The notes below the pieces were generated by a model. It worked only from the letters and a program-made list of their open reading frames with translations, had not been told where the DNA came from and did no database searches. From NCBI RefSeq assembly GCF_010915705.1, contig NZ_JAAIKE010000002.1:248001-312000 (forward strand): 64,000 nt of DNA, read 5' to 3'. Below, in pieces: positions 1 through 64,000 of this stretch. The DNA comes from Pseudotabrizicola algicola (GTDB lineage Bacteria; Pseudomonadota; Alphaproteobacteria; Rhodobacterales; Rhodobacteraceae). Both the position numbers and the translations under genes were made by a program. The first letter of the stretch is position 1, and each line of letters begins with the position of its first letter.

Positions 1-1500
1 GGCCAGCACAAAGCCCGAGGCTTCGGCCACCTCGCGCAGCGCGTCCAGCTTTTCGGGCGTCGGCTCCTCATGCACGCGGAACAGCAAGGGCCGCTTCAGC
101 CGCACCAGTTCTTCCGCCGCCGCCACATTGGCAAGGATCATGAACTCCTCGATCAGCCGGTGCGCGTCGAACCGCTCCTTGAACGAGACCGAGGTGACCT
201 CGCCCGCCTCCGACAGTTCGATCCGCCGCTCCGGCAGGTCCAGATCCAGCGGCTGGCGCAGCGCGCGGGCGTGCTTTGTCGCGGCATAGGCCGCATAAAG
301 CGGGCGCAGCACGCCCTCCAGCAGCGGCGCGGTCACAGCGTCGGGGTTGCCATCCACCGCCGCCTGCACCTGCTCATAGCTCAGGCTGGCGACCGACCGC
401 ATCATGCCGCGCACGAAACGGTGGCTGATCTTGGCCCCCTGCGCATCCAGCCGCATCCGCACCGCAATACAGGCGCGGTCCACATGCTGGTGCAGGGAAC
501 ACAGATCGCCCGACAGCACATCGGGCAACATCGGCACCACCCTGTCGGGGAAATAGGTGGAATTGCCGCGCTTGCGCGCCTCGCGGTCCAAGGCAGAGCC
601 GGGGCGCACATAATAGGCCACATCGGCAATCGCGACCCAGACGACAAAGCCGCCCGGATTGCCGGGCTCGGTGTCATGCTCGGCGTAGACCGCGTCATCG
701 CGGTCGCGCGCATCGGCAGGGTCGATGGTGCACAGCGGCAGGTCGCGCAGATCGGTGCGCCCCTCCAGCGGCGCAGGCTGCGCACGGTCGGCCTCGGCAA
801 TCACCGCATCGGGAAACTGGTCGGGGATGCCATGCTGGTGAATGGCGATCAGGCTGACGGCCTTTGGCCCGCTCGGGTCGCCCAGCACCGCCGTCACCCG
901 CGCCTGCGGCAGACCCATGTTGCGCCGCCCCACCGCCTCGCCTTCGACCAGCTCGCCATCCTTGGCACCCAAAGTCATGTCGCGACCGACGCGCCATTCC
1001 TTGTCCTGCCCCTTGTCGATCGGCACGATCCGACCGCCCTCGGCCCCCGCGCGGAACACGCCCAGAACCCGCAAGGGGTTGGTGCCGATATGGCGGATCA
1101 GCCGCGCCTCATACTGGTATTCGCCCACATCCACGGGCGACAGCCGCGCCAGAATGCGCTCGCCCGCCGCAAGGGCCGGATCGCCCTTCTTCGGCACGAA
1201 CAGGATGCGCGGGGCCTCGCCCTCGCCAGTCCATTCCATCGGGCGGGCAAAGACATCGCCCTGCGCATCCGGTCCGGTGATCACCAGAATAGAGACGGGC
1301 GGCAAGCCTTCGGGGTCGCGATAGCTGCGGCCCTTCTTGGCAATCGCCCCCGTCTCGGCCAATTCGCCAAGGATGCGCTTCAACTCGATCCGCGCCGCCC
1401 CCTTGATGCCAAAGGCCTTGGCGATGTCGCGCTTGGCCGAAAGGCCGGGGTTATCGGTGATCCATTGCAGGATCTGCTCTTTGCTGGGCATCTGTTCCAT
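1..1500 (-). CDS. rnr: Ribonuclease R, 3' part cut by window edge
   Basis: This is the N-terminal 500 codons of a 3'-to-5' exoribonuclease that degrades structured RNA. The protein starts with a winged-helix segment (residues about 3-50, SKEQILQWITDNPGLSAKRD), followed by a cold-shock/S1-like region. The RNB catalytic core then begins; it shows TIDPADARDRDDAV, the metal-binding aspartate motif, and later DVLSGDLCSLHQHVDRAC, typical of RNase R. The frame stays open to base 1. Family members are about 750 residues, so the rest of RNB and the C-terminal S1 domain lie outside the window. The ATG at 1500 is chosen because an ATG four codons later gives almost the same start and nothing upstream is conserved. 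The gene is followed (upstream on the map) by moaE in the same direction. Confidence 0.93.
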   Translation of the reverse strand, partial: MEQMPSKEQILQWITDNPGLSAKRDIAKAFGIKGAARIELKRILGELAETGAIAKKGRSYRDPEGLPPVSILVITGPDAQGDVFARPMEWTGEGEAPRILFVPKKGDPALAAGERILARLSPVDVGEYQYEARLIRHIGTNPLRVLGVFRAGAEGGRIVPIDKGQDKEWRVGRDMTLGAKDGELVEGEAVGRRNMGLPQARVTAVLGDPSGPKAVSLIAIHQHGIPDQFPDAVIAEADRAQPAPLEGRTDLRDLPLCTIDPADARDRDDAVYAEHDTEPGNPGGFVVWVAIADVAYYVRPGSALDREARKRGNSTYFPDRVVPMLPDVLSGDLCSLHQHVDRACIAVRMRLDAQGAKISHRFVRGMMRSVASLSYEQVQAAVDGNPDAVTAPLLEGVLRPLYAAYAATKHARALRQPLDLDLPERRIELSEAGEVTSVSFKERFDAHRLIEEFMILANVAAAEELVRLKRPLLFRVHEEPTPEKLDALREVAEASGFVLA

Positions 1501-1576
1501 GACACCAGCCCTAGCACGCCCGGCAGGCGCAAGAAAGCCGCCTGCCGCTTGCAGCTTTCCCAAATGCGCCCGCGCG

Positions 1577-2017
1577 CTACCAGCGGGTCAGCGCGGCCTC
1601 GTCCTCGTCCTTGGCCGCAACCCAGGATGCCCCGTCCGGCCCAAGCTCCTTCTTCCAGAACGGCGCGCGGGACTTGAGGTAATCCATCAGGAACTCGGCG
1701 GCGGCAAAGGCATCGGCGCGGTGCGGCGCGGCGGTGGCGACCATCATGATCATCTCTCCCCCCGCCAGCCGCCCGTAACGGTGGATCACCAGCGCATCCA
1801 CCAGCGCCCAGCGCGCCACGGCCTGCTCCATGATCGCGGCGATGGCGCGCTCGGTCATGCCGGGGTAATGCTCGATCTCCATCGCCGAAAGGCTGCCGCC
1901 ATTGTCGCGCACGATGCCGGTGAAGGTCACCACCGCCCCCGCGCCCGCCGCCCCCTTGGCAAAGGCCAGCGACTCGGCCCCCAGATCGAAGGGCGCGTCC
2001 TGAACCGACAGGCGCAT
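1577..2017 (-). CDS. moaE: Molybdopterin synthase catalytic subunit MoaE
   Basis: This is the large subunit of molybdopterin synthase. It moves sulfur from MoaD thiocarboxylate to precursor Z (cPMP) to form the dithiolene of molybdopterin. The 146 residues match the family length. Diagnostic stretches are VVTFTGIVRD near residue 32, EHYPGMTERAIAAI, IHRYGRLAGGEMIMMV, and the lysine-rich active-site end LKSRAPFWKKE near residues 113-123. It lies one base after moaD in the same direction, so the two subunits are co-translated. Identification is firm. Confidence 0.96.
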   Translation of the reverse strand: MRLSVQDAPFDLGAESLAFAKGAAGAGAVVTFTGIVRDNGGSLSAMEIEHYPGMTERAIAAIMEQAVARWALVDALVIHRYGRLAGGEMIMMVATAAPHRADAFAAAEFLMDYLKSRAPFWKKELGPDGASWVAAKDEDEAALTRW

Positions 2018-2018
2018 C

Positions 2019-2270
2019 TCAGCCCCCCGTCATCGGCGGGAAGAACGCAATCTCGCGCACCCCGGCCAAAGGCGCGTCAAAACTGCCAAGCTCCTGATCC
2101 AGCGCCACCCGCAGGCTGGCCAGATCGGCAAAGGCCATCGCATAGCGCTCCTCGCGCGCGACCAGTTCGGCAACCAGATCGGCGACCGTCGCGGCCTCGG
2201 TCTGCACCGTCTCGCGCGGCAGGCCGATCCGCTCGCGCACCCATGCGAAATAAAGCACCTCGAGCTTCAC
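2019..2270 (-). CDS. moaD: Molybdopterin synthase sulfur carrier subunit MoaD
   Basis: This is a small ubiquitin-fold sulfur carrier of 83 residues. It ends in the required diglycine (FFPPMTGG), whose C-terminal glycine is adenylated and thiocarboxylated by MoeB. It starts with KLEVLYFAWVRERIG, as expected for MoaD. Its ATG overlaps the pgsA stop codon (ATGA), and moaE follows directly, so pgsA-moaD-moaE form one coupled unit, a common arrangement in Rhodobacterales. Confidence 0.95.
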   Translation of the reverse strand: MKLEVLYFAWVRERIGLPRETVQTEAATVADLVAELVAREERYAMAFADLASLRVALDQELGSFDAPLAGVREIAFFPPMTGG

Positions 2271-2935
2271 GGCTTTTCATCCTTGAGATAAGGCAGCGAT
2301 TTGCGGAAATAATCCCATCCGGTCATCAGCGTCAGCACAGCCGCCACCCAGATCAGCGCCAGACCCACCAGCGTTGCCACCGAAGAACAGCCCCGCGCGC
2401 CGCAAGACCGCAGCGGGTCCGCCAGCCCCTGCGAGACGAGCGAGGCGTATTGTTCGGCCGTCATGCCGCGCCGCGCGATCCCCTCCAGATGCTCCAGCCC
2501 GGTGCCAAGGAACAGCACCGCAATCGCGATCATCTGCGCCGTGGTCTTCCACTTGGCCAGCTTGGTCACCTTGAGCAAGCCCGCCTTGGCCCCCAGAAAC
2601 TCGCGCAGGCCCGACACAAAGACCTCGCGGAACAGGATCAGGGTGACAGGCAGGATCAGCCACGGGTTCATCCCCGAATAGCCGGTGATGATGACCAGAG
2701 CGATCACCACCATCGCCTTGTCGGCAATCGGGTCCAGCATGGCCCCGAACTTCGATTCCTGCTGCCAGCGCCGTGCGATATAGCCGTCGAACCAGTCGGT
2801 GATCGCGGCCACGATGAACAGCGTCAGCGCGAACCAGTCCGCCCAGGGCCGATGGAAATACAGGAACATGATCGCGACGCCGGGCGCCGCAATCAGGCGC
2901 ATCACCGTCAGGATATTGGGCAGCGTCCATCTCAT
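2267..2935 (-). CDS. pgsA: CDP-diacylglycerol--glycerol-3-phosphate 3-phosphatidyltransferase
   Basis: This integral membrane enzyme makes phosphatidylglycerol phosphate from CDP-diacylglycerol and glycerol 3-phosphate, the first committed step toward phosphatidylglycerol and cardiolipin. The 222-residue protein has the full CDP-alcohol phosphotransferase signature at residues 47-72: D47, D50, G51, A54, R55, G64, D68 and D72 (DWFDGYIARR then GAMLDPIAD). Hydrophobic segments lie around residues 10-45, 75-105 and 185-210. A short insert rich in Cys and Gly sits near residues 165-180. It is the first gene of the pgsA-moaD-moaE unit. Confidence 0.95.
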   Translation of the reverse strand: MRWTLPNILTVMRLIAAPGVAIMFLYFHRPWADWFALTLFIVAAITDWFDGYIARRWQQESKFGAMLDPIADKAMVVIALVIITGYSGMNPWLILPVTLILFREVFVSGLREFLGAKAGLLKVTKLAKWKTTAQMIAIAVLFLGTGLEHLEGIARRGMTAEQYASLVSQGLADPLRSCGARGCSSVATLVGLALIWVAAVLTLMTGWDYFRKSLPYLKDEKP

Positions 2936-2981
2936 GCCCGATGCTTAACGCAATATTCGCGCCAGAGGAAAGCGGATTTGC

Positions 2982-3671
2982 TCAGAAGGGCGGCGGGGCG
3001 GTAAAGCTGACCAGCTCACCGCTGGCCGGGTGGTGCAGCCGCAAGGTCTCGGAATGCAGCATAAGCCGATCCGCCGCCCGCGCCGCGCCGCTGGCATAGA
3101 TCTGATCCCCGATGATCGGATGGCCCAGCGCCAGCATATGCACCCGCAACTGGTGGCTGCGCCCCGTCAGCGGCGACAGGCGCACCCGCGTCTCTGTCTC
3201 GCTGCGCCCGATCACCTCCCAATCAGTCTGCGCGGGGCGACCGCTTTCGTGGTCCACCATCTGGCGCGGGCGGTTCGGCCAGTCGCTGCCCAAGGGCAGG
3301 TCCACATGGCCGCGCTCCTCTGCCATCACGCCCCAGACCCGCGCCACATAGGTCTTTTTCGCCCGCCGCTTCTCGAATTCCTGCCCCAGAAAGGCCTGCG
3401 CCTGTTTCGTGCGGGCAAAGATCATCACGCCCGAGGTGTCGCAATCCAGCCGGTGCACCACCAGCGCATCCCAATATTCCGCCATCAGGCGCGAGATCAG
3501 GCAATCCTGCCGCCCCTCCAGCTTGCCCGGAACGCTCAGCAATCCGGCGGGCTTGTCCACCACCAGAATCTGCGCATCCTCGTGCAGCACCGACAAGGGC
3601 ACATCCGGCGGATCATAGCTGAAATCGGGGATCAGGCTGGGCGCGTGATCGGGCACCTTGCGCCGCGTCAT
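2982..3671 (-). CDS. RluA-family pseudouridine synthase
   Basis: This enzyme isomerises uridine to pseudouridine in rRNA or tRNA. The catalytic motif HRLDCDTSG lies at residues 73-81, with the nucleophile Asp at 76. The protein also has VVDKPAGLLSVPGK, RSHQLRVHM, and the C-terminal LMLHSETLRLHHP typical of RluA. No S4 domain is present, and the length (229 residues) fits RluA (23S U746 and tRNA U32) better than RluC/D. I chose the ATG at 3671 because it overlaps the stop of the upstream gene as ATGA; the 35 codons before it are antisense-like and not conserved. The exact target base cannot be told from sequence alone. Confidence 0.92.
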   Translation of the reverse strand: MTRRKVPDHAPSLIPDFSYDPPDVPLSVLHEDAQILVVDKPAGLLSVPGKLEGRQDCLISRLMAEYWDALVVHRLDCDTSGVMIFARTKQAQAFLGQEFEKRRAKKTYVARVWGVMAEERGHVDLPLGSDWPNRPRQMVDHESGRPAQTDWEVIGRSETETRVRLSPLTGRSHQLRVHMLALGHPIIGDQIYASGAARAADRLMLHSETLRLHHPASGELVSFTAPPPF

Positions 3672-4564
3672 CGGATCGTGTGGCCCGCCGCGCGCAGGCA
3701 CTCTGCCAGATGGCGGATATGGGCCGGCCCCACCTCGCAGCACCCGCCCACGATCGTGGCCCCCATCTCGACCCACCCCATCGCAAAGGCGGCATATTTC
3801 TCCGGCGTCAGGTCATGGCGGTGGGTCAGTTCCGCCACCGTCGGCGCATCCTTCAGGAAGTTGCCGGAAATATGGGTGAACCCGTTGGCATAGGCACCAA
3901 ACGGCAGCCCCAGTGTCCTGATCCCCGCCAGCGCATCGCCCATCGCCTCGGGCACCGAGCAATTGGCCAGCACCGCCGCCACCGGATATCGCGCGACAAG
4001 CGCGGCAAGCTCCGTCACCGCCTCGCCCGAGCGCAACTTGCCCCCGTCATGGTCATCGACCGACACCGACAGCCAGACCGGCCGCCCCGCCGCCTGCGCG
4101 CCCGCCACCGCGCCCTCGGCCTGTTCGACACTCGCCATCGTCTCGCACAGGATCACATCCACATGCGGGCCGAGGATCCGGGCGATCTCGGCATATTTCG
4201 GCGCGGCGACCGCCACCGGTTCTGTCACCTCGGGCCGATAGGTGGCCACCAGCGGCCCCATCGAGCCTGCAATCATCCCGCCCCCGTGCGCGCCGCGCGC
4301 CTCATGCGCCTCGGCCAGCGCGCGCAGGTGCAGCGCGTGAAACAGATGGTCCAGATCGAACCGCACCAAGCGGTCATGGTGGATGGCATAGGTGTTGGTG
4401 GTGGCCACCGAAGCCCCGGCGGCAAAGTAATCGGCATGGATCGCCGTCACCATGCCCGGATGGTCGATCATCACCCGCGTGGCCCAGAGCGGCGTCGGCA
4501 CATCGCCCGAGCGCGCCACCAGTTCCTGTCCCATGCCGCCGTCCAGAAGGGTGATCTGTGCCAT
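3668..4564 (-). CDS. Homocysteine S-methyltransferase family protein
   Basis: This is a zinc-dependent methyltransferase of the betaine/S-methylmethionine-homocysteine methyltransferase family, which makes methionine from homocysteine. The N-terminal LLDGGMGQEL motif, the NCSVPEAM cysteine in the middle, and the C-terminal IVGGCCEVGP (Cys 275 and 276) supply the three zinc-binding cysteines. Length (298) fits the family. The methyl donor (betaine, S-methylmethionine or another) is not evident. It sits between msrC (13 bases upstream) and the pseudouridine synthase gene (ATGA overlap), so methionine repair and methionine synthesis are joined in one operon. Confidence 0.9.
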   Translation of the reverse strand: MAQITLLDGGMGQELVARSGDVPTPLWATRVMIDHPGMVTAIHADYFAAGASVATTNTYAIHHDRLVRFDLDHLFHALHLRALAEAHEARGAHGGGMIAGSMGPLVATYRPEVTEPVAVAAPKYAEIARILGPHVDVILCETMASVEQAEGAVAGAQAAGRPVWLSVSVDDHDGGKLRSGEAVTELAALVARYPVAAVLANCSVPEAMGDALAGIRTLGLPFGAYANGFTHISGNFLKDAPTVAELTHRHDLTPEKYAAFAMGWVEMGATIVGGCCEVGPAHIRHLAECLRAAGHTIR

Positions 4565-4576
4565 CGTTCCGTCCTT

Positions 4577-5035
4577 TCAGGCCGCGTCGCGGAACACATC
4601 CGCAAGCAGCGCGGTAAAGAATGCCTCATCCTCGGCGGTAAAGGCCGCAGGTGTGTTGCTGTCCAGATCGAGCACGCCCAGCAAGGTGCCCGCCCCGTTC
4701 CAGACCGGCAGCACCAGTTCCGACCGGGTGCTGGAGGAACAGGCGATATGGTCGGGAAAGGCCTCGACATCGGGCACGTTCAACACCTGCCCCGTGCGCG
4801 CGACCGCCCCGCAAACTCCGCGCGAGAACGGAATCACAAGGCAGCCATGCCCGCCCTGATACGGCCCGATCTTCAACAGTTCCGGCGCGACCACGCGGTA
4901 GAACCCTGTCCAGTCGCTGAGCGGGTGGTGATGATGCACCTCGCAGGCCACTGTGGCCATCAGCGCCACCGCGTCAGTTTCGCCCTGCGTCAGCGACAGG
5001 ATGGCGCTGCGCAATGTCTCATAATCGGGGGTCAT
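4577..5035 (-). CDS. msrC: Free methionine-(R)-sulfoxide reductase, GAF-domain type
   Basis: This single GAF-domain protein of 152 residues reduces free methionine-(R)-sulfoxide to methionine in the cytoplasm. The family's three redox cysteines are present: C65 (GCLVIPF), C75 (GVCG) and C99 (HIACSSSTRSEL). The conserved WTGFYR and LLGVLDLDS stretches are also visible. Ordinary cyclic-nucleotide-binding GAF domains lack this cysteine pattern, so the enzymatic assignment is good. It is the first gene of a minus-strand operon with a homocysteine methyltransferase and an RluA-type synthase. Its upstream region is 349 bases long and contains a foldable element (5221-5288). Confidence 0.9.
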   Translation of the reverse strand: MTPDYETLRSAILSLTQGETDAVALMATVACEVHHHHPLSDWTGFYRVVAPELLKIGPYQGGHGCLVIPFSRGVCGAVARTGQVLNVPDVEAFPDHIACSSSTRSELVLPVWNGAGTLLGVLDLDSNTPAAFTAEDEAFFTALLADVFRDAA

Positions 5036-5220
5036 TTCCGCTATCCCAAATCTTGTGGTCCGGCGGGCCGCCTCGGCGCGCCTCTCCCCCTGCCCCTAGC
5101 ACACCGGCTTGCACCGCGCCAAGCAGGCAGTCGGGCGCGTCAGGGGCTCGGCGGCCACGCGGCACGGCGGCGGCGGGCTCCAACGCTCTCGAAACCAGAC
5201 CATACATGGGGAAAGCAGCG

Positions 5221-5288
5221 GCATAAAGAACCTCGACGCCACGGACTGGGTGGGGGCGTTTCCCGCAGCGCCGAGGGAAGCTTTATGC
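5221..5288. other. Foldable intergenic element, possible structured RNA
   Basis: The 349-base gap 5036-5384 holds no credible gene. Within it, GCATAAAG (5221-5228) and CTTTATGC (5281-5288) are exact inverted repeats. Inside them CCTCG (5231-5235) pairs with CGAGG (5272-5276), and ACGCC (5236-5240) with GGCGT (5255-5259). This gives nested helices closing a hairpin. There is no T-tract, so it does not look like an intrinsic terminator, and it does not fit tRNA, SRP RNA, RNase P RNA, tmRNA or a riboswitch class I can recall. On the minus strand it would lie in the msrC leader; it may also belong to the 3' end of the rsbW-like transcript. The direction is undecided. Confidence 0.4.
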
Positions 5289-5384
5289 AGCTACCCTTCT
5301 ACTATCGGCAGACCAGACGCCGGTTTTAGGGGGAAAGTTGGGCGCTTTCGCGTCAATTTTGAAAAGCGCGAAACAATCGCGCCT

Positions 5385-5819
5385 TCAATGCGGATACTGT
5401 TGAGCCGAGATGCGGAACGACAGGAAGTTACGCTCCCCCTCGCGGCGATAGTTCAGATCCTCGGACAGGGCGCGAATCAAATGCCAGCCAAAGCCGCCCT
5501 CGGGCAAATCCCCTTCGGCAGGCAGGGCGGGAGCCTCGCCTTCGGGCAGACCGCCCCCCGGCAGCGGCAATCCGGCATCCATGATCCGGCAGGTCAGACC
5601 GCCGGGCGAGACGTCAATCGTCACCTCGATCTCGCCGGGGGCCTGCGCATAGGCATGTTCCACAATGTTGTTCAGCGCCTCTGCCAGCACGATCTGGGCG
5701 GTGTCGCGCGCATCTGCCGTCATCGCCCCGGCAAGCAACCGTTCGAACAGGGCGCACAGCGCCTGCCGCACCGCCAGAGGGTCCGACGGGATGACAATGC
5801 GGGTGCGCCGCCGCGCCAT
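5385..5819 (-). CDS. RsbW-like anti-sigma factor / serine kinase (HATPase domain)
   Basis: This small protein is a lone GHKL ATPase domain of the RsbW/SpoIIAB type, which in partner-switching systems phosphorylates a STAS antagonist and binds a sigma factor or other target. It has an N-box (VLAEALNNIVEHAY), a G1-like box (IMDAGLPLP) and a G2-like box (GGFGWHLIRAL). The ATG at 5819 follows the STAS stop codon by one base; an ATG at 5831 would overlap it and add four residues. Its partner is the STAS gene directly upstream. No sigma factor or PP2C phosphatase gene is in the window, so the target is unknown. Confidence 0.88.
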   Translation of the reverse strand: MARRRTRIVIPSDPLAVRQALCALFERLLAGAMTADARDTAQIVLAEALNNIVEHAYAQAPGEIEVTIDVSPGGLTCRIMDAGLPLPGGGLPEGEAPALPAEGDLPEGGFGWHLIRALSEDLNYRREGERNFLSFRISAQQYPH

Positions 5820-5820
5820 A

Positions 5821-6165
5821 TCACAGGGCATGCTGCGTGCCAGCCGCGATATCGGACAAGGCGGGGCGGATGGTGAACACCGTATCCATCCGCGTCAGCC
5901 GGAACACCTTTTCCACCGCCGGTGTGAGCCCCGCAAGTTCCAGCGGCCGCTCGGGCCCCAGCGCCTTGCGCACCGCCACCACGGCGCCAAGGCCGGAACT
6001 GTCGATAAAGGTCACCTGCGACAGATCGAGCAGCACACGCCCCCCCTCTGCCGTCACAAGATCACGCATCCGATCCTTGAAATCTATCGCCCCTGCCGCG
6101 TCGATCCGCGCCTCGCGGACATGGACGATCATCAGGTCAGGGGTTTGGGTGCAGTCCAGTTGCAT
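5821..6165 (-). CDS. STAS-domain anti-anti-sigma factor
   Basis: This 114-residue protein is a single STAS domain of the RsbV/SpoIIAA type. The phosphorylation site is clear in VTFIDSSGLGAVVAV (Ser 56/57). Unphosphorylated, such proteins sequester the RsbW-type kinase and free its target; phosphorylation reverses this. It is co-transcribed with the kinase gene just downstream. Partner switching is established for this family; the output here is unknown. Confidence 0.9.
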   Translation of the reverse strand: MQLDCTQTPDLMIVHVREARIDAAGAIDFKDRMRDLVTAEGGRVLLDLSQVTFIDSSGLGAVVAVRKALGPERPLELAGLTPAVEKVFRLTRMDTVFTIRPALSDIAAGTQHAL

Positions 6166-6231
6166 GCTTGCCCTCCGCTTGCTGCGGCAAGGCTAGCCCC
6201 CAAAGGTTACCGATCGGTCAATGCGCAAACG

Positions 6232-6558
6232 TCAGTTCAACTGGAACTGGAGCGGATAGCGCCCGTCCTCGAAATCGCCGAACAGATCGCTCAGGTCCGG
6301 ATGGCCGACAGGCTCGCCGGTTTCGTCGGGAACGAGGTTCTGCTCCGACACATAGGCGACGTAATAACTTTGGTCATTCTCGGCCAACAGATGATAGAAC
6401 GGCTGGTCTTTCGACGGGCGGCTCTCTTCGGGAATGTTCTCATACCATTCGTCGGTATTGGAAAACATCGCATCCACATCGAAAACAACACCGCGAAACG
6501 GGTGCTTGCGATGGCGCAAAACCTGACCAAGATGATATTTTGGCGTTAATCTCAGCAT
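6232..6558 (-). CDS. hspQ: Heat shock protein HspQ
   Basis: This 108-residue protein has the HspQ / hemimethylated-DNA-binding (YccV) domain. Typical stretches are KYHLGQVLRHRKHPFRGVVFDVD, DQPFYHLLAEND and YVAYVSEQNLVPD. In enterobacteria HspQ is a specificity factor that helps Lon degrade some substrates and is itself a Lon substrate. It is divergent from the AEC transporter gene with 83 bases between. No heat-shock promoter is obvious there. Confidence 0.92.
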   Translation of the reverse strand: MLRLTPKYHLGQVLRHRKHPFRGVVFDVDAMFSNTDEWYENIPEESRPSKDQPFYHLLAENDQSYYVAYVSEQNLVPDETGEPVGHPDLSDLFGDFEDGRYPLQFQLN

Positions 6559-6641
6559 AGCTTGCGTCCCCTTGTCAGGATTATTAATCCCGATGACGGT
6601 GCCTTGTCCACCTGACAGGCGGCGATACAGGGAAACAAACT

Positions 6642-7523
6642 GTGGTCCTTATCCTCACAGTGCTGGAAATCGTGGCCCCCGTGGGGCTCTTGGGGCTCAT
6701 CGGCTATCTGTGGGTGCGCACCGGCCATGAATACCGGATGGAGTTCATCACACGCCTGTCGATGACGCTCTCGGTGCCGGCGCTGATCTTCACCGCGCTG
6801 ATGCAGGCCGAACTGGACCCGCAGGCGCTGACCTCGGTCACTCTGGCCGCCATCGCCGCCTATGGCGCGCTTACGCTGATCCTCTGGGGCGTGGTCAAAC
6901 TGCTGCGGCTGGAGCGGCGCACCTATCTTGCGCCGCTGATCTTCGGCAACACCGGCAACGTGGGCCTTCCCCTCGCGCTCTTTGCCTTTGGCGAGGCGGG
7001 CCTGGGCTATGCCGTCGTCATCTTCGCGGTGATGATGGTCTGGAGCTTTACCTTCGGCATCTGGCTCGTCTCGGGCGGCGGCTCTGTCACGCGCGTGGTC
7101 AGGGAACCGGCGATGCTGGCCACGCTTCTGGGCGCGCTGTTCCTGTGGCAAGGGTGGCAAACCCCGGTCTGGCTGACGAATTCGCTCACGCTGCTGGGCC
7201 AGATCGCCATTCCGATGATGCTCATCACCCTTGGCGTCGCGGTCGCGCGGCTCACCCCCGGCAGGCTGGGGCAGGCGCTCTGGCTGTCGCTGATGCGCGG
7301 CGGGCTCACCGTCGCGGTGGCCGTGGCGGTGGGGCGGTTCTTCGCGCTCGACCCGGTGGGCTTTGCCGTGCTTGTCGTGCAGGTCAGCACCCCCGTTGCC
7401 GTCACCTCCTACATGCTGGCCGAGAAATACGGGGCCGATGCCGATGCCGTCGCGGGACTTGTCATCGCGTCAACCCTGCTCGCGGTCATCACTTTACCGC
7501 TCACTCTCGGTTTTCTGATCTAG
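6642..7523 (+). CDS. AEC family transporter
   Basis: This is an integral membrane permease of the auxin efflux carrier family, which moves small organic acids such as malate or malonate. The 293 residues contain about ten hydrophobic segments in two halves, with the family features FGNTGNVGLPL (near residue 104) and STPVAVTSYMLAEKYG near residue 250. The start codon is GTG. A second AEC gene lies at 11898-12833; the two share the fold but differ in sequence. No substrate clue comes from the neighbours. Confidence 0.87.
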   Translation: MVLILTVLEIVAPVGLLGLIGYLWVRTGHEYRMEFITRLSMTLSVPALIFTALMQAELDPQALTSVTLAAIAAYGALTLILWGVVKLLRLERRTYLAPLIFGNTGNVGLPLALFAFGEAGLGYAVVIFAVMMVWSFTFGIWLVSGGGSVTRVVREPAMLATLLGALFLWQGWQTPVWLTNSLTLLGQIAIPMMLITLGVAVARLTPGRLGQALWLSLMRGGLTVAVAVAVGRFFALDPVGFAVLVVQVSTPVAVTSYMLAEKYGADADAVAGLVIASTLLAVITLPLTLGFLI

Positions 7524-7602
7524 ACCCCGCGCATGCCCCATTTCCCCCGCACGGCTTTTGCCCTATGATTTGCCGCAATAAAGATAAACGTGCGAGGGGC
7601 AG

Positions 7603-8193
7603 ATGAGCAGACTTCTCCGCGCGTCGATACTGTTGCTGTTGCTGGCTGCCTGTGGCGGCGGAAGCAGTCAATTCTCGGCGCCCCGTGACCTGGAAAACGC
7701 TTGCGCCATCGTGCGAGAGCGTCCGCAATACCTGAACGCGATGCGCGCCACCGAACGCAAGTGGGGCATCCCCATCCATGTCCAGATGGCCACCATCCAT
7801 CAGGAATCGAAATTCATCGGCAATGCCCAGACCCCGCACAGATTTGCGCTCGGGGTCATTCCGATGGGGCGGCAATCCTCGGCCTATGGCTATTCGCAGG
7901 CGCTCGACGGCACCTGGGAGGAGTACCAGAAAGAGCAGAACCGCCGCAGCGCGCGCCGCGACCGTATTGCCGATGCCACCGATTTCATGGGCTGGTATAT
8001 GGACCAGAGCGAGAAACGGCTTGGCATCTCCAAGGCCGACGCCCGCAACCAGTATCTTGCCTATCACGAAGGCCGCACCGGCTATGCCCGCCAAAGCTAT
8101 CTGGCAAAGCCCTGGCTGGTCGATGTGGCAGGCCGTGTGCAGCGCCGGTCCGAGATGTATGCCCTGCAACTGGCAAGCTGCGGGCGGCGCTGA
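7603..8193 (+). CDS. Lysozyme-like lipoprotein (SLT/transglycosylase fold)
   Basis: This 196-residue lipoprotein has a signal peptide ending in the lipobox LLAAC (Cys near residue 18). The mature part resembles a lysozyme-like or soluble lytic transglycosylase domain: IPIHVQMATIHQESKF carries the putative catalytic Glu, followed by AYGYSQALDGTWEEY and a late YLAYHEGRTGYAR motif. It probably acts on peptidoglycan in the periplasm while anchored to a membrane. It ends 30 bases before the convergent lolA, the gene for lipoprotein sorting. Enzymatic activity is inferred from the motifs. Confidence 0.82.
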   Translation: MSRLLRASILLLLLAACGGGSSQFSAPRDLENACAIVRERPQYLNAMRATERKWGIPIHVQMATIHQESKFIGNAQTPHRFALGVIPMGRQSSAYGYSQALDGTWEEYQKEQNRRSARRDRIADATDFMGWYMDQSEKRLGISKADARNQYLAYHEGRTGYARQSYLAKPWLVDVAGRVQRRSEMYALQLASCGRR

Positions 8194-8223
8194 TCCGCCC
8201 GCAAAGCCGCAGCAACCCCGCCG

Positions 8224-8835
8224 TTACCGCGAGCGTTTGGCGGTTTCGGCGGTGATGTCGAAGTAGGAAGCCGGCATCGACCCGCCCTTTATCATCTCGC
8301 CCAGAACGACCGTGGTCTTGTTGCCCACATCATCGGTGATGATCCACTGGCGCAGCTCCACCGGATTGGCGGTGAACACCAGTTCGATCGTGCCATAGGC
8401 CGGATTTTCAGGGTCTTGCGCGATCACGCGGGTGGTGTTTTCCACCTCGCGGTGGCCCACCACCATGCGCGCGCGGCCCAGATCGACATTGGCCGCAAGG
8501 ATCAGGTTCAAGGGCGTGCGGCGCAGCGGATATTGCTCGGGCGGCTGGTTCGACTTCGCGTCGAAGATCGCCACCTGACTGCCGCCCGCCATCACAAGGC
8601 TGCGGTCGGGCGGCGCGTATTCAAAGCGGATTCGCCCCGGACGCCGGATGAACAGCTTGCCGGTGGCGATGGTGCCATCGGCATTGATCTGGGTGAAATC
8701 GGCCTGCACGGTCGTCAGGCTGTTCAGATAGGCGGACAGATCGGCCAGCGGAATCCGCGCGGCAAAAGCCGGGGCGCCAAGCGCGAAAAGGGCGAGCGGG
8801 GCCAATATGGCGGTTCTACGGTTCATGGCCTTCAT
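8224..8835 (-). CDS. lolA: Outer-membrane lipoprotein carrier protein LolA
   Basis: This periplasmic chaperone carries lipoproteins from LolCDE at the inner membrane to the outer membrane. From the ATG at 8835 the protein begins with a signal peptide (MKAMNRRTAILAPLALFAL, cleaved after AFA). The mature part shows LTTVQADFTQINADGTIATG, RPGRIRFEYAPPDRSLVMAG and a PLNLILA stretch, all typical of LolA. An ATG six codons upstream (8853) is possible but weakens the n-region. The gene stands alone in its direction. Confidence 0.92.
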   Translation of the reverse strand: MKAMNRRTAILAPLALFALGAPAFAARIPLADLSAYLNSLTTVQADFTQINADGTIATGKLFIRRPGRIRFEYAPPDRSLVMAGGSQVAIFDAKSNQPPEQYPLRRTPLNLILAANVDLGRARMVVGHREVENTTRVIAQDPENPAYGTIELVFTANPVELRQWIITDDVGNKTTVVLGEMIKGGSMPASYFDITAETAKRSR

Positions 8836-8937
8836 ATAATCGTCCCTTTTCACTCTTGCATCCGTTCCCCGTCCAGATTGCGGGCTTTTGCCGATCCTGT
8901 GATGGGGCGTGTTCCGTGGTGAAACAAACGCAAGGTC

Positions 8938-9837
8938 CTAGGACGGGTTCCCCGCACGGGCGATGTAATCGGCGGTCATCAGGTCCAGATGCGCGCCGCC
9001 GCCGTTCTTGGCAATGGTGATCTCGCTGTCAGACCTGCGGCTGTAGGAGGCCGGATCATCATAGAAATCGGCGATCACATCCGCCTCGGATATGGCGCCG
9101 CTGCCGATCGGCTCGATCAGCTCGCCGATATGGCCCAGGGTGGTGGCGCGGCTGTCCACAAACACGCGCGCCCGCGCCATCGCCTCGTCATCCACCTCGC
9201 GCATGGCGGGGGTATAGGCCCCGATCAGGTCAAGGTGCTGCCCCGGCTGCAACCATGCGCCGCGGATCAGCGGCTCGCGCGCCATCGTCGCCGTGCAGAT
9301 GATGTCGGCCGCGCGCACCGCCGCCTCCAGATCCTCGGCCACCGGCAGGCCCATCGCCTCGGCCGTGGCCCGATTGCGGCTCCATACGGTGAACTCGGGC
9401 TCTGCAAAGGCGCTGGAATAGGCGCTGACCATCGAGCGCGCCACATTCCCCGCCCCCACCAGCAAAATGCGCCGCGCATCCTTGCGCGCCAGCCGCTTGG
9501 CCGACAGCAGGCTGTCTCCGGCGGTTTTCCACTTCGTCACCAGATGAAAATCGACCAGCGCGGTCAGAACCCCCGTCTTGTCATCATACAGCGTCACCGC
9601 GCCATTGATCGTGGGCGCCTGCCGCGCGGCGTTGCCCGGAAACACGGTCGCCACCTTCACCAGCTGGCCCAAGCCATCGATCCACGCCGCACGGTTCAGC
9701 AGCGTATCATCGCCCCGATACAGAACCATGTCGCGGATTTCGGCCCGTGGCCGCCGGTGCCCCGCCTCAAGGGCAGCGGTCAACCCCGCCCATGTCAGCC
9801 GCGCCTCTGCCTCCGGCCCGATGATCTGCACTGTCAT
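8938..9837 (-). CDS. Ornithine cyclodeaminase family protein
   Basis: This NAD(P)-dependent enzyme belongs to the ornithine cyclodeaminase / mu-crystallin family. The Rossmann nucleotide motif is RILLVGAGNVARSM. Substrate-side stretches include LVKVATVFPGNAARQ and VDFHLVTKWKTAGDSLL, and HLDLIGAYTPAMREVDDEAM is typical near residues 210-230. Members include ornithine cyclodeaminase, alanine dehydrogenase and ketimine reductase; the sequence alone does not separate them. The ATG at 9837 overlaps the stop codon of the HAD gene (ATGA). The extra 21 codons upstream of it belong to the HAD gene region. Confidence 0.88.
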   Translation of the reverse strand: MTVQIIGPEAEARLTWAGLTAALEAGHRRPRAEIRDMVLYRGDDTLLNRAAWIDGLGQLVKVATVFPGNAARQAPTINGAVTLYDDKTGVLTALVDFHLVTKWKTAGDSLLSAKRLARKDARRILLVGAGNVARSMVSAYSSAFAEPEFTVWSRNRATAEAMGLPVAEDLEAAVRAADIICTATMAREPLIRGAWLQPGQHLDLIGAYTPAMREVDDEAMARARVFVDSRATTLGHIGELIEPIGSGAISEADVIADFYDDPASYSRRSDSEITIAKNGGGAHLDLMTADYIARAGNPS

Positions 9838-10460
9838 AGCCCCGCCTCCTTTTCGGTCAGCAATCCCTCGGCCACCAGCCGCGCCGCCCACCCCTGCCAA
9901 TCCGTGAACAGATGCACCCGCCAGCCGCGCACCGCCGCCGCCTCGATATTCTCGGCGCGGTCATCGGCAAACAGCAGCCGGTCCGGCGCAATTCCGGTTT
10001 CCGCCTCAAGCTGGCGGTAAATCTCGGGATCGGGCTTGATCACGCCCATGTGGCCCGAGACGAAAGCGCGGTCAAACTCGTGCAGAAATTCGTAATGCGT
10101 CAGCGCATGGGCAAAGGTGTCGATGCCGAAATTGGTCAGCGCCAGCACCGGCACCCCCTTGGCCCGCAGCGCCCGCAGCAGCGCCACCGACCCGTCAATG
10201 CGCGGCGCGGCCATCTCGATCCAGTTGTGATACCAGCACAGGATATCCTCGGCCCAGACCGGATGCGCCGCCGCATGCGCCTCGACCGTGGCCCGAAACG
10301 GCGCGCCCGCATCTACGGCGGCATTCATCGCCTCGATGCCCGTCTCGGCAAACAACTGCCGCCGCCGCGCCTCGCCCAGCCTCCGGTCATAAAACCCCTC
10401 CGGGTTCCAGTGCAGCAGCACATTCCCGATGTCAAAAACCACCGCTTCCGGTCGCGTCAT
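9834..10460 (-). CDS. HAD-superfamily hydrolase
   Basis: This 208-residue haloacid-dehalogenase-fold hydrolase has motif I as VVFDIGNVLLHW (nucleophile Asp near residue 10), motif II as LALTNFG, the Lys of motif III in HMGVIKPDPEIY, and motif IV as LLFADDRAENIEAA. The DIGNVL form of motif I resembles the YihX/epoxide-hydrolase-like alpha-D-glucose-1-phosphate phosphatase branch. The substrate is not evident. It is coupled to the ornithine-cyclodeaminase-like gene by an ATGA overlap. Confidence 0.88.
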   Translation of the reverse strand: MTRPEAVVFDIGNVLLHWNPEGFYDRRLGEARRRQLFAETGIEAMNAAVDAGAPFRATVEAHAAAHPVWAEDILCWYHNWIEMAAPRIDGSVALLRALRAKGVPVLALTNFGIDTFAHALTHYEFLHEFDRAFVSGHMGVIKPDPEIYRQLEAETGIAPDRLLFADDRAENIEAAAVRGWRVHLFTDWQGWAARLVAEGLLTEKEAGL

Positions 10461-10527
10461 CCCGTCCCCCTGTTGCCTGCCGCGATGAAACGCGCAGCCC
10501 CGCGCAAGTTCAACCCCCCAGCATTCC

Positions 10528-10989
10528 TCAACCCCCGGCCTGCGCCTTCGCCGCCCGCACCACCCTGTCCATCACATCCAGAAACCGCGAGCGGTCCGCC
10601 TTGGAAAACGGCCGCCCGCCCCCCTGCCGGAACGGATCGGCGCTGCGCAGGTCCTGCATCAGATCGCGCGTCGCCAGCGCCATGCCGATATTGGCCGCGC
10701 CCAACTCCTCGCCATTGTGCTTGATGACCCGCGCCCCCGCTGCCACGCATTTTGCCGCCAAGGGAATATCGCCCGTCACAACCACATCCCCCGGCCCGCA
10801 GGCCTCGGCGATCCACTTGTCGGCCTCGTCGGGGCCGCTCGCCACAAACACGCTCTCCACCAGCGGATTGGCCGAAGGCCGGATGCCCCCGTTCGAGACC
10901 AGAAGCATCTTCACCCCGTGCCGCGTGGCCACACGCTCGGCCTCGGCCTTCACAGGGCAGGCATCGGCATCGATGAACACCCGCGTCAT
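10528..10989 (-). CDS. YaiI/YqxD family protein (DUF188)
   Basis: This 153-residue protein belongs to the DUF188 family, a PIN-like/NYN-type fold of unknown function. Hallmarks are the start [20 protein letters not shown], the middle [20 protein letters not shown], and the end [20 protein letters not shown]. Clustered aspartates at residues 6 and 8, with the later VTGD and DIP, form the likely metal site. It is a single gene in a run of minus-strand genes. Confidence 0.88.
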
Positions 10990-11070
10990 GCACCCTCCCC
11001 CCGCAGCCGTGTCGCGTCCGTCCCGGCGCTCCGCGCGACAAGCGCCCGCAAGGAAGCGCGGAGCCCCCGC

Positions 11071-11901
11071 TCACCCATAAAGCGCCTTGGCGTGAAAGCC
11101 GATATGGTCTTCCATGAAGGTCGACACAAAGAAATAGCTGTGGTCATAGCCCTTCTGCATCCGCAGCGTCCCCCCCTGCCGCCGCGCCGCCATCGCCTCG
11201 GCCAGGGCCTCGGGCTTCAGATGATCGAGGAACTGGTCCGAGGTGCCCTGATCGATCAGCATCGGCCCGTCAAAGCCGCGCTTCCTCATCAGCAGCGTCG
11301 AGTCATGCGCCGCCCAGGCCGACTCATCCCGCCCCAGATAGGCCGCAAACTGCTTGCGCCCCCAGTCACCCGCCGTCGGATGGCAGATCGGCGCAAAGGC
11401 CGACACCGACTTGAACCGCCCCGGAAAGCTCATCGCGATGGTCAGGGCCCCATGCCCCCCCATCGAATGCCCGGTGATCGCCTGCGCCTCCTCGGCCAGC
11501 GGAAAGGCGCTGAACAAAAGACGCGGCAATTCCTCGGTCACATAATCCCACATGCGGAAATGCGGCGCCCAGGGCGCCTGCGTGGCATTCACATAGAACC
11601 CCGCCCCCTGCCCCAGATCATAAGCGGCATCATCCGCCACCCCTTGCCCGCGCGGCGAGGTGTCGGGAAACACCACACCCACCCCCGCCTCGGCGGCCCA
11701 GCGCTGCGCGTTCGACTTCACCATCGCATTCTCATGCGTGCAGGTCAGCCCCGACAGGAACCAGACCAGCGGCACCGGCCCATCCTCGGCCCCTTCGGGC
11801 AGGAACAGGCCAAAGGTCATCTCGCCGCCGGTCGCGGCCGATGCATGCGCATAAACGCCCTGAACCCCGCCAAAGGCCCTGTTTTCCGATACCGTCTTCA
11901 T
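11071..11901 (-). CDS. fghA: S-formylglutathione hydrolase
   Basis: This cytoplasmic serine hydrolase splits S-formylglutathione to formate and glutathione, the second step of glutathione-dependent formaldehyde detoxification. The 276 residues match esterase D. The nucleophile is in GHSMGGHGAL, the Asp in DQGTSDQFLD, and the His in GYDHSYFFVSTFMEDHI. The ATG at 11901 overlaps the stop of the AEC gene; the much longer open frame upstream is a shadow of that gene. The formaldehyde dehydrogenase partner (adhC/flhA) is not in the window. Confidence 0.94.
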   Translation of the reverse strand: MKTVSENRAFGGVQGVYAHASAATGGEMTFGLFLPEGAEDGPVPLVWFLSGLTCTHENAMVKSNAQRWAAEAGVGVVFPDTSPRGQGVADDAAYDLGQGAGFYVNATQAPWAPHFRMWDYVTEELPRLLFSAFPLAEEAQAITGHSMGGHGALTIAMSFPGRFKSVSAFAPICHPTAGDWGRKQFAAYLGRDESAWAAHDSTLLMRKRGFDGPMLIDQGTSDQFLDHLKPEALAEAMAARRQGGTLRMQKGYDHSYFFVSTFMEDHIGFHAKALYG

Positions 11902-12833
11902 CCGTTTCCTCCATTCACCAGGGCAATCACCGCCGTCACCGTCAGCACGCTTGCCGCCGTGGACAGAAGGATCGCCGTCGAAACCCGTTGCGGCGCCACA
12001 CCGAAATGCGCCGCCAGAATATACACATTGCCCGCCACCGGCAGGGCGGCGGCGGCGATCATCACCCCCGCCGCATAGCGTTCCACCGGGAAAATCACCA
12101 GAGCCGCCACCGCCACCGCCGCCGGATGCAGCACCAGCTTGGCCGCCGCGAGCCAGACCGCCACCTGCACCCGTTCGGCACTGCGCCCCGCCAGCGACGC
12201 CCCGATCGCAAACAGCGCCCCCGGCGTCGCCGCCGCCCCCAGCGTGGTCATGAACTCGTTCACCGGCACGGGCAGCGCCCATCCCGTCGCGCCCCAGGCC
12301 AGCCCCAGCACGATCGACACGATCATCGGGTTCCTGAGCAGCCCGAGGCCCAGCACCCGAAAGATGCCAAGGCTCATGCGCCCCTCGCGCCGCGCGGTGA
12401 TCACCAGCGTGATGACCGAGGAGAACACGATCAGATCGACCGCCAGCACCAGCAGGACCGGCCCCGCCGCCGCCGCCCCCAGCAGCAGGACCAGCATCGG
12501 CACCCCCAGAAAGCCGACATTGCCGATCACCGCACATTGCGCCTCGACTGCCGCCTCCTCCACCGACACGCCCCGCCACAGCGCCACCACGGTCGCCAGC
12601 AGATAGACCACGACCGAGGCCGACAGATAGGCAAAGACAAAGGTCCAGTTCAAAATCTCGCCGAGGGACAGATTGGCGGCAAAGCCGAACAGCATGGCCG
12701 ACAGCGCGAAATAGAACACGAACTTCGTCAGCGCCGCGGTCGCCTCCGCCCCGAAAAACCGCGTGCGCCCTGCCAGATAGCCCAGCCCGATCAGCGCAAA
12801 AAACGGCAGGGTCTTCAGAAGGATCGGCAGCAT
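11898..12833 (-). CDS. AEC family transporter
   Basis: This 311-residue membrane protein is of the auxin efflux carrier family, with about ten hydrophobic segments. Typical stretches are FFALIGLGYLAGRTRFF at the N-terminus, AVIGNVGFLGVPM near residue 110, and LPVAGNVYILAAHFGV near residue 270. It is coupled by an ATGA overlap to fghA, which suggests a link to small carboxylate handling, but the substrate is unknown. The ATG at 12833 begins the first hydrophobic segment; the upstream extension crosses a hairpin-rich spacer and is not coding. Confidence 0.86.
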   Translation of the reverse strand: MLPILLKTLPFFALIGLGYLAGRTRFFGAEATAALTKFVFYFALSAMLFGFAANLSLGEILNWTFVFAYLSASVVVYLLATVVALWRGVSVEEAAVEAQCAVIGNVGFLGVPMLVLLLGAAAAGPVLLVLAVDLIVFSSVITLVITARREGRMSLGIFRVLGLGLLRNPMIVSIVLGLAWGATGWALPVPVNEFMTTLGAAATPGALFAIGASLAGRSAERVQVAVWLAAAKLVLHPAAVAVAALVIFPVERYAAGVMIAAAALPVAGNVYILAAHFGVAPQRVSTAILLSTAASVLTVTAVIALVNGGNG

Positions 12834-12897
12834 CGGCTCACTTTCGCGCTTTGCCCCGCAGGGTTTCAGAAAGCGCCGGACACCGCAACCCGCTGCC

Positions 12898-12932
12898 CAT
12901 TTTCCGTCGCGCAAATATCCTGGGGGGAGTCG
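12898..12932 (-). repeat. GGATATTT dispersed intergenic repeat, copy 1
   Basis: Read on the minus strand this stretch is a run of C, then AGGATATTTGCGCGACGGAAAA. The same core with similar flanks recurs at 29162-29194 (minus), 50958-51007 (plus) and, in a degenerate form lacking AT, at 21938-21972 (plus). All four lie between genes. It looks like a short dispersed element of this genome; its function is unknown. Confidence 0.5.
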
Positions 12933-12946
12933 CGCCCCTGCGCGGC

Positions 12947-13052
12947 GGGGGGCTTCGCCCCCCTCTTCACAAACAACCGGGGCGAAGCCCCGCGCGGAGG
13001 GTCCGCGGCGCAAGCCGCGCCCCGACAGATCGCGCGCGGGCGGCACGCCCGC
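12947..13052. repeat. Array of four tight hairpins between two genes
   Basis: Four separate perfect stems sit in 106 bases of the spacer 12834-13076. Two have three-base loops: 12947-12963 (GGGGGGC/GCCCCCC) and 12978-12992 (CGGGGC/GCCCCG, loop GAA). One is 13005-13018 (GCGGC/GCCGC) with a GNRA loop GCAA, and one is 13036-13052 (GCGGGC/GCCCGC). No T-tract follows any of them, so they are poor intrinsic terminators. They may stabilise the 3' end of the upstream minus-strand mRNA or slow degradation. Confidence 0.6.
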
Positions 13053-13076
13053 TCCGCAAGATCACCCCGCGTCAGG

Positions 13077-13451
13077 TCAGCCCATCGTCTCCAGACAATG
13101 CCGCCGGAACGCCCGCTTCAGCATGTCCAGCTCCTGCCGCAAAAGGTCCACCTCGGCGCGCATGTCATCCTCCATCGCCACGCCGGTGATGATGGTGAAA
13201 TGCGCCAGCGTCTGGTCGCTGCCCGCCTCGCGGATCAGAAAGGTCTGCACCCCGTCCGACAGCACCTCGGCCGGGATCGGCACCCGCACCGCCCAGACCC
13301 CGGGCCGGTCTGGCACCGGCTCCACCGTCACGCCGGACAAGGGACGCTCCAGATGCAGCACCACAAGCTCCGGCCGCGCCTCTCCGGCGTTCAGCACCCC
13401 TTCCCAGACCCCGGCCCGGATGCGCGTCTTGGTCAGCCGCTTCTCGATCAT
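13077..13451 (-). CDS. Conserved hypothetical protein
   Basis: This is a 124-residue protein I do not recognise. It starts MIEKRLTKTRIRAGVWEG, with a good ribosome site (GAGGAAGAG) just before the ATG at 13451. The body is predicted to be mostly beta (VVLHLERPLSGVTVEPVP, VWAVRVPIPAEVLSDGVQT), and the last 35 residues form a charged amphipathic helix (MRAEVDLLRQELDMLKRAF) with heptad spacing, likely a coiled coil. It lies 23 bases downstream of the 13475-14263 gene in the same direction and is probably co-expressed with it. Confidence 0.75.
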   Translation of the reverse strand: MIEKRLTKTRIRAGVWEGVLNAGEARPELVVLHLERPLSGVTVEPVPDRPGVWAVRVPIPAEVLSDGVQTFLIREAGSDQTLAHFTIITGVAMEDDMRAEVDLLRQELDMLKRAFRRHCLETMG

Positions 13452-13474
13452 CTCTTCCTCACAGTTCCGCGCGC

Positions 13475-14263
13475 CTACAACTCGGCGCGGGGCCGACGCC
13501 CGAAGGTCACATCCCGCAGGATGATCTGGTTCATCTCCGGCCCCTCGAAAATCAGGTCCACCCAAAGGCGCTCCACCCGCTTTTCATTGACCTTGGTATA
13601 GGCCAGATCGAATTCCACCATCACCTCCTCGTCCCCCAGAGGCAATTCGCGCACGATCTGCTCCACATTCGGGCCATGCTTGATGTTCAGCCGCGCAAAG
13701 ATTTCCAGCGGCTTTTCCATCTCCACGATCACATCCAGCCGGATCAGGTGCCGCAGCTTCAGCCCCGCCGCCGCCTCCGGCGGCAGGTCCAGCACAAGGC
13801 TCAGGAAAGACCCGTCAAAGCGGAACACATCCATGCGAAAGCCAAAGGGCGCAAGGTCGGACTGGCGCGTGTTGCGGATCTGGCGCACCGTCAATTCGCT
13901 GTGGCGGCAGTCATGAAACACCGTCGCCCCCTCGCAGACCAGCGCCCGCCCCGGCAGCGAGGACGCCCCCGGCACCGGAATAGGCCCGCGCCAGAGCATG
14001 GGCCGCCAAGACCAGTCGGTGCCCAAAGGCCGCCGCATCGCGTTCGAGCCGATCACCGGCAGCGCCAGCCGGTGCTCGGCCTCGTGGATCACGCGGTCGA
14101 GTTGCCGGCGGATCGACCGCGCCCGCCCCCGCAATCCGCTCAGCGTGTCAAGGTCCAGCGTCGCCGCCCGCTCGGCCAACGCCCCCCAGCGCCGCTGCAC
14201 CCGCCGATGCAACACCCGATCCAGAAACGCGTCCAACCTGCCTGCCATATGCTTTTCCGACAC
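13475..14263 (-). CDS. Conserved hypothetical protein, probably DUF6478 family
   Basis: This 262-residue protein appears limited to Rhodobacterales as far as I recall (DUF6478). It opens with an Arg-rich helical region (RVLHRRVQRRWGALAERA, then RGRARSIRRQLDRVIHEAE). The rest has repeated beta-type motifs such as GTDWSWRPMLWRGP, HDCRHSELTVRQIRNTRQ and RLWVDLIFEGPEMNQI. There is no signal peptide or membrane segment. The start may be the ATG at 14263 or the one at 14248. No function is assigned. Confidence 0.75.
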   Translation of the reverse strand: MSEKHMAGRLDAFLDRVLHRRVQRRWGALAERAATLDLDTLSGLRGRARSIRRQLDRVIHEAEHRLALPVIGSNAMRRPLGTDWSWRPMLWRGPIPVPGASSLPGRALVCEGATVFHDCRHSELTVRQIRNTRQSDLAPFGFRMDVFRFDGSFLSLVLDLPPEAAAGLKLRHLIRLDVIVEMEKPLEIFARLNIKHGPNVEQIVRELPLGDEEVMVEFDLAYTKVNEKRVERLWVDLIFEGPEMNQIILRDVTFGRRPRAEL

Positions 14264-14377
14264 TCGCCCCGCGGTGAATCCCGCTCCGATTGTTTACGGC
14301 GCGGAAACGATTCCCTTTATTGCCGGAAAAAACTTAAGGTTCCACACACTTTACAAGCGAATGGCACGCGCGCGGCC

Positions 14378-14950
14378 TCATCGGTTGGCACGGCGCAGCG
14401 CTTTGACCGTATCTTCCACCAGTTTCCGGCTTGCCGCCTCGTCCAGTTCGGGCCCCGAGACCTTGATGCTCACCGTGCGCCCGCCCAGCGCCGTCATCCC
14501 GCGCCAGTAAACGCCCTCGCCCCGGTCCGCGACCCGGAACAGGAACAGATCGCCCACGCTGCGCGCCGAGGTCACCGTCACATCCGCCGCCCGCCCGCGG
14601 CGGCTCAGCGATTTGCGCCCCGCCTCCGAGGCGAAAAAGGCCGCCATCTCGGCCCCGCCCGCCGCCATCGCCGCCGCACTGCCGCCCCGCCCGAAGGTCA
14701 CAAAGATCAGCGCGGGCGGTGCCTCGGCCTGATCGGTGCAGCGCCCCAGCAAAAGGCTCGCCGCGCCGTCCGCCTGCCGCAGCGTGGCTGGGTCGGGGCA
14801 ATAGCCCGCAGGCCCCTGCACCGTAATCTCCTGCCCGCGCAAGACCACGGTCTTGGGCAAGGTCTCGCCAAAGGCGATCAGGGGCTGGCCCAAGGCCAGC
14901 CCCGTCAGCATCATCGCCAGCAGTCGGTGCTTACTGGTCCATATAGACAT
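14378..14950 (-). CDS. Conserved hypothetical exported protein
   Basis: This 190-residue protein has a signal peptide (basic n-region with K, H and R, hydrophobic core [12 protein letters not shown], likely cleavage near residue 28). The mature protein has two cysteines (GYCPDP and LGRCTDQ) that could form a disulfide and contains no membrane segment. Its start overlaps the end of ilvD by 20 bases, so it is translated with ilvD. I do not recognise a family. An ATG at 14917 would remove the basic n-region, so the upstream start is preferred. Confidence 0.72.
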
Positions 14951-16667
14951 GGCTCTCCGCCTTGCCCCCCGGATGCGTCACCGCCCCCCAGCGCGCGCCG
15001 CCCACCAGCTTGGCGAACTTGTGCACCGCGCCCGAGGTATATTGCGTCTTGCGCGGGCCTTTCCATTCGGCCTTGCGCTTGGCCATCTCCTCGTCCGACA
15101 CGTTCACCGACAATTCGCCGGTCAGCGCGTTCAGCGTGATGATGTCGCCGTTCTGCAGCAGCGCGATCGGCCCGCCATGCGCGGCCTCCGGTCCCACATG
15201 CCCCACGCAGAACCCGCGCGTCGCACCGCTGAAGCGGCCATCGGTGATCAGCGCCACCTTCTTGCCCATGCCCTGCCCCGACAGGGCGGCGGTGGTCGAC
15301 AGCATCTCGCGCATCCCCGGCCCACCGGCGGGGCCTTCATTGCGGATGACGATGACCTCGCCTTCCTTGTATTCGCGCTTCTTCACCGCCTCGAACGCGT
15401 CTTCCTCGCATTCGAACACCCGCGCGGGGCCGCTGAACACCTGCTCGGCCTCGCTCATGCCCGCCACCTTCACGATGGCCCCGTCCGGCGCAAGGTTGCC
15501 GCGCAGCGCGACCACGCCGCCCGTCTTGGTGATGGGCGAGCCAATGTGATAGATCACCCTGCCATCCGCCTCGCCGCGGATCTCGTCCAGCGACTCGCCC
15601 AGCGTCTTGCCCGAGGCGGTCATGCAGTCGAGGTGCAGCAGACCTTCCTTGGCCAGTTCCTTCATCACCACGGCCACGCCGCCCACCTCGTGCAGGTCCT
15701 TGGCCACATATTTGCCGCCCGGACGCAGGTCGACGAAATAGGGCGTGTCCTTCATGCAGGCCGCCACGTCGAACAGGTCAAAGTCGATCCCCGCCTCATG
15801 CGCCATCGCGGGCAGGTGCAGCGCCGCATTGGTCGACCCGCCGGTGCAGCCCACGACCCGCGCCGCGTTCTCCAGCGATTTCCGCGTCACGATATCGCGC
15901 GCGCGGATGTTCTTCTCGATCAGGTTCATCACCGCCACGCCCGAAGCCTCGCCATACTGGTCGCGGCTTTCATAAGGCGCAGGCGCGCTAGAGGAATTGA
16001 GCAGCGCCAGACCGATGGCTTCCGACACGCAGGCCATCGTGTTCGCCGTATACTGCGCGCCGCAGGCCCCGCTCGACGGGCAGGCCACCCGCTCCATGAT
16101 CTCGAGCTCGGCATCGGAAAGGTTGCCCGCCTGATGCTTGCCCACCGCCTCGAACATATCCTGCACGGTGATGTCCTTGCCCTGATACCGGCCCGGCAGG
16201 ATCGACCCGCCATAGATGAACACGCTCGGCACGTTCAGGCGGATCATCGCCATCATCATCCCCGGCAAGCTCTTGTCGCAGCCGGCAAGCCCCACCAGCG
16301 CGTCATAGCAATGGCCGCGCATCGTCAGTTCCACCGTGTCGGCAATCGCATCGCGGCTGGCGAGCGACGACCGCATCCCCTCATGCCCCATCGCGATCCC
16401 GTCGGTGACGGTGATGGTGGTGAACTCGCGCGGGGTGCCGCCGCCCTTCTTGACGCCATGCTTGACGATCTGCGCCTGACGGTTCAGCGCGATGTTGCAG
16501 GGTGCCGCCTCGTTCCAGCAGGTCGCCACGCCCACCCAAGGCTGGTGGATTTCTTCCTCGGTGATCCCCATGGCATAGAAATACGACCGGTGCGGCGCGC
16601 GCGCCGGGCCTTCGGTCACATGACGGCTTGGAAGTTTCGATTTGTCGAAACGCTGGTTCGTGGACAT
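14931..16667 (-). CDS. ilvD: Dihydroxy-acid dehydratase
   Basis: This iron-sulfur enzyme of valine, leucine and isoleucine synthesis dehydrates 2,3-dihydroxy-isovalerate and its methylvalerate homologue. The 578 residues match bacterial IlvD. Cluster ligands are visible in [26 protein letters not shown] and [16 protein letters not shown]. The substrate and Mg region includes [15 protein letters not shown], and the C-terminal part has [19 protein letters not shown]. The ATG at 16667 has a strong GGGAGG site seven bases upstream; the 50-codon extension further up is not conserved. Confidence 0.96.
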
Positions 16668-16890
16668 GGGCATCCTCCCGCAAAATCTGGCTGGCAATGG
16701 GATAATCGGCGAAACCACCGGGGGCAAGCGGCGAAAGCAGCGCCCCGCAAGGGATTCGCCGTGCCATGCCATCCATAGGGCGCGGTTCGCCCACCTTCCG
16801 CGCGGCCCACGGCGCAATGCCCCGCCCCGTCACAAGCCCGGACGCGCAAGGGGCTTTCCTCTGCCGCAGGCTTGGCTACTGTGCAGCGCC

Positions 16891-17610
16891 ATGACACCGC
16901 AGCGCATCCACGCCATCGACCTCGCCCGCACCCTCGCCCTTCTGGCGATGGCGGGCTATCACTTCACCTTCGACCTGATGCTCTTTGGCCACCTGCCCCC
17001 CGGCTTCGTCTTTCAGGGACCGTGGCCGCTGATCGCGCGCAGCATTGCCGCCAGCTTCCTGTTCCTTGCCGGAGTCTCCCTGTGGCTCGCCCACGGGCAG
17101 CGCATCCGCTGGCCTGCCTTCTGGCGACGCTTTGCCGTGCTGGTGGCGGCGGCGGCGCTTGTGACCACCGTCACCTATTTCGGCATGGGCTTCCAGTTCA
17201 TCCGCTGGGGCATCCTGCATGCCATTGCGGCGGGCAGCCTGATCGGTCTGGCCTTCCTGCGCGCGCCGGTCCTGCTCACGCTGGCCGTGGCCGCCCTCGT
17301 GTTCACCGCGCCGCATCTGGCGCGGTTCGAGATGTTCAACGCGCCCTATTGGATCTGGCTCGGCCTCTCCACCGAAATCCCGCCGATGATGGATTACGAA
17401 CCCCTGCTGCCCTGGCTTTGCCCCGTGCTGCTAGGGCTGGCCACCGCCAAACTCATGACCCGCGCCGACGGGTGGAGCGTGCTGCGCCGCTGGCAACCGG
17501 GCCGCCTTGGCCATGCGCTGCTTTGGCCCGGTCGGCACAGCCTTGCCGTCTATCTCGTGCACCAGCCCGTGCTGTTCGGCGCGCTTTATCTCTTCACCCG
17601 CTACCTCTAA
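16891..17610 (+). CDS. Membrane protein, heparan-alpha-glucosaminide N-acetyltransferase-like (DUF1624)
   Basis: This is a 239-residue integral membrane protein with about seven hydrophobic segments. It opens with RIHAIDLARTLALLAMAGYHFTF, the conserved helix of the HGSNAT/DUF1624 acyltransferase group, with the His of GYH as candidate catalytic residue. It then shows SFLFLAGVSLWLA and RWGILHAIAAGSLIG, and ends with GRHSLAVYLVHQPVLFG. Such proteins are thought to acylate envelope sugars or similar acceptors; this one's acceptor is unknown. It is followed after eight bases by the M23 peptidase gene. Confidence 0.82.
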   Translation: MTPQRIHAIDLARTLALLAMAGYHFTFDLMLFGHLPPGFVFQGPWPLIARSIAASFLFLAGVSLWLAHGQRIRWPAFWRRFAVLVAAAALVTTVTYFGMGFQFIRWGILHAIAAGSLIGLAFLRAPVLLTLAVAALVFTAPHLARFEMFNAPYWIWLGLSTEIPPMMDYEPLLPWLCPVLLGLATAKLMTRADGWSVLRRWQPGRLGHALLWPGRHSLAVYLVHQPVLFGALYLFTRYL

Positions 17611-17618
17611 GGCCCGCC

Positions 17619-18485
17619 ATGACCCAGATCCCCGACCAGCCCGACCTTTACGCCGCCCTGCGCGCCAGCGGCGTTGCGCCCGCGGAATTGCCGGCGCTGA
17701 TCGCGGCAAGCCCGCCCGCCGTGGCCGCCCGTCTGCGTGCGGGCGATCCCGGCCTGCTCTGCGCCATTTTGCGCGCGGGTCAGGGCCTGCCCCCCGTCGC
17801 CGCCGCCCCCGCCCTGATCGCCCATCTGCGCGGGCAAGACTTCGCCCCGCTGTTCCGCCCCGATGTCGCCACCAGCCCCACCCTCGCCCTGCTGACCAAT
17901 GGCGAACACCCCGACATGCCGCCGTTTTCCGACCGCGCCTTCGACGCATGGTTCGCCGCCAAGGGCATCCCCTACGGCATCGGCACCTATGGCGAGGATC
18001 GGTCCGTCTACCGCACCGCGCAATTCGCCGATGCGCTCAGCCCCGAACGCCGCACCCGCCATCTGGGAATAGATGTCTTTGCCCCCGCAGGCACTCCGGT
18101 TCATGCACCGCTGGCGGGGCGCGTGCTGCACCTGACCTACAACGCAGACCCGCTCGACTATGGCCATACTCTGATCTTGCAACATGAAGGCCCCGAGGCG
18201 CCCTTCTTCACCCTCTACGGCCACCTTGGCGCCACGCTGCCCCACCTCTTGCAACCGGGGGCCGAGGTGGCGGCGGGCCAGCACATCGCCGACCTTGGCG
18301 ACTGGCCCGAAAATGGCGGCTGGGCCCCGCATCTGCATTTCCAGATCATGACCGACATGCTGGGCCAGACCGGCGGCAACTTCTATGGCGTCGGCCACAG
18401 CAGCCTGTGGGATGTCTGGCAGGCCATCTGCCCCGACCCCAACCTGATCCTGCGCCTGCCCGAAAGCGCCTTCACCCTGCCGTGA
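17619..18485 (+). CDS. M23 family peptidase, split-fusion type
   Basis: This 288-residue protein ends in an M23/LytM metallopeptidase domain (residues about 140-275). The zinc ligands are in RHLGIDVFAPAGTP (His, Asp) and APHLHFQIM (HLH), with FTLYGHLG between. There is no signal peptide. The domain's wording, especially LDYGHTLILQHE, NGGWAPHLHFQ and WDVWQAICPDPNLIL, matches the M23 segment of large fused proteins that join an APH-type kinase, an M23 domain and a class III aminotransferase. The other two parts occur in this window as separate genes (26540-28704). The first 130 residues are of unknown type. Whether it cuts peptidoglycan is doubtful given its cytoplasmic look. Confidence 0.85.
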   Translation: MTQIPDQPDLYAALRASGVAPAELPALIAASPPAVAARLRAGDPGLLCAILRAGQGLPPVAAAPALIAHLRGQDFAPLFRPDVATSPTLALLTNGEHPDMPPFSDRAFDAWFAAKGIPYGIGTYGEDRSVYRTAQFADALSPERRTRHLGIDVFAPAGTPVHAPLAGRVLHLTYNADPLDYGHTLILQHEGPEAPFFTLYGHLGATLPHLLQPGAEVAAGQHIADLGDWPENGGWAPHLHFQIMTDMLGQTGGNFYGVGHSSLWDVWQAICPDPNLILRLPESAFTLP

Positions 18486-18637
18486 CAGGCGCTTTGGCCT
18501 GCCGCACCAACGTCATGACCTTTGCCATACGCAAGCCAGACGCGCGCCAGACACAAAGCCGACGCCGCGCCCGATTGCATTTCGCGCCCCGTGCCTCTAT
18601 CTGAAAGCAAAGACCGGCACCCGAAAGGCCCGCCCGC

Positions 18638-19555
18638 ATGAACTGGATTTCGAACTACGTCCGCCCGAAAATCAACTCGCTCTTCTCGCGTCGGGAAGTG
18701 CCGGAAAACCTTTGGACGAAGTGCAGCGAATGCGGCACCATGCTGTTCCACCGGGAACTGGCCGAGAACCTGAACGTCTGCTCGAATTGCGACCATCACA
18801 TGGCGATCAGCCCGCGGGATCGGTTCAAGTCCTTGTTTGACACGGGTATTTTTACCGAAGTGAAGGTGCCCGAACCCGTCGTGGACCCGCTCCACTTCAA
18901 GGACCAGAAGAAGTATCCCGACCGTCTGAAGGCCGCCCAGAAAACGACGGGCGAGAAAGAGGCGATGCTGGTCGCCGAAGGCGAGATGGGCCGCACGCCG
19001 GTGGTGGCCGTGGCGCAAGACTTCAGCTTCATGGCAGGCTCGATGGGCATGTATGTCGGCAACGCCATCCTTGCGGCGGCCGAACGCGCGGTAAAGCTCA
19101 AACGCCCCCTCATCCTCTTCTCCGCCGCCGGCGGCGCCCGCATGCAGGAAGGCATCCTGTCGCTCATGCAGATGCCGCGAACAACCGTTGCAGTTCAAAT
19201 GCTTAAAGAGGCGCGGCTGCCCTATATCGTGGTGCTGACACACCCCACGACAGGGGGGGTTACCGCCTCTTACGCCATGCTGGGCGACGTGCAGATCTCC
19301 GAACCGAATGCGCTGATCTGCTTTGCCGGACCGCGCGTGATCGAGCAGACCATCCGCGAAAAGCTGCCCGAAGGCTTCCAGCGCGCCGAATACCTGCTGG
19401 ATCACGGGATGCTCGACCGCGTCACGCATCGCAAGGAATTGCGGGACGAACTGATCACGATCCTCCGGATGCTGATGGGTCAAACCCCTGCAATCAAAGG
19501 CGATTTGCCCGCCCCCGCGCCGGCAGCGGCCCCCGCCACACCGCCCGCAGGCTGA
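18638..19555 (+). CDS. accD: Acetyl-CoA carboxylase carboxyltransferase subunit beta
   Basis: This is the beta subunit of the carboxyltransferase of acetyl-CoA carboxylase, which makes malonyl-CoA for fatty acid synthesis. The N-terminal zinc ribbon is [16 protein letters not shown] then VCSNCDHHM (four Cys). The crotonase-like core shows [25 protein letters not shown] and [18 protein letters not shown]. The 305 residues end in a Pro/Ala-rich tail. folC follows two bases after the stop, an arrangement common in proteobacteria. Confidence 0.96.
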
Positions 19556-19557
19556 TC

Positions 19558-20829
19558 TTGACCACAGGTTCCGACGCCATCCTCGAACGGATGATGACCT
19601 TGCACCCCAAGGTCATCGACCTCACCCTCGACCGCATGCACCGCCTGCTCGCCGCCTTGGGCAACCCCGAGCGCAGGCTGCCTCCGGTCGTCCATATCGC
19701 GGGCACCAACGGCAAGGGCAGCACCCAGGCGATGATCCGCGCGGGGCTCGAGGCTTCGGGCGCGACCGTCCACGCCTATACTTCGCCGCATCTGGCACGC
19801 TTTCACGAACGCATCCGCCTTGCGGGCGAGTTGATCAGCGAACCCGCGCTGACCGCGCTTCTGGATGAATGTGTGCAGGCCAACGGCCCGGACTCCATCA
19901 CCTTTTTCGAAATCACGACTGCCGCCGCGCTGCTGGCCTTTGCCCGTACGCCCGCCGATTTCACGCTGCTCGAGGTGGGTCTGGGCGGGCGTCTCGACGC
20001 AACCAACGTGGTCGACTCCCCCGCCATCACCATCATCACCCCCGTCAGCCTCGACCATCAGCAGTTTCTGGGCGAAACCCTGCCCGAGATCGCGGGCGAG
20101 AAAGCGGGAATCATAAAGCGCGGCATTCCGGTGGTCGTCGGCCCGCAAGCGCCCGAAGGGCTGGCCGTGATCGAGGCGAAGGCCGCCCGCATGGGCGCGC
20201 CCGTCCTTGCCTACGGCCAGCACTGGCATGTGGCGGAAGACCGGGGCCGGCTGATCTTTCAGGACGAGTCCGGCCTCTTGGACTTGCCGCTGCCCAACCT
20301 GCCCGGCCCGCACCAGATCCAGAACGCAGGCGCAGCCATCGCCGCCCTGCGCGCGCTTGGCCGCGACGAGGCCGCCTGCGAGGCCGCCGTCACCCGCGCC
20401 TTCTGGCCCGCCCGCATGCAGCGCCTGCGCCAGGGCCCGCTGGTGGACATGGCCCCGCAGGTGGAACTCTGGCTCGACGGGGGCCACAACCCTGCAGGGG
20501 GCGAGGCGATTGCCGCCACGCTGTCGCGCATGCATAAGCGGCCCACCTATCTGATCTGCGGCATGCTCAACACCAAGGATGTCACCGGCTACATGCGCCC
20601 CTTGGCGGCCCATGCGGCACGGCTTTACGCCGTCTCCATCCCCGGTGAAAAGAACACCCTGCCCGCCGAAACCACGCGCGATGCCGCCCTCTCGGTGGGT
20701 CTGCCTGCCGAGGCGGCAGGCTCTGTGGCCGATGCGCTGGCCGCGATTTCGGTCAGCGATCCCGCAGCGCGGGTGCTGATCTGCGGCTCGCTCTACCTTG
20801 CCGGAGCAATCTTGCGCGAAAACGGCTAG
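19558..20829 (+). CDS. folC: Bifunctional folylpolyglutamate synthase / dihydrofolate synthase
   Basis: This ATP-dependent ligase adds glutamate to dihydropteroate and to reduced folates. The 423 residues have the P-loop HIAGTNGKGST, the YTSPHLARFHERIR motif, the folate-binding LLEVGLGGRLDATNV, SLDHQQFLGET and LDGGHNPAGGEA. The frame begins at a TTG two bases after the accD stop. The conserved DAILERMMTLHPKVIDL stretch lies before the first good ATG pair (19591), so the TTG start is favoured. The stop overlaps the convergent tetR stop on a CTAG. Confidence 0.94.
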   Translation: MTTGSDAILERMMTLHPKVIDLTLDRMHRLLAALGNPERRLPPVVHIAGTNGKGSTQAMIRAGLEASGATVHAYTSPHLARFHERIRLAGELISEPALTALLDECVQANGPDSITFFEITTAAALLAFARTPADFTLLEVGLGGRLDATNVVDSPAITIITPVSLDHQQFLGETLPEIAGEKAGIIKRGIPVVVGPQAPEGLAVIEAKAARMGAPVLAYGQHWHVAEDRGRLIFQDESGLLDLPLPNLPGPHQIQNAGAAIAALRALGRDEAACEAAVTRAFWPARMQRLRQGPLVDMAPQVELWLDGGHNPAGGEAIAATLSRMHKRPTYLICGMLNTKDVTGYMRPLAAHAARLYAVSIPGEKNTLPAETTRDAALSVGLPAEAAGSVADALAAISVSDPAARVLICGSLYLAGAILRENG

Positions 20830-21452
20830 GCGCGCGCGCCGTAGCGGGCCATGAACATCTCGACCGCGCCGCGCACCGACCGCCGGACACTCTCGGCCGT
20901 GACCTGATGATCCATGCGGAACACCAGTTTCTCCATCAGCGCTGCCTTGCACAGATGGATGAACTGCTCTGCCGCCAGATCGAGATCGTCAATCTGCAAC
21001 GCCCCCGCCTGCACCAGAAGATGCAGGTGATGCACCAGCCGGTCATGCACCAGCCCCGGCCCGTTGCGGTAAAAATCGCGCGCAAGTTCGGGAAAGCGCG
21101 CGCCCTCGCCGATGATCAGCCGACAGGCGTTCTGCCCGAAGTCTGACAGAAGGAACCCCGCGATCCGCTCCCCGGCAAGGGTCAGCATCGCCTCGACCGT
21201 CATCGACGGATCAATCTCGGCCTCGGCCTCCTGCGTCTGGCGCAGACATTCCTGCGCGCAGATTTCCTTGAAAAGCAACTGCTTGTCAGGGAAATAGGCA
21301 TAAAGCGTCGCCTTGCTGACGCCGGCCTCGCGCGCGATATCGTCAACCGAGGCCCCGTCGAACCCGTCACGCAAAAAGATCGTGCGAGCGCCTTCCAGCA
21401 CCTGATCGAACTTGCGCCCCCGGCGCACCACCTGCTCTGCGGCTGTTGTCAT
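20826..21452 (-). CDS. TetR family transcriptional regulator
   Basis: This is a 208-residue repressor-type regulator. The N-terminal helix-turn-helix is at residues 15-60, with FLRDGFDGASVDDIAREAGV then SKATLYAYFPDKQLLF, the canonical TetR recognition helix. The C-terminal ligand domain is unassigned. The gene lies 70 bases downstream of a tiny secreted-protein gene in the same direction, and upstream of that are TGAAC-N6-GTTCA palindromes that overlap a promoter. Autoregulation of a two-gene operon is therefore likely. No efflux pump is adjacent. The ligand is unknown. Confidence 0.92.
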   Translation of the reverse strand: MTTAAEQVVRRGRKFDQVLEGARTIFLRDGFDGASVDDIAREAGVSKATLYAYFPDKQLLFKEICAQECLRQTQEAEAEIDPSMTVEAMLTLAGERIAGFLLSDFGQNACRLIIGEGARFPELARDFYRNGPGLVHDRLVHHLHLLVQAGALQIDDLDLAAEQFIHLCKAALMEKLVFRMDHQVTAESVRRSVRGAVEMFMARYGARA

Positions 21453-21522
21453 GGTCCCCCCGTTTCACCGACCATAGGTCAGGAACCCGAAGAGGGGCAA
21501 GCGGTGCGCTGGCCCGCGTGTC

Positions 21523-21693
21523 TTATTTGCAAGGCGCGCTGACGGTCCCCGGTGCGTCCTCACAGCCCTTGGTCGACGTGCTGGTCTGGTCACCCTGCGG
21601 CCAGACCAGATGGGGCAGATTCACCGAAAACCCGCCGGCCATCGCCGGAACAGCGGTAAGCGCCACAGCAATGGCAAGGACAAGCACACGCAT
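21523..21693 (-). CDS. Small secreted protein, 56 residues
   Basis: This short gene begins with an ATG preceded by AGGAG at good spacing. The product starts MRVLVLAIAVALTAVPAMAG, a clear signal peptide cleaved after AMA, leaving a mature peptide of about 37 residues with two cysteines (GCEDAPG and APCK at the end) and a HLVWPQGDQTSTST stretch. It has no family that I recognise. It lies directly downstream of the TetR operator-like palindromes and just upstream of tetR, so it is probably the main regulated product of that operon. Confidence 0.72.
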   Translation of the reverse strand: MRVLVLAIAVALTAVPAMAGGFSVNLPHLVWPQGDQTSTSTKGCEDAPGTVSAPCK

Positions 21694-21709
21694 CGAAATC
21701 TCCTGATTC

Positions 21710-21725
21710 TGAACTGATCGGTTCA
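21710..21725. promoter_or_regulatory. TetR operator-like palindrome 1
   Basis: TGAAC-TGATCG-GTTCA is a palindrome whose arms extend to eight bases (TTCTGAAC / GTTCAGAA, 21707-21728). It lies 17 bases upstream of the small secreted-protein ATG and downstream of the likely -10 box (TATATT, minus strand, 21727-21732). It has the same half-sites and N6 spacing as palindrome 2, which supports a shared protein ligand, most likely the neighbouring TetR. Confidence 0.7.
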
Positions 21726-21732
21726 GAATATA

Positions 21733-21748
21733 TGAACCGCTTGGTTCA
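21733..21748. promoter_or_regulatory. TetR operator-like palindrome 2
   Basis: TGAACC-GCTT-GGTTCA is a perfect palindrome. It matches palindrome 1 in half-site and spacing (TGAAC-N6-GTTCA) and its centre is 23 bases away, about two helical turns. It falls between the possible -35 (TTGATT, minus strand, 21752-21757) and -10 elements, so a bound repressor would block RNA polymerase. Confidence 0.7.
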
Positions 21749-21766
21749 CTAAATCAATCTAAAAAT

Positions 21767-21785
21767 ATACTGAACAGTTTAGTAT
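21767..21785. promoter_or_regulatory. Third, variant palindrome
   Basis: ATACTGAACAGTTTAGTAT is a near-perfect palindrome (arms match at eight of nine positions) built from the same TGAAC/GTT half-sites but with one base between them. It lies upstream of the promoter and may be an auxiliary or unrelated site. Confidence 0.45.
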
Positions 21786-21937
21786 CTAATCCGGCCTTGA
21801 TGTCGCTCGGAGATTGCCCCGCACACGCACGGCAAACGACCTTTTCCACCTGCCAGCAGATCAGCGGCAGAGGGCACGCGGCAAAGATGGAAAGACGGCA
21901 TGACAGGACGCGCAGGGCGGCCGCGCAGGGGGCTTTT

Positions 21938-21972
21938 CCCCCTCACCCCCGGAGGATTTGGAAAAGGTGTAA
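21938..21972 (+). repeat. GGATATTT dispersed repeat, degenerate copy
   Basis: ACCCCCGGAGGATTTGG followed by AAAAGG resembles the repeat seen at 50958-51007, with AT missing from the core. It directly follows a GGGGG/CCCCC hairpin (21927-21943) at the 3' end of trhO. The hairpin lacks a T-tract. Confidence 0.35.
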
Positions 21973-21973
21973 A

Positions 21974-22876
21974 TCAGCCGCCCAGATGGCTTTCCCCGCG
22001 GGCTGCGGCAAGGTCCATCTGCCGCTGGCGCTCGCGGAAGCGGGCACGGTCGGCGGGGCTGTATTCCTCGACACATGCGGCGCAGCACACGCCTTTTTCA
22101 TAGGCCGGATGCTGTCGTCCCTCGGGCGTGACAGGGCGGCGGCAGGCACCGCAGCTTTCATTCGCGCCGGGCACCAGCCCATGCCCGACCGACACGCGGC
22201 CATCAAAGACATAGCATTCGCCCTGCCACAGGCTCTGCTCTTCCGGCACGTCTTCAAGATATTTCAGGATGCCGCCCTTGAGGTGGAACACATCCTCCAC
22301 CCCTTGGGAAATCAGGTAATTGGTCGATTTCTCGCAGCGGATGCCGCCCGTGCAGAACATCGCGATCCGCTTGTTGTGAAAGCGGTCGCGGTTTTCCTGC
22401 CACCACTTCGGAAAATCGCGGAAACTGCGGGTTGCCGGATCGACCGCCCCCGCAAAGGTGCCGATGGCGACCTCGTAATCATTGCGCGTGTCGATCACCG
22501 CGACACTGGGTTGCCGGATCAGATCATTCCATTCGGCGGGCGTCACATAATGGCCGACCCTTGCCTTGGGGTCCACGTCCGGCACGCCCATCGTGACGAT
22601 CTCGCGCTTGAGGCGCACCTTCATGCGGCCAAAGGGCATGGTCTGGGCCGAGCTTTCCTTCCATTCCAGATCGGCGCAGCCAGGCAACGCGCGAATATGG
22701 GCAAGCACCGCATCGATCCCTTCGCGCTTGCCAGCAATGGTGCCGTTGATCCCCTCTTGCGCGAGCAAAAGCGAGCCGCGCACCCCTTGCGCCGCGCAGA
22801 CCTCTGCCAGCGGCCCGCGCAGGGCGGCGGGATCGGGAAAGCGGGTGAAATGATAGAGCGCGGCAATGGTCAGCAT
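21974..22876 (-). CDS. trhO: tRNA uridine(34) hydroxylase / rhodanese-family protein TrhO
   Basis: This is a 300-residue protein of the YceA/TrhO group, which hydroxylates U34 of some tRNAs with oxygen to give 5-hydroxyuridine. It has an N-terminal acylphosphatase-like domain (LLAQEGINGTIAGKREGID) and a central rhodanese domain with SVAVIDTRNDYEVAIGTF and the active-site loop FCTGGIRCEKST. A Cys-rich tail (ESCGACRRP, GVCCAACVEEY) may bind zinc. The ATG at 22876 begins the conserved start; the longer upstream frame is a shadow of pncA. It is divergent from pncA across 111 bases. Confidence 0.92.
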   Translation of the reverse strand: MLTIAALYHFTRFPDPAALRGPLAEVCAAQGVRGSLLLAQEGINGTIAGKREGIDAVLAHIRALPGCADLEWKESSAQTMPFGRMKVRLKREIVTMGVPDVDPKARVGHYVTPAEWNDLIRQPSVAVIDTRNDYEVAIGTFAGAVDPATRSFRDFPKWWQENRDRFHNKRIAMFCTGGIRCEKSTNYLISQGVEDVFHLKGGILKYLEDVPEEQSLWQGECYVFDGRVSVGHGLVPGANESCGACRRPVTPEGRQHPAYEKGVCCAACVEEYSPADRARFRERQRQMDLAAARGESHLGG

Positions 22877-22932
22877 GGGCGCGGCATAAGACAAGCGCGC
22901 CTCCGGATCAAGCGGCGGAGTGTCCGATGTGA

Positions 22933-22965
22933 TTGACAGCGCGCGGGCAATCCCTAGGACTAGGG
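22933..22965 (+). promoter_or_regulatory. Putative pncA promoter with overlapping palindrome
   Basis: TTGACA (22933-22938) followed after 16 bases by TAGGAC makes a plausible promoter for pncA. The palindrome CCCTAG-GA-CTAGGG (22952-22965), perfect in both arms, covers the -10 and start region. It is placed as an operator for a repressor of NAD salvage would be, but no regulator gene is adjacent. Confidence 0.42.
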
Positions 22966-22987
22966 GAGCAACAAAGCGGAGGCCCCG

Positions 22988-23596
22988 ATGCGCCCGGCAC
23001 ATGAAGCCCTGATCGTGATCGATGTTCAGAACGACTTCTGCCCCGGCGGTGCCTTGGCGGTGGCCGGGGGTGACATGATCGTGCCGGGCATAAATGCCTT
23101 GATGGCCGAGTTCGGGGCCGTCATCCTGACGCAGGACTGGCATCCGGCCAACCATGCCTCTTTTGCCCAGAACCATCCCGGCGCGGCCCCGTTCAGCCTG
23201 ACAGAGATGCCCTATGGCCCGCAGGTGCTCTGGCCCACCCATTGCGTGATCGGCAGCACGGGGGCGGCCTTTCACCCGGCGCTGGACACCGCCCGTGCCG
23301 ATCTGGTCTTGCGCAAGGGCTTTCGCCCCGCCATCGACAGCTATTCGGCGTTTTTCGAGAATGACCACCGCACGCCGACCGGCCTGCATGGCTATCTGCA
23401 GGACCGCGGCATCCGGCAACTGGTGCTGAGCGGGCTGGCGACCGATTATTGCGTCGCCTATTCCGCCCTTGATGCGGCACGGCTGGGTTACGCTGTCGAG
23501 GTGCGGATGGACCTGTGCCGCGCGATCGATCTGGAGGGCAGCCTTGCCACCATGCGCGCCCGGATGACCGACGCGGGCATCACGCTGCGGGATTGA
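22988..23596 (+). CDS. pncA: Nicotinamidase
   Basis: This enzyme hydrolyses nicotinamide to nicotinate and ammonia, the first step of NAD recycling through the Preiss-Handler route. The 202-residue cysteine hydrolase has the catalytic Asp in LIVIDVQNDFCPGG, metal-site residues in LTQDWHPANHASFA, the conserved LWPTHCVIGSTGAAFHPAL, and the nucleophile in GLATDYCVAYSALDA. A strong CGGAGG ribosome site precedes the ATG. pncB follows 75 bases later, so the two enzymes act in sequence from one locus. Confidence 0.95.
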   Translation: MRPAHEALIVIDVQNDFCPGGALAVAGGDMIVPGINALMAEFGAVILTQDWHPANHASFAQNHPGAAPFSLTEMPYGPQVLWPTHCVIGSTGAAFHPALDTARADLVLRKGFRPAIDSYSAFFENDHRTPTGLHGYLQDRGIRQLVLSGLATDYCVAYSALDAARLGYAVEVRMDLCRAIDLEGSLATMRARMTDAGITLRD

Positions 23597-23638
23597 AAAG
23601 CGTCAGCGCAACTGGACAGCGGCCCCTGCAGTTGATTT

Positions 23639-23656
23639 AACGGCCAAAACGCCGTT
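23639..23656 (+). promoter_or_regulatory. Hairpin next to the pncB ribosome-binding site
   Basis: AACGGC-CAAAAC-GCCGTT is a perfect six-base stem directly before the CAGGAG ribosome site of pncB. It could tune pncB translation or cap the pncA message. There is no other structure in the short gap, so a riboswitch is not supported. Confidence 0.35.
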
Positions 23657-23670
23657 CAGGAGCCGAAAAG

Positions 23671-24963
23671 ATGGTCGACATCGCAACCCGTGTCTACAAT
23701 CACAAGTGGAAGGTAGACACGATTGTCCGCTCGCTGATCGATACCGATTTCTACAAGCTCTTGATGTGCCAGTCGGTGTTTCGCAACCGGCCCGACACCA
23801 CCGTGACCTTCAGCCTGATCAACCGCACCAAAAGCATCCGGCTTGCCGATCTGATCGACGAAGGGGAACTGCGCGAACAACTCGACCATATCCGCACCCT
23901 GCGCCTGTCGCGCGGTGAAAGCACGTTCCTGCGCGGCAATACCTTTTACGGCAAGCGCCAGATGTTCCGCCCCGATTTCATGGAATGGTTCGAAGGGCTG
24001 CAGCTGCCCCCCTATCATCTGGAAAAGCACGACGGACAGTATGAACTGACCTTCGAGGGCAAATGGCCCGAGGTGATGATGTGGGAAATCCCCGCGCTGG
24101 CCGTTCTGATGGAACTGCGCTCGCGCGCGGTGCTGCGGGCGATGGGGCGGTTTGAACTGCAGGTGCTTTACGCCCGCGCCATGACGAAGCTCTGGGAAAA
24201 GATCGAAACGCTGCGCCAGATCGACGGGCTCAAGCTGGCCGATTTCGGCACCCGCCGTCGCCATTCCTTCCTCTGGCAGGACTGGGCGGTGCAGGCCCTG
24301 ATCGAGGGGATGGAGGGCAAGTTTATCGGCACCTCGAACTGCCTGATTGCCATGCGGCGCGAGGTCGAGGCAATCGGCACCAACGCCCACGAACTGCCGA
24401 TGGTCTATTCCGCCCTTGCCAATTCCGATGCCGAACTGGCGCAGGCGCCCTATCAGGTGCTCGCCGACTGGCACGAGGAACATGACGGCAACCTGCGCAT
24501 CATCCTGCCCGACACCTATGGCACCGAAGGTTTTCTGGCCCGCGCGCCCGAATGGCTCGCCAAGTGGACGGGCATCCGCATCGACTCCGGCGATCCGGCG
24601 ACGGGGGCGGAAACCGCCATCCGCTGGTGGAAGGCGCGCGGCGAGGACCCGCAGGACAAGCTGGTGATCTTCTCCGACGGGCTGGATGTGGCCAAGATCG
24701 CCGAATTGCACGCCCAGTTCGCGGGGCGGGTCAAGGTATCTTTCGGCTGGGGCACCATGCTGACCAACGATTTTCGCGGCCTTGCTCCCAATGACGGGCT
24801 GGCTCCGTTCAGCCTTGTCTGCAAGGCGATTTCCGCCAATGGCCGCCCCACCGTCAAGCTGTCGGACAATCCGAACAAGGCGATGGGTCCGGCCGACGAG
24901 ATTGCACGCTACAAGCGGGTGTTCCACGTGGGCGAGCAGGCCGCGATGGATGTGGTAGTCTGA
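23671..24963 (+). CDS. pncB: Nicotinate phosphoribosyltransferase
   Basis: This enzyme joins nicotinate and PRPP to make nicotinate mononucleotide, using ATP. The 430 residues show the substrate tunnel start TDFYKLLMCQSVF, the region ADFGTRRRHSF carrying the phosphohistidine site, FIGTSNCLIAMRREVEAIGTNAHELPM, and the PRPP-site GIRIDSGDPATGAE then VIFSDGLDVAKI. The gene is directly downstream of pncA. Confidence 0.95.
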   Translation: MVDIATRVYNHKWKVDTIVRSLIDTDFYKLLMCQSVFRNRPDTTVTFSLINRTKSIRLADLIDEGELREQLDHIRTLRLSRGESTFLRGNTFYGKRQMFRPDFMEWFEGLQLPPYHLEKHDGQYELTFEGKWPEVMMWEIPALAVLMELRSRAVLRAMGRFELQVLYARAMTKLWEKIETLRQIDGLKLADFGTRRRHSFLWQDWAVQALIEGMEGKFIGTSNCLIAMRREVEAIGTNAHELPMVYSALANSDAELAQAPYQVLADWHEEHDGNLRIILPDTYGTEGFLARAPEWLAKWTGIRIDSGDPATGAETAIRWWKARGEDPQDKLVIFSDGLDVAKIAELHAQFAGRVKVSFGWGTMLTNDFRGLAPNDGLAPFSLVCKAISANGRPTVKLSDNPNKAMGPADEIARYKRVFHVGEQAAMDVVV

Positions 24964-24975
24964 CGCGGGGCGCGC

Positions 24976-26454
24976 TCAGGACATTGCGCGCAGCGCAAGG
25001 AAGATCAGCGCAGACAGCATCGCCGCCATCGGCACCGTAATGACCCAAGCCGCACCAATCGTCAGGAAATGCGCCCGCCGCACCAGCTTGCGGCGGCCCC
25101 GCTCTGCCGGATCCACGGGCTTGCCCTTTTCGATCCCCAGCCGCCGCGCTTTGCGCTCGGCATCCCATTCGCGGTAGAAGCCCACGCCGAACACCGCACC
25201 CACCGCGATATGCGTCGAACTCACCGGAAGGCCCAAGGCGCTGGCCACGATCACCGTGATCGCTGCCGACAGCGCCACGCAATAGGCGCGCATCGGGTTC
25301 AGCTTGGTAATCTCGCCGCCCACCATGCGAATGAGCTTGGGCCCGAACAGAACCAGGCCAAAGGAAATGCCCGCCGCGCCGATGATCATCACCCATAGCG
25401 GAATGGTGACCCGTGATCCGGTCGCCCCTTCCTGCACCGCATGGGCAATCGCCGCCAAAGGCCCGACCGCATTGGCCACATCATTGGCCCCATGCGCGAA
25501 GGAAAGCAGCGCCGCCGACACGACCAGAGGCAGCGCAAACAGCTTCTTGAGTGATTTTTTGCGGTTCTCCAGCCCCTCGGACTGCCGCCGGACCAAAGGC
25601 CGCGCCGCCAGCGTCACCGCAACGCCGATGACAAGCCCAAGCGCAAGACCGCCCGTCAGCGAAATCTCGATCACACGGCGCAAGCCCTTGACCGCAAGAT
25701 AGGCCGAAAACGCCCCCGCCATCACGCCGATCAGCACTGGAACCCAGCGCCGCGCCGCCGTGATCTTGTCAGGCACATCGTTGATGTAAGCCTTGATGAA
25801 GGCCAGAAACAGCGCAGCGATAAGCCCCCCCAGCACGGGCGAGATCACCCAGCTGGCCGCGATCTGGCCCATCGTCGGCCAGTTCACCGCGCCGAACCCT
25901 GCCGCAGTGATGCCCGCGCCCATCACCCCGCCCACGATGGAATGGGTGGTCGACACCGGCGCACCCACCCAGGTTGCGAGGTTCAGCCACAGCGCCGCCG
26001 CCAAGAGCGCCGCCATCATCGCCCAGACAAAGGTATCAGGGTCCGCGACGGCCTCGGGCGAGACAATGCCGCCGGAAATGGTCGACACCACATCGCCGCC
26101 CGCAATCAGCGCCCCCGCCGTTTCGAACACGGCAGCGATGACCAGCGCGCCGCCCATGCTCAGCGCATTCGCGCCGACCGCCGGCCCCATGTTGTTGGCA
26201 ACGTCATTCGCGCCAATATTCAGCGCCATGTAGGCCCCGAAAGCCGCCGCCGTCACCAGAATGACGGTCGCGGATGATCCACCCGAAAGCACGATGGCCG
26301 CAATCGCGCAGACAAGGATGAACAGCACCCCGAGGCTGATCGCGATCATCGGGCGACTGACAAAGATCAGCGCCTGCTCCAACTGAACGATGCGCCCCAG
26401 ATCCTTGTCCAGTGTCTTCCACTGGTTCTGTGGCGGGCTCGGCCTGTCTGTCAT
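24976..26454 (-). CDS. Inorganic phosphate transporter, PiT family
   Basis: This is a 492-residue low-affinity phosphate/cation symporter with about ten to twelve membrane segments. The two inverted family repeats are marked by LNIGANDVANNMGPAVGANAL and SFAHGANDVANAVGPLAAI, with the later SSTHIAVGAVFGVGFYRE and GAPVSTTHSIVGGVMGAG. A cytoplasmic loop rich in charged residues (RRQSEGLENRKKSLKK) sits mid-protein. No DUF47 regulator accompanies it. It follows the kinase/aminotransferase pair in the same direction after 85 bases. Confidence 0.93.
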   Translation of the reverse strand: MTDRPSPPQNQWKTLDKDLGRIVQLEQALIFVSRPMIAISLGVLFILVCAIAAIVLSGGSSATVILVTAAAFGAYMALNIGANDVANNMGPAVGANALSMGGALVIAAVFETAGALIAGGDVVSTISGGIVSPEAVADPDTFVWAMMAALLAAALWLNLATWVGAPVSTTHSIVGGVMGAGITAAGFGAVNWPTMGQIAASWVISPVLGGLIAALFLAFIKAYINDVPDKITAARRWVPVLIGVMAGAFSAYLAVKGLRRVIEISLTGGLALGLVIGVAVTLAARPLVRRQSEGLENRKKSLKKLFALPLVVSAALLSFAHGANDVANAVGPLAAIAHAVQEGATGSRVTIPLWVMIIGAAGISFGLVLFGPKLIRMVGGEITKLNPMRAYCVALSAAITVIVASALGLPVSSTHIAVGAVFGVGFYREWDAERKARRLGIEKGKPVDPAERGRRKLVRRAHFLTIGAAWVITVPMAAMLSALIFLALRAMS

Positions 26455-26539
26455 GTCATGCGCCTGTGATCTGGGTGTTACGCCCGTGTTACCTGCGCGC
26501 TGACTATCCGTTCACAATCATGCTGACAACCGATTCCCC

Positions 26540-27454
26540 TCAAGCCATGCAGGCATTGGCGAACATCACCGCACGCGCGATATGCCGTGCATGCACCGGA
26601 TCATCCGGCGGCAGCCGGGGCGCCGCCCAGCCGACCGAAGCCAGGGTCCGCGCGAGTGTGAAGGCATCCACCTCGGCCGGATCGGACAGCCCGTAGCCTT
26701 CACACAGCGCCGCCCGCAACTCGGCATATCCCGGCTCGTAGAGGTTCTGCGAAAGAACGGTGCCCAGATCATACAGCCGGTAGCCAAAACCGGAATCATC
26801 AAAGTCAATCAGTGAAAGTGAACTCCCGTTCACAAGAATATTCTCGCGCAGCACATCGGCATGGATCAACCCCGTCGCCCCCTGATGCCGCGCCAGCCGT
26901 CCGGCGAGCCAAAGCCGTGCCTCGGCCAACAGACCGGCCTCCACAGGCCCCAACGCCGGATGCTCCCAGAACCGCCCCCAGAAAGGGGCCTCGCCCACCA
27001 GCCCGTCATGATCCCAGCGCGGACGCTCGAACCAGCCGGGCAAGGCCAGAGCATCTGTCACAGCGTGAACCTGCGCCAGCAAACGCCCCAAGGCGAAAAG
27101 CTGCGCCGCCTGCGCCGCCACCGGACCTTGTAGAGGCACACCGGCCTCTCCCAAAGGCGCGCCCTCCACCCAGTCCACCACCGAGGCAAGACGGCCCGAG
27201 GGCAGCACCGCCAGCGGCTCGCCCTCTGCCAGCGCCACAGCCGCAGGCACCGGCAAACCTGCGTCGGCCAATGCCGCGCACCACCACAACTCAGATCGGA
27301 TCGCCGCCGCCGACTGATACCCGCGCCGATGCAGGCGCAGCGCGCCGCGCCGTCCCCCGGGCAGGGCAAGCTCGTAAACCTCGTTCTCGCGCAGGCGCAG
27401 CGCCCGCACGATCCTGCCGCCCCATAGGCCCGCTGCGATCTCGGCCTCGCTCAT
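26540..27454 (-). CDS. APH-family small-molecule kinase
   Basis: This 304-residue protein has the aminoglycoside phosphotransferase / choline kinase fold. The catalytic loop is GLIHADVLRENILVNG, and the metal-binding Asp is in LSLIDFDDSGFGYRLYD. Its start overlaps the stop of the class III aminotransferase gene (ATGA), so the two are made together. In fused homologues, and in the animal pair hydroxylysine kinase with phosphohydroxylysine phospho-lyase, such a kinase phosphorylates an amino alcohol that the PLP enzyme then breaks down. By inference this is an amino-alcohol kinase (ethanolamine, hydroxylysine or similar) rather than an antibiotic-resistance enzyme. Confidence 0.82.
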   Translation of the reverse strand: MSEAEIAAGLWGGRIVRALRLRENEVYELALPGGRRGALRLHRRGYQSAAAIRSELWWCAALADAGLPVPAAVALAEGEPLAVLPSGRLASVVDWVEGAPLGEAGVPLQGPVAAQAAQLFALGRLLAQVHAVTDALALPGWFERPRWDHDGLVGEAPFWGRFWEHPALGPVEAGLLAEARLWLAGRLARHQGATGLIHADVLRENILVNGSSLSLIDFDDSGFGYRLYDLGTVLSQNLYEPGYAELRAALCEGYGLSDPAEVDAFTLARTLASVGWAAPRLPPDDPVHARHIARAVMFANACMA

Positions 27455-28704
27455 GCCGCGTCCAGCGCCGCCTGCAGCGCATCGGCCAACAGATCTGCCT
27501 CAGCCTGCCCGAACACCATCGGCGGACGGATCTTCAGCGTCGCACCGCCCCGACCGATCCGGTTCAGCAAGAACCCGCGCGCCACCATGTCCTCCACCAG
27601 ATCGGCGGCGAAATCGCCCGCCCCGTCACCCCCGAACTCCACGCCAAAGAACATGCCAACGCCCCGCACATTCTCAATCCGCCCGTGCCGCAGCGCACCC
27701 AACCGCTCCAGCAGATTGGCCGAGGTCGCCGCCCCCCGCGCCTGCAACCCCTCGTCCTCGATCACGTCCAGCGTTGCCAGACAGGCCGCCGCCGACACCG
27801 GATTGCCGCCAAAAGTGTTGAAATAGCCAAAGGCCTCGCGAAATGCGGCCATGACCTCGGGCCGCGCCAGACAGGCCGCGACCGGATGGCCATTCGCCAT
27901 CGGCTTGCCGATGGTCACCACATCGGGCGCAAAGCCCAGCCAGTCATGCCCCCAGAAATGGCTGCCCACCCGGCCAAAGCCCGGCTGCACCTCGTCGCAG
28001 AGGATAAGCCCGCCCGCGCGGCGCACCACCTCTACCGCAAGGTCCAGAAACCCCGGCGCAATCGCAGGCAACCCCTCATTGGCAAACACCGGGCACAGCA
28101 TCAGCCCGGAAAAGCCAAAGCCCGCCGCCTCCAGATCGGCAATCGCCGCCGCCACATGCGCGGCAAAGGCGGCAGGCTGCGCCTCGGCACTGCCGCCCAA
28201 AGGCGCCAGCGTCTCGGGCGACGGCACCAGACGCACATGCGGCGCGCGCCCTCCGATCGGTGGCCGCCGCGTGGAAAGCTGGCTCACCGCCGCCGTATTG
28301 CCGTGATAGGTCGCATCCGTCGCAATGATCCCCGTCTTGCCCGTCACCGCCTGTGCCATGCGCAGGGCCAGATCATTTGCTTCCGATCCGGTGCACACCA
28401 TGATCGCCTGCCGCACATCATGCCCCAGCGTCGCCACCAGCCGCTCGATGTAATCTAGCACCAGATCATGATGATAGCGCGTGTGGGTGTTCAGCACCGC
28501 CGCCTGCCGCGCAATCGCCTCCACCACACGCGGATGGCAATGCCCCACATGGGCGACGTTGTTATAGCAATCGACATAGCGCTTGCCCGCCTTGTCCCAC
28601 AACCATACCCCCTGCCCGCGCACGATATGCACCGGCCTGCGGTAGAAGGTCGGCACATTCGGCCCCATCAGCCGCGCGCGCCTTGCCTCGAGGCTCTCAG
28701 TCAT
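27451..28704 (-). CDS. Class III aminotransferase-fold PLP enzyme, phospho-lyase-like
   Basis: This 417-residue PLP enzyme resembles the ethanolamine-phosphate and phosphohydroxylysine phospho-lyases. Marks are YVDCYNNVAHVGHCHPRVVE, CTGSEANDLALRMAQ, ILCDEVQPGFGRVGSHFW (PLP-binding Asp) and VVTIGKPMANGHPVAA (Schiff-base Lys). The first ATG of the open frame (28719) is less likely than 28704, which overlaps the arfB stop by eight bases. It is coupled to the APH-type kinase. The expected reaction is elimination of phosphate and ammonia from a phosphorylated amino alcohol, giving an aldehyde. A plain transaminase remains possible. Confidence 0.85.
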   Translation of the reverse strand: MTESLEARRARLMGPNVPTFYRRPVHIVRGQGVWLWDKAGKRYVDCYNNVAHVGHCHPRVVEAIARQAAVLNTHTRYHHDLVLDYIERLVATLGHDVRQAIMVCTGSEANDLALRMAQAVTGKTGIIATDATYHGNTAAVSQLSTRRPPIGGRAPHVRLVPSPETLAPLGGSAEAQPAAFAAHVAAAIADLEAAGFGFSGLMLCPVFANEGLPAIAPGFLDLAVEVVRRAGGLILCDEVQPGFGRVGSHFWGHDWLGFAPDVVTIGKPMANGHPVAACLARPEVMAAFREAFGYFNTFGGNPVSAAACLATLDVIEDEGLQARGAATSANLLERLGALRHGRIENVRGVGMFFGVEFGGDGAGDFAADLVEDMVARGFLLNRIGRGGATLKIRPPMVFGQAEADLLADALQAALDAA

Positions 28705-29122
28705 CCTCGCCCTCCACACGGCCCCGTCCGGCCTTGACCTCGCCGCGCACCGACTTGGCCTTCAGCCGCCGCAAGGTGCTGCCATAGGTGGGCTTGGTCG
28801 CGACCCGCCGCTTGGGCGCCACCAGCGCCGCGCGCACCATCTCCACCAGCCGCTCCCGCGCCAGCTCGCGGTTGCGAGTCTGGCTCCGCGTCTCCTCGGC
28901 CCGGATCACGATGGCCCCGTCCAGCGTCCAGCGCCGCCCGGCCAGCTTCTTCAGCCGCGCCTTGACGGGGGCAGGCAGATGCGGCGACCGCTCCGCCTCA
29001 AAGCGCAACTCCACCGCCGTCTCCACCTTGTTCACATTCTGCCCGCCCGGCCCTTGCGAGCGGGTAAAGCTTTCCGTCAGCTCCCATTCGGCCAGCGACA
29101 CCGTGTCTGAAATCCTCAACAT
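28697..29122 (-). CDS. arfB: Alternative ribosome-rescue factor, peptidyl-tRNA hydrolase ArfB
   Basis: This 141-residue release-factor-like protein frees ribosomes stalled on non-stop mRNA. The catalytic GGQ is at residues 26-28 (RSQGPGGQNVNKV), followed by SQTRNRELAR. The Lys/Arg-rich C-terminal tail (APKRRVATKPTYGSTLRRLK) is the part that enters the empty mRNA channel. The ATG at 29122 is preferred over a GTG two codons earlier. The gene has a long leader (to about 29520) that holds an exceptional Shine-Dalgarno, a leader ORF and a terminator, suggesting attenuation. Confidence 0.93.
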   Translation of the reverse strand: MLRISDTVSLAEWELTESFTRSQGPGGQNVNKVETAVELRFEAERSPHLPAPVKARLKKLAGRRWTLDGAIVIRAEETRSQTRNRELARERLVEMVRAALVAPKRRVATKPTYGSTLRRLKAKSVRGEVKAGRGRVEGEDD

Positions 29123-29161
29123 GCCCACACCATAGCAAAGGCCCGCCCTGACGAAAGCCCT

Positions 29162-29194
29162 GCCGCTTTTCCGTCCTCAAATATCCCCGCGCGG
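29162..29194 (-). repeat. GGATATTT dispersed repeat, copy 2
   Basis: On the minus strand this reads GCGGGGATATTTGAGGACGG followed by AAAAGCGGC. It is very close to the copy at 12898-12932 in the same orientation. It lies between the attenuator-like terminator and arfB, so it is part of the arfB leader. Confidence 0.5.
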
Positions 29195-29297
29195 AGCGCA
29201 AACCCGAGGCGGCGCGCAGGCGCCAACGAGACAAAAAGAATGCGCGCATCGCGCGCGCTATCTGTAAACCGCCGGTCCGGCAGGGGGCCACAAAAGA

Positions 29298-29328
29298 GAA
29301 AGGATCGCCGGTTTGCGGCGATCCTTTC
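29298..29328 (-). terminator. Intrinsic terminator upstream of arfB
   Basis: GAAAGGATCGCCG (29298-29310) and CGGCGATCCTTTC (29316-29328) form a perfect 13-base stem with a five-base loop. On the minus strand the stem is followed by TCTCTTTTG, a fair T-tract, so it terminates minus-strand transcription about 170 bases before arfB. It is the strongest terminator I see in the window. The stem arms can pair instead with the leader Shine-Dalgarno. Confidence 0.8.
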
Positions 29329-29335
29329 CGAGTTC

Positions 29336-29344
29336 AAGGAGATG
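29336..29344 (-). promoter_or_regulatory. Segment that can sequester the leader Shine-Dalgarno
   Basis: On the minus strand CATCTCCTT can pair over nine positions (one G-U) with AAGGAGGTG at 29460-29468. It lies just before the terminator stem, about 115 bases downstream of the Shine-Dalgarno. Pairing would hide the leader ribosome site. Confidence 0.5.
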
Positions 29345-29397
29345 GGCCAGTTAGGTAACCTGTCCCAATCACGGGTTCGTTCACTAAGGGGTTGCCC

Positions 29398-29454
29398 CTA
29401 GAAAACACCCCCCATGACTGTCCCGACACGTCTCTCCAATATCACTCTAGACAC
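29398..29454 (-). CDS. Putative 18-residue leader peptide upstream of arfB
   Basis: A GTG start, seven bases after AAGGAGG, opens an 18-codon frame: MSRVILERRVGTVMGGVF. It ends at a TAG inside the small hairpin CTAGGGG-CAA-CCCCTTAG. No family is recognised and its length points to a leader peptide rather than a functional protein. Its ribosome site is the best in the window, which is odd for so short a frame. Translation is not proven by sequence alone. Confidence 0.5.
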   Translation of the reverse strand: MSRVILERRVGTVMGGVF

Positions 29455-29470
29455 TGGATCACCTCCTTTC
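29455..29470 (-). promoter_or_regulatory. Sixteen-base complement of the 16S rRNA 3' end
   Basis: On the minus strand GAAAGGAGGTGATCCA is the exact complement of the 3' tail of 16S rRNA (TGGATCACCTCCTTTC). Normal Shine-Dalgarno sites match over four to seven bases. The flanks do not resemble 16S rRNA, so it is not a piece of an rRNA gene. It precedes the 18-codon leader frame. Confidence 0.75.
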
Positions 29471-29489
29471 AAATGGTTGCCGATAGGGG

Positions 29490-29518
29490 TAGCCTGACAC
29501 AGATTTGGTGGCTGTCAA
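29490..29518 (-). promoter_or_regulatory. Possible promoter of the arfB leader
   Basis: A perfect -35 box TTGACA (29513-29518, minus strand) lies seven bases after the yhhQ stop codon. The -10 match is poor (AGGCTA at 17-base spacing). The same TTGACAGCC string starts the proposed yhhQ promoter at 30237. Transcription from yhhQ could also enter the leader. Confidence 0.4.
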
Positions 29519-29524
29519 ATCCTT

Positions 29525-30145
29525 TTACGCAATCCGTGCGCTCAATTTTCCGACAATTAACCGGAATGGCAAAAGTGCCACCAAAGCGAGCAAAAGCTTT
29601 ACACCCCAATCCGCCACCGCCAGAGACACCCACAAAGGCGCTGCCGGACCGAGCCCCAGAAGCGGCAAAACCTCGTTGGCCCAGGCCACGTCATTGCCCG
29701 GTTCCAGCCCCGACAGCGCGCCGGAAAACGCGATGGTGAAGAATAGCGCCGTATCGACGGATGACCCGATCAGTGTCGACACCAAGGGCGCGCGCCACCA
29801 TGCCCCGGCGCGAAAGCGGTCGAACACGGCCACATCCAAGAGTTGCGCCGTCAGGAAGGCCACCCCCGACCCGATGGCGATCCGCCATGTCACCAGCGGG
29901 CCGAACTCGCCCATGATCTGCGAGCCGATCAGCGAACAGGCCACCCCCACGGCAAAGCCCGTGAAAACAACCCGCCGCGCGGCCTGCGCGCCATAAAGCC
30001 GGTTGGTCAGGTCGGTCACCAGAAAGGCGATGGGATAGGTAAAGGCGCCCCATGTCAGCCATTGGCCGAACAGAAACTGCACCAGGATATTTGAGGCCAC
30101 GACAGTCGCGGCCATGGCAAGAATGCCGGGCAGAAGTTTTTGCAT
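29525..30145 (-). CDS. yhhQ: Queuosine precursor transporter YhhQ (VUT family)
   Basis: This is a 206-residue inner-membrane protein with about six hydrophobic segments. It imports preQ0/preQ1 for synthesis of queuosine, the modified base of tRNA wobble positions. Family features are ILVQFLFGQWLTWGAFTYPI, FLVTDLTNRLYGAQAARRVV and WRAPLVSTLIGSSVDTALFF. Two ATGs occur in tandem (30148 and 30145). The second has better spacing from the GGA of the ribosome site, so it is used here. A preQ1-I-like riboswitch at 30153-30184 directly precedes it, which strongly supports the function. Confidence 0.93.
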   Translation of the reverse strand: MQKLLPGILAMAATVVASNILVQFLFGQWLTWGAFTYPIAFLVTDLTNRLYGAQAARRVVFTGFAVGVACSLIGSQIMGEFGPLVTWRIAIGSGVAFLTAQLLDVAVFDRFRAGAWWRAPLVSTLIGSSVDTALFFTIAFSGALSGLEPGNDVAWANEVLPLLGLGPAAPLWVSLAVADWGVKLLLALVALLPFRLIVGKLSARIA

Positions 30146-30152
30146 CATGTGA

Positions 30153-30184
30153 TCCGTTTTTTATGCAAGGTCGCGGAGACTTGC
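30153..30184 (-). promoter_or_regulatory. preQ1-I-like riboswitch controlling yhhQ
   Basis: On the minus strand GCAAG (30184-30180) pairs with CTTGC (30169-30165), enclosing a ten-base loop TCTCCGCGAC. It is followed by ATAAAAAACGGA. The loop TCCG pairs with the 3' CGGA to make the H-type pseudoknot of this class, and the loop keeps the GCnAC pattern. The A-rich tail ATAAAAAAC is the class hallmark. The pseudoknot takes up the CGGA that serves as ribosome site for yhhQ, so ligand binding should block translation. The class normally controls queuosine genes, and here the next gene is the precursor importer. Confidence 0.78.
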
Positions 30185-30208
30185 CCCCCGTTGCGATGGG
30201 GACGCGCC

Positions 30209-30237
30209 GCCCTAATGCAGCGCGGCCCGGCTGTCAA
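30209..30237 (-). promoter_or_regulatory. Possible promoter of yhhQ
   Basis: TTGACA (30232-30237, minus strand) overlaps the stop codon of the upstream phytase-like gene. A weak -10 (TAGGGC) follows at 17-base spacing. It would start transcription about 20 bases before the riboswitch. Confidence 0.4.
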
Positions 30238-31175
30238 TCATGCAGCCGGTATTCCACAATTTCGGTGCGCATGAAGGCCAGGAAGTTGTCATCCGAAATC
30301 ATCGTCAGGCGAATGGCCCCGCCCGCATCGCGCCACACCGCCAGCCCCTCCAGATTGCCGTGCTGGCCGGTCGGAGTCTGCAGGTGCAGCCGCCGGTCGC
30401 TCAGCGCCTTGGCCCCCACCTTGAAAGACCGCACCCGGCTCGCAAATCCGGTAATGCCGTGAAACGCCCGTTCCAGCACATAAAGCCGCCCATCCGGCCC
30501 GAAATCTGCCGAAACCGGAAGAAACACACCCTCCCGCGGCAGGTCAAAGGGCTGCGTCCATTTCCCGTCGGCATAACGCCAGATCGGAAAATCCACCCCG
30601 CCCGCATTTCCCGGCTGTCCCGTCAGCAGGCGGATGCGCTTCGATCCCGGCAACTCCTCCGGCATGGTGTATAGCGCGCCCTTGGCGTCAATCGCCAATG
30701 CCTCCAGAGCGGCATTGCGCGGAAAGCTGGCAAAGGCCTCGGGCGTCGGCAGGTTTTCGGCCACCCCGTTGATATCGCGATAGCGCAGAACCCGCGCCAC
30801 CCCTTCGAACGAGACATACACCGTACCATCGGCCGCCACCGCGATGCCTTCGCTGTCGTTGCGCCCTGCCGCCAGCGGAGCGTTCTTGTTTGATTTCAAC
30901 CGTTTCACCGGACCGGATTCCACCGCCACGATGGTGCCGTCCGGGCCGCGCCGCAACCGCCCCTCCACGAAACTGCCGCGATCCGTCAGCGCGATGAAGC
31001 GCGAGCCGTCTGCCGACAGGTCAATCGCCGAAAACCCGCCGAAAGCGGTATCGGGCATCGTCCAGCGGAAAGCGCCGAGAAACCCCGGCGGCGGGTTCGG
31101 GCTGGCGCTTCCTTGCAGCCCGAAGGCAACCACCAGCGCCGTCGCGATTACCGCGAGGCGAGAACGTCTTGGCAT
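30234..31175 (-). CDS. Esterase-like activity of phytase family protein, exported
   Basis: This 313-residue secreted protein has a signal peptide ([20 protein letters not shown], cleavage near residue 24) and a phytase-like beta-propeller domain. Typical blade motifs are [57 protein letters not shown] and [19 protein letters not shown]. Members are exported proteins of uncertain substrate, often described as phytase-like esterases. Its start overlaps the mepA stop by 28 bases, so the two are co-transcribed. Confidence 0.85.
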
Positions 31176-32053
31176 TGTTTGGGCAAATCCGCCATTGTGA
31201 ATTGACGCGGATGGCGTGCGCGCGGCACGTCAGGGTCCACGGGTTTCTTGGTCGTGCTCTTGGGCGGGTTCAGATAATCGGTCACCCACCACGTCAGCGT
31301 CTCGTCACAGCCATTGCCGCCCTTCGACAACTCGGCCACGGTCGGCTTCTGCGTCTCGCACAGGCGCGCGCCCTTGGGGCATTTCAGCCGCACATGGAAA
31401 TGCGTGTCATGCCCCGCGACAGGGCGTATCTTCTGCAGCCAGGGCGTATCGGCGCGCGTGGCGGTCTTGCACATTTCGATCTTCACCGCCGCCGCCACGA
31501 AAATCCGGTCCACCCGAGGGTCCAGTGCCGCCGCGCGCATGATGGCGTGGTGCCGCGCCGTCCAGTTCCGCGTCACCGATTTCTGGTCCGCCGACCGCAC
31601 CGGAATCGACGAGATATTCTCGCGCTCGCGCCGCGTCAGGTTCAACCGCTCGGGCGGCAATTGCCAGATGTCGGCGTCCAGCCCGATCTGGTGGCTGGCA
31701 TGACCACTGGTCATCGGGCCACCGCGCGGCTGGCTGATATCGCCGATGTAAAGACCCGCCCAGCCGATCTGCTGCGCCGTCCGGCTCAGGTCCACCAGAA
31801 AGTTGATCATCTCGGGGTGGCCAAAGTTCCGCCCGCGCGACAGCCGCATGGCCTGCCAGCTTGGCCCGCTTTCCGGCAATTCCACCAGACCCGCCGCGCA
31901 ACCCTTGGCATAAGACCCCACCGGCATCGGCTTTTGCTGGCTTGGCGACGCATGGGCGCCAAACAACTGATTGGCCAGTTGCTGCGCCTCGGCAGCTCCC
32001 GCAAACAGGGCAGGCGCGCACAGGGCTGCGGCCAGCATCAGGGGTCGGATCAT
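31148..32053 (-). CDS. mepA: Penicillin-insensitive murein endopeptidase
   Basis: This 301-residue periplasmic metallopeptidase cuts D-Ala-meso-diaminopimelate cross-links in peptidoglycan. It has a signal peptide ending AAEA and LAS/MepA zinc motifs [15 protein letters not shown] and [14 protein letters not shown]. Cysteines typical of the family are present (GCAAG, EMCKT, LKCPKG, LCETQ, GCDET, QCQDV) and should pair in the periplasm. The ATG at 32053 overlaps the stop of the MFS gene. The longer frame upstream is a shadow. Confidence 0.93.
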
Positions 32054-33381
32054 GCGGGTTCTCCCTCTGGTTTCACCCAGAATAGCAAAATCAACCCGAT
32101 CAGGAAGAGCACGATCAACGGGGTCACGCCAAGTTGTTGGCTTCCCGTTACATCCGTCACCACCCCGATCGACAGCGGCGCGATGAACGACGTCGCCTTG
32201 CCGGCGAGCGCGTAGAGGCCAAAGGCTTCCGTCATCCGCCCCGGCTCCGCCTGCCGCACCATCATCGTGCGGCTGGACGATTGCAGCGATCCGCCGCCCG
32301 CCCCGATCAGCGCGCCAAGGATATAGAATGCCACATCCGGCAGCCTGCTGTCCGGCCCGACCGGCACCCCGAACACCGACTCTCGACTCACAAAGACCAC
32401 CGCCACCGCCACCAGCGTCAGCACAACCACATTCAGGATGATGACCGGCTTCGGTCCCATCCGGCTGTCCATCTTGCCGCCCAGCCACGCAAAGATTGCC
32501 CCGGTCAGCGCGGCCAGAATGCCGAAAATCCCCACATTGGTGACAGACCAGTCCAGCACCCCCGCCGCATAGATGCCGCCGAACACATACATGCCGTTCA
32601 GTGCATCGCGGTAGAACATCGACGATCCCAGATAGGCAAACAGGCTGCGCTGCCGTGGCAGGCGCGCCAGCGTCTGCTTCAACTCCGGCCAAGCCGCACG
32701 CGCCGCCTGCCCGATCGGCAAGGCATCCGCTTTGCGCGGTTCTTTCACCCACAGGAAAAACGGGATCATGAACACCGCATACCAGACCGCAACCAGCGGC
32801 CCGACAGAGCGGGTGCCTTCCCGCGTTTCGGGGTCCAGCCCGAAGATCGGCGGAATCCCGAGCAAGGTGCGCCCCGAGGCCCCCTCGGCCAGCAGCAACA
32901 GCATGATGATCAGGGCGACAATGCCGCCCATGTAGCCAAAGGCCCATCCATTGCCCGAAACCCGCCCCAGATCGGCGCGCGGGCAAAGGTCCGGCAGCAT
33001 CGCATTGGTGAATGTGGTGGCAAATTCCATCCCGATCAGGCCGAGACAGAAGAACAGCATCACCCACCAGACATTGAAATCCGCCGGAGCCGAATACCAC
33101 AGCCCCCAGGCCCCGATGACGTAAAGCGCCGAAAACAGCCAGATGAACGCCATCCGCCCGCCAGACTTGTCCGCAACCGCCCCCAAAAGCGGCGACAGGA
33201 CGGCAATCACCAACCCCGCCGTGCCGACGCCATAGCCCCAGATCGCCTGCGCCGCGCTGCCATCGCCGATGACCGAAACCACGTAGGGGCCGAAAATGAA
33301 GGTCAAAAGCAGCGTGTTATAGGGCTGGCTGGCCCAGTCAAAGAAATACCAGCCCCAGATGCGCTTGCTTGCCGCTGTCAT
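32050..33381 (-). CDS. MFS transporter, UMF1 family
   Basis: This is a 443-residue permease with 12 hydrophobic segments, similar to the UMF1/Atg22-like branch of the major facilitator superfamily. The start KRIWGWYFFDWASQPYNTL is the UMF1 hallmark (YDWANSAY-like), followed by SPLLGAVADKSGGRM, the loop 2-3 motif. A mid loop holds VKEPRKADALPIGQ. Substrates of such proteins are poorly known, with amino acids suggested for Atg22. It leads the mepA/phytase-like operon. Confidence 0.88.
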   Translation of the reverse strand: MTAASKRIWGWYFFDWASQPYNTLLLTFIFGPYVVSVIGDGSAAQAIWGYGVGTAGLVIAVLSPLLGAVADKSGGRMAFIWLFSALYVIGAWGLWYSAPADFNVWWVMLFFCLGLIGMEFATTFTNAMLPDLCPRADLGRVSGNGWAFGYMGGIVALIIMLLLLAEGASGRTLLGIPPIFGLDPETREGTRSVGPLVAVWYAVFMIPFFLWVKEPRKADALPIGQAARAAWPELKQTLARLPRQRSLFAYLGSSMFYRDALNGMYVFGGIYAAGVLDWSVTNVGIFGILAALTGAIFAWLGGKMDSRMGPKPVIILNVVVLTLVAVAVVFVSRESVFGVPVGPDSRLPDVAFYILGALIGAGGGSLQSSSRTMMVRQAEPGRMTEAFGLYALAGKATSFIAPLSIGVVTDVTGSQQLGVTPLIVLFLIGLILLFWVKPEGEPA

Positions 33382-33472
33382 TCCGGTCCCCCGACAGGCC
33401 TTGCTGGCCCTTTGCCGGATCAAAGCCCGAAAACCCGCCCGCGCGCAAGACGCGCCCGCCGGCAAACACGCC

Positions 33473-34018
33473 TTACTGCATCGGCGGCCAAGGCCGCTCG
33501 GCATCCGCGGCGATCCACGCGGTCACCCAATCGGGCAGCGCCGGACTTTCGGGCGAAAGGCCGAAGGCCCGCGCCATATCGGCAGGCGGCACGATTCCCG
33601 CCTTGCCACGCTCGCCCGCACCCGTCACCGCCGAGCGGATCAGGATATGCGAGGTGCATTCGCCACGCCGCCACATCGACTGCTCGATATACAGGAACCG
33701 GGCATCCCAGCCGATGATCCGCGTGCGCATCTCCAGCCGGTGAAACATCTTCACCCGTTTGCGATAGCGTGTCGAATTGCCCGCCACCGCAAGGCCCCAG
33801 CCCCGCGCCTTCAGCACCTTGTGCAGCCCCATGCGCTGCCCCAGCGGTATCCGCCCCAGATCATACAGGGTCAGCGTCCTCCCGTTGTTCAACTCCATCC
33901 ACGGGTCAATGTCCCACGGCCAGCAGACGTGGTGGCTCACATGGGTGTCAAACAGCCCCAGCTTGGGAGACTTGCGGAACTTGAACACTTCCTTGAACAT
34001 TCGGGCATAGGGGTACAT
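33473..34018 (-). CDS. Acyl-CoA thioesterase-like hotdog protein
   Basis: This 181-residue protein resembles 4-hydroxybenzoyl-CoA/THEM6-type thioesterases. The hotdog core is DPWMELNNGRTLTLYDLGR, with the Asn-Asn pair where the active site lies, followed by GNSTRYRKRVKMFHRLEMRT and ARFLYIEQSMWRRGECTSH. The ATG at 34018 is chosen because the next 20 codons upstream look non-coding. It is divergent from yggT. The natural substrate is unknown. Confidence 0.8.
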   Translation of the reverse strand: MYPYARMFKEVFKFRKSPKLGLFDTHVSHHVCWPWDIDPWMELNNGRTLTLYDLGRIPLGQRMGLHKVLKARGWGLAVAGNSTRYRKRVKMFHRLEMRTRIIGWDARFLYIEQSMWRRGECTSHILIRSAVTGAGERGKAGIVPPADMARAFGLSPESPALPDWVTAWIAADAERPWPPMQ

Positions 34019-34186
34019 GCGCAGCCACTCCGGTTTGACCGCCCTCCCCTGCCCCGCCCTTCCCCGAACGTCAAGCAAGACGCGGCGGAAGGCGGTTGCC
34101 CTTTACAGGCCCCGTTGATACCACTGACACAACACTTTGTGCCGCGCCACGGCTCCACCACATTCACGGCTTCAGGAGGCCCGCCC

Positions 34187-34474
34187 ATGACCTCGCTTCT
34201 GCAAATCCTGCTTTTGATCATCAGCATCGTGCAATGGATCATCATTGCCCATATCATCATGAGCTGGCTGATCAATTTTCAGGTGCTCAACCTGCGCCAG
34301 CCGCTTGTGGCCCAGATCTGGGACGGGCTGAACCGTCTGGTGGAACCCGTGTATTCCCGCGTCCGCGCCTTCCTGCCCAACATGGGGGGGCTTGATCTGG
34401 CCCCGCTGGTGGTGCTGATCGGCATCTACGCCCTGCGGATCATCCTGATCAACAACGCCGCCGCCTTCTATTAA
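34187..34474 (+). CDS. YggT family membrane protein
   Basis: This 95-residue inner-membrane protein has two hydrophobic segments and belongs to the YggT/YlmG family. Typical stretches are QWIIIAHIIMSWLINFQV and LVEPVYSRVRAFLPNMGGLDLAPLVVLI. Homologues in other bacteria and plastids are linked to cell division and envelope organisation. A strong AGGAGG ribosome site precedes the ATG. recQ follows after 13 bases. Confidence 0.9.
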   Translation: MTSLLQILLLIISIVQWIIIAHIIMSWLINFQVLNLRQPLVAQIWDGLNRLVEPVYSRVRAFLPNMGGLDLAPLVVLIGIYALRIILINNAAAFY

Positions 34475-34487
34475 GGTCGCCGCCCCC

Positions 34488-36530
<2,043 letters not shown>

Positions 36531-36592
36531 CCCATAGGGGTGGACATGGCAGCACCACACCATATCTTGTCGGCCCAAAGAAAGGGCCTGCC

Positions 36593-37387
36593 ATGCTGAC
36601 TGTAATCTCCCCCGCCAAAAAGCTGAACGAGGTGCCACAGGCCCTTCCCGACGGCCATCAGATGACGGAGCCGGAATTCGCGGCAGAGGCGCTGGAACTG
36701 GCAACCCTTGCCCGCGATCTGTCGGTCGATCAGCTGCGCAAGCTCAGCCACATCTCCGAACCGCTTGCCCGCCTGAACCGCGACCGTTTCGCCGCCTTCA
36801 GCGCCACGCCCGCCCCCGGAACCATCTACCCCGCCGTGCAATGCTTTGCGGGCGATACCTATCAGGGGCTCGAGGTGCGCACGATGCCCGCCCCGGCGCT
36901 GGACTGGGCCGCGGGGCATCTGCGCATCCTGTCGGGGCTTTACGGCCTCTTGCGCCCGTTTGATGCGATTCAGGCCTACCGCCTTGAAATGGGCAGCCGT
37001 CTGGCAAACCCGCGCGGGGCCGATCTTTACGCCTTCTGGGGCACCCGCATCGCGCAATCGCTCAACGCCCTCGCCGCCGAGCAAAAGGCCAAGGCCTTGA
37101 TCAACTGCGCCTCGATCGAGTATTTCGGCGCGGTGGACCGCGCGATGCTGCGCCTGCCGGTCGTCACCCCTGTCTTTCTGGAAGAGCGTGACGGGCAGGC
37201 CAAGACCGTCAGCTTCTGGGCCAAGCGGGCGCGCGGCGCGATGGCGCGCTTCATCTGCGAACACCGGCTCATCAACCCTGACGACCTGCGCGGCTTCACC
37301 GCCGGCGGCTACAGCCACCGCGCCGATCTGTCGGGCGACGGGCAGATGGTGTTCCTGCGCAGCGCCGCCGCCCAAGAGGCAGCCTAG
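36593..37387 (+). CDS. yaaA: Peroxide stress protein YaaA
   Basis: This 264-residue DUF328 protein starts MLTVISPAKKL, the family hallmark. Further motifs are YPAVQCFAGDTYQGLEVRTM, RILSGLYGLLRPFDAIQAYRL and KRARGAMARFICEHR. In E. coli YaaA limits free iron and DNA damage under peroxide and binds DNA. The stop overlaps the convergent histidine-kinase stop on a CTAG. Confidence 0.94.
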   Translation: MLTVISPAKKLNEVPQALPDGHQMTEPEFAAEALELATLARDLSVDQLRKLSHISEPLARLNRDRFAAFSATPAPGTIYPAVQCFAGDTYQGLEVRTMPAPALDWAAGHLRILSGLYGLLRPFDAIQAYRLEMGSRLANPRGADLYAFWGTRIAQSLNALAAEQKAKALINCASIEYFGAVDRAMLRLPVVTPVFLEERDGQAKTVSFWAKRARGAMARFICEHRLINPDDLRGFTAGGYSHRADLSGDGQMVFLRSAAAQEAA

Positions 37388-39924
37388 GCCGCCTCGCCCA
37401 AAGGGCGCGCCTCATCGGGGCAGTATTCGACCATCACCTCGAGGATCGCCGATTTGCGCAGCGGTTTGGTCAGATACTTGTCCAGCCCCGCTGCCAGAAT
37501 TGCCCCGCTGTCCCCCTCCATCGCATGGGCGGTCAGCGCGACGATCGGCACGCGGCTCCGGCCCTCTTCCATCAGCCGGATCGCGCGCGCCGCCTCGCGG
37601 CCATCCATCTCGGGCATGGAAATATCCATGAAGATCAGATCGGGCTTCCAGCTCTGAAACTGCTCCACCGCTTCAAGCCCGTTGCTGGCAAAGCGCAAGT
37701 CTATGTCCATATCCTTGACCATTTTGGCAAAAACCAGCTGGTTGGTGCGGTTGTCCTCGGCCGCCAGAACGCGCATCTTGCGCCGGCCGCTGGGGGGCGG
37801 GGGCGCGGCGGGGGGCAACACCTGCACCGAAAGCTCTTGCAGATGCCGGTAAAGCTCCGAGCGCAGGAGCGGCTTTTGCAAGATCGCCGTCAGCCCCGCC
37901 TCTCCCGAGGCGCGCGCGACGACGGGGTTTGACGACAGCATCACAACCGGCATTGCATGCCCCACCGCCCGGATGTGCCGCGCCAGCGTCAGCCCGTCCA
38001 TCTCGGGCATGTCATGATCGGTCAGCACCACATCAAAGCGGGCATCGGCCGCAAGCAGGGCCAGTGCCTCCGCGCCCGAGCGGCAGAGCGTGACAGCAAT
38101 GCCGTGCGGCGTCAGTTGCCGCTCCAGAATGGTGCGGTTGATGAACTGGTCATCTACCACCAGCGCCCGCCGCAATGTGATCGGCAACCGCGCCGCAGGG
38201 GCGGCTTCCGAAACCGGCAGGCAGACGCGGAACCCGAAACAGGCACCCTTGCCCAATTCGCTGTCCACCCAGACCGAGCCGTCCATCTTCTCGATCAGCC
38301 GCCGCGTGATCGCAAGGCCAAGGCCGGTGCCTTCGAACTTGCGGTTCTGCTGGTCGTCCACCTGATTGAACTCGCCGAAGATATGCTCGAGATTGGCCGC
38401 CGAAATCCCGATGCCCGTGTCCTCGACCGTCACATGCAGGTTCTGGGCGCCTTCCGCGCCTTCGGGTCCGACCACCCGCACCAGAACATGGCCCTGATCG
38501 GTGAACTTCACCGCATTGCCCATCAGATTGGTCAGCACCTGCCGGATACGCCCCGGATCGCCCACAAAGCGCGTGGGCAGGAACATGTCATAATCGATGA
38601 TCAGGTCGATCCCCTTGGCCCGTGCGCGCGGCTGCAAGAGCATCGCCACCTCATGGATGGTGCGCTCCAGATCGAAGGGTTCGGGGTGCAGCGTCAGCCG
38701 CTCCGCCTCGATCTTGGAGTAATCCAGTATGTCATTGATGATGACCAAAAGCGCCTCGCCCGAAGAGCGGATGGTCTCGGCAAACAGGCGCTGTTCCTCG
38801 GTAAGGGCGGTATCGCACAGCAATTCGGCCATGCCCACGACGCCATTCATCGGCGTGCGGATCTCGTGGCTCATGTTCGCCAGAAAGGCCGATTTGGCCC
38901 GGTTCGCCGCCTCGGCCTGCGCACGGGCGGCCTCCAGCGCGGCCTGCTGCTCTTTCCAGTCGGTGATATCCACGCGCAGACCGACCCGCCCGCCATCGGG
39001 CGTGCTCTGCTCCAGCACCCGCAGCCACCGCCCGTTGGAAATCTTCTGCTCGTGGATCGACGACGGCGCGCGGTGCAGAGCCATGCGCTCCGACATCCAT
39101 TCCGCCTCGCGCCCGACCGCTTCGGCATATTTGCCATGCGCCAGACCGTTGCGCAGAATATCCTCGAACGTCACACCGGGGCGCAGGATGCCCGCGCTTT
39201 CGGGGTGGATGTCCCGATACTGTTGATTGCAGGTCAAAAGCCTGTCCTCCCTGTCAAAAAGCACAAATCCATCCGGGATCGCCTCGATCGCGGCCCAGAT
39301 CCGCATCTGTTCGGTGATGTCGATCGCCAGAGTCACCAGATCGCCATCGCGCGCCCGCCGGTCCATCAGGCGCAGGTAATTGCCATTGGCCATCTGCACG
39401 ACGACAGGCTCGATCACCTCGGCGTCCAGCCGCGACAGCATGCGCGCCACCCAGTCAGAGGCCGCCTCGCCTTCCAGCCGCACCAGCCCGTCTGCGGCAG
39501 CCGCGTGCAGCACGCTGCCATAGGTCACGCCGGGGGCCACGCTCAGCCCCGGAAAGGCCGCCAGATAGGCGCGATTCGCGGCCACCATCTGCAGGCCGGA
39601 ATCGAAGACGGCAAAGCCATCACGAATCGTATCGATCGAATCCCACAGCCGCCGTTCGGCCATCACCGCAACCGTATGCGCCTGCTCCAGCGCGGTCACA
39701 AAGCGCGCGTTCTGGCCCTTCAGCGCCTCGGCCTCCGATTGCGCCTCGCGCACGACAGAGCGTTGCACCACGATCTCATCGGACAGCAGCCGCGCATGCA
39801 TGGCCAGCTTTTCATTGGCGGCAAAAAGCTCACGGCTTTTCTGTTCCAGCAAACGTTCGGCCGCCAGTCGGGCGCGCCGTTCCTTTGCCAGTTTCTCCGT
39901 CATGTCCATGCCGACCCGTCCCAT
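37384..39924 (-). CDS. Hybrid sensor histidine kinase with two receiver domains
   Basis: This is a soluble kinase of about 846 residues. It begins with a coiled coil (AKERRARLAAERLLEQKSRE), then two PAS domains (IDTIRDGFAVFDSGLQM and AIPDGFVLFDREDRLLTCNQ). A HisKA domain follows (phospho-His in NMSHEIRTPMNGVVGMAEL), then HATPase (LTNLMGNAVKFTDQG, VEDTGIGI, FEGTGLGLAI). Two receivers end the protein, with VLTDHDMPEMDGL and DLIFMDISMPEMDG. No membrane segment is seen, so it senses inside the cell. No cognate regulator gene is adjacent. The start may be the ATG at 39924, 39909 or 39903. Confidence 0.92.
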   Translation of the reverse strand: MGRVGMDMTEKLAKERRARLAAERLLEQKSRELFAANEKLAMHARLLSDEIVVQRSVVREAQSEAEALKGQNARFVTALEQAHTVAVMAERRLWDSIDTIRDGFAVFDSGLQMVAANRAYLAAFPGLSVAPGVTYGSVLHAAAADGLVRLEGEAASDWVARMLSRLDAEVIEPVVVQMANGNYLRLMDRRARDGDLVTLAIDITEQMRIWAAIEAIPDGFVLFDREDRLLTCNQQYRDIHPESAGILRPGVTFEDILRNGLAHGKYAEAVGREAEWMSERMALHRAPSSIHEQKISNGRWLRVLEQSTPDGGRVGLRVDITDWKEQQAALEAARAQAEAANRAKSAFLANMSHEIRTPMNGVVGMAELLCDTALTEEQRLFAETIRSSGEALLVIINDILDYSKIEAERLTLHPEPFDLERTIHEVAMLLQPRARAKGIDLIIDYDMFLPTRFVGDPGRIRQVLTNLMGNAVKFTDQGHVLVRVVGPEGAEGAQNLHVTVEDTGIGISAANLEHIFGEFNQVDDQQNRKFEGTGLGLAITRRLIEKMDGSVWVDSELGKGACFGFRVCLPVSEAAPAARLPITLRRALVVDDQFINRTILERQLTPHGIAVTLCRSGAEALALLAADARFDVVLTDHDMPEMDGLTLARHIRAVGHAMPVVMLSSNPVVARASGEAGLTAILQKPLLRSELYRHLQELSVQVLPPAAPPPPSGRRKMRVLAAEDNRTNQLVFAKMVKDMDIDLRFASNGLEAVEQFQSWKPDLIFMDISMPEMDGREAARAIRLMEEGRSRVPIVALTAHAMEGDSGAILAAGLDKYLTKPLRKSAILEVMVEYCPDEARPLGEAA

Positions 39925-40077
39925 GTCCCGCCATTCTGCGCAGGACCCAAGACCGGACCATAATCGCAACAGAATGAACGGGGCCTTAACATGACAAATC
40001 GTGACAGCGGTCGCGCGACGCTTGCATGGTGTGACCCGCCGCCGCATCATGCGCCCCAGTCAAGCGGGGGGCATCTC

Positions 40078-43000
40078 ATGCGGTTTTTCGGTTCGGTTCT
40101 CGTGGCCAGTCTGGCCTTTGCCTTGCCCGGTTTCGCGCAGGACAGCGCCTTGGTGCCACCCAAGCGGGCGGTGCTCTCGCAAGATGTCGACCTGCCGGGC
40201 GGCGATATCGCGCAGCTTTTCGACACCACCCTCGAAGCCTGCGAGCGCGCCTGCCTCAGCACGGCGCAATGCACCGCCTTCACCTTCAACACGCGCAATG
40301 GCTCCTGCTTTCCCAAGGCCGGGCCGGGCGCGGCCAGCCCCTATCTGGGGGCGATCTCGGCGCAGATCCTTCCCGCCGCCACCGGCGCGGAAGACCGTGC
40401 CAGAACCCGCCTTCCCGACCTGCGCTTTCTGTCCGACGACGATACGCGCAACGCCCGCGCACAGGCCGATTCCCTTGGCCGCAGCCATCCGGCCAATGAC
40501 ATCGCCGCCGCCAGCCATGCGCAGGCCGCCGCCGAGGCCGAGGCCCGCAATGACCTGCCCGCCGCCCTCCGCTCGGCGGGCGCCGCGCTCGTCCAGACCG
40601 ACACGCCCGAGGCATGGCTCGAATACGCCCGCCTCTCGCTGATGGCGGGCAGGCGCGACAGCTCCGGCCAGCCCGCCCTGCGCGAACAGGCGCTGCAGGC
40701 CAGCATCAACGCCTATCTGCGCGCCGAAAGCGCGCCCCTGCGGCACAGCATCCTTGTCATCATGGCCGAGGCGCTCGAAACGCTGGCACGGGGCCGTGAA
40801 ATGGTGGGCGCGCTGCGTCTGGCCCAGTCGCTGCAACCGCGTGATGACACCGCCGCCGCGCTGGAAGAGGCCATTGGCAAATACGGCTTCCGCATCACCG
40901 ATCATGACGTGCAGGCCGATTCCCTGCGCCCGCGCATCTGCGCCAGCTTCTCGGAAGATCTGGTCAAGGCGGGGGTGGATTACGAAACCTTCGTCCAGCT
41001 GCCGCAACCCGGCCTGACCGTCACCTCCGACGGCTATCGCCAGCTCTGCGTCGAAGGGCTGGCGCATGGCGCGCGCTATACGCTGACCTTCCGCGAAGGG
41101 CTGCCCGCTGCCGACGGGCAGGAACTGGCGAAATCGGTCGCCATCACCGCCTATGTGCGCGACCGCGCCGCCGGAGTGCGCTTTCCGGGCCGCGCCTATG
41201 TGCTGCCCAAGGGTGAAGGGGCCGCCATCCCGGTGGAAACCGTCAACACCGACACGCTTGACCTGACGCTGTTCCGCGTGACCGACCGCAACCTCCTCCG
41301 CGCCTTCCAGAACGGCTATTTCAGCCAGCCGATTGCCAACTGGCAGGAAGGCTATTTCGACGGCGAAATCGGCGCGCAGATCTGGCAGGGCAGCGCCACA
41401 GTCGGGCTGGAGGTGAACCGCGACGTCACCACCCGCCTGCCCTTGGCAGATGCGCTGCGTGGTCAGCCTGCGGGCGTCTACGCGCTCAAGGCCGCGGTTC
41501 CCGGTGTCGACCCCTATGTCATTCCCGCGGGTTGGCAGTGGTTTGTCGTCTCCGACCTCGGGCTGACCACGATGTCGGGGGTCGATGGCCTGCATGTGTT
41601 CGTGCGCAGCCTTGGCTCGGCGCAGGCCCTGTCCGGCGCCACGGTAGACCTTCTGTCCACCGCCAATGAGGTGCTTGGCACCGCGACCACCGATGCAATG
41701 GGCTATGCCCGCTTTGATGCGGGCCTGACGCGCGGCACCGGCGGGGCCGCCCCCGCGCTGGTCGTGGCGCGCAATGGCGAAGATGACCTTGCCTTCCTGT
41801 CGCTGACCGATCCCGAATTCGACCTGTCGGATCGCGGCGTCGAAGGCCGCCCCGCCGCCCCGCCGGTGGATGTCTTCCTGACCACCGATCGCGGGGCCTA
41901 CAGGGCGGGTGAAACCGTCTATGCCACCGCCCTTGCCCGCGACGGGGCCGCCGCCGCCGTGCCGGGCCTGCCGCTCACCGCGCGGCTCAAGCGCCCCGAT
42001 GGCGTCGAATATTCCCGTGCCTTGGTCGAAGATTCCGGCGCGGGCGGCCATGTCTTTGCCCTGCCCATCGCAGGCACCGCCCCGCGCGGCGTCTGGCGGC
42101 TCGAAGTGCTGGCCGACCCCGCCGCCGAACCCCTCACCAGCCGCACCTTTCTGGTCGAGGATTTCCTGCCCGAGCGCATCGATTTTGACCTGACGCTGAA
42201 CGAACCCGAACTGCGGCTGGGCGATATCCCCACGATCACCGTCAACGCCCGCTATCTCTTCGGTGCCCCCGGCGCCGATCTGGCAATCGAAGGGGAAGTG
42301 CTCTTGCGCGCCGCCTCGCAGATCGAGGGCTTTGCAGGCTATGTCTTTGGCCCGCATGACGAACCCTTTGGCGCGCGCATGGAAACCTTTGGCGGCGACC
42401 GCACCGATGCCGCCGGTCTTGCCCTGATCTCCCCGCTGCTGCCCGAGGCCGAGGCCCCCAGGCAACCGCTGGAGGCGCGCTTCACCGTCCGCGTCGCCGA
42501 AGGCTCGGGCCGTCCCGTGGAACGCCAGCTGACCAAACTGCTGACCCCGACCACCCCGATGATCGGCGTCCGCCCGATGTTCGAAGATGTGGTCGCCGAA
42601 GGCACCGAGGCGCGCTTCAACCTGATCGGCCTTGGCGCCAATGGCAAATCCGCCGCGATGGATGTCGACTGGCAGATCACCCGGATCGAGACGAATTACC
42701 AATGGTATCAAAGCTATGGCGCGTGGAACTGGGAACCCGTCATCACCCGCACCATTGCCGCCGAAGGCACGGCGCAACTTGGCCCGCAAGCGGTGGAAAT
42801 CGCCGCGCCCGTGCAATGGGGCGAATATGAACTGCGGGTGACCTCCGCCACCGGCGCGGTCACCTCTACCACCTTCTACGCGGGCTGGTATGCCCCCGCC
42901 GATGTGTCCTCGACACCAGACACGCTGGACCTCTCGCTCGACAAACCGGCCTACAAATCCGGCGACACCGCCACCTTGCGCATCGTGCCGCGTGCCGCTG

Positions 43001-45516
43001 GCACCGCGCTTGTCACCGTGCTGTCGAACCGCCTGATCGCCATGCAGGCGGTCGAGGTGAGCGAGGGTGAAAACCTCATCTCCCTGCCCGTCACCGATGA
43101 CTGGGGCGCGGGCGTCTATGTCACCGCGTCCGTCCTGCGCCCGATGGATGTCGCCGCAGGCCGCAACCCCGCCCGCGCGCTGGGTCTGGCCCATGCGGCC
43201 GTCGACCCCGGCGCACGCAAGCTCGACGTGACGGTGGAAACCGTGATCGAGGCCACTCCCCGCGCCCCGCTCGACGTGGCGATCAATGTCGCAAACCTTG
43301 CGCCCGGCGAGCCCGCATGGGTCACCATCGCGGCGGTGGATCAGGGCATCCTGAACCTCACCGCCTTCACCCCGCCCGATCCTTCGGCGCATTACTTCGG
43401 CCAGCGCAAGCTGGGGGTCGGCATCCGCGATGTCTATGGCCGCCTGATCGACGGGCTGAACGGCGCGCAAGGCACCGTCCGCTCCGGCGGTGACGCGGGC
43501 GCGCAGGCCCGCCTGCAAGCCCCGCCCCCCACCGAAGAACTCGTCGCCTATTTCACCGGCCCCGTGCAAGTCGATGCCGATGGCTACGCCCGCACCACCT
43601 TCACCCTGCCCTCCTTCAACGGCAGCGTGAAGATCATGGCCGTGGCATGGTCAGCCAAGGCCGTGGGTCAGGCCAATGCCGATGTGCTGGTGCGCGACCC
43701 CGTCGTCGTCACCGCCAGCCTGCCCCGCTTCATGGCCCCCGGCGACTCCAGCCGGATGCTCTTGGAAATCGTCCACGCCACCGGCCCCTCGGGTCGCATG
43801 GGCCTTGATGTGACCGCCAGCGGCCTCACCCTCGGCGCGGTCCCCTCGGGCTTTGACCTTGGCGATCAGGCGAAAACCGTCTTTGCCATCCCCGTCACGG
43901 CGGGCGAGGCAGGCCTTCACACCCTCACCGTCAACCTCACCACGCCCGACGGCAAGCAACTGGTGAAAACCCTCACCCTCCCCGTGCAGGCCAACGACCC
44001 CGAGGTCGCGCGCACCACCCGCCTTACGCTTGCCCAAGGCCAGACGCTTGCCCTCGATGACACCATCTTCGCGGGCCTGTCGCTGGCATCGGCCAAGGCC
44101 AGCATGGCCATCGGCCCCCTCGCGCAGATGGACGCGCCCGGCCTGCTGGCCGCGCTCGACCGTTACCCCTATGGCTGCACCGAGCAGATCACCTCCAAGG
44201 CCCTGCCGCTCCTCTACTTCGATCAGGTCGCGCAGGCGATGGACCTGCAAGGCGCGGACAACATCCGCGCGCGCATCGAACAGGCGGTGGCCGAAATCCT
44301 GACGAACCAGGGCGCCGATGGCAGCTTTGGCCTCTGGTCCCCCGGCGGTGGTGATCTCTGGCTCACCGCCTTTGTCACCGATTTCCTCAGCCGCGCCCGC
44401 GCGCAAGGCCATGCCGTGCCCGACCAGGCCTTCCGCGCCGCGCTCGATTCCCTGCGCAATCAGGTGAATTACGCCCCCGACTTCGACGCCAATTCCAACG
44501 GCGGCGGCGAGGCGCTGGCCTATGCGCTCATGGTGCTGGCCCGCGAAGGGGCCGCCGCCATCGGCGATCTGCGCTATTATGCCGACGTCAAGGGCGATGC
44601 CTTTGCCACCGCCCTCGCGCAGGCGCAACTGGGCGCGGCGCTTGCCAGCTATGGCGACCAACCCCGTGCCGATGCCATGTTCCGCCGCGCAGGCGCCCGC
44701 CTGCTCGAACTCGGCCGCAGCGAAACCGAACAGAGCCTCCGCACCGATTACGGCACCAACTTCCGCGACGCCGCCGCCATCCTGACGCTGGCGGTGGATG
44801 CAGGCACCGAAGCCATCAACCGTGACGCGCTGATCCAGCGAATCTCGGGCAACACCGCCCCCCTCTCCACCCAAGAGGCCACATGGGCGCTGATGGCCAC
44901 CAGCGCCCTGATCGACCGCCCCGGCCTTGACGGCATCACCCTGAACGGCACGCCCGCCACCGGCGCGCTGGTCAAGGTGCTGACCGCGGGCAGCGGCCCC
45001 GTCACCGTGCAAAACAGCGGGGCCGAGACGATCCTCACCCTCACCGCCTATGGCACGCCCACCGAACCCGAACCCGCAGGCGGCAACGGCTATGCCATCA
45101 CGCGCAGCTACTACACGCTGGAAGGCGAGCCCGCCACGCTCGACAGCGTCCGCACCGGCGACCGTCTGGTTACCGTGCTGGAGGTGACGCCCTTCGGCAC
45201 CGGCGAGGCACGGCTGATGGTGGCCGACCCCCTGCCCGCCGGTTTCGAGATCGACAACCCCAACCTCATCACGGGCGGGGCGATTACCAACCTCGAATGG
45301 CTGAACCTTGAGTCAGAGGTGGCGCATAGCGAGTTCCGGCAAGACCGTTTCCTCACCGCCATCGACCGCACGAATGCCGATGCCTTCCGGCTGGCCTATA
45401 TCGTCCGCGCCATCTCTCCGGGCGACTTCCACCACCCCGCCGCCTCGGTCGAAGACATGTATCGGCCGTCCTTCCGCGCCCGTTCGGAAACAGGCCGCGT
45501 CACGATTGCCGAGTGA
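40078..45516 (+). CDS. Bacterial alpha-2-macroglobulin with PAN-like domain
   Basis: This 1812-residue exported protein is a thioester protein of the bacterial alpha-2-macroglobulin (YfhM) family, a periplasmic protease trap. It has a signal peptide (MRFFGSVLVASLAFALPGF) with no lipobox, unlike the E. coli protein. Residues about 45-105 are a PAN/apple-like module (ACERACLSTAQCTAF then GSCFPK). MG2-type macroglobulin domains fill the middle (VFLTTDRGAYRAGETVYAT). The thioester motif is YPYGCTEQITSKALPL near residue 1367. The upstream 29 codons of the open frame are not conserved. It is coupled by ATGA to pbpC, as in many Gram-negatives, so it probably guards the wall where PBP1C repairs it. 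Confidence 0.94.
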   Translation: MRFFGSVLVASLAFALPGFAQDSALVPPKRAVLSQDVDLPGGDIAQLFDTTLEACERACLSTAQCTAFTFNTRNGSCFPKAGPGAASPYLGAISAQILPAATGAEDRARTRLPDLRFLSDDDTRNARAQADSLGRSHPANDIAAASHAQAAAEAEARNDLPAALRSAGAALVQTDTPEAWLEYARLSLMAGRRDSSGQPALREQALQASINAYLRAESAPLRHSILVIMAEALETLARGREMVGALRLAQSLQPRDDTAAALEEAIGKYGFRITDHDVQADSLRPRICASFSEDLVKAGVDYETFVQLPQPGLTVTSDGYRQLCVEGLAHGARYTLTFREGLPAADGQELAKSVAITAYVRDRAAGVRFPGRAYVLPKGEGAAIPVETVNTDTLDLTLFRVTDRNLLRAFQNGYFSQPIANWQEGYFDGEIGAQIWQGSATVGLEVNRDVTTRLPLADALRGQPAGVYALKAAVPGVDPYVIPAGWQWFVVSDLGLTTMSGVDGLHVFVRSLGSAQALSGATVDLLSTANEVLGTATTDAMGYARFDAGLTRGTGGAAPALVVARNGEDDLAFLSLTDPEFDLSDRGVEGRPAAPPVDVFLTTDRGAYRAGETVYATALARDGAAAAVPGLPLTARLKRPDGVEYSRALVEDSGAGGHVFALPIAGTAPRGVWRLEVLADPAAEPLTSRTFLVEDFLPERIDFDLTLNEPELRLGDIPTITVNARYLFGAPGADLAIEGEVLLRAASQIEGFAGYVFGPHDEPFGARMETFGGDRTDAAGLALISPLLPEAEAPRQPLEARFTVRVAEGSGRPVERQLTKLLTPTTPMIGVRPMFEDVVAEGTEARFNLIGLGANGKSAAMDVDWQITRIETNYQWYQSYGAWNWEPVITRTIAAEGTAQLGPQAVEIAAPVQWGEYELRVTSATGAVTSTTFYAGWYAPADVSSTPDTLDLSLDKPAYKSGDTATLRIVPRAAGTALVTVLSNRLIAMQAVEVSEGENLISLPVTDDWGAGVYVTASVLRPMDVAAGRNPARALGLAHAAVDPGARKLDVTVETVIEATPRAPLDVAINVANLAPGEPAWVTIAAVDQGILNLTAFTPPDPSAHYFGQRKLGVGIRDVYGRLIDGLNGAQGTVRSGGDAGAQARLQAPPPTEELVAYFTGPVQVDADGYARTTFTLPSFNGSVKIMAVAWSAKAVGQANADVLVRDPVVVTASLPRFMAPGDSSRMLLEIVHATGPSGRMGLDVTASGLTLGAVPSGFDLGDQAKTVFAIPVTAGEAGLHTLTVNLTTPDGKQLVKTLTLPVQANDPEVARTTRLTLAQGQTLALDDTIFAGLSLASAKASMAIGPLAQMDAPGLLAALDRYPYGCTEQITSKALPLLYFDQVAQAMDLQGADNIRARIEQAVAEILTNQGADGSFGLWSPGGGDLWLTAFVTDFLSRARAQGHAVPDQAFRAALDSLRNQVNYAPDFDANSNGGGEALAYALMVLAREGAAAIGDLRYYADVKGDAFATALAQAQLGAALASYGDQPRADAMFRRAGARLLELGRSETEQSLRTDYGTNFRDAAAILTLAVDAGTEAINRDALIQRISGNTAPLSTQEATWALMATSALIDRPGLDGITLNGTPATGALVKVLTAGSGPVTVQNSGAETILTLTAYGTPTEPEPAGGNGYAITRSYYTLEGEPATLDSVRTGDRLVTVLEVTPFGTGEARLMVADPLPAGFEIDNPNLITGGAITNLEWLNLESEVAHSEFRQDRFLTAIDRTNADAFRLAYIVRAISPGDFHHPAASVEDMYRPSFRARSETGRVTIAE

Positions 45517-47552
45517 TGCGCGCCCGCATCGCCTTTGCCCTTGCCGCGGGCCTGTTCCTCACCGGACTGGCCCGCGACAGCTTTGACGACTGGGTGAAGG
45601 CCACCACCCTGCCGCCGCTCGCCCTCGACACCTCGACCGAGGTGGCCGACCGTGATGGCACGCTCCTGCGCGCCTATACCGTGGCCGATGGCCGCTGGCG
45701 CATGGCGGTAGACCTTTCGCAGGTCGATGAAGACTACCGCGCCATGCTCATCGCCTATGAGGACAAGCGGTTCTACGACCACGCGGGGGTCGATCTGCGC
45801 GCGATGGCCCGCGCGGTGGTGCAGGCCCTGCGCAACGGCCGCGTCATCTCGGGCGGCTCCACCCTCACCATGCAGGTGGCGCGCCTGCTGGAAGACTCCG
45901 GCACCGGCGCGATGGGCGGCAAGCTGCGCCAGATGCGCGTCGCTTGGGCGCTGGAGCGGCGGCTGGGCAAGGATCAGATCCTGCAACTCTACATGCACCT
46001 CGCCCCCTTCGGCGGCAATCTCGAGGGCGTGCGCGCCGCCTCCTTCGCCTATTTCGGCAAGGAACCCCGCCGCCTGACGCCCGCGCAGGCCGCGCTCTTG
46101 GTCGCCATCCCGCAAGCGCCAGAATCGCGCCGCCCTGACCGCGCCCATGCCCGCGCCGTGGCCGCGCGCGAACGGGTGCTGGCCCGCGCCCTGCGCGATG
46201 GCATCCTGCCGCCCGATCAGGCCCAAGGCGCGCTGACCGAACCCGTGCCACACGCCCGTCTGCCCTTCCCCGCGCTCGCCCCCCATCTCGCCGACCGCGC
46301 CCGCAGCGAGAACCCGACCGCGCGGCACCACCAACTGACGCTCAGGGCCAGCCTGCAACGCAGCCTCGAATCCCTCGCCCGCGACGTGATCGCCACCCAA
46401 GGCGAGCGGGTGCAGATCGCCATCGTCGCCGCCGACCACCGCTCGGGCGAAATCCTTGCCTCGGTCGGCTCCGCCGCCTTTGCCGCCGACCAGCGTGCGG
46501 GCTTCGTCGACATGACCACCGCCCTGCGCAGCCCCGGTTCCACCCTGAAACCGCTGATCTATGGCCTCGCCTTCGACCAAGGCCTCGCCCATCCCGAAAC
46601 GCTGATCGAGGACCGCCCGCAGCGCTTTGGCACCTATGCCCCGCAGAACTTCGACCGCCAGTTTCGCGGCACCGTCCGGGTGCGCGACGCGTTGCAACTC
46701 TCGCTGAACCTGCCAGTGGTGCAACTGCTCGATGCGATGGGGCCGCCCCGCCTGCTGGCCGCCTTTGACAAGGCCGCCATCCGCGCCGTCATCCCCGGCG
46801 GCCAACCCGGCCTTGCCATCGGTTTGGGCGGCATCGGCATCAGCCTCACCGATATGGTGCAGCTTTACGCCGCCATCGCGCGGGGCGGCGTGGCCCTGCC
46901 GCTGACATGGCACAAGGACGGCACCCGCGCCGAAGGCCAGCGCCTGCTCTCCGCCCCCGCCGCATGGCAGATCGGTGATATCCTCGAGGGCCTCGCCCCG
47001 CCCCCCGGCGCGCCCGCCAACCGGCTCGCCTACAAGACCGGCACCAGCTATGGCCACCGCGACACATGGGCCATCGGCTATGACGGGCGGCATGTGGTGG
47101 GCGTCTGGCTGGGCCGCGCCGATGGCACGCCCGTGCCGGGTGCCTTCGGGGCCGACATTGCCGCGCCGGTGCTGTTTCAGGCCTTCGCCCGCATCGCGCC
47201 CCGGCTGGAGCCGCAGCCGCCCGCGCCGCCTGCCACGCTTCTGGTGTCCAACACACAGCTGCCGCAACCGCTGCAACGCTTCCGCCCGCGCGATACGCTC
47301 ACCGCCGATGCCAATGCCCCCGGCATCGCCTTCCCGCCCGACGGGGCCGAGGTGGAGCTTCTGGATGGGGCGCTGCTGGTCAAGGTCGCGGGCGGCACCG
47401 CGCCCTTCACATGGCTGGCCGATGGCGTGCCGGTCGTGGTGCAGGACCGCGCCCGCAGCGCGCTCCTGACCCTGCCCGGCACCGGATTTGTCAGCCTGTC
47501 GGTGATCGACGCAGAGGGCCGCTCGGCCCGCGCAAAGGTGCGCCTGCGCTAG
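45513..47552 (+). CDS. pbpC: Penicillin-binding protein 1C
   Basis: This is a 679-residue bifunctional peptidoglycan synthase with one N-terminal membrane anchor. The GT51 domain has [20 protein letters not shown] and [16 protein letters not shown]. The transpeptidase domain has [16 protein letters not shown] (SxxK), [10 protein letters not shown] (SxN) and [11 protein letters not shown] (KTG). A C-terminal beta domain (BiPBP_C type) ends the protein. It is translationally coupled to the alpha-2-macroglobulin gene, and its stop overlaps the convergent thiolase stop on a CTAG. Confidence 0.95.
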
Positions 47553-48727
47553 ACCCGCTCGATGGCCAGCGCGATACCCTGTCCGCCACCGATGCACATG
47601 GTGATCAAGGCCGTGCGCGCGCCCGTGCGCTCCAGTTCGTGCAGCGCCTTCACCACAAGGATCGTCCCCGTCGCTCCCACCGGATGGCCCAGCGCAATCG
47701 CGCCGCCGTTCGGGTTCACCCGCGACGGATCAAGCCCAAGCTCACGGTTCACCGCAATCGCCTGCGCGGCAAAGGCTTCGTTCGACTCCACCAGATCGAA
47801 ATCGGCAGGCTTCATCCCCAGCTTGGCACACAGCGCCTCGACCGCAGGCACGGGGCCGATGCCCATCACCTTGGGGTCGACCCCCGCATGGGCATAGCCC
47901 ATCACCCGCGCCCGCGCCGTCGCCCCCGACGGCACACCGCGCGACAAGACCAGCGCCGCAGCGCCATCATTGATGCCGCTGGCATTGCCCGCCGTCACCG
48001 TGCCGTCTTTCTGGAACACCGGCTTCAACCCCGACAGGGCGTCGAGCGAGGTCGCCTTGGGATGCTCGTCCACCGCAAACTGCACCGGTCCCTTGCGCGT
48101 CTCGACCGTGATCGGGGTGATCTGCGCCGCGAACAGCCCCGCCTCGATGGCGCGCGCCGCCCGCTTCTGGCTTTCCAGCGCAAAGGCATCCTGCGCCGCG
48201 CGGCTGATGCCGAACTGCGCCGCGACGTTCTCCGCCGTCACTCCCATATGGCCGGTGCCAAAGGGGCAGGTCAGCGCGCCCGTCATCATGTCCAGCGCGC
48301 GGGTATCCCCCATCTTCTGGCCAAAGCGCGCGGCGGGCAGGATGTAGGGCGACCGGCTCATGCTTTCCGCGCCGCCCGCGATCGCCACCGCGCAATCCCC
48401 CAGCATCAGCGCCTGCACCGCCGACACCACCGCCTGCGCGCCCGACCCGCACAACCGGTTGACATTCATCGCAGGCACGGTTTCCGGCACACCGGCCTGC
48501 ATCGCGGCCACCCGGCTCAGATACATGTCGCGCGGCTCTGTGTTGATGACATGGCCCATCACCACATGGCCCACCTGCGCGCCCGCAACCCCCGCCTGCG
48601 CCAGCGCCGCCGTCATCACCTGCGCCGCCACCTCGATCGGCGGCACCGCCGCGAGGGAACCGCCGAAACCGCCAATCGCAGAGCGGGTGGCAGACAGAAT
48701 GAAAACATCATGCGAGTCGCTGGGCAT
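47549..48727 (-). CDS. Acetyl-CoA acetyltransferase (thiolase)
   Basis: This 392-residue thiolase has the acyl-enzyme Cys in [18 protein letters not shown], the His of the NxHGGA-like stretch in [17 protein letters not shown], and the second catalytic Cys in [17 protein letters not shown]. It starts [17 protein letters not shown]. Substrates could be acetoacetyl-CoA (PHA synthesis or ketone use) or 3-oxoadipyl-CoA. The ATG at 48727 has an AGGAGG site. Neighbours give no pathway clue. Confidence 0.92.
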
Positions 48728-48860
48728 AAGAACCTCCTGAAATTCAGGCAATCCTAACGACTTTCCACATCGCGGGGAAAGTCCGACGCAACGTCGATTG
48801 ACACCGCCCCGCGCCCGCGAGATGGAGAGCGGCCAGCCGCACCCCAAGCCCGAGGACAGA

Positions 48861-49973
48861 ATGTCGAACCCCGCCCGCGCCAGCCTCAGCCTTCTGCTGG
48901 TGGGCATCGCCACCTTCATCATGATGGGGGCCGGCCAGTCGCTTTACGGTCCGGCGCTGCCCGCCTTTGGCCGCAACCTTGCGCTCAGCGCGGCGCAGGC
49001 AGGATGGCTCGTCTCGGCCCATTGGGTCGGCTGCGCGGTGGGCGTGGCGATGATGTATCGCTGGGGCACCCGCATCTCGCCGCGCCACACGGTCGCGCTG
49101 ATGGCGGCAGGGGCTGCTGCCATCGCCGCAGGTCTGGGCGTGGCGGCAACCTTTGCGGGCGCGCTCGTCTTCGGCACCGGCTATGGTCTTGCCACCGTGG
49201 TATTCAACCCGCGCATCCTGCGCGCCTTCGGCGCGCGCGGCACCGCGATGGTCAGCCTCGTGAACGCCAGCTTCGGCATCGGGGCCATTGCCGCGCCCCT
49301 GATCTTCGTCTGGATCGGCTCGCAGCCCACGCTGGCCTATGGTCTTGTCGCGGGCCTTGCGCTGCTGATCTGGCTCGGCGCAGGCCCCGCAGGCAAGGCC
49401 GCACCGCCACCCGCGCCGGGCAGCACCGGCCCCTTCCGCCCGATGCTGTCGTTCCAGCTTTTCGCCGTCGCCGGCATCGGGATCGAGGCGACGCTGATCG
49501 GCCTCGGCCCCAGCGCCCTGATCGGCGCGGGCCTGCCCGAGGCGACCGCCGCCCAACTGCTCAGCGGCTTCTTCGTGGCCTTCCTCGGCGCGCGGACGCT
49601 GCTGATCTTCACCGCCCATCTGGTCGCGCCCTTCCTGCTCTATGTAGGAGCGATGACGGCGGTGGCGGTCATGGCGGCGCTGGCGGCATGGGTCAGCCCC
49701 GGCCTGTTCTTCGTGGCGATGGGCCTGCCCGCAGGGCTGTTCTTCCCCGGCTTCTACGTCGCGGCCAGTCTGCGCATGGGGGATGATCCGCGCACCGCGC
49801 CCACCATCATCGCCGCAGGTCTGGTCGGCGGCATCACCGCACCCGTGGTGCTGGCCCCGCTGCTTGGCCCGCTCGGCGGCAGCGGATTTTTTGTGGTGAT
49901 CGCCACCGTCGCGGCGCTTTGCGCCGTGCTGGGTCTGCAGCTCTATCTGCGCTTGCCAGAATTGCGCCGCTAG
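48861..49973 (+). CDS. MFS transporter
   Basis: This is a 370-residue permease with about eleven to twelve hydrophobic segments of the major facilitator superfamily. The first helix has [19 protein letters not shown], typical of drug or sugar antiporters, but the short cytoplasmic loop after helix 2 lacks a strong motif A ([16 protein letters not shown]). The ATG at 48861 has GAGGA upstream. It is divergent from the thiolase gene. The substrate is unknown. Confidence 0.84.
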
Positions 49974-49987
49974 GCCAGTCTGGCGGT

Positions 49988-50194
49988 ATGGCAAAACCCG
50001 CTCCGAAATATGGCCCGACGCGCGGCGAATACCTGATCCGGCTGGCGATCTCGGGTGTGGGTCTGGCAATGCTGGGCGGGTCAATCGCCCTGCAAGGCTG
50101 GCCCGAAGGCCCCGGACTGGTCGAGGTGGTGGGTTTCGCGGGCCTGTTCTTCGGCGTCTCGGCCATCGGCGCCCTGCGCGGCCTTCTCCGTTAA
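49988..50194 (+). CDS. Small membrane protein, 68 residues
   Basis: This short protein starts MAKPAPKYGPTRGEYLIR, followed by two hydrophobic segments (LAISGVGLAMLGGSIAL and VEVVGFAGLFFGVSAIG) and a basic end. It follows the MFS gene by 14 bases and may be co-expressed with it. No family is recognised. Its stop overlaps the convergent phosphoesterase stop on a TTAA. Confidence 0.7.
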   Translation: MAKPAPKYGPTRGEYLIRLAISGVGLAMLGGSIALQGWPEGPGLVEVVGFAGLFFGVSAIGALRGLLR

Positions 50195-50931
50195 CCCGCT
50201 TGCGGCGGCTGCAAAGGCACGCGTCCCGCAGTGGTCAGGTGAAACACCTCGCCCTCCTCGATCACCACCACCGACAGCGGCCCGCCATAGGCTGCCGAAC
50301 TGTCGATGTTGACGCGGTTGCCGTAATGCGTCGGCACGTCGATGGCGGTATGCCCATGCACGATCAGTGCCTCGAACGGGCCATCATGGTCGAGAAACCC
50401 CGCACGGATCCAGCACAGGTCATCCTCGGACTGGTGTTCGATGGCAATGCCCGGACGCACCCCGGCATGCACGAAGATCACCCCGTTGGCCCTGTGCCAG
50501 GCAGGGCGGCTGTTCAGGAACTCCACATCGGCCTGCGGCACCAGACCCCGCGCATCGGCATGGACCTTCTCTATCGGACGATCCCCCGCACTGCGCACCC
50601 CGTATGAGCGCAGCGTCTCGGCTCCGCCGATCTTGGGGTGCAGCCAGCTCAGATCCGCGCGCAGGCAGGGATCACGCAAGGCAGGATCGGCCATGAAGGT
50701 CGTGAACAGACGGTCGTGATTGCTGCGCAGGACCACCCAGTCCTGCCCCGCCTCGATACCGCAGCGAAGGTACTCCACCACAGCGGCACTGGCCGGACCA
50801 CGGTCGACCAGATCGCCCACATGCACCACCTGCCCTGCGCCATGACGGGCCATGTCATCGGCGATCAGATCATGCACGCCGCGCAGAAGATCGAAATGGC
50901 CGTGAATGTCGCCGATGGCATAGGTCTGCAT
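50191..50931 (-). CDS. Calcineurin-like serine/threonine phosphoesterase
   Basis: This 246-residue metallophosphoesterase is of the bacterial PP1-like/ApaH group. Metal motifs are AIGDIHGHFDLL, VVHVGDLVDRGPAS and LIVHGHTA, with late FVHAGVRPG. The third block reads VLRSNHDRLF where most members have GNHE or GNHD, so Gly is replaced by Ser; the metal ligand Asn and the catalytic His are intact. Substrates could be phosphoproteins or diadenosine polyphosphates. Confidence 0.87.
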   Translation of the reverse strand: MQTYAIGDIHGHFDLLRGVHDLIADDMARHGAGQVVHVGDLVDRGPASAAVVEYLRCGIEAGQDWVVLRSNHDRLFTTFMADPALRDPCLRADLSWLHPKIGGAETLRSYGVRSAGDRPIEKVHADARGLVPQADVEFLNSRPAWHRANGVIFVHAGVRPGIAIEHQSEDDLCWIRAGFLDHDGPFEALIVHGHTAIDVPTHYGNRVNIDSSAAYGGPLSVVVIEEGEVFHLTTAGRVPLQPPQAG

Positions 50932-50957
50932 GGTCGGGCCTTTCGACTGCGGAAAGC

Positions 50958-51007
50958 CCGGGGGCGCTGCCCCCGGACCCCCGGGATATTTAGGAACAGA
51001 TGAAAGG
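50958..51007 (+). repeat. GGATATTT dispersed repeat, copy 3, with GC palindrome
   Basis: A CCCGGGGGCGCTGCCCCCGG hairpin leads into ACCCCCGGGATATTTAGGAA and ends near AGATGAAAG. The core matches the copies at 12898-12932 and 29162-29194. It fills most of the 105-base gap between the phosphoesterase and serA and may also end or stabilise the serA message. Confidence 0.5.
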
Positions 51008-51036
51008 GCAAGCCGCGCCTTTCGCTGCTCTTCGGG

Positions 51037-52632
51037 TCAGGCGCCTTCGAACACCAGCGGTTTGACTTGCAGGAACATGCCGGTGTTGTTCAGCGTCTCC
51101 ACCACCTTGGGGTTGATCGGCTGGTCAAGGTAGAGGAGCGCGATGGCATCCTGCCCGATGGCCGAGCGGCCAAGGGTGAAGTTGGCGATGTTGACGCCGT
51201 TCTTGCCCAGCGTCATGCCCAGCAGGCCGATGATGCCCGGCACGTCCTCGTTGGTGGTGTAGAGCATGTGCTCGCCCACCTCGGCGTCGATGTTGATGCC
51301 CTTGATCTGGATGAAGCGCGGCTTGCCATCCGAGAAGCAGGTGCCGGCGATGGAGCGCTCGCGCTTTTCCGTGACCATCGTCACCTTGATGTAGGCATCG
51401 AACACGCCGGATTTGTCCTGACGTGTGGTGGAGACCTGGATGCCGCGTTCCTTGGCCACGATGGGGGCGGAGACGAGGTTCACATCGGGGTTCTGCGCCT
51501 TCATCACGCCCGCGATGGCGGCGCAGTTCAGCGCGGCAAGGTTCATCTGGGTGACCGAACCGTCATAGAGGATGTTGATGGCCTTGATCGGCTCATCCGT
51601 CATCTGCCCGATGAAGGCCCCCAGATGGCCGGCAAGCTTGATCCACGGGCCCATCACGGCGGCCTCTTCGGCGGTGACGGAGGGCATGTTCAGCGCGTTC
51701 GACACAGCGCCCGTCAGCAGATAATCGGACATCTGCTCGGCCACCTGCAGCGCCACGTTCTCCTGCGCTTCGGTGGTCGAGGCGCCCAGATGCGGGGTGA
51801 CGACCACGTTGGGCAGGTTGAACAGCGGCGAGTCCACCGCCGGTTCCACCTCGAACACATCGAGCGCCGCGCCCGCGACATGGCCGGATTTCAGCGCATC
51901 GGCCAGTGCTGCCTCGTCGATCAGGCCGCCGCGCGCACAGTTGATGATGCGCACGCCCTTCTTGGTCTTGGCAAGGTTCTCGCGGCTCAGGATGTTGCGG
52001 GTCTTGTCGGTCAGCGGCACATGCATGGTGATGAAATCGGCGCGGGCCAGCAATTCGTCCAGCTCCACCTTGGTGACACCCAGCTGCACCGCCCGCTCTT
52101 CCGACAGGAAGGGATCATAGGCCACCACCTTCATGTGCAGGCCAAGGGCGCGGTCGCAGACGATGCCGCCGATGTTTCCCGCACCGATCACGCCCAGCGT
52201 CTTGTTGAACAGCTCCACCCCCATGAAGCGGGACTTTTCCCATTTGCCGGCATGGGTCGAGGCGCTGGCCTCGGGCAATTGCCGCGCCACCGCGAACATC
52301 ATCGCGATGGTATGCTCGGCCGTGGTGATCGAATTGCCGAAGGGCGTGTTCATCACGATGATGCCCTTCTTGGACGCCGCCGGAATATCGACATTGTCGA
52401 CGCCGATTCCGGCGCGACCGATCACCTTCAGGCGGGTTGCCGCAGCCAGCAGCTTTTCGGTGGCCTTGGTGGCCGAGCGGATCGCCAGACCGTCATACTG
52501 GTCGATCACCGCCAGCAGCGCATCCTTGTCCTTGCCAAGCTTGGGCATGTAGTCGACGTCAATGCCGCGATCGCGGAAGATCTGGACAGCGGTTTCGGAG
52601 AGTTCGTCGGAAACGAGAACCTTGGGGGCCAT
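51037..52632 (-). CDS. serA: D-3-phosphoglycerate dehydrogenase, long form
   Basis: This enzyme starts serine synthesis by oxidising 3-phosphoglycerate with NAD. The 531 residues fit the type with an extra ASB domain. The NAD motif is GVIGAGNIGGIVCDRA, the catalytic Arg region INCARGGLIDEAAL, and the catalytic His in VVTPHLGASTTEAQE. The C-terminal ACT domain (YTTNEDVPGIIGLLG) is the usual serine feedback site. It lies 100 bases downstream of serC, with a long hairpin between. Confidence 0.97.
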   Translation of the reverse strand: MAPKVLVSDELSETAVQIFRDRGIDVDYMPKLGKDKDALLAVIDQYDGLAIRSATKATEKLLAAATRLKVIGRAGIGVDNVDIPAASKKGIIVMNTPFGNSITTAEHTIAMMFAVARQLPEASASTHAGKWEKSRFMGVELFNKTLGVIGAGNIGGIVCDRALGLHMKVVAYDPFLSEERAVQLGVTKVELDELLARADFITMHVPLTDKTRNILSRENLAKTKKGVRIINCARGGLIDEAALADALKSGHVAGAALDVFEVEPAVDSPLFNLPNVVVTPHLGASTTEAQENVALQVAEQMSDYLLTGAVSNALNMPSVTAEEAAVMGPWIKLAGHLGAFIGQMTDEPIKAINILYDGSVTQMNLAALNCAAIAGVMKAQNPDVNLVSAPIVAKERGIQVSTTRQDKSGVFDAYIKVTMVTEKRERSIAGTCFSDGKPRFIQIKGINIDAEVGEHMLYTTNEDVPGIIGLLGMTLGKNGVNIANFTLGRSAIGQDAIALLYLDQPINPKVVETLNNTGMFLQVKPLVFEGA

Positions 52633-52668
52633 GAGGATATCCTTGGAAAATCTGTGGGGAAGGCTTCG

Positions 52669-52715
52669 TCGCTCCCTCCGGGCGCTTCTCAGCGAAGAGC
52701 GCCCGAAGGGAGCGA
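52669..52715. other. Long hairpin between serC and serA
   Basis: TCGCTCCCTCCGGGCGCTTCT (52669-52689) and its near-complement (52696-52715) form a stem of about 19 pairs with one mismatch and one bulge, closed by a six-base loop. On the minus strand no T-tract follows. It may be an intercistronic mRNA stabiliser or a weak attenuator that sets the serC to serA ratio. Confidence 0.65.
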
Positions 52716-52732
52716 TGAGCAAAGGGTCAGGG

Positions 52733-53890
52733 TCAGGCCGCTTGCGCTTGCGCCGCGATCTCGGCCTCGAAGGCATGGGCGATCCACGGCATCAGCGCGG
52801 CCACGTCCGAGGTTTCCACCGTCGATCCGCACCAGATGCGCAGGCCCGCCGGCGCATCGCGATAAGCGCCGATGTCATAGGCGACGCCCGCCTTTTCCAG
52901 CCGTTTGGCAACCGCCTTGGCAAAAGACTCGCCATCGACGATCCGCGCATCGGCGAACTTGAGGCACACGCTGGTGGTCGAGGCAATCTCGGGCGTCTCG
53001 GCCAGATTCTGCAGCCACGGGTTTGCCGCGCAGAAATCCCAGACAACCTGCGCATTGGCCTTGGCCCGCGCCACCAGCCCTTGCAGCCCGCCCACCGACT
53101 TGGCCCATTTCAGCGCGACCAGATAATCCTCCACCGCCATCATCGACGGGGTGTTGATCGTCTCGCCGGTGAAAATCCCCTCGATCAGCTTGCCCTTGGC
53201 GGTCAGGCGGAAGATCTTCGGCAGCGGCCATGCGGGGGTATAGGTTTCAAGCCGTTCTACCGCCCGCGGGCTCAGGATCAGCACGCCATGCGCGCCCTCG
53301 CCGCCCAGCACCTTCTGCCAGGAGAAGGTCACCACATCCAGCTTGGCCCAGTCCATCTCCATCGCAAAGGCGGCAGAGGTCGCATCGCAAATGGTCAGGC
53401 CCTTGCGGTCGGCCGGAATGGCCCCGGCATCGGGCAGGCGGCAGCCGCTGGTGGTGCCGTTCCAGGTGAACACCACGTCGCTGTCGAAATCGACGGTCGA
53501 GAAATCCACGATCTGCCCGTAGGGCGCTTTCTTGACCTTGGCATCCAGCTTCAGCTGCTTGACCACATCGGTCACCCAGCCTTCGCCAAAGCTTTCCCAG
53601 GCCAGCATTTCCACCGGGCGCGCACCCAGAAGCGACCACATCGCCATCTCGACCGCGCCGGTGTCGGAACCGGGGACGATGCCGATGCGGTAATCGGCAG
53701 GCACGCCGAGAATCTCGCGGGTCAGGTCGATCGCCTCTTTCAGCTTGGCCTTGCCGACGGCGGCACGGTGCGAGCGGCCCAGAGGCGCGTCAGCAAGCAT
53801 ATCGAGCGAAAAACCGGGGATCTTGGCACAGGGGCCGGAAGAAAAGCGCGGGTTTGCCGGGCGCGCAGCCGGGGCGATCAGATCAGCCAT
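52733..53890 (-). CDS. serC: Phosphoserine aminotransferase
   Basis: This PLP enzyme turns 3-phosphohydroxypyruvate into phosphoserine. The 385 residues have [13 protein letters not shown] at the start, the phosphate-site [13 protein letters not shown], the PLP Asp in [15 protein letters not shown], and the PLP lysine in [16 protein letters not shown]. It is the long alphaproteobacterial form. The ATG at 53890 follows a hairpin-bearing leader; upstream in-frame sequence is not conserved. Transcribed divergently from serB. Confidence 0.96.
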
Positions 53891-53940
53891 GGTATCCTCA
53901 CAGATAAATGCCCTTCGTTGGGGAAGGGTGTCCCACTGAC
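53891..53940 (-). promoter_or_regulatory. serC leader with hairpin, possible serC RNA motif
   Basis: Just upstream of the serC ATG the minus strand reads GTGGGACA, then a six-base stem CCCTTC/GAAGGG with loop CCCAAC (53911-53928), then CATTTATCTGTGAGGATACC and the ATG. A conserved RNA element upstream of serC is described in Alphaproteobacteria (the serC motif); the position and single stem here agree, but I cannot align it to the model from memory. There is no T-tract. Confidence 0.5.
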
Positions 53941-54039
53941 GCGCATACAGGGCGGCACACTCTGGCACAAGGGGGAAAATCGTCGTAAAGCGGCGCATCG
54001 GCGCGCGAAAGCGACGCGCCGCCTGCCAAAGGATCGTCC

Positions 54040-54915
54040 ATGTTCATCGCCACCCTCCTGACCAATCCCGAAACCCCGGTGCTGGACCGCGCCACGGTGG
54101 AATCCCTGCGCAATGCCTGGGGCGGGGGCGATGCGCATTGGCTCGATCCGGGCGTCGCCGCCGAATTCCCGCTCGAATCCCTGCCCGCGAATCTCTGGGA
54201 GGTCTGGGCCGGCCTGCAACCCCTGCGGGTCGATCTGGCGGTGCAACCTGCCGCCAACCGCCGCAAACGCCTGCTCATCGCCGATATGGACAGCACGATG
54301 ATCCAGCAGGAATGCATCGACGAGCTGGCCGACGAGGCGGGGGTGGGCGCCTATGTGGCGGGCATCACTGCGCGGGCGATGAATGGCGAGCTGGATTTCG
54401 AATCCGCCTTGCGCGAAAGGGTGGGCCTGCTGAAAGACCTGCCCGAAGCCACCATCGCCCGCGTGATCCGCGACCGCATCACCCTGATGCCGGGGGGCCG
54501 CGCCCTTCTGGCGACCATGCGGGCCAACGGGGCCCATGCGGCGCTGGTGTCGGGCGGCTTCACCGCCTTTACCGCCAGCATCGCGCAAACCCTCGGCTTT
54601 GACGAACACCGCGCCAACACGCTTCTGGTGGCGGATGGCAAGCTGACAGGGCAAGTAGCCGAGCCGATCCTTGGCAAGCAGGCCAAGCTTGATGCCCTGC
54701 TCGCCATCACCGCCCGCCTCGGCCTGACGCCCGAAGACGCCATTGCGGTTGGCGACGGGGCCAATGATCTTGCCATGCTCAACCGGGCGGGCGCGGGCGT
54801 CGCGCTGCACGCCAAACCTGCCGTGGCAGCGCAATGCAGCCTGCGCGTGAACCACGGCGATCTGACCGCGCTGCTCTACCTGCAGGGCTACACGCGCGAG
54901 GAGTTTGTGGCATGA
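54040..54915 (+). CDS. serB: Phosphoserine phosphatase
   Basis: This HAD-type enzyme completes serine synthesis. The 291 residues begin with an ACT-like domain. The phosphatase core has [20 protein letters not shown] (nucleophile Asp in DMDST), [13 protein letters not shown] (motif II), the Lys in [12 protein letters not shown], and [14 protein letters not shown] (motif IV). It is divergent from serC-serA, so all three steps from 3-phosphoglycerate to serine lie at one locus. Confidence 0.96.
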
Positions 54916-55382
54916 TGACCCGCCCCGCCACCCCCGCCGATGCGGGCGCGATGGCCGATCTGCTGAACCGCATCATCGCCATCGGCGGCACCACCGCGCA
55001 TGAAACCCCGAAAAGCGCCGAAACCGTGCGGCGCGATTATATCGACGGGCCAGCCACCCTCACCTGTGTCGTGGCCGAAAGCGGGGGCCGGATCATCGGC
55101 TGGCAGGCCGTCGGCTGGCATGGTGCCGAGGCGCATATCGGCAGTTTCGTCGACCCCGACGTGCAGGCCAAAGGCACCGGCGCGCAGATGTTCGCCCTGA
55201 CCCGAAGCCTCTGCCGCGAGAGGGGCCTCACCGAGATCTTCGCCACCATCCGCGCCGACAACACCCCCGGTCTGGCCTATTACGCCCGCCTCGGCTTTGC
55301 CGATATCGGCGCGGAACCGGATTATGCCCTGTCCACCGGACAAGTGGTCGGGCGCATCCACCGCAAGCTCAGCCTGCGCTGA
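54912..55382 (+). CDS. GNAT family N-acetyltransferase
   Basis: This 156-residue acetyltransferase resembles phosphinothricin/methionine-sulfone acetyltransferase-type GNATs. It starts TRPATPADAGAMADLLNRII; the acetyl-CoA loop is FVDPDVQAKGTGAQMFALT, followed by IRADNTPGLAYYARLGF. It overlaps serB by ATGA. Its stop lies inside the end of the convergent alpha-glucosidase gene (14-base overlap). The substrate is unknown. Confidence 0.87.
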   Translation: MMTRPATPADAGAMADLLNRIIAIGGTTAHETPKSAETVRRDYIDGPATLTCVVAESGGRIIGWQAVGWHGAEAHIGSFVDPDVQAKGTGAQMFALTRSLCRERGLTEIFATIRADNTPGLAYYARLGFADIGAEPDYALSTGQVVGRIHRKLSLR

Positions 55383-56976
55383 GCAGCAACTCCGCCTCGC
55401 CCGCCACAAAGGCAAAGCCGTTCGGCCCCAGCGTCAGCCGCCCCGCCTCCAGATGCGCGGCATGGCAGGGCGCGCCTGCGGCCAACTGCCCCGCCGCCTG
55501 CACCACCACCGGACGCGGTGACAGGTTGAACACGCAGGCCAGCCCCTCGCCCCGCGCAAAGCCCAGCACAGGTTCGGGCAGGTTGAAGAACCGCGTCCGC
55601 CCAAGCCGCAGGGCCGGCGTCGCGCGCCGGTAGGCCAGCATCTCGCGGTAGAACTCCAGCACCGACCCCGGCACCCCGTCCTGATCCGCCACATTCCGCG
55701 CCAGTTGCGGTGCCTTCACCGGCAACCACGGCTTCACCTCGGAAAACCCGCCATGCGCCGAGCGGTCCCAGACCATCGGCGTGCGGCAGCCGTCGCGGCC
55801 CTTGTAATCGGGCCAGAAGCGTATCCCCGGCGGGTCGGTCAGTTCTTCGAACAGCACATCGGTTTCGGTCTGCCCCACCTCCTCGCCCTGGTAAAGGCAG
55901 ACCGAGCCTTCGAAGGACAGCAGAAGCGCCGCAGCCTGCTTTGCCACCGCATCCGCCGCGCCGTGATCGGCCCAGCGCGTCGCGTGGCGGATCACGTCAT
56001 GGTTGGAAAAGGCCCACATCGGCCAGCCCTCGGGCGCGCCCTGAAAGAAACCTTCGATCTTCTCGCGGAAATGCCCTGCGGTAAACTCCGGCCCCAGCAT
56101 GTCAAAACTGTAGGCCATGTGCAGCCGCCCCGGCTGGGTATATTCGGCCATGATCGCCACATTGCGCCATGCCGCATCGCCCACCTCGCCCACCATCGTG
56201 CGGCCTTCGTATTCATCCGTCAGCGCCCGCAACCGCTCCAGCCAGCCGATGTTCTCGGGGCGCGACTTGGAAAACAGGTGATCCTGCATGTCATAGGGGT
56301 TGACGGGCGGGCGGTTGTCACGGCCCGGCATCGGACCGTTGGGCCGCAACTGATCGTCATGGAAATAATAGTTCACCGTATCCAGCCGGAACCCGTCCAC
56401 CCCCCGCTCCAGCCAGAACCGCAACACCTCCAGCGCCCAATCCTGAACCGCAGGGTTGTGGAAGTTGAAATCCGGCTGGCTCGGCAGAAAGTTGTGCAGG
56501 TAGTACTGCCGCCGCCGCGAGTCCCACTCCCACGCAGACCCGCCGAACACCGACAGCCAGTTGTTCGGCGGGCTGCCATCGGGCTTGGCATCGGCCCAGA
56601 CATACCAGTCGGCGCGCGGGTTATCCCGGCTCATCCGGCTTTCGCGGAAAAACGGGTGCTGATCCGAGGAATGCGAAATCACCTGATCGATGATGACCTT
56701 AAGCCCAAGCTCATGCGCCCGCGCCACCATCGCATCAAACCCCGCCAGATCGCCGAACAGCGGGTCCACATCGGTGTAATCCGACACGTCATAGCCCATA
56801 TCGGCCATCGGGCTTTTGAAGATCGGCGACAGCCAGACCGCATCCACCCCCAAGGCGGCCAGATGCGGCAACCGCGCGGTGATCCCGGCCAGATCGCCGA
56901 TTCCGTCGCCGTTGGAATCCTGAAAGGACCTCGGATAAACCTGATAGGTCACCGACCCACGCCACCATTCCGCCAT
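55369..56976 (-). CDS. GH13 alpha-glucosidase
   Basis: This is a 535-residue glycoside hydrolase family 13 enzyme that cleaves terminal alpha-glucose from small sugars, probably in the cytoplasm (no signal peptide). Region I is VIIDQVISHSSDQHPFF, the nucleophile Asp is in VDGFRLDTVNYYFHD, the acid/base Glu in MVGEVGDAAW, and region IV is WAFSNHDVIRH. It starts WWRGSVTYQVYPRSFQDSNG. The ATG at 56976 is more likely than a GTG at 57003. A LacI-type operator lies just upstream. The typical aglEFGK transport genes are not beside it. Confidence 0.92.
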   Translation of the reverse strand: MAEWWRGSVTYQVYPRSFQDSNGDGIGDLAGITARLPHLAALGVDAVWLSPIFKSPMADMGYDVSDYTDVDPLFGDLAGFDAMVARAHELGLKVIIDQVISHSSDQHPFFRESRMSRDNPRADWYVWADAKPDGSPPNNWLSVFGGSAWEWDSRRRQYYLHNFLPSQPDFNFHNPAVQDWALEVLRFWLERGVDGFRLDTVNYYFHDDQLRPNGPMPGRDNRPPVNPYDMQDHLFSKSRPENIGWLERLRALTDEYEGRTMVGEVGDAAWRNVAIMAEYTQPGRLHMAYSFDMLGPEFTAGHFREKIEGFFQGAPEGWPMWAFSNHDVIRHATRWADHGAADAVAKQAAALLLSFEGSVCLYQGEEVGQTETDVLFEELTDPPGIRFWPDYKGRDGCRTPMVWDRSAHGGFSEVKPWLPVKAPQLARNVADQDGVPGSVLEFYREMLAYRRATPALRLGRTRFFNLPEPVLGFARGEGLACVFNLSPRPVVVQAAGQLAAGAPCHAAHLEAGRLTLGPNGFAFVAGEAELLLSAG

Positions 56977-57003
56977 TGCCGCACCCCACACGCTTTTCGC
57001 CAC

Positions 57004-57017
57004 TCAAACCGTTTTGA
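57004..57017. promoter_or_regulatory. LacI-family operator-like palindrome
   Basis: TCAAACCGTTTTGA is an imperfect palindrome (12 of 14 positions) with a central CG, the shape bound by LacI-family sugar repressors. It is 28-41 bases upstream of the alpha-glucosidase ATG and also precedes zapE on the other strand. AglR-type repressors control alpha-glucoside genes in related bacteria. No lacI-type gene is in the window. Confidence 0.45.
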
Positions 57018-57090
57018 ATCGGGCCTTCAAGCCGGAATCGGCACAATCGCCCTGTTGCCCGCGCCCGGCATACAGATGTATACCAACCCC

Positions 57091-58173
57091 ATGCGCCAGA
57101 CCCTGACCCAGATCTACGACGCCCGCATCGCGGCAGGCACCCTGCGGCCCGATCCGGCGCAGCATGCGGTGCTGCCGGAACTGGAATCGCTGCGCATCTG
57201 GCTCGAACAGAACGCCACCCGCCGCACCGGCCTGTTTGCGGGGCTCTTCGCCAAACCGCTGACACCGCCTCGCGGCCTCTACCTCTGGGGCGGGGTCGGG
57301 CGCGGCAAATCCATGCTGATGGACCTCTTCACCGACGCGACCGAGATCGCCCAGAAACGCCGCGTGCACTTCCACGCCTTCATGCAGGAAGTCCACCACG
57401 GCATCCACGCCGCGCGGCAAAGGGGCGTCGAAGACCCCATCGCACCGGTGGCCGAGGCAATCGTCAAAGGCACCCGCCTGCTCGCCTTCGATGAAATGCA
57501 GATCACCGACATCACCGACGCGATGATCGTGGGCCGCCTGTTTGAAAAACTGTTTGCCGCAGGGGTGGTCATCGTCACCACCTCCAACCGCGTGCCGGAA
57601 GACCTCTATCTCAACGGCCTCAACCGCGCGCTGTTCCTGCCCTTCATCGCCCTTCTGCGCGAAAAGATGATCGTGCATGAACTGGAAAGCCCGAATGACT
57701 ACCGTCAGCACCGGCTTGCTGGCGCGCAGGTCTATTTCCACCCCGCCGGCAAGGCCCGCGCGCAGATCGATGCCATCTGGGCCGACCTCACCGGCGGCGG
57801 CATTGGCCAGCCGCTGAAATTGCCGGTCAACGGCCGCACGGTGGAACTGCCCCGCTTTGCCAACGGCATCGGCCGCGCCACGTTCTGGGAGCTTTGCGCC
57901 CGCCCCCTCGGCGCCGCCGATTTCCTCGCCATCGCCGACGCCGTCCGCGTCCTGATCGTCGAGGACATCCCCCAGCTTTCCGCCAGCAATTACAACGAGG
58001 CCAAGCGCTTCGTCCTGCTGATCGACGCGCTTTACGAGGCAAAGGTGCGCCTCATCTGCTCGGCGGCAGATGAACCCGAACGCCTCTACACCGAAGGCAC
58101 CGGCAGCTTCGAATTCGAACGCACCGCCAGCAGGTTGCGGGAAATGCAGGGCGCAGGTTGGGGGCAAGGGTAA
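57091..58173 (+). CDS. zapE: Cell division protein ZapE (AFG1-like ATPase)
   Basis: This is an AAA-type ATPase of about 360 residues, which in E. coli destabilises FtsZ rings under stress. Walker A is GGVGRGKSMLMDLF and Walker B LLAFDEMQITDITDAM, followed by TTSNRVPEDLYLNGLNR. The start could be 57091 or the ATG at 57076 (five residues longer); neither has a clear ribosome site. The open frame upstream of 57076 is a shadow of the alpha-glucosidase. Confidence 0.92.
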   Translation: MRQTLTQIYDARIAAGTLRPDPAQHAVLPELESLRIWLEQNATRRTGLFAGLFAKPLTPPRGLYLWGGVGRGKSMLMDLFTDATEIAQKRRVHFHAFMQEVHHGIHAARQRGVEDPIAPVAEAIVKGTRLLAFDEMQITDITDAMIVGRLFEKLFAAGVVIVTTSNRVPEDLYLNGLNRALFLPFIALLREKMIVHELESPNDYRQHRLAGAQVYFHPAGKARAQIDAIWADLTGGGIGQPLKLPVNGRTVELPRFANGIGRATFWELCARPLGAADFLAIADAVRVLIVEDIPQLSASNYNEAKRFVLLIDALYEAKVRLICSAADEPERLYTEGTGSFEFERTASRLREMQGAGWGQG

Positions 58174-58242
58174 TTCTGCCTTGCCACCTGCACGCGATCC
58201 GTCAAGGGTAGGACAACCCTTCGCGCGCATGGACCCTTCTGC

Positions 58243-59118
58243 ATGAAACCACAAGACAACCGGGCGTGGCTTTTGCTGCTGCCAGCCTCGGCCCTGATGG
58301 CCTTTGTCGGACTCGTTCCTCTGGTCACGGTGCTGAATTTTTCCTTCCATGACATCTTCATGCTCGATTCCATGCACTGGGTCGGCGCGGAATGGTATGA
58401 AAGCATCATCACCTCGCCCGCCTTCCACGCCAGCCTTGCCCGCAGCCTTCTGTTCTCGGCGCTGGCCTTGGGCGTGCAACTGCCGCTCGGCATCGCGGTG
58501 GCGCTGATGCTGCTGCGCGCGGGGCGGCTTGGCCGGCTCATGCTCCTGCTGGTCGCGGTGCCGCTGGTGGTGCCGTGGAACATGATCCCCATCATGTGGC
58601 TGTCACTGGTCAACCCCGACACCGGACTGGCGGGGCAGGCGATGCGGGCCCTCGGCATCGCCTTCGATTACAAGTTCACCGCGTGGCACACTTGGGCGCT
58701 GCTTGTCGTGATGGACACATGGCACTGGCTGGGTCTGGTGGTGATCCTTGCCTATGCCGGCCTGTCGGGCATCCCCCCCGCCTATCATCAGGCCGCCGCG
58801 ATCGACGGGGCCTCGCGCTGGCAGCGGTTCCGCTTCATCGAACTGCCCCGCATCATGGGGGCGCTGTTCATCGTCATCCTGCTGCGCTTCGTCGACAGCT
58901 TCATGATCTACACCGAGGCATTTGCCATCAACGCAGGCGGTCCGAACGGGGCCACCACCTTCCTTTCCCTCGCCTTGGGAGAGGAGATCAAGGGCTTCAG
59001 CTACGGCTCGGCCGCCGCCCATGCGATGGTGTATTTCCTCATCGTCGTCGCCGTGGTGCGCGTCTTTGTCACCGCGACGGACCAGCGCAAACGCAGCGCG
59101 GAAAGGGGCATGGCATGA
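58243..59118 (+). CDS. ABC sugar/polyol transporter permease, MalF/GlpP-like
   Basis: This is a 291-residue inner-membrane subunit with six hydrophobic segments. The EAA loop that contacts the ATPase is AYHQAAAIDGASRWQRFRF. LLRFVDSFMIYTEAFAINAG resembles GlpP of the rhizobial glycerol importer. The second permease gene overlaps it (ATGA). No solute-binding protein or ATPase gene lies in the window, so the partners must be elsewhere or the operon has been broken. The substrate is not fixed. Confidence 0.88.
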   Translation: MKPQDNRAWLLLLPASALMAFVGLVPLVTVLNFSFHDIFMLDSMHWVGAEWYESIITSPAFHASLARSLLFSALALGVQLPLGIAVALMLLRAGRLGRLMLLLVAVPLVVPWNMIPIMWLSLVNPDTGLAGQAMRALGIAFDYKFTAWHTWALLVVMDTWHWLGLVVILAYAGLSGIPPAYHQAAAIDGASRWQRFRFIELPRIMGALFIVILLRFVDSFMIYTEAFAINAGGPNGATTFLSLALGEEIKGFSYGSAAAHAMVYFLIVVAVVRVFVTATDQRKRSAERGMA

Positions 59119-59906
59119 TCCGGCGCATCCCGACGGCTCTGGCGCTTGTCGCGCTGGCAGGCTTCATCCTGTTGCCGCTGGCGCAGACCATCCTGCTCAG
59201 CTTCACGGCCACCCTGCCGCATGACGGCGTGACAGAGGGCGAGATCAGCCTGATCAACTACCGCAACATCTTTGCCTCGCCCGCGCTGGTCGACTCGCTG
59301 CGCAATTCGCTGGTATATGTGCTGCTGAATGTAGCGCTCTGCCTGATCGCGGGCCTGCCCGCCGCCTATGCCTTCGCGCGCTACCGCTTTGTCGGCGACC
59401 GGCATTTCCTGTTCCTGATGCTGGCCTTCCGCGTCACGCCGCCCGTCGTGCTGTCGCTGCCCATCTTCATCCTCTTCGCCCAGTTCGGGCTGGTGAATTC
59501 CCCCGTCGGCATCGCGCTGGTGCATTGCCTGTTCAACCTGCCCATCGCGATCTGGATTCTGGAAAGCTTCATCGCCGCCGTCCCGCGCGAGTTTGACGAG
59601 ACCGCCTTTCTCGATGGCCACAGCCTGCCCGGCTTTTTCCTGCGCCACCTGATCCCCGCCATCGCCCCCGGCATCGGGGTCGCCGCCTTCTTCTGCTTCG
59701 TGTTCTCATGGGTCGAGGTGGTCTTCGCCCGCATCCTCACCGTGACCGATGGCAAACCGATCACCATGGCGATCAACGCGCTCTTCACCTTCCAGACCGA
59801 CTTCGGGCTGGTGATGGCGATGACCATCTTCTCCCTGCTGCCGGGCCTTGCGATGATCTGGTTCGTGCGCAACCACATCGCCCGCGGCTTCGTCATCAGG
59901 ACCTGA
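59115..59906 (+). CDS. ABC sugar/polyol transporter permease, MalG/GlpQ-like
   Basis: This is the second permease, 263 residues, with about six hydrophobic segments. Its EAA loop is REFDETAFLDGHSLPGFFLR. Stretches LPAAYAFARYRFVGDRH, LVHCLFNLPIAIWILESF and IWFVRNHIARGFVI match the GlpQ group of glycerol and polyol permeases. It ends the unit; 134 bases later the chemotaxis operon starts. Confidence 0.88.
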   Translation: MIRRIPTALALVALAGFILLPLAQTILLSFTATLPHDGVTEGEISLINYRNIFASPALVDSLRNSLVYVLLNVALCLIAGLPAAYAFARYRFVGDRHFLFLMLAFRVTPPVVLSLPIFILFAQFGLVNSPVGIALVHCLFNLPIAIWILESFIAAVPREFDETAFLDGHSLPGFFLRHLIPAIAPGIGVAAFFCFVFSWVEVVFARILTVTDGKPITMAINALFTFQTDFGLVMAMTIFSLLPGLAMIWFVRNHIARGFVIRT

Positions 59907-60040
59907 CCTCCGCCCATAGCCCCCGATTGCCGCCACCCGCCGCGCAGATGCAGCCGTCGGCGCTAAACAAAGGCAACGCACCGCCGTTCTAGAAAGCTGA
60001 CATGCCGCATCGTCAGTTCTTCCAGAAAGGCGCGCGAGGA

Positions 60041-60322
60041 ATGGCCCAAACGACAATAGACCTAAGCGGCGCGCAGCGTGCCGCAGATGCCGCGGCTCTC
60101 AGGGCCACGCTCGCCGATGCGCTTGCGGGCGGCGATGTGCAGATCACAACCGCCGGACTGGCCTCCATCGACAGCGCCATCGTGCAGGTTTTGCTCTCCG
60201 CCTTCTGCACCGCCCGGAAAACGGAACACATCTTGCAGATAGACACCCCAGAGGCGGGTGCGCTGGCAAACCTTCTGGACCGGCTGGCGCTGCGCACGGT
60301 TTTCGGGTCGCCACCGGCCTGA
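60041..60322 (+). CDS. STAS-domain protein of chemotaxis operon
   Basis: This small protein, about 93 residues, is a STAS domain (TIDLSGAQRAADAAAL, ASIDSAIVQVLLSAFCTA). The position of the usual Ser pair reads DSA, so one Ser remains. It heads the che operon 49 bases before cheY, an arrangement seen in several alphaproteobacterial chemotaxis clusters, where its role is unclear. An upstream ATG (60002) would add 13 residues; 60041 has GAGGA close to it. Confidence 0.75.
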   Translation: MAQTTIDLSGAQRAADAAALRATLADALAGGDVQITTAGLASIDSAIVQVLLSAFCTARKTEHILQIDTPEAGALANLLDRLALRTVFGSPPA

Positions 60323-60371
60323 CGAATACTGCCCGGTTTCAACGTGCAGGTAGCTTAGGAAAGAAACTTGA

Positions 60372-60737
60372 ATGTCGAAGACAGTGCTTACGATCGATGA
60401 CTCGCCCTCGATCCGCCGGATGATCGTCATGACCCTCGAAGAAGCAGGGTATAAGGTCATCGAAGCGGTCGATGGCCAGGACGGGCTGAACAAAGCGCTC
60501 GCCAATCCCGTCGATGCCGTCATCACCGACCAGAACATGCCCAACCTCGACGGTCTGGGCTTCATCCGCGCCCTGCGCCAGCACCCCAGCGGCAAGGGCG
60601 TTCCCATCGTGGTCTTGTCCACCGATTCCGAAGATACGCTCAAGACGCAGGCCCGTGAGGCCGGAGCCTTGGGCTGGATGGTCAAGCCCTTCACCCAAGA
60701 CAAACTTCTGGCCGTCATCAGGAAAGTGCTGGGCTGA
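60372..60737 (+). CDS. cheY: Chemotaxis response regulator CheY
   Basis: This 121-residue single receiver domain is the diffusible signal to the flagellar motor or to a phosphate sink. The acidic pocket is TIDDSPSIRRM, the phospho-Asp in AVITDQNMPNLDGL, the switch Ser/Thr in VVLSTDSEDT, and the Lys in WMVKPFTQ. It lies one base before cheA. Confidence 0.94.
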   Translation: MSKTVLTIDDSPSIRRMIVMTLEEAGYKVIEAVDGQDGLNKALANPVDAVITDQNMPNLDGLGFIRALRQHPSGKGVPIVVLSTDSEDTLKTQAREAGALGWMVKPFTQDKLLAVIRKVLG

Positions 60738-60738
60738 T

Positions 60739-62772
60739 ATGTCCGACGAAATGTCCGCCATCTTTCGCGAGGAATTGCGTGACCTGCTGGAAAGCCTTGA
60801 AAAGGGCCTTCTGGACCTCAAGTCACGGCCCACCGATATGGGTCTGGTCAATCAGGTCTTTCGGGACCTGCACACCGTCAAGGGCAGCGGGGCCATGTTC
60901 GGCTTTACCGATCTGGCCGCCTTCATCCACGAATTTGAAACCGTGTTTGACCGCATCCGCGCCGGTGTGCTGCCCGTCGGGCCGGAAATCCTGCGTCTCG
61001 CTCTGGCGGCCAAGGACGAAATTCCGGGTCTGGTCGATAACGAACCGGACCCGGACGGGCGGCGCGATGGCATCCTTGCCGCACTGGTCGGCCTGATGAA
61101 CCCCGGCCAGCCTCCCGCCGCCTCCGCCGAAGCCGGCGCACAGGCCAACGGCCAAGGCCCTGCGCCCGATCTGCCTGCCGCGCCCTCCGGCCCCTCGCAC
61201 CTGCGCTTTCGCCTCTCGTCAGGTGCCTTTGCGATGGGGGCGCGCCCCGAAATCCTGCTCGATGAATTGCGCGGCCTTGGCGCGACAGAGATCACCGCCG
61301 ATCTGACAGAGCTTCCCTCGCTGGATCGTCTCGATGTCGAAGATTGCTGGCTCGGCTGGTCCATGTCGCTGCCTGCCGAGATTTCGGCCCAGCAGCTTGA
61401 AGAAGTGTTCATGTTCGTCGATGCCGACTGGTCGCTGGTTCCCGCCGAACCCGCAGCGCCCGCCCCGTCTGGCGACGCCGTGGCAGAGACCGCCGTCACC
61501 CTGCACGCACCCCCTGCGGCAGACACCGCCCCGCCCCCCGCCGCCGCAGCGCCCCCCGGCGCCCCCGCGCGCGAAAAGCCCGCCGATGCTGCCGGTGCGA
61601 CGGTGCGTGTTCCTGCCGAGCGGCTGGATGCGCTGATGGACGCCGTGGGCGAACTGGTGATCCTCGAAGCACGGCTGACCGAACTGGCGCGGGAAAACCG
61701 CGATCCGGCGCTCATCACCACCGCCGAACAGATTACCCGTCTGGCCGCAGGCCTGCGCGACGCCACCATGACCATGCGCATGGTGCCGATCCGTTCGCTC
61801 GTCGCGCGCTTCCGGCGGCTGGTGCTCGACCTGTCCGACAAACTGGGCAAACCGGTCGAGTTTTCGGTGATCGGCGAAGATACCAAGCTCGACAAGACCG
61901 TGATCGAAAAGCTGGCCGATCCGCTGGTGCATATCCTGCGCAATGCCATCGACCACGGTATGGAAACGCAAGAGCAACGCGCGGAAACCGCCAAGGCGCA
62001 TGTCGGCCTGATCGAGCTTTCCGCCGAACACGCCGGGGCCGAGGTGCTGATCCGCGTGCGTGACGACGGGCGCGGCATGGACCCGGCACGCATCCGGGCC
62101 AAGGCCGTGGCGCAGGGCCTGATTTCCGCCGATACCATCCTGACGGAATCGCAGATTTTCGCGCTGGTGTTCGAACCGGGCTTCTCGACCGCCGAAAAGG
62201 TCACCGAGCTTTCGGGGCGCGGCGTGGGCATGGATGTGGTGCGCCGCACCATCGAAAGCCTGCGCGGCAGTCTCGAGATCGAATCGAAGATGGGCCACGG
62301 CACCACCGTCACCCTGCGCCTGCCGCTGACACTGGCCATCATCGAGGGCCTGCTGATCGAAGTCGCGGGCGAGCGCTACACCCTGCCGATGGCCAGCGTG
62401 CAGGAAATCGTCGAGCTGCCCGCCGACAAGGCACAGCCGAAAAAGTCGGGTGATTTTCTCGATATCCGCGGGCGCTTCGTGCCGTTCCTTCGGATGCGCG
62501 CCATGTTCGACTGTGCCGGACAGCCCGGACCCGAACAGAACGTGGTGATCGTGATGTCGGGTGAAAACCGTGTCGGCCTCGTGGTGGACCGGATCGTCGG
62601 GACCAACCAGACGGTCATCAAGCAGATGTCGAAACTGCACGCCGGTGTGCGGGCGGTTTCGGGGGCCACGATCCTTGGCGACGGCTCGGTGGCGCTCATC
62701 CTCGATGTGGCCCATCTCGTCGGCATGGGCCGCAGCCAGCAAGAGCCGCAAGGCCGGGAGGTGGCGGCATGA
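60739..62772 (+). CDS. cheA: Chemotaxis histidine kinase CheA
   Basis: This is a 677-residue kinase of the chemoreceptor array. The P1 phosphotransfer domain has the phospho-His at 45 (DLHTVKGSGAMFGF). A Pro/Ala-rich linker follows (residues about 125-150 and 250-290). The P3/P4 dimer and ATPase region has RMVPIRSLVARFRRLV, ILRNAIDHGMETQEQR, VRDDGRGMDPARI and LSGRGVGMDVVRRTIE. The CheW-like P5 domain ends the protein. The ATG at 60739 follows the cheY stop by one base; the earlier open frame is a shadow of cheY. Confidence 0.95.
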   Translation: MSDEMSAIFREELRDLLESLEKGLLDLKSRPTDMGLVNQVFRDLHTVKGSGAMFGFTDLAAFIHEFETVFDRIRAGVLPVGPEILRLALAAKDEIPGLVDNEPDPDGRRDGILAALVGLMNPGQPPAASAEAGAQANGQGPAPDLPAAPSGPSHLRFRLSSGAFAMGARPEILLDELRGLGATEITADLTELPSLDRLDVEDCWLGWSMSLPAEISAQQLEEVFMFVDADWSLVPAEPAAPAPSGDAVAETAVTLHAPPAADTAPPPAAAAPPGAPAREKPADAAGATVRVPAERLDALMDAVGELVILEARLTELARENRDPALITTAEQITRLAAGLRDATMTMRMVPIRSLVARFRRLVLDLSDKLGKPVEFSVIGEDTKLDKTVIEKLADPLVHILRNAIDHGMETQEQRAETAKAHVGLIELSAEHAGAEVLIRVRDDGRGMDPARIRAKAVAQGLISADTILTESQIFALVFEPGFSTAEKVTELSGRGVGMDVVRRTIESLRGSLEIESKMGHGTTVTLRLPLTLAIIEGLLIEVAGERYTLPMASVQEIVELPADKAQPKKSGDFLDIRGRFVPFLRMRAMFDCAGQPGPEQNVVIVMSGENRVGLVVDRIVGTNQTVIKQMSKLHAGVRAVSGATILGDGSVALILDVAHLVGMGRSQQEPQGREVAA

Positions 62773-63242
62773 GACTGCAAGACATCAAACGCGACAGGAC
62801 CGTCACCGTGGTGACAATGGCACTGGGGGCGCAGACCCTCGCGATCCCTGCGCCTCTCCTGCGCGAAATCCTTGATCCGCTGCCGGTCACGCGGGTGCCG
62901 GGCGCCGGCCCGCATGTGCCGGGTGTGGTGAACGTGCGCGGCTCGGTCGTGCCTCTGGCCGACCTCAAGCATGTGCTGTCGATCACCAACGAGGGCCATG
63001 ACGAGCGTCGCCGCATCCTCGTGCTGGAAATCACCCTCGGCGGCGAAGCGGCAGTCGTCGCCATCTCTGCCGATGCGGTCCACGAGGTCACCACGGTCGA
63101 GACGCATCTGATCGAGCCTGTCCCGACCACCGCGCAGGCCTGGCCACCCGATTATCTGACTGGTCTTTACCGGGGCGCCAGCGGCTTCGTGCTGCTGCCC
63201 AACCTCGAGATGATCTTCGCAAACCTTGCCAACCAGCTCTGA
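62769..63242 (+). CDS. cheW: Chemotaxis coupling protein CheW
   Basis: This 157-residue adaptor links receptors to CheA. CheW-fold marks are LGAQTLAIPAPLLREILDPL, HVPGVVNVRGSVVPLADLKH and AISADAVHEVTTVE. It overlaps cheA by ATGA, and the mcp gene follows after 11 bases. Confidence 0.94.
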   Translation: MRLQDIKRDRTVTVVTMALGAQTLAIPAPLLREILDPLPVTRVPGAGPHVPGVVNVRGSVVPLADLKHVLSITNEGHDERRRILVLEITLGGEAAVVAISADAVHEVTTVETHLIEPVPTTAQAWPPDYLTGLYRGASGFVLLPNLEMIFANLANQL

Positions 63243-63253
63243 AGGAGCTTGCC

Positions 63254-64000
63254 ATGAGACTGACAATCAAAGCGAAACTGATCGGCACGCTGACCCTTGT
63301 CTTCGTGCTTTGGGGCTTTTCAACCTTCCTGGCCGTGACAAAGCTGGGCGTTGCGAATGAAAACTACAACAACGCGCTGGAGGTGGACGTCGCCCAACTG
63401 CTCGAGATCGAGGACATCGTCACGGCGAAGCTGAGTGTCCGTCTGGCGGTTGGACGAGTTCTGATCGGCCTGCCGAACGCCCCGGCCGATCACATTCCCA
63501 ATCTGCGCAAGGAAATCGAAACCCAGGCCGCGAACGTCGACCGGCTTATCGCAGAGTTGCGTGCAACCGCGTCATCCGACGAGATGACGCGCGCCATCGA
63601 TACGTTCGAGCAAATCCACAAAGACGCCTACAACCTGAACGGCCGAATTGTGCAGGCCGAACTGGCAGGCCAAGGCGATCTTGCAAACACGCTCTATCAC
63701 ATTGACGGCCAGCGCAGCGCCGAGGCCATCACGACATCCCTGGGCGAAATGCGCCGCATCGTGACGGAACGCGCCCGCGCCAACGAGAACGCGACCGCCG
63801 CGCAATATGCAACCTCGCGTCAGGAAATGATCCTGCTCTTCTCGGTCTCGGCGGTCATCGCGCTCATCTCGGTCACCCTGATCCTGATCGGCATCTCGCG
63901 CGGGCTCAAGCAGGCCGTAGCGCTGGCGCAACTGGTTGCCGAGGGCGATCTGCGCAAATCGCCCACGCTCAAGGGCAATGACGAAGTCACCGATCTTCTG
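63254..64000 (+). CDS. Methyl-accepting chemotaxis protein, cut by window edge
   Basis: This is the N-terminal 249 codons of a receptor, open to the last base. It has a membrane segment at residues about 10-30 (LIGTLTLVFVLWGFSTFLAV) and a periplasmic four-helix-bundle domain of about 160 residues with few aromatic residues. A second membrane segment follows (about 194-215), then the start of a HAMP domain (KQAVALAQLVAEGDLR). GAAGGAG precedes the ATG. The signalling and methylation region is beyond the window. Confidence 0.92.
   Translation, partial: MRLTIKAKLIGTLTLVFVLWGFSTFLAVTKLGVANENYNNALEVDVAQLLEIEDIVTAKLSVRLAVGRVLIGLPNAPADHIPNLRKEIETQAANVDRLIAELRATASSDEMTRAIDTFEQIHKDAYNLNGRIVQAELAGQGDLANTLYHIDGQRSAEAITTSLGEMRRIVTERARANENATAAQYATSRQEMILLFSVSAVIALISVTLILIGISRGLKQAVALAQLVAEGDLRKSPTLKGNDEVTDLL

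Follow-up and report, generated by a model that had tools for sequence, protein, structure and literature searches.

A predicted CC2171-type small RNA with a 16S-tail complement and a short reading frame between yhhQ and arfB of Pseudotabrizicola algicola

The spacer between yhhQ and arfB in Pseudotabrizicola algicola, as read from the sequence, carries a small RNA element at about 29292-29518 on the minus strand of the window (the whole stretch of 64,000 nucleotides that was analysed). On that strand a -35-like element, a complement of the 16S rRNA tail, a start codon, a short open reading frame (ORF), a closing helix named P1 and a terminator follow one another in this order. The question raised by the locus is whether these parts make up a switch for arfB, as an earlier note on this DNA had proposed, or an RNA that stands alone. 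The features, with what each is based on, are these:

29513-29518, minus strand: -35-like element TTGACA (sequence; conservation in family loci)
29454-29470, minus strand: extended Shine-Dalgarno (SD) of 17 nt, a complement of the free tail of 16S rRNA (sequence and relatives)
29398-29454, minus strand: GTG micro-ORF of 18 codons (VSRVILERRVGTVMGGVF) plus stop TAG (translation, start and stop conservation)
29436-29457, minus strand: start-codon hairpin CCAGTGT...ATATTGG (helix 2, 96.8% of cells paired; folding)
29443-29447, minus strand: 5' arm of P1, within codons 3-5 (helix 3, 84.1% of cells paired)
29328-29334, minus strand: 3' arm of P1, AACTCGG, abutting the terminator at its 5' side (alignment, pairing tests)
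29335-29352, minus strand: putative lock, a 16S-tail-like segment AACTGGCCCATCTCCTTG, partner of the SD (helix 1, energies, folding, RYCTCC conservation)
29411-29420 (5' arm) and 29366-29375 (3' arm), minus strand: internal long hairpin (helices 5-6, 64-69% of cells paired; folding)
29384-29401, minus strand: hairpin containing the stop codon (helix 7, 72.0% of cells paired; folding)
29297-29329, minus strand: intrinsic terminator of 14 pairs with a T-rich tail to about 29292 (terminator scan; helix 8)
29525-30148, minus strand: yhhQ, queuosine precursor transporter (TIGR00697, above its cut-off)
28697-29128, minus strand: arfB, listed start GTG at 29128, ATG at 29122 likelier (NF006718)
29120-29157, minus strand: candidate arfB promoter, CTTTCG, 17 bases, TATGGT (29134-29129), ATG at 29122-29120 (weak by consensus)

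All the parts that the earlier note had described exist on the minus strand, at the coordinates it gave. The 16-base 16S complement GAAAGGAGGTGATCCA at 29470-29455 becomes 17 bases when the first G of the GTG is included (29470-29454), the GTG frame runs for 18 codons plus TAG (29454-29398), and the segment CATCTCCTT (29344-29336) can pair with the SD as claimed, the mimic stretch giving -21.6 kcal/mol. The terminator is there (29329-29297), with 14 pairs rather than the 13 counted earlier, and the naming of arfB agrees with NF006718 (183.4 bits, cut-off 100). The predicted RNA, 29486-29295, folds at -85.9 kcal/mol versus -60.55 +/- 4.24 kcal/mol for shuffled sequences (z -5.98), and 0/200 shuffles were as good. 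The 15-mer GAAAGGAGGTGATCC has a single copy on both strands of the searched 4.49-Mb genome (reversed control 0). An identity as tRNA or tmRNA was rejected, since the window contains none. Between the RNA and arfB, at 29242-29258 on the minus strand, a further palindrome, GCGCGCGCGATGCGCGC, resembles a terminator and is followed by a T-rich stretch.

An identity is offered by cmscan, in which 29478-29301 matches Rfam RF01867, "CC2171", over the full model (1-159) with E-values of 1.4e-5 and 5.1e-6. The alignment is thus full-length and significant, while the score of 37.1 bits misses the gathering cut-off of 75. A closing helix just before the terminator is also present, here with four standard pairs of GAGT with ACTC. 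The element shares with CC2171 the GAAAGGAGGUGAUCCAGUGUCU block, this P1-type helix and the terminator, all in the same order; its P1 sequence and middle part differ. Because it is a relative of CC2171 that nevertheless falls below the curated score of RF01867, we file it as a divergent branch, and on these sequence comparisons the element is a divergent branch or relative of the CC2171 family.

Matches to RF01867 occur in 120/149 genomes of the window's bacterial family (its own included; hereafter "the family"), one per genome and 0/149 over 75 bits, and in 66/289 genomes of its class, 10/289 of them over 75 bits. A plain pattern of SD plus start was found in 86/385 class genomes, with the reversed control having no match in the table, and the bearers of a stricter pattern, among the matches listed, included Bosea, Microvirga, Methylobacterium, Brevundimonas and Phenylobacterium. 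In three genomes (G158, G374 and G421) the RNA model or the pattern matched at least twice, so paralogous copies may exist. The loci read were 91 of the 120 family matches, roughly the best-scoring ones, and the 30 best class loci of the matches in 66 genomes. For the family alignment, A1, four divergent loci (L061, L065, L089 and L090) were excluded by eye ahead of counting, which left 87/91. Since all these loci were retrieved with a model containing both an SD and a P1-like helix, the presence of these two is partly by construction. Family genomes without a model match number 29; of the 20 listed, six gave a pattern match (L303-L308, one of them poor) and 15 also had no credible pattern match, and the RNA therefore seems dispensable in some family genomes.

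Landt et al. reportedly carried out a screen for Caulobacter sRNAs in 2008. CC2171 is a Caulobacter sRNA (Rfam RF01867), and the Rfam entry, in its accessible part, makes no mention of an ORF or a 16S contact. Two publications name CC2171/RF01867 as an RNA and, in the portions available, give no function for it (PMC5596092, PMC11701678). The portion available of the former lists a Mesorhizobium huakuii copy, MH_s33, as an RNA-seq product of 215 nt and has Northern blots covering nine putative novel sRNAs; a table in that of the latter adds one covarying pair for RF01867.

Does the RNA have its own promoter? In 82/91 family loci the top-scoring -35 is found 47-50 bases upstream of the SD, and an exact TTGACA occurs in 37/91 family loci versus 1/455 control windows. 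The class loci have an exact TTGACA in 1/30 and a mean score of 4.17 vs 3.58 in controls. The putative -10 of the window, AGGCTA at 29490-29495, is poor by E. coli rules, and a consensus promoter scan of the window did not list the proposed promoter of the RNA, from which transcription would start near 29483. The neighbours of the RNA differ between family and class. In the family, of whose 120 loci 91 were read, yhhQ is present in 87 and arfB in 79, all on the strand of the RNA, with arfB mostly close by and more than 200 nt away in three loci. In the other 12/91, each with at least 1.6 kb of downstream sequence, arfB is missing, and the RNA is retained where yhhQ or arfB is missing. In the class, neither gene turned up within about 1.5 kb in 30/30 loci when the window's ArfB and YhhQ served as tblastn queries. 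Ten ORFs at nine class loci could be assigned by Pfam to differing families, namely CinA, CoA transferase, NUDIX and DnaX (one locus), transglutaminase-like, pyridoxal decarboxylase, dihydroxy-acid dehydratase, ArsC, class IV aminotransferase and TetR; these ORFs were chosen by length and may not be the nearest genes, and 3/7 of the downstream ones lie on the opposite strand. Taken together, the comparison supports a stand-alone transcription unit with a putative promoter and a terminator of its own.

The proposal that the element attenuates arfB has to be weighed against this background. Under that proposal, a ribosome on the leader would decide whether the terminator forms, and arfB would be made by read-through. 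The gene is indeed co-directional with the RNA wherever the family has it (79/79 loci), the lock on the SD does exist, and in 31/78 family loci the ATG of arfB follows the terminator by 15-40 nt. Any -35 of arfB would overlap the terminator in these tight loci. A separate promoter would have hardly any space there, and read-through may occur in the family. Against the proposal, arfB has no conserved position downstream of the RNA (79/91 family loci, 0/30 class loci), and no conserved mutually exclusive antiterminator was found for the arm proposed, GGATC. The earlier note had let both terminator arms pair with the SD as well. The 5' arm can do so in 1/87 aligned relatives, which is the window's own sequence, and the 3' arm, TCCTTTC, in 2/87; CCTTT, a shorter motif common in terminators of this kind, occurs in 77/87. 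Pairing of the terminator arms with the SD was accordingly rejected as a conserved switch. There is also a signal in front of arfB itself. The best -10-like hexamer before its ATG scores 3.06 on average vs 2.42 in control windows, and TANNNT occurs in 14/79 loci vs 1-4 in controls. In the window, the weak -10-like TATGGT lies 17 bases after CTTTCG and a few bases before the ATG, and this candidate promoter was not listed by the consensus scan. This modest signal suggests a leaderless arfB message from a promoter of its own.

The 16S-complement site, the leader frame and the terminator are all kept in relatives, as the earlier note had required of its idea, and they are conserved far beyond arfB, for which reason the element is probably not the switch of arfB. 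What holds of the switch reading is a selected ribosome site and frame together with a 3' segment able to sequester the SD; the attenuation of arfB is unsupported, as a -35-like element and a covarying terminator belong to the RNA itself, which is also kept without arfB. With the gene not found near the 30 class loci and in 12/91 family loci, and with the GGATC arm in 1/87, we reject attenuation as very unlikely. A search of the literature, over titles and passages, found no described arfB attenuator.

The RNA also has a putative contact with the ribosome. The 16S tail CTGGATCACCTCCTTTCT, read in the relative G045, is matched by GAAAGGAGGTGATCCAG, and it is this relative's tail, not one of the own genome, that was used for the window's RNA. 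The 16S search found none in the own genome, nor in 4/5 and 6/9 others (10/14 in all), which probably reflects the reach of the search itself. The SD and this tail form a predicted duplex of -32.8 kcal/mol, stronger than that of the SD with the lock (-21.6 kcal/mol). The SD 15-mer is exact in 52/91 family and 21/30 class loci, with 1-3 changes in the remaining ones.

Outside the class, a DNA search matched 25/118 genomes, mostly over short and weak stretches, and the five best loci were read. Four of them (L267, L268, L269 and L271, in genomes G546, G772, G1001 and G924) belong to another class, a label of kinship meaning the same phylum and a different class, and may be "gamma-like". They have the same layout of SD, ORF, P1-like arms and terminator, and their ORFs are of 18 codons. 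The fifth, L270 (G1027), keeps the SD and start, then diverges, and has 25 codons. The SD of the four reads TAAGGAGGTGATC and fits a shorter 16S tail, GATCACCTCCTTA, which was read in 3/4 of the genomes; the sample is small and was retrieved via its SD. The P1 energies of the four are -5.9 to -10.0 kcal/mol, without a control. In the same four loci, where the 16S tail ends in CCTTA, the ORF contains ATGAGTGAGG or ATGGGTGAGG and finishes with TAACCC. That the SD fits a different tail in each of the two groups speaks most strongly for the whole 16S tail as its partner. Of 11 pattern matches outside the Alphaproteobacteria, two are look-alike RNAs, and nine (L245-L253) were rejected as false positives, being the starts of long coding frames that by eye resemble beta subunits of 2-oxoacid oxidoreductases. 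Only 6/120 named loci have an exact copy of the complement TGACAATGG, and 64 have it with at most one mismatch. GACAATG was present in 69/120 named loci (reversed control 0, complement control 5), and the 12 inspected of the 51 loci without it include several with GGCAATG, which would still pair via G-U.

The start codon is ATG, GTG or TTG at a conserved spacing in 121/121 loci of family and class, and GTG and ATG are seen to exchange at this position. At codon 19, 83/91 family loci have a stop, of all three kinds (TGA 41, TAG 33, TAA 9). TGG was observed 0 times vs 16.3 expected under independence, 0/100000 permutations gave zero TGG, and with one sequence per cluster of similar ones 41/48 clusters keep the stop, again in three kinds. 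This codon lies in the weakly supported helix 7, where TGG would pair equally well. The stops being kept and never replaced by TGG, translation looks selected in the family, and the conservation of SD, start and family stop supports selection on the ribosome-binding site and leader frame that the earlier note had described. In class loci the position of the stop varies. A stretch of the GAGCAGCCTTC / GGGCAGCCC type lies near the end of the ORF in L114, L118, L256-L258 and L263 as well as in the family stop region; it could fold into a hairpin whose loop reads CAGC or CAAC, and its recurrence across the class was noted by eye.

Two further explanations meet at this reading frame. The first makes the RNA a decoy comparable to 6S RNA, which would occupy free 30S subunits through an SD that covers the full tail. 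A complement to the whole free 16S tail, fitted to a different tail in another class, and a peptide that differs between groups would both suit such a sponge, but the selection on stop codons in the family suggests completed translation, beyond mere binding, and we think this explanation unlikely. The second takes the RNA for a small mRNA of a functional micropeptide, with the structure merely tuning its expression. Selected start and stop codons agree with it, as does an LER.VGT-like core found in many family peptides. This core, however, partly doubles as helices, and the peptides of other groups share little after their opening residues and vary in length between 14 and 31 codons; a functional micropeptide seems to us quite unlikely. 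Because the peptides differ between groups, it is translation rather than the peptide that seems to matter, and the micro-ORF is probably translated.

P1 pairs codons 3-6 with the bases immediately 5' of the terminator. When its arms were swapped between loci, the native pairing was better than the swapped one in the class (-13.2 vs -8.37 kcal/mol; native beats the mean swap in 28/30) and in the family (-11.01 vs -9.68 kcal/mol; 71/89). In the 78/89 family loci that have TCG before the terminator, 340/390 P1 cells are paired, versus 298.9 +/- 4.8 and a maximum of 317 in 2000 shuffles. For L067 and L091 no terminator was predicted, and at least those of L023, L054 and L084 were put in the wrong place, so the P1 counts are slightly lowered and a few spacings blurred. 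In A1 all five pairs of P1 have changes on both sides, for example GC 49 / AU 34 in one column pair, and one of the five fails in 35/87 sequences. The terminator (helix 8) has 10/10 counted pairs changed on both sides. The covariation score of the whole structure is 0.275 vs 0.176 shuffled and at most 0.127 slid, with the consensus structure derived from A1 itself, which favours its score.

The lock is the part by which family and class differ. Helix 1, between SD and lock, is paired in 98.3% of family cells, with nine cells unpaired and one-sided changes only, to G-U or U-G, so the ability of a 3' segment to pair with the SD, which the earlier note had seen, is conserved in the family. Partition functions were computed for 118 loci. 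In the 88 family RNAs the SD core is on average 0.14 unpaired, and with a value of 0.78 its partner lies in the last 24 nt ahead of the terminator. P1 is hardly present in this nested ensemble (0.63 expected pairs; at least four pairs in 6/88), and P1 and the lock together would therefore need a pseudoknot. In the 30 class RNAs P1 prevails, with 8.87 expected pairs. Their SD core is 0.49 unpaired and pairs chiefly with its own 5' surroundings, at 0.31, and less with the ORF, at 0.18. Pairing of the SD with downstream sequence has a mean z of -1.52 in the family and -1.31 in the class, and falls inside the best 5% of shuffles in 33/89 and 12/30. The best downstream partner of the SD lies inside the ORF in 28/30 class loci, with modest significance, and in several ORFs it resembles the 16S tail (CTGGATC..GCCTC). 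Judged by these comparisons, the SD lock is conserved in the window's family and is not the same in the class.

The lock segment itself allows one more explanation, in which the RNA would act in trans. An ACCUCC-type segment would block the SD of other mRNAs, and translation of the micro-ORF would free this seed. RYCTCC precedes the terminator in 79/87 family sequences, but an ACCUCC-type segment was not seen at that place in the class loci inspected, and we regard a trans-acting role of this kind as highly improbable.

What the comparison supports is thus a unit of its own with a 16S-tail complement, a translated micro-ORF, P1 and, in the family, an SD lock. The reading we lean towards, by a little, is an autonomous, translated small RNA of the CC2171 (RF01867) branch whose fold is gated by 30S binding. 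As it is transcribed, the nascent RNA would expose a near-perfect ribosome-binding site with about 100 nt still to be made. Timely binding of a 30S subunit would allow translation of the micro-ORF and leave the 3' segment free; otherwise the 3' segment would shut over the initiation region. The RNA would thereby report the initiation capacity of 30S subunits, and its two states may differ in stability, in 30S binding or in pairing in trans. That 30S binding competes with the closing of the lock during transcription, and that any output follows, we infer from this arrangement, and the main role of the RNA would be other than attenuation of arfB. Far more tentative, and on the whole doubtful, is a widespread class of ribosome-sensing RNAs in the Alphaproteobacteria and a second class, each with a complement of the host's 16S tail, a micro-ORF that often has 18 codons and a 3' lock that would shut over the initiation region if no 30S subunit came while the RNA was being made, and each reporting or buffering free 30S subunits.

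Some known systems come close. 6S RNA mimics the substrate of a central machine, and the element described here could do likewise, except that the machine would be the ribosome, by predicted complementarity. The cuckoo RNAs or anti-SD sRNAs of Rhodobacter have a CCUCC-like segment and an CCUCCUCCC motif; the element shares the former, whereas the latter is absent from 29292-29518. In leader-peptide attenuators such as trpL (rnTrpL/peTrpL, in the accessible part of PMC10117765), a short ORF is likewise followed by a terminator, but the element here is its own unit, with no class-wide downstream gene and no conserved antiterminator seen.

For the locus, this means that arfB is an unlikely main target of the RNA. 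For the CC2171 family, the data suggest roles for its parts, in contact with the 16S tail, in translation of a micro-ORF and in locking of initiation. If sensing or titration of 30S subunits is true, many Alphaproteobacteria that are easily handled in the laboratory would have in this RNA a direct gauge of their translation capacity.
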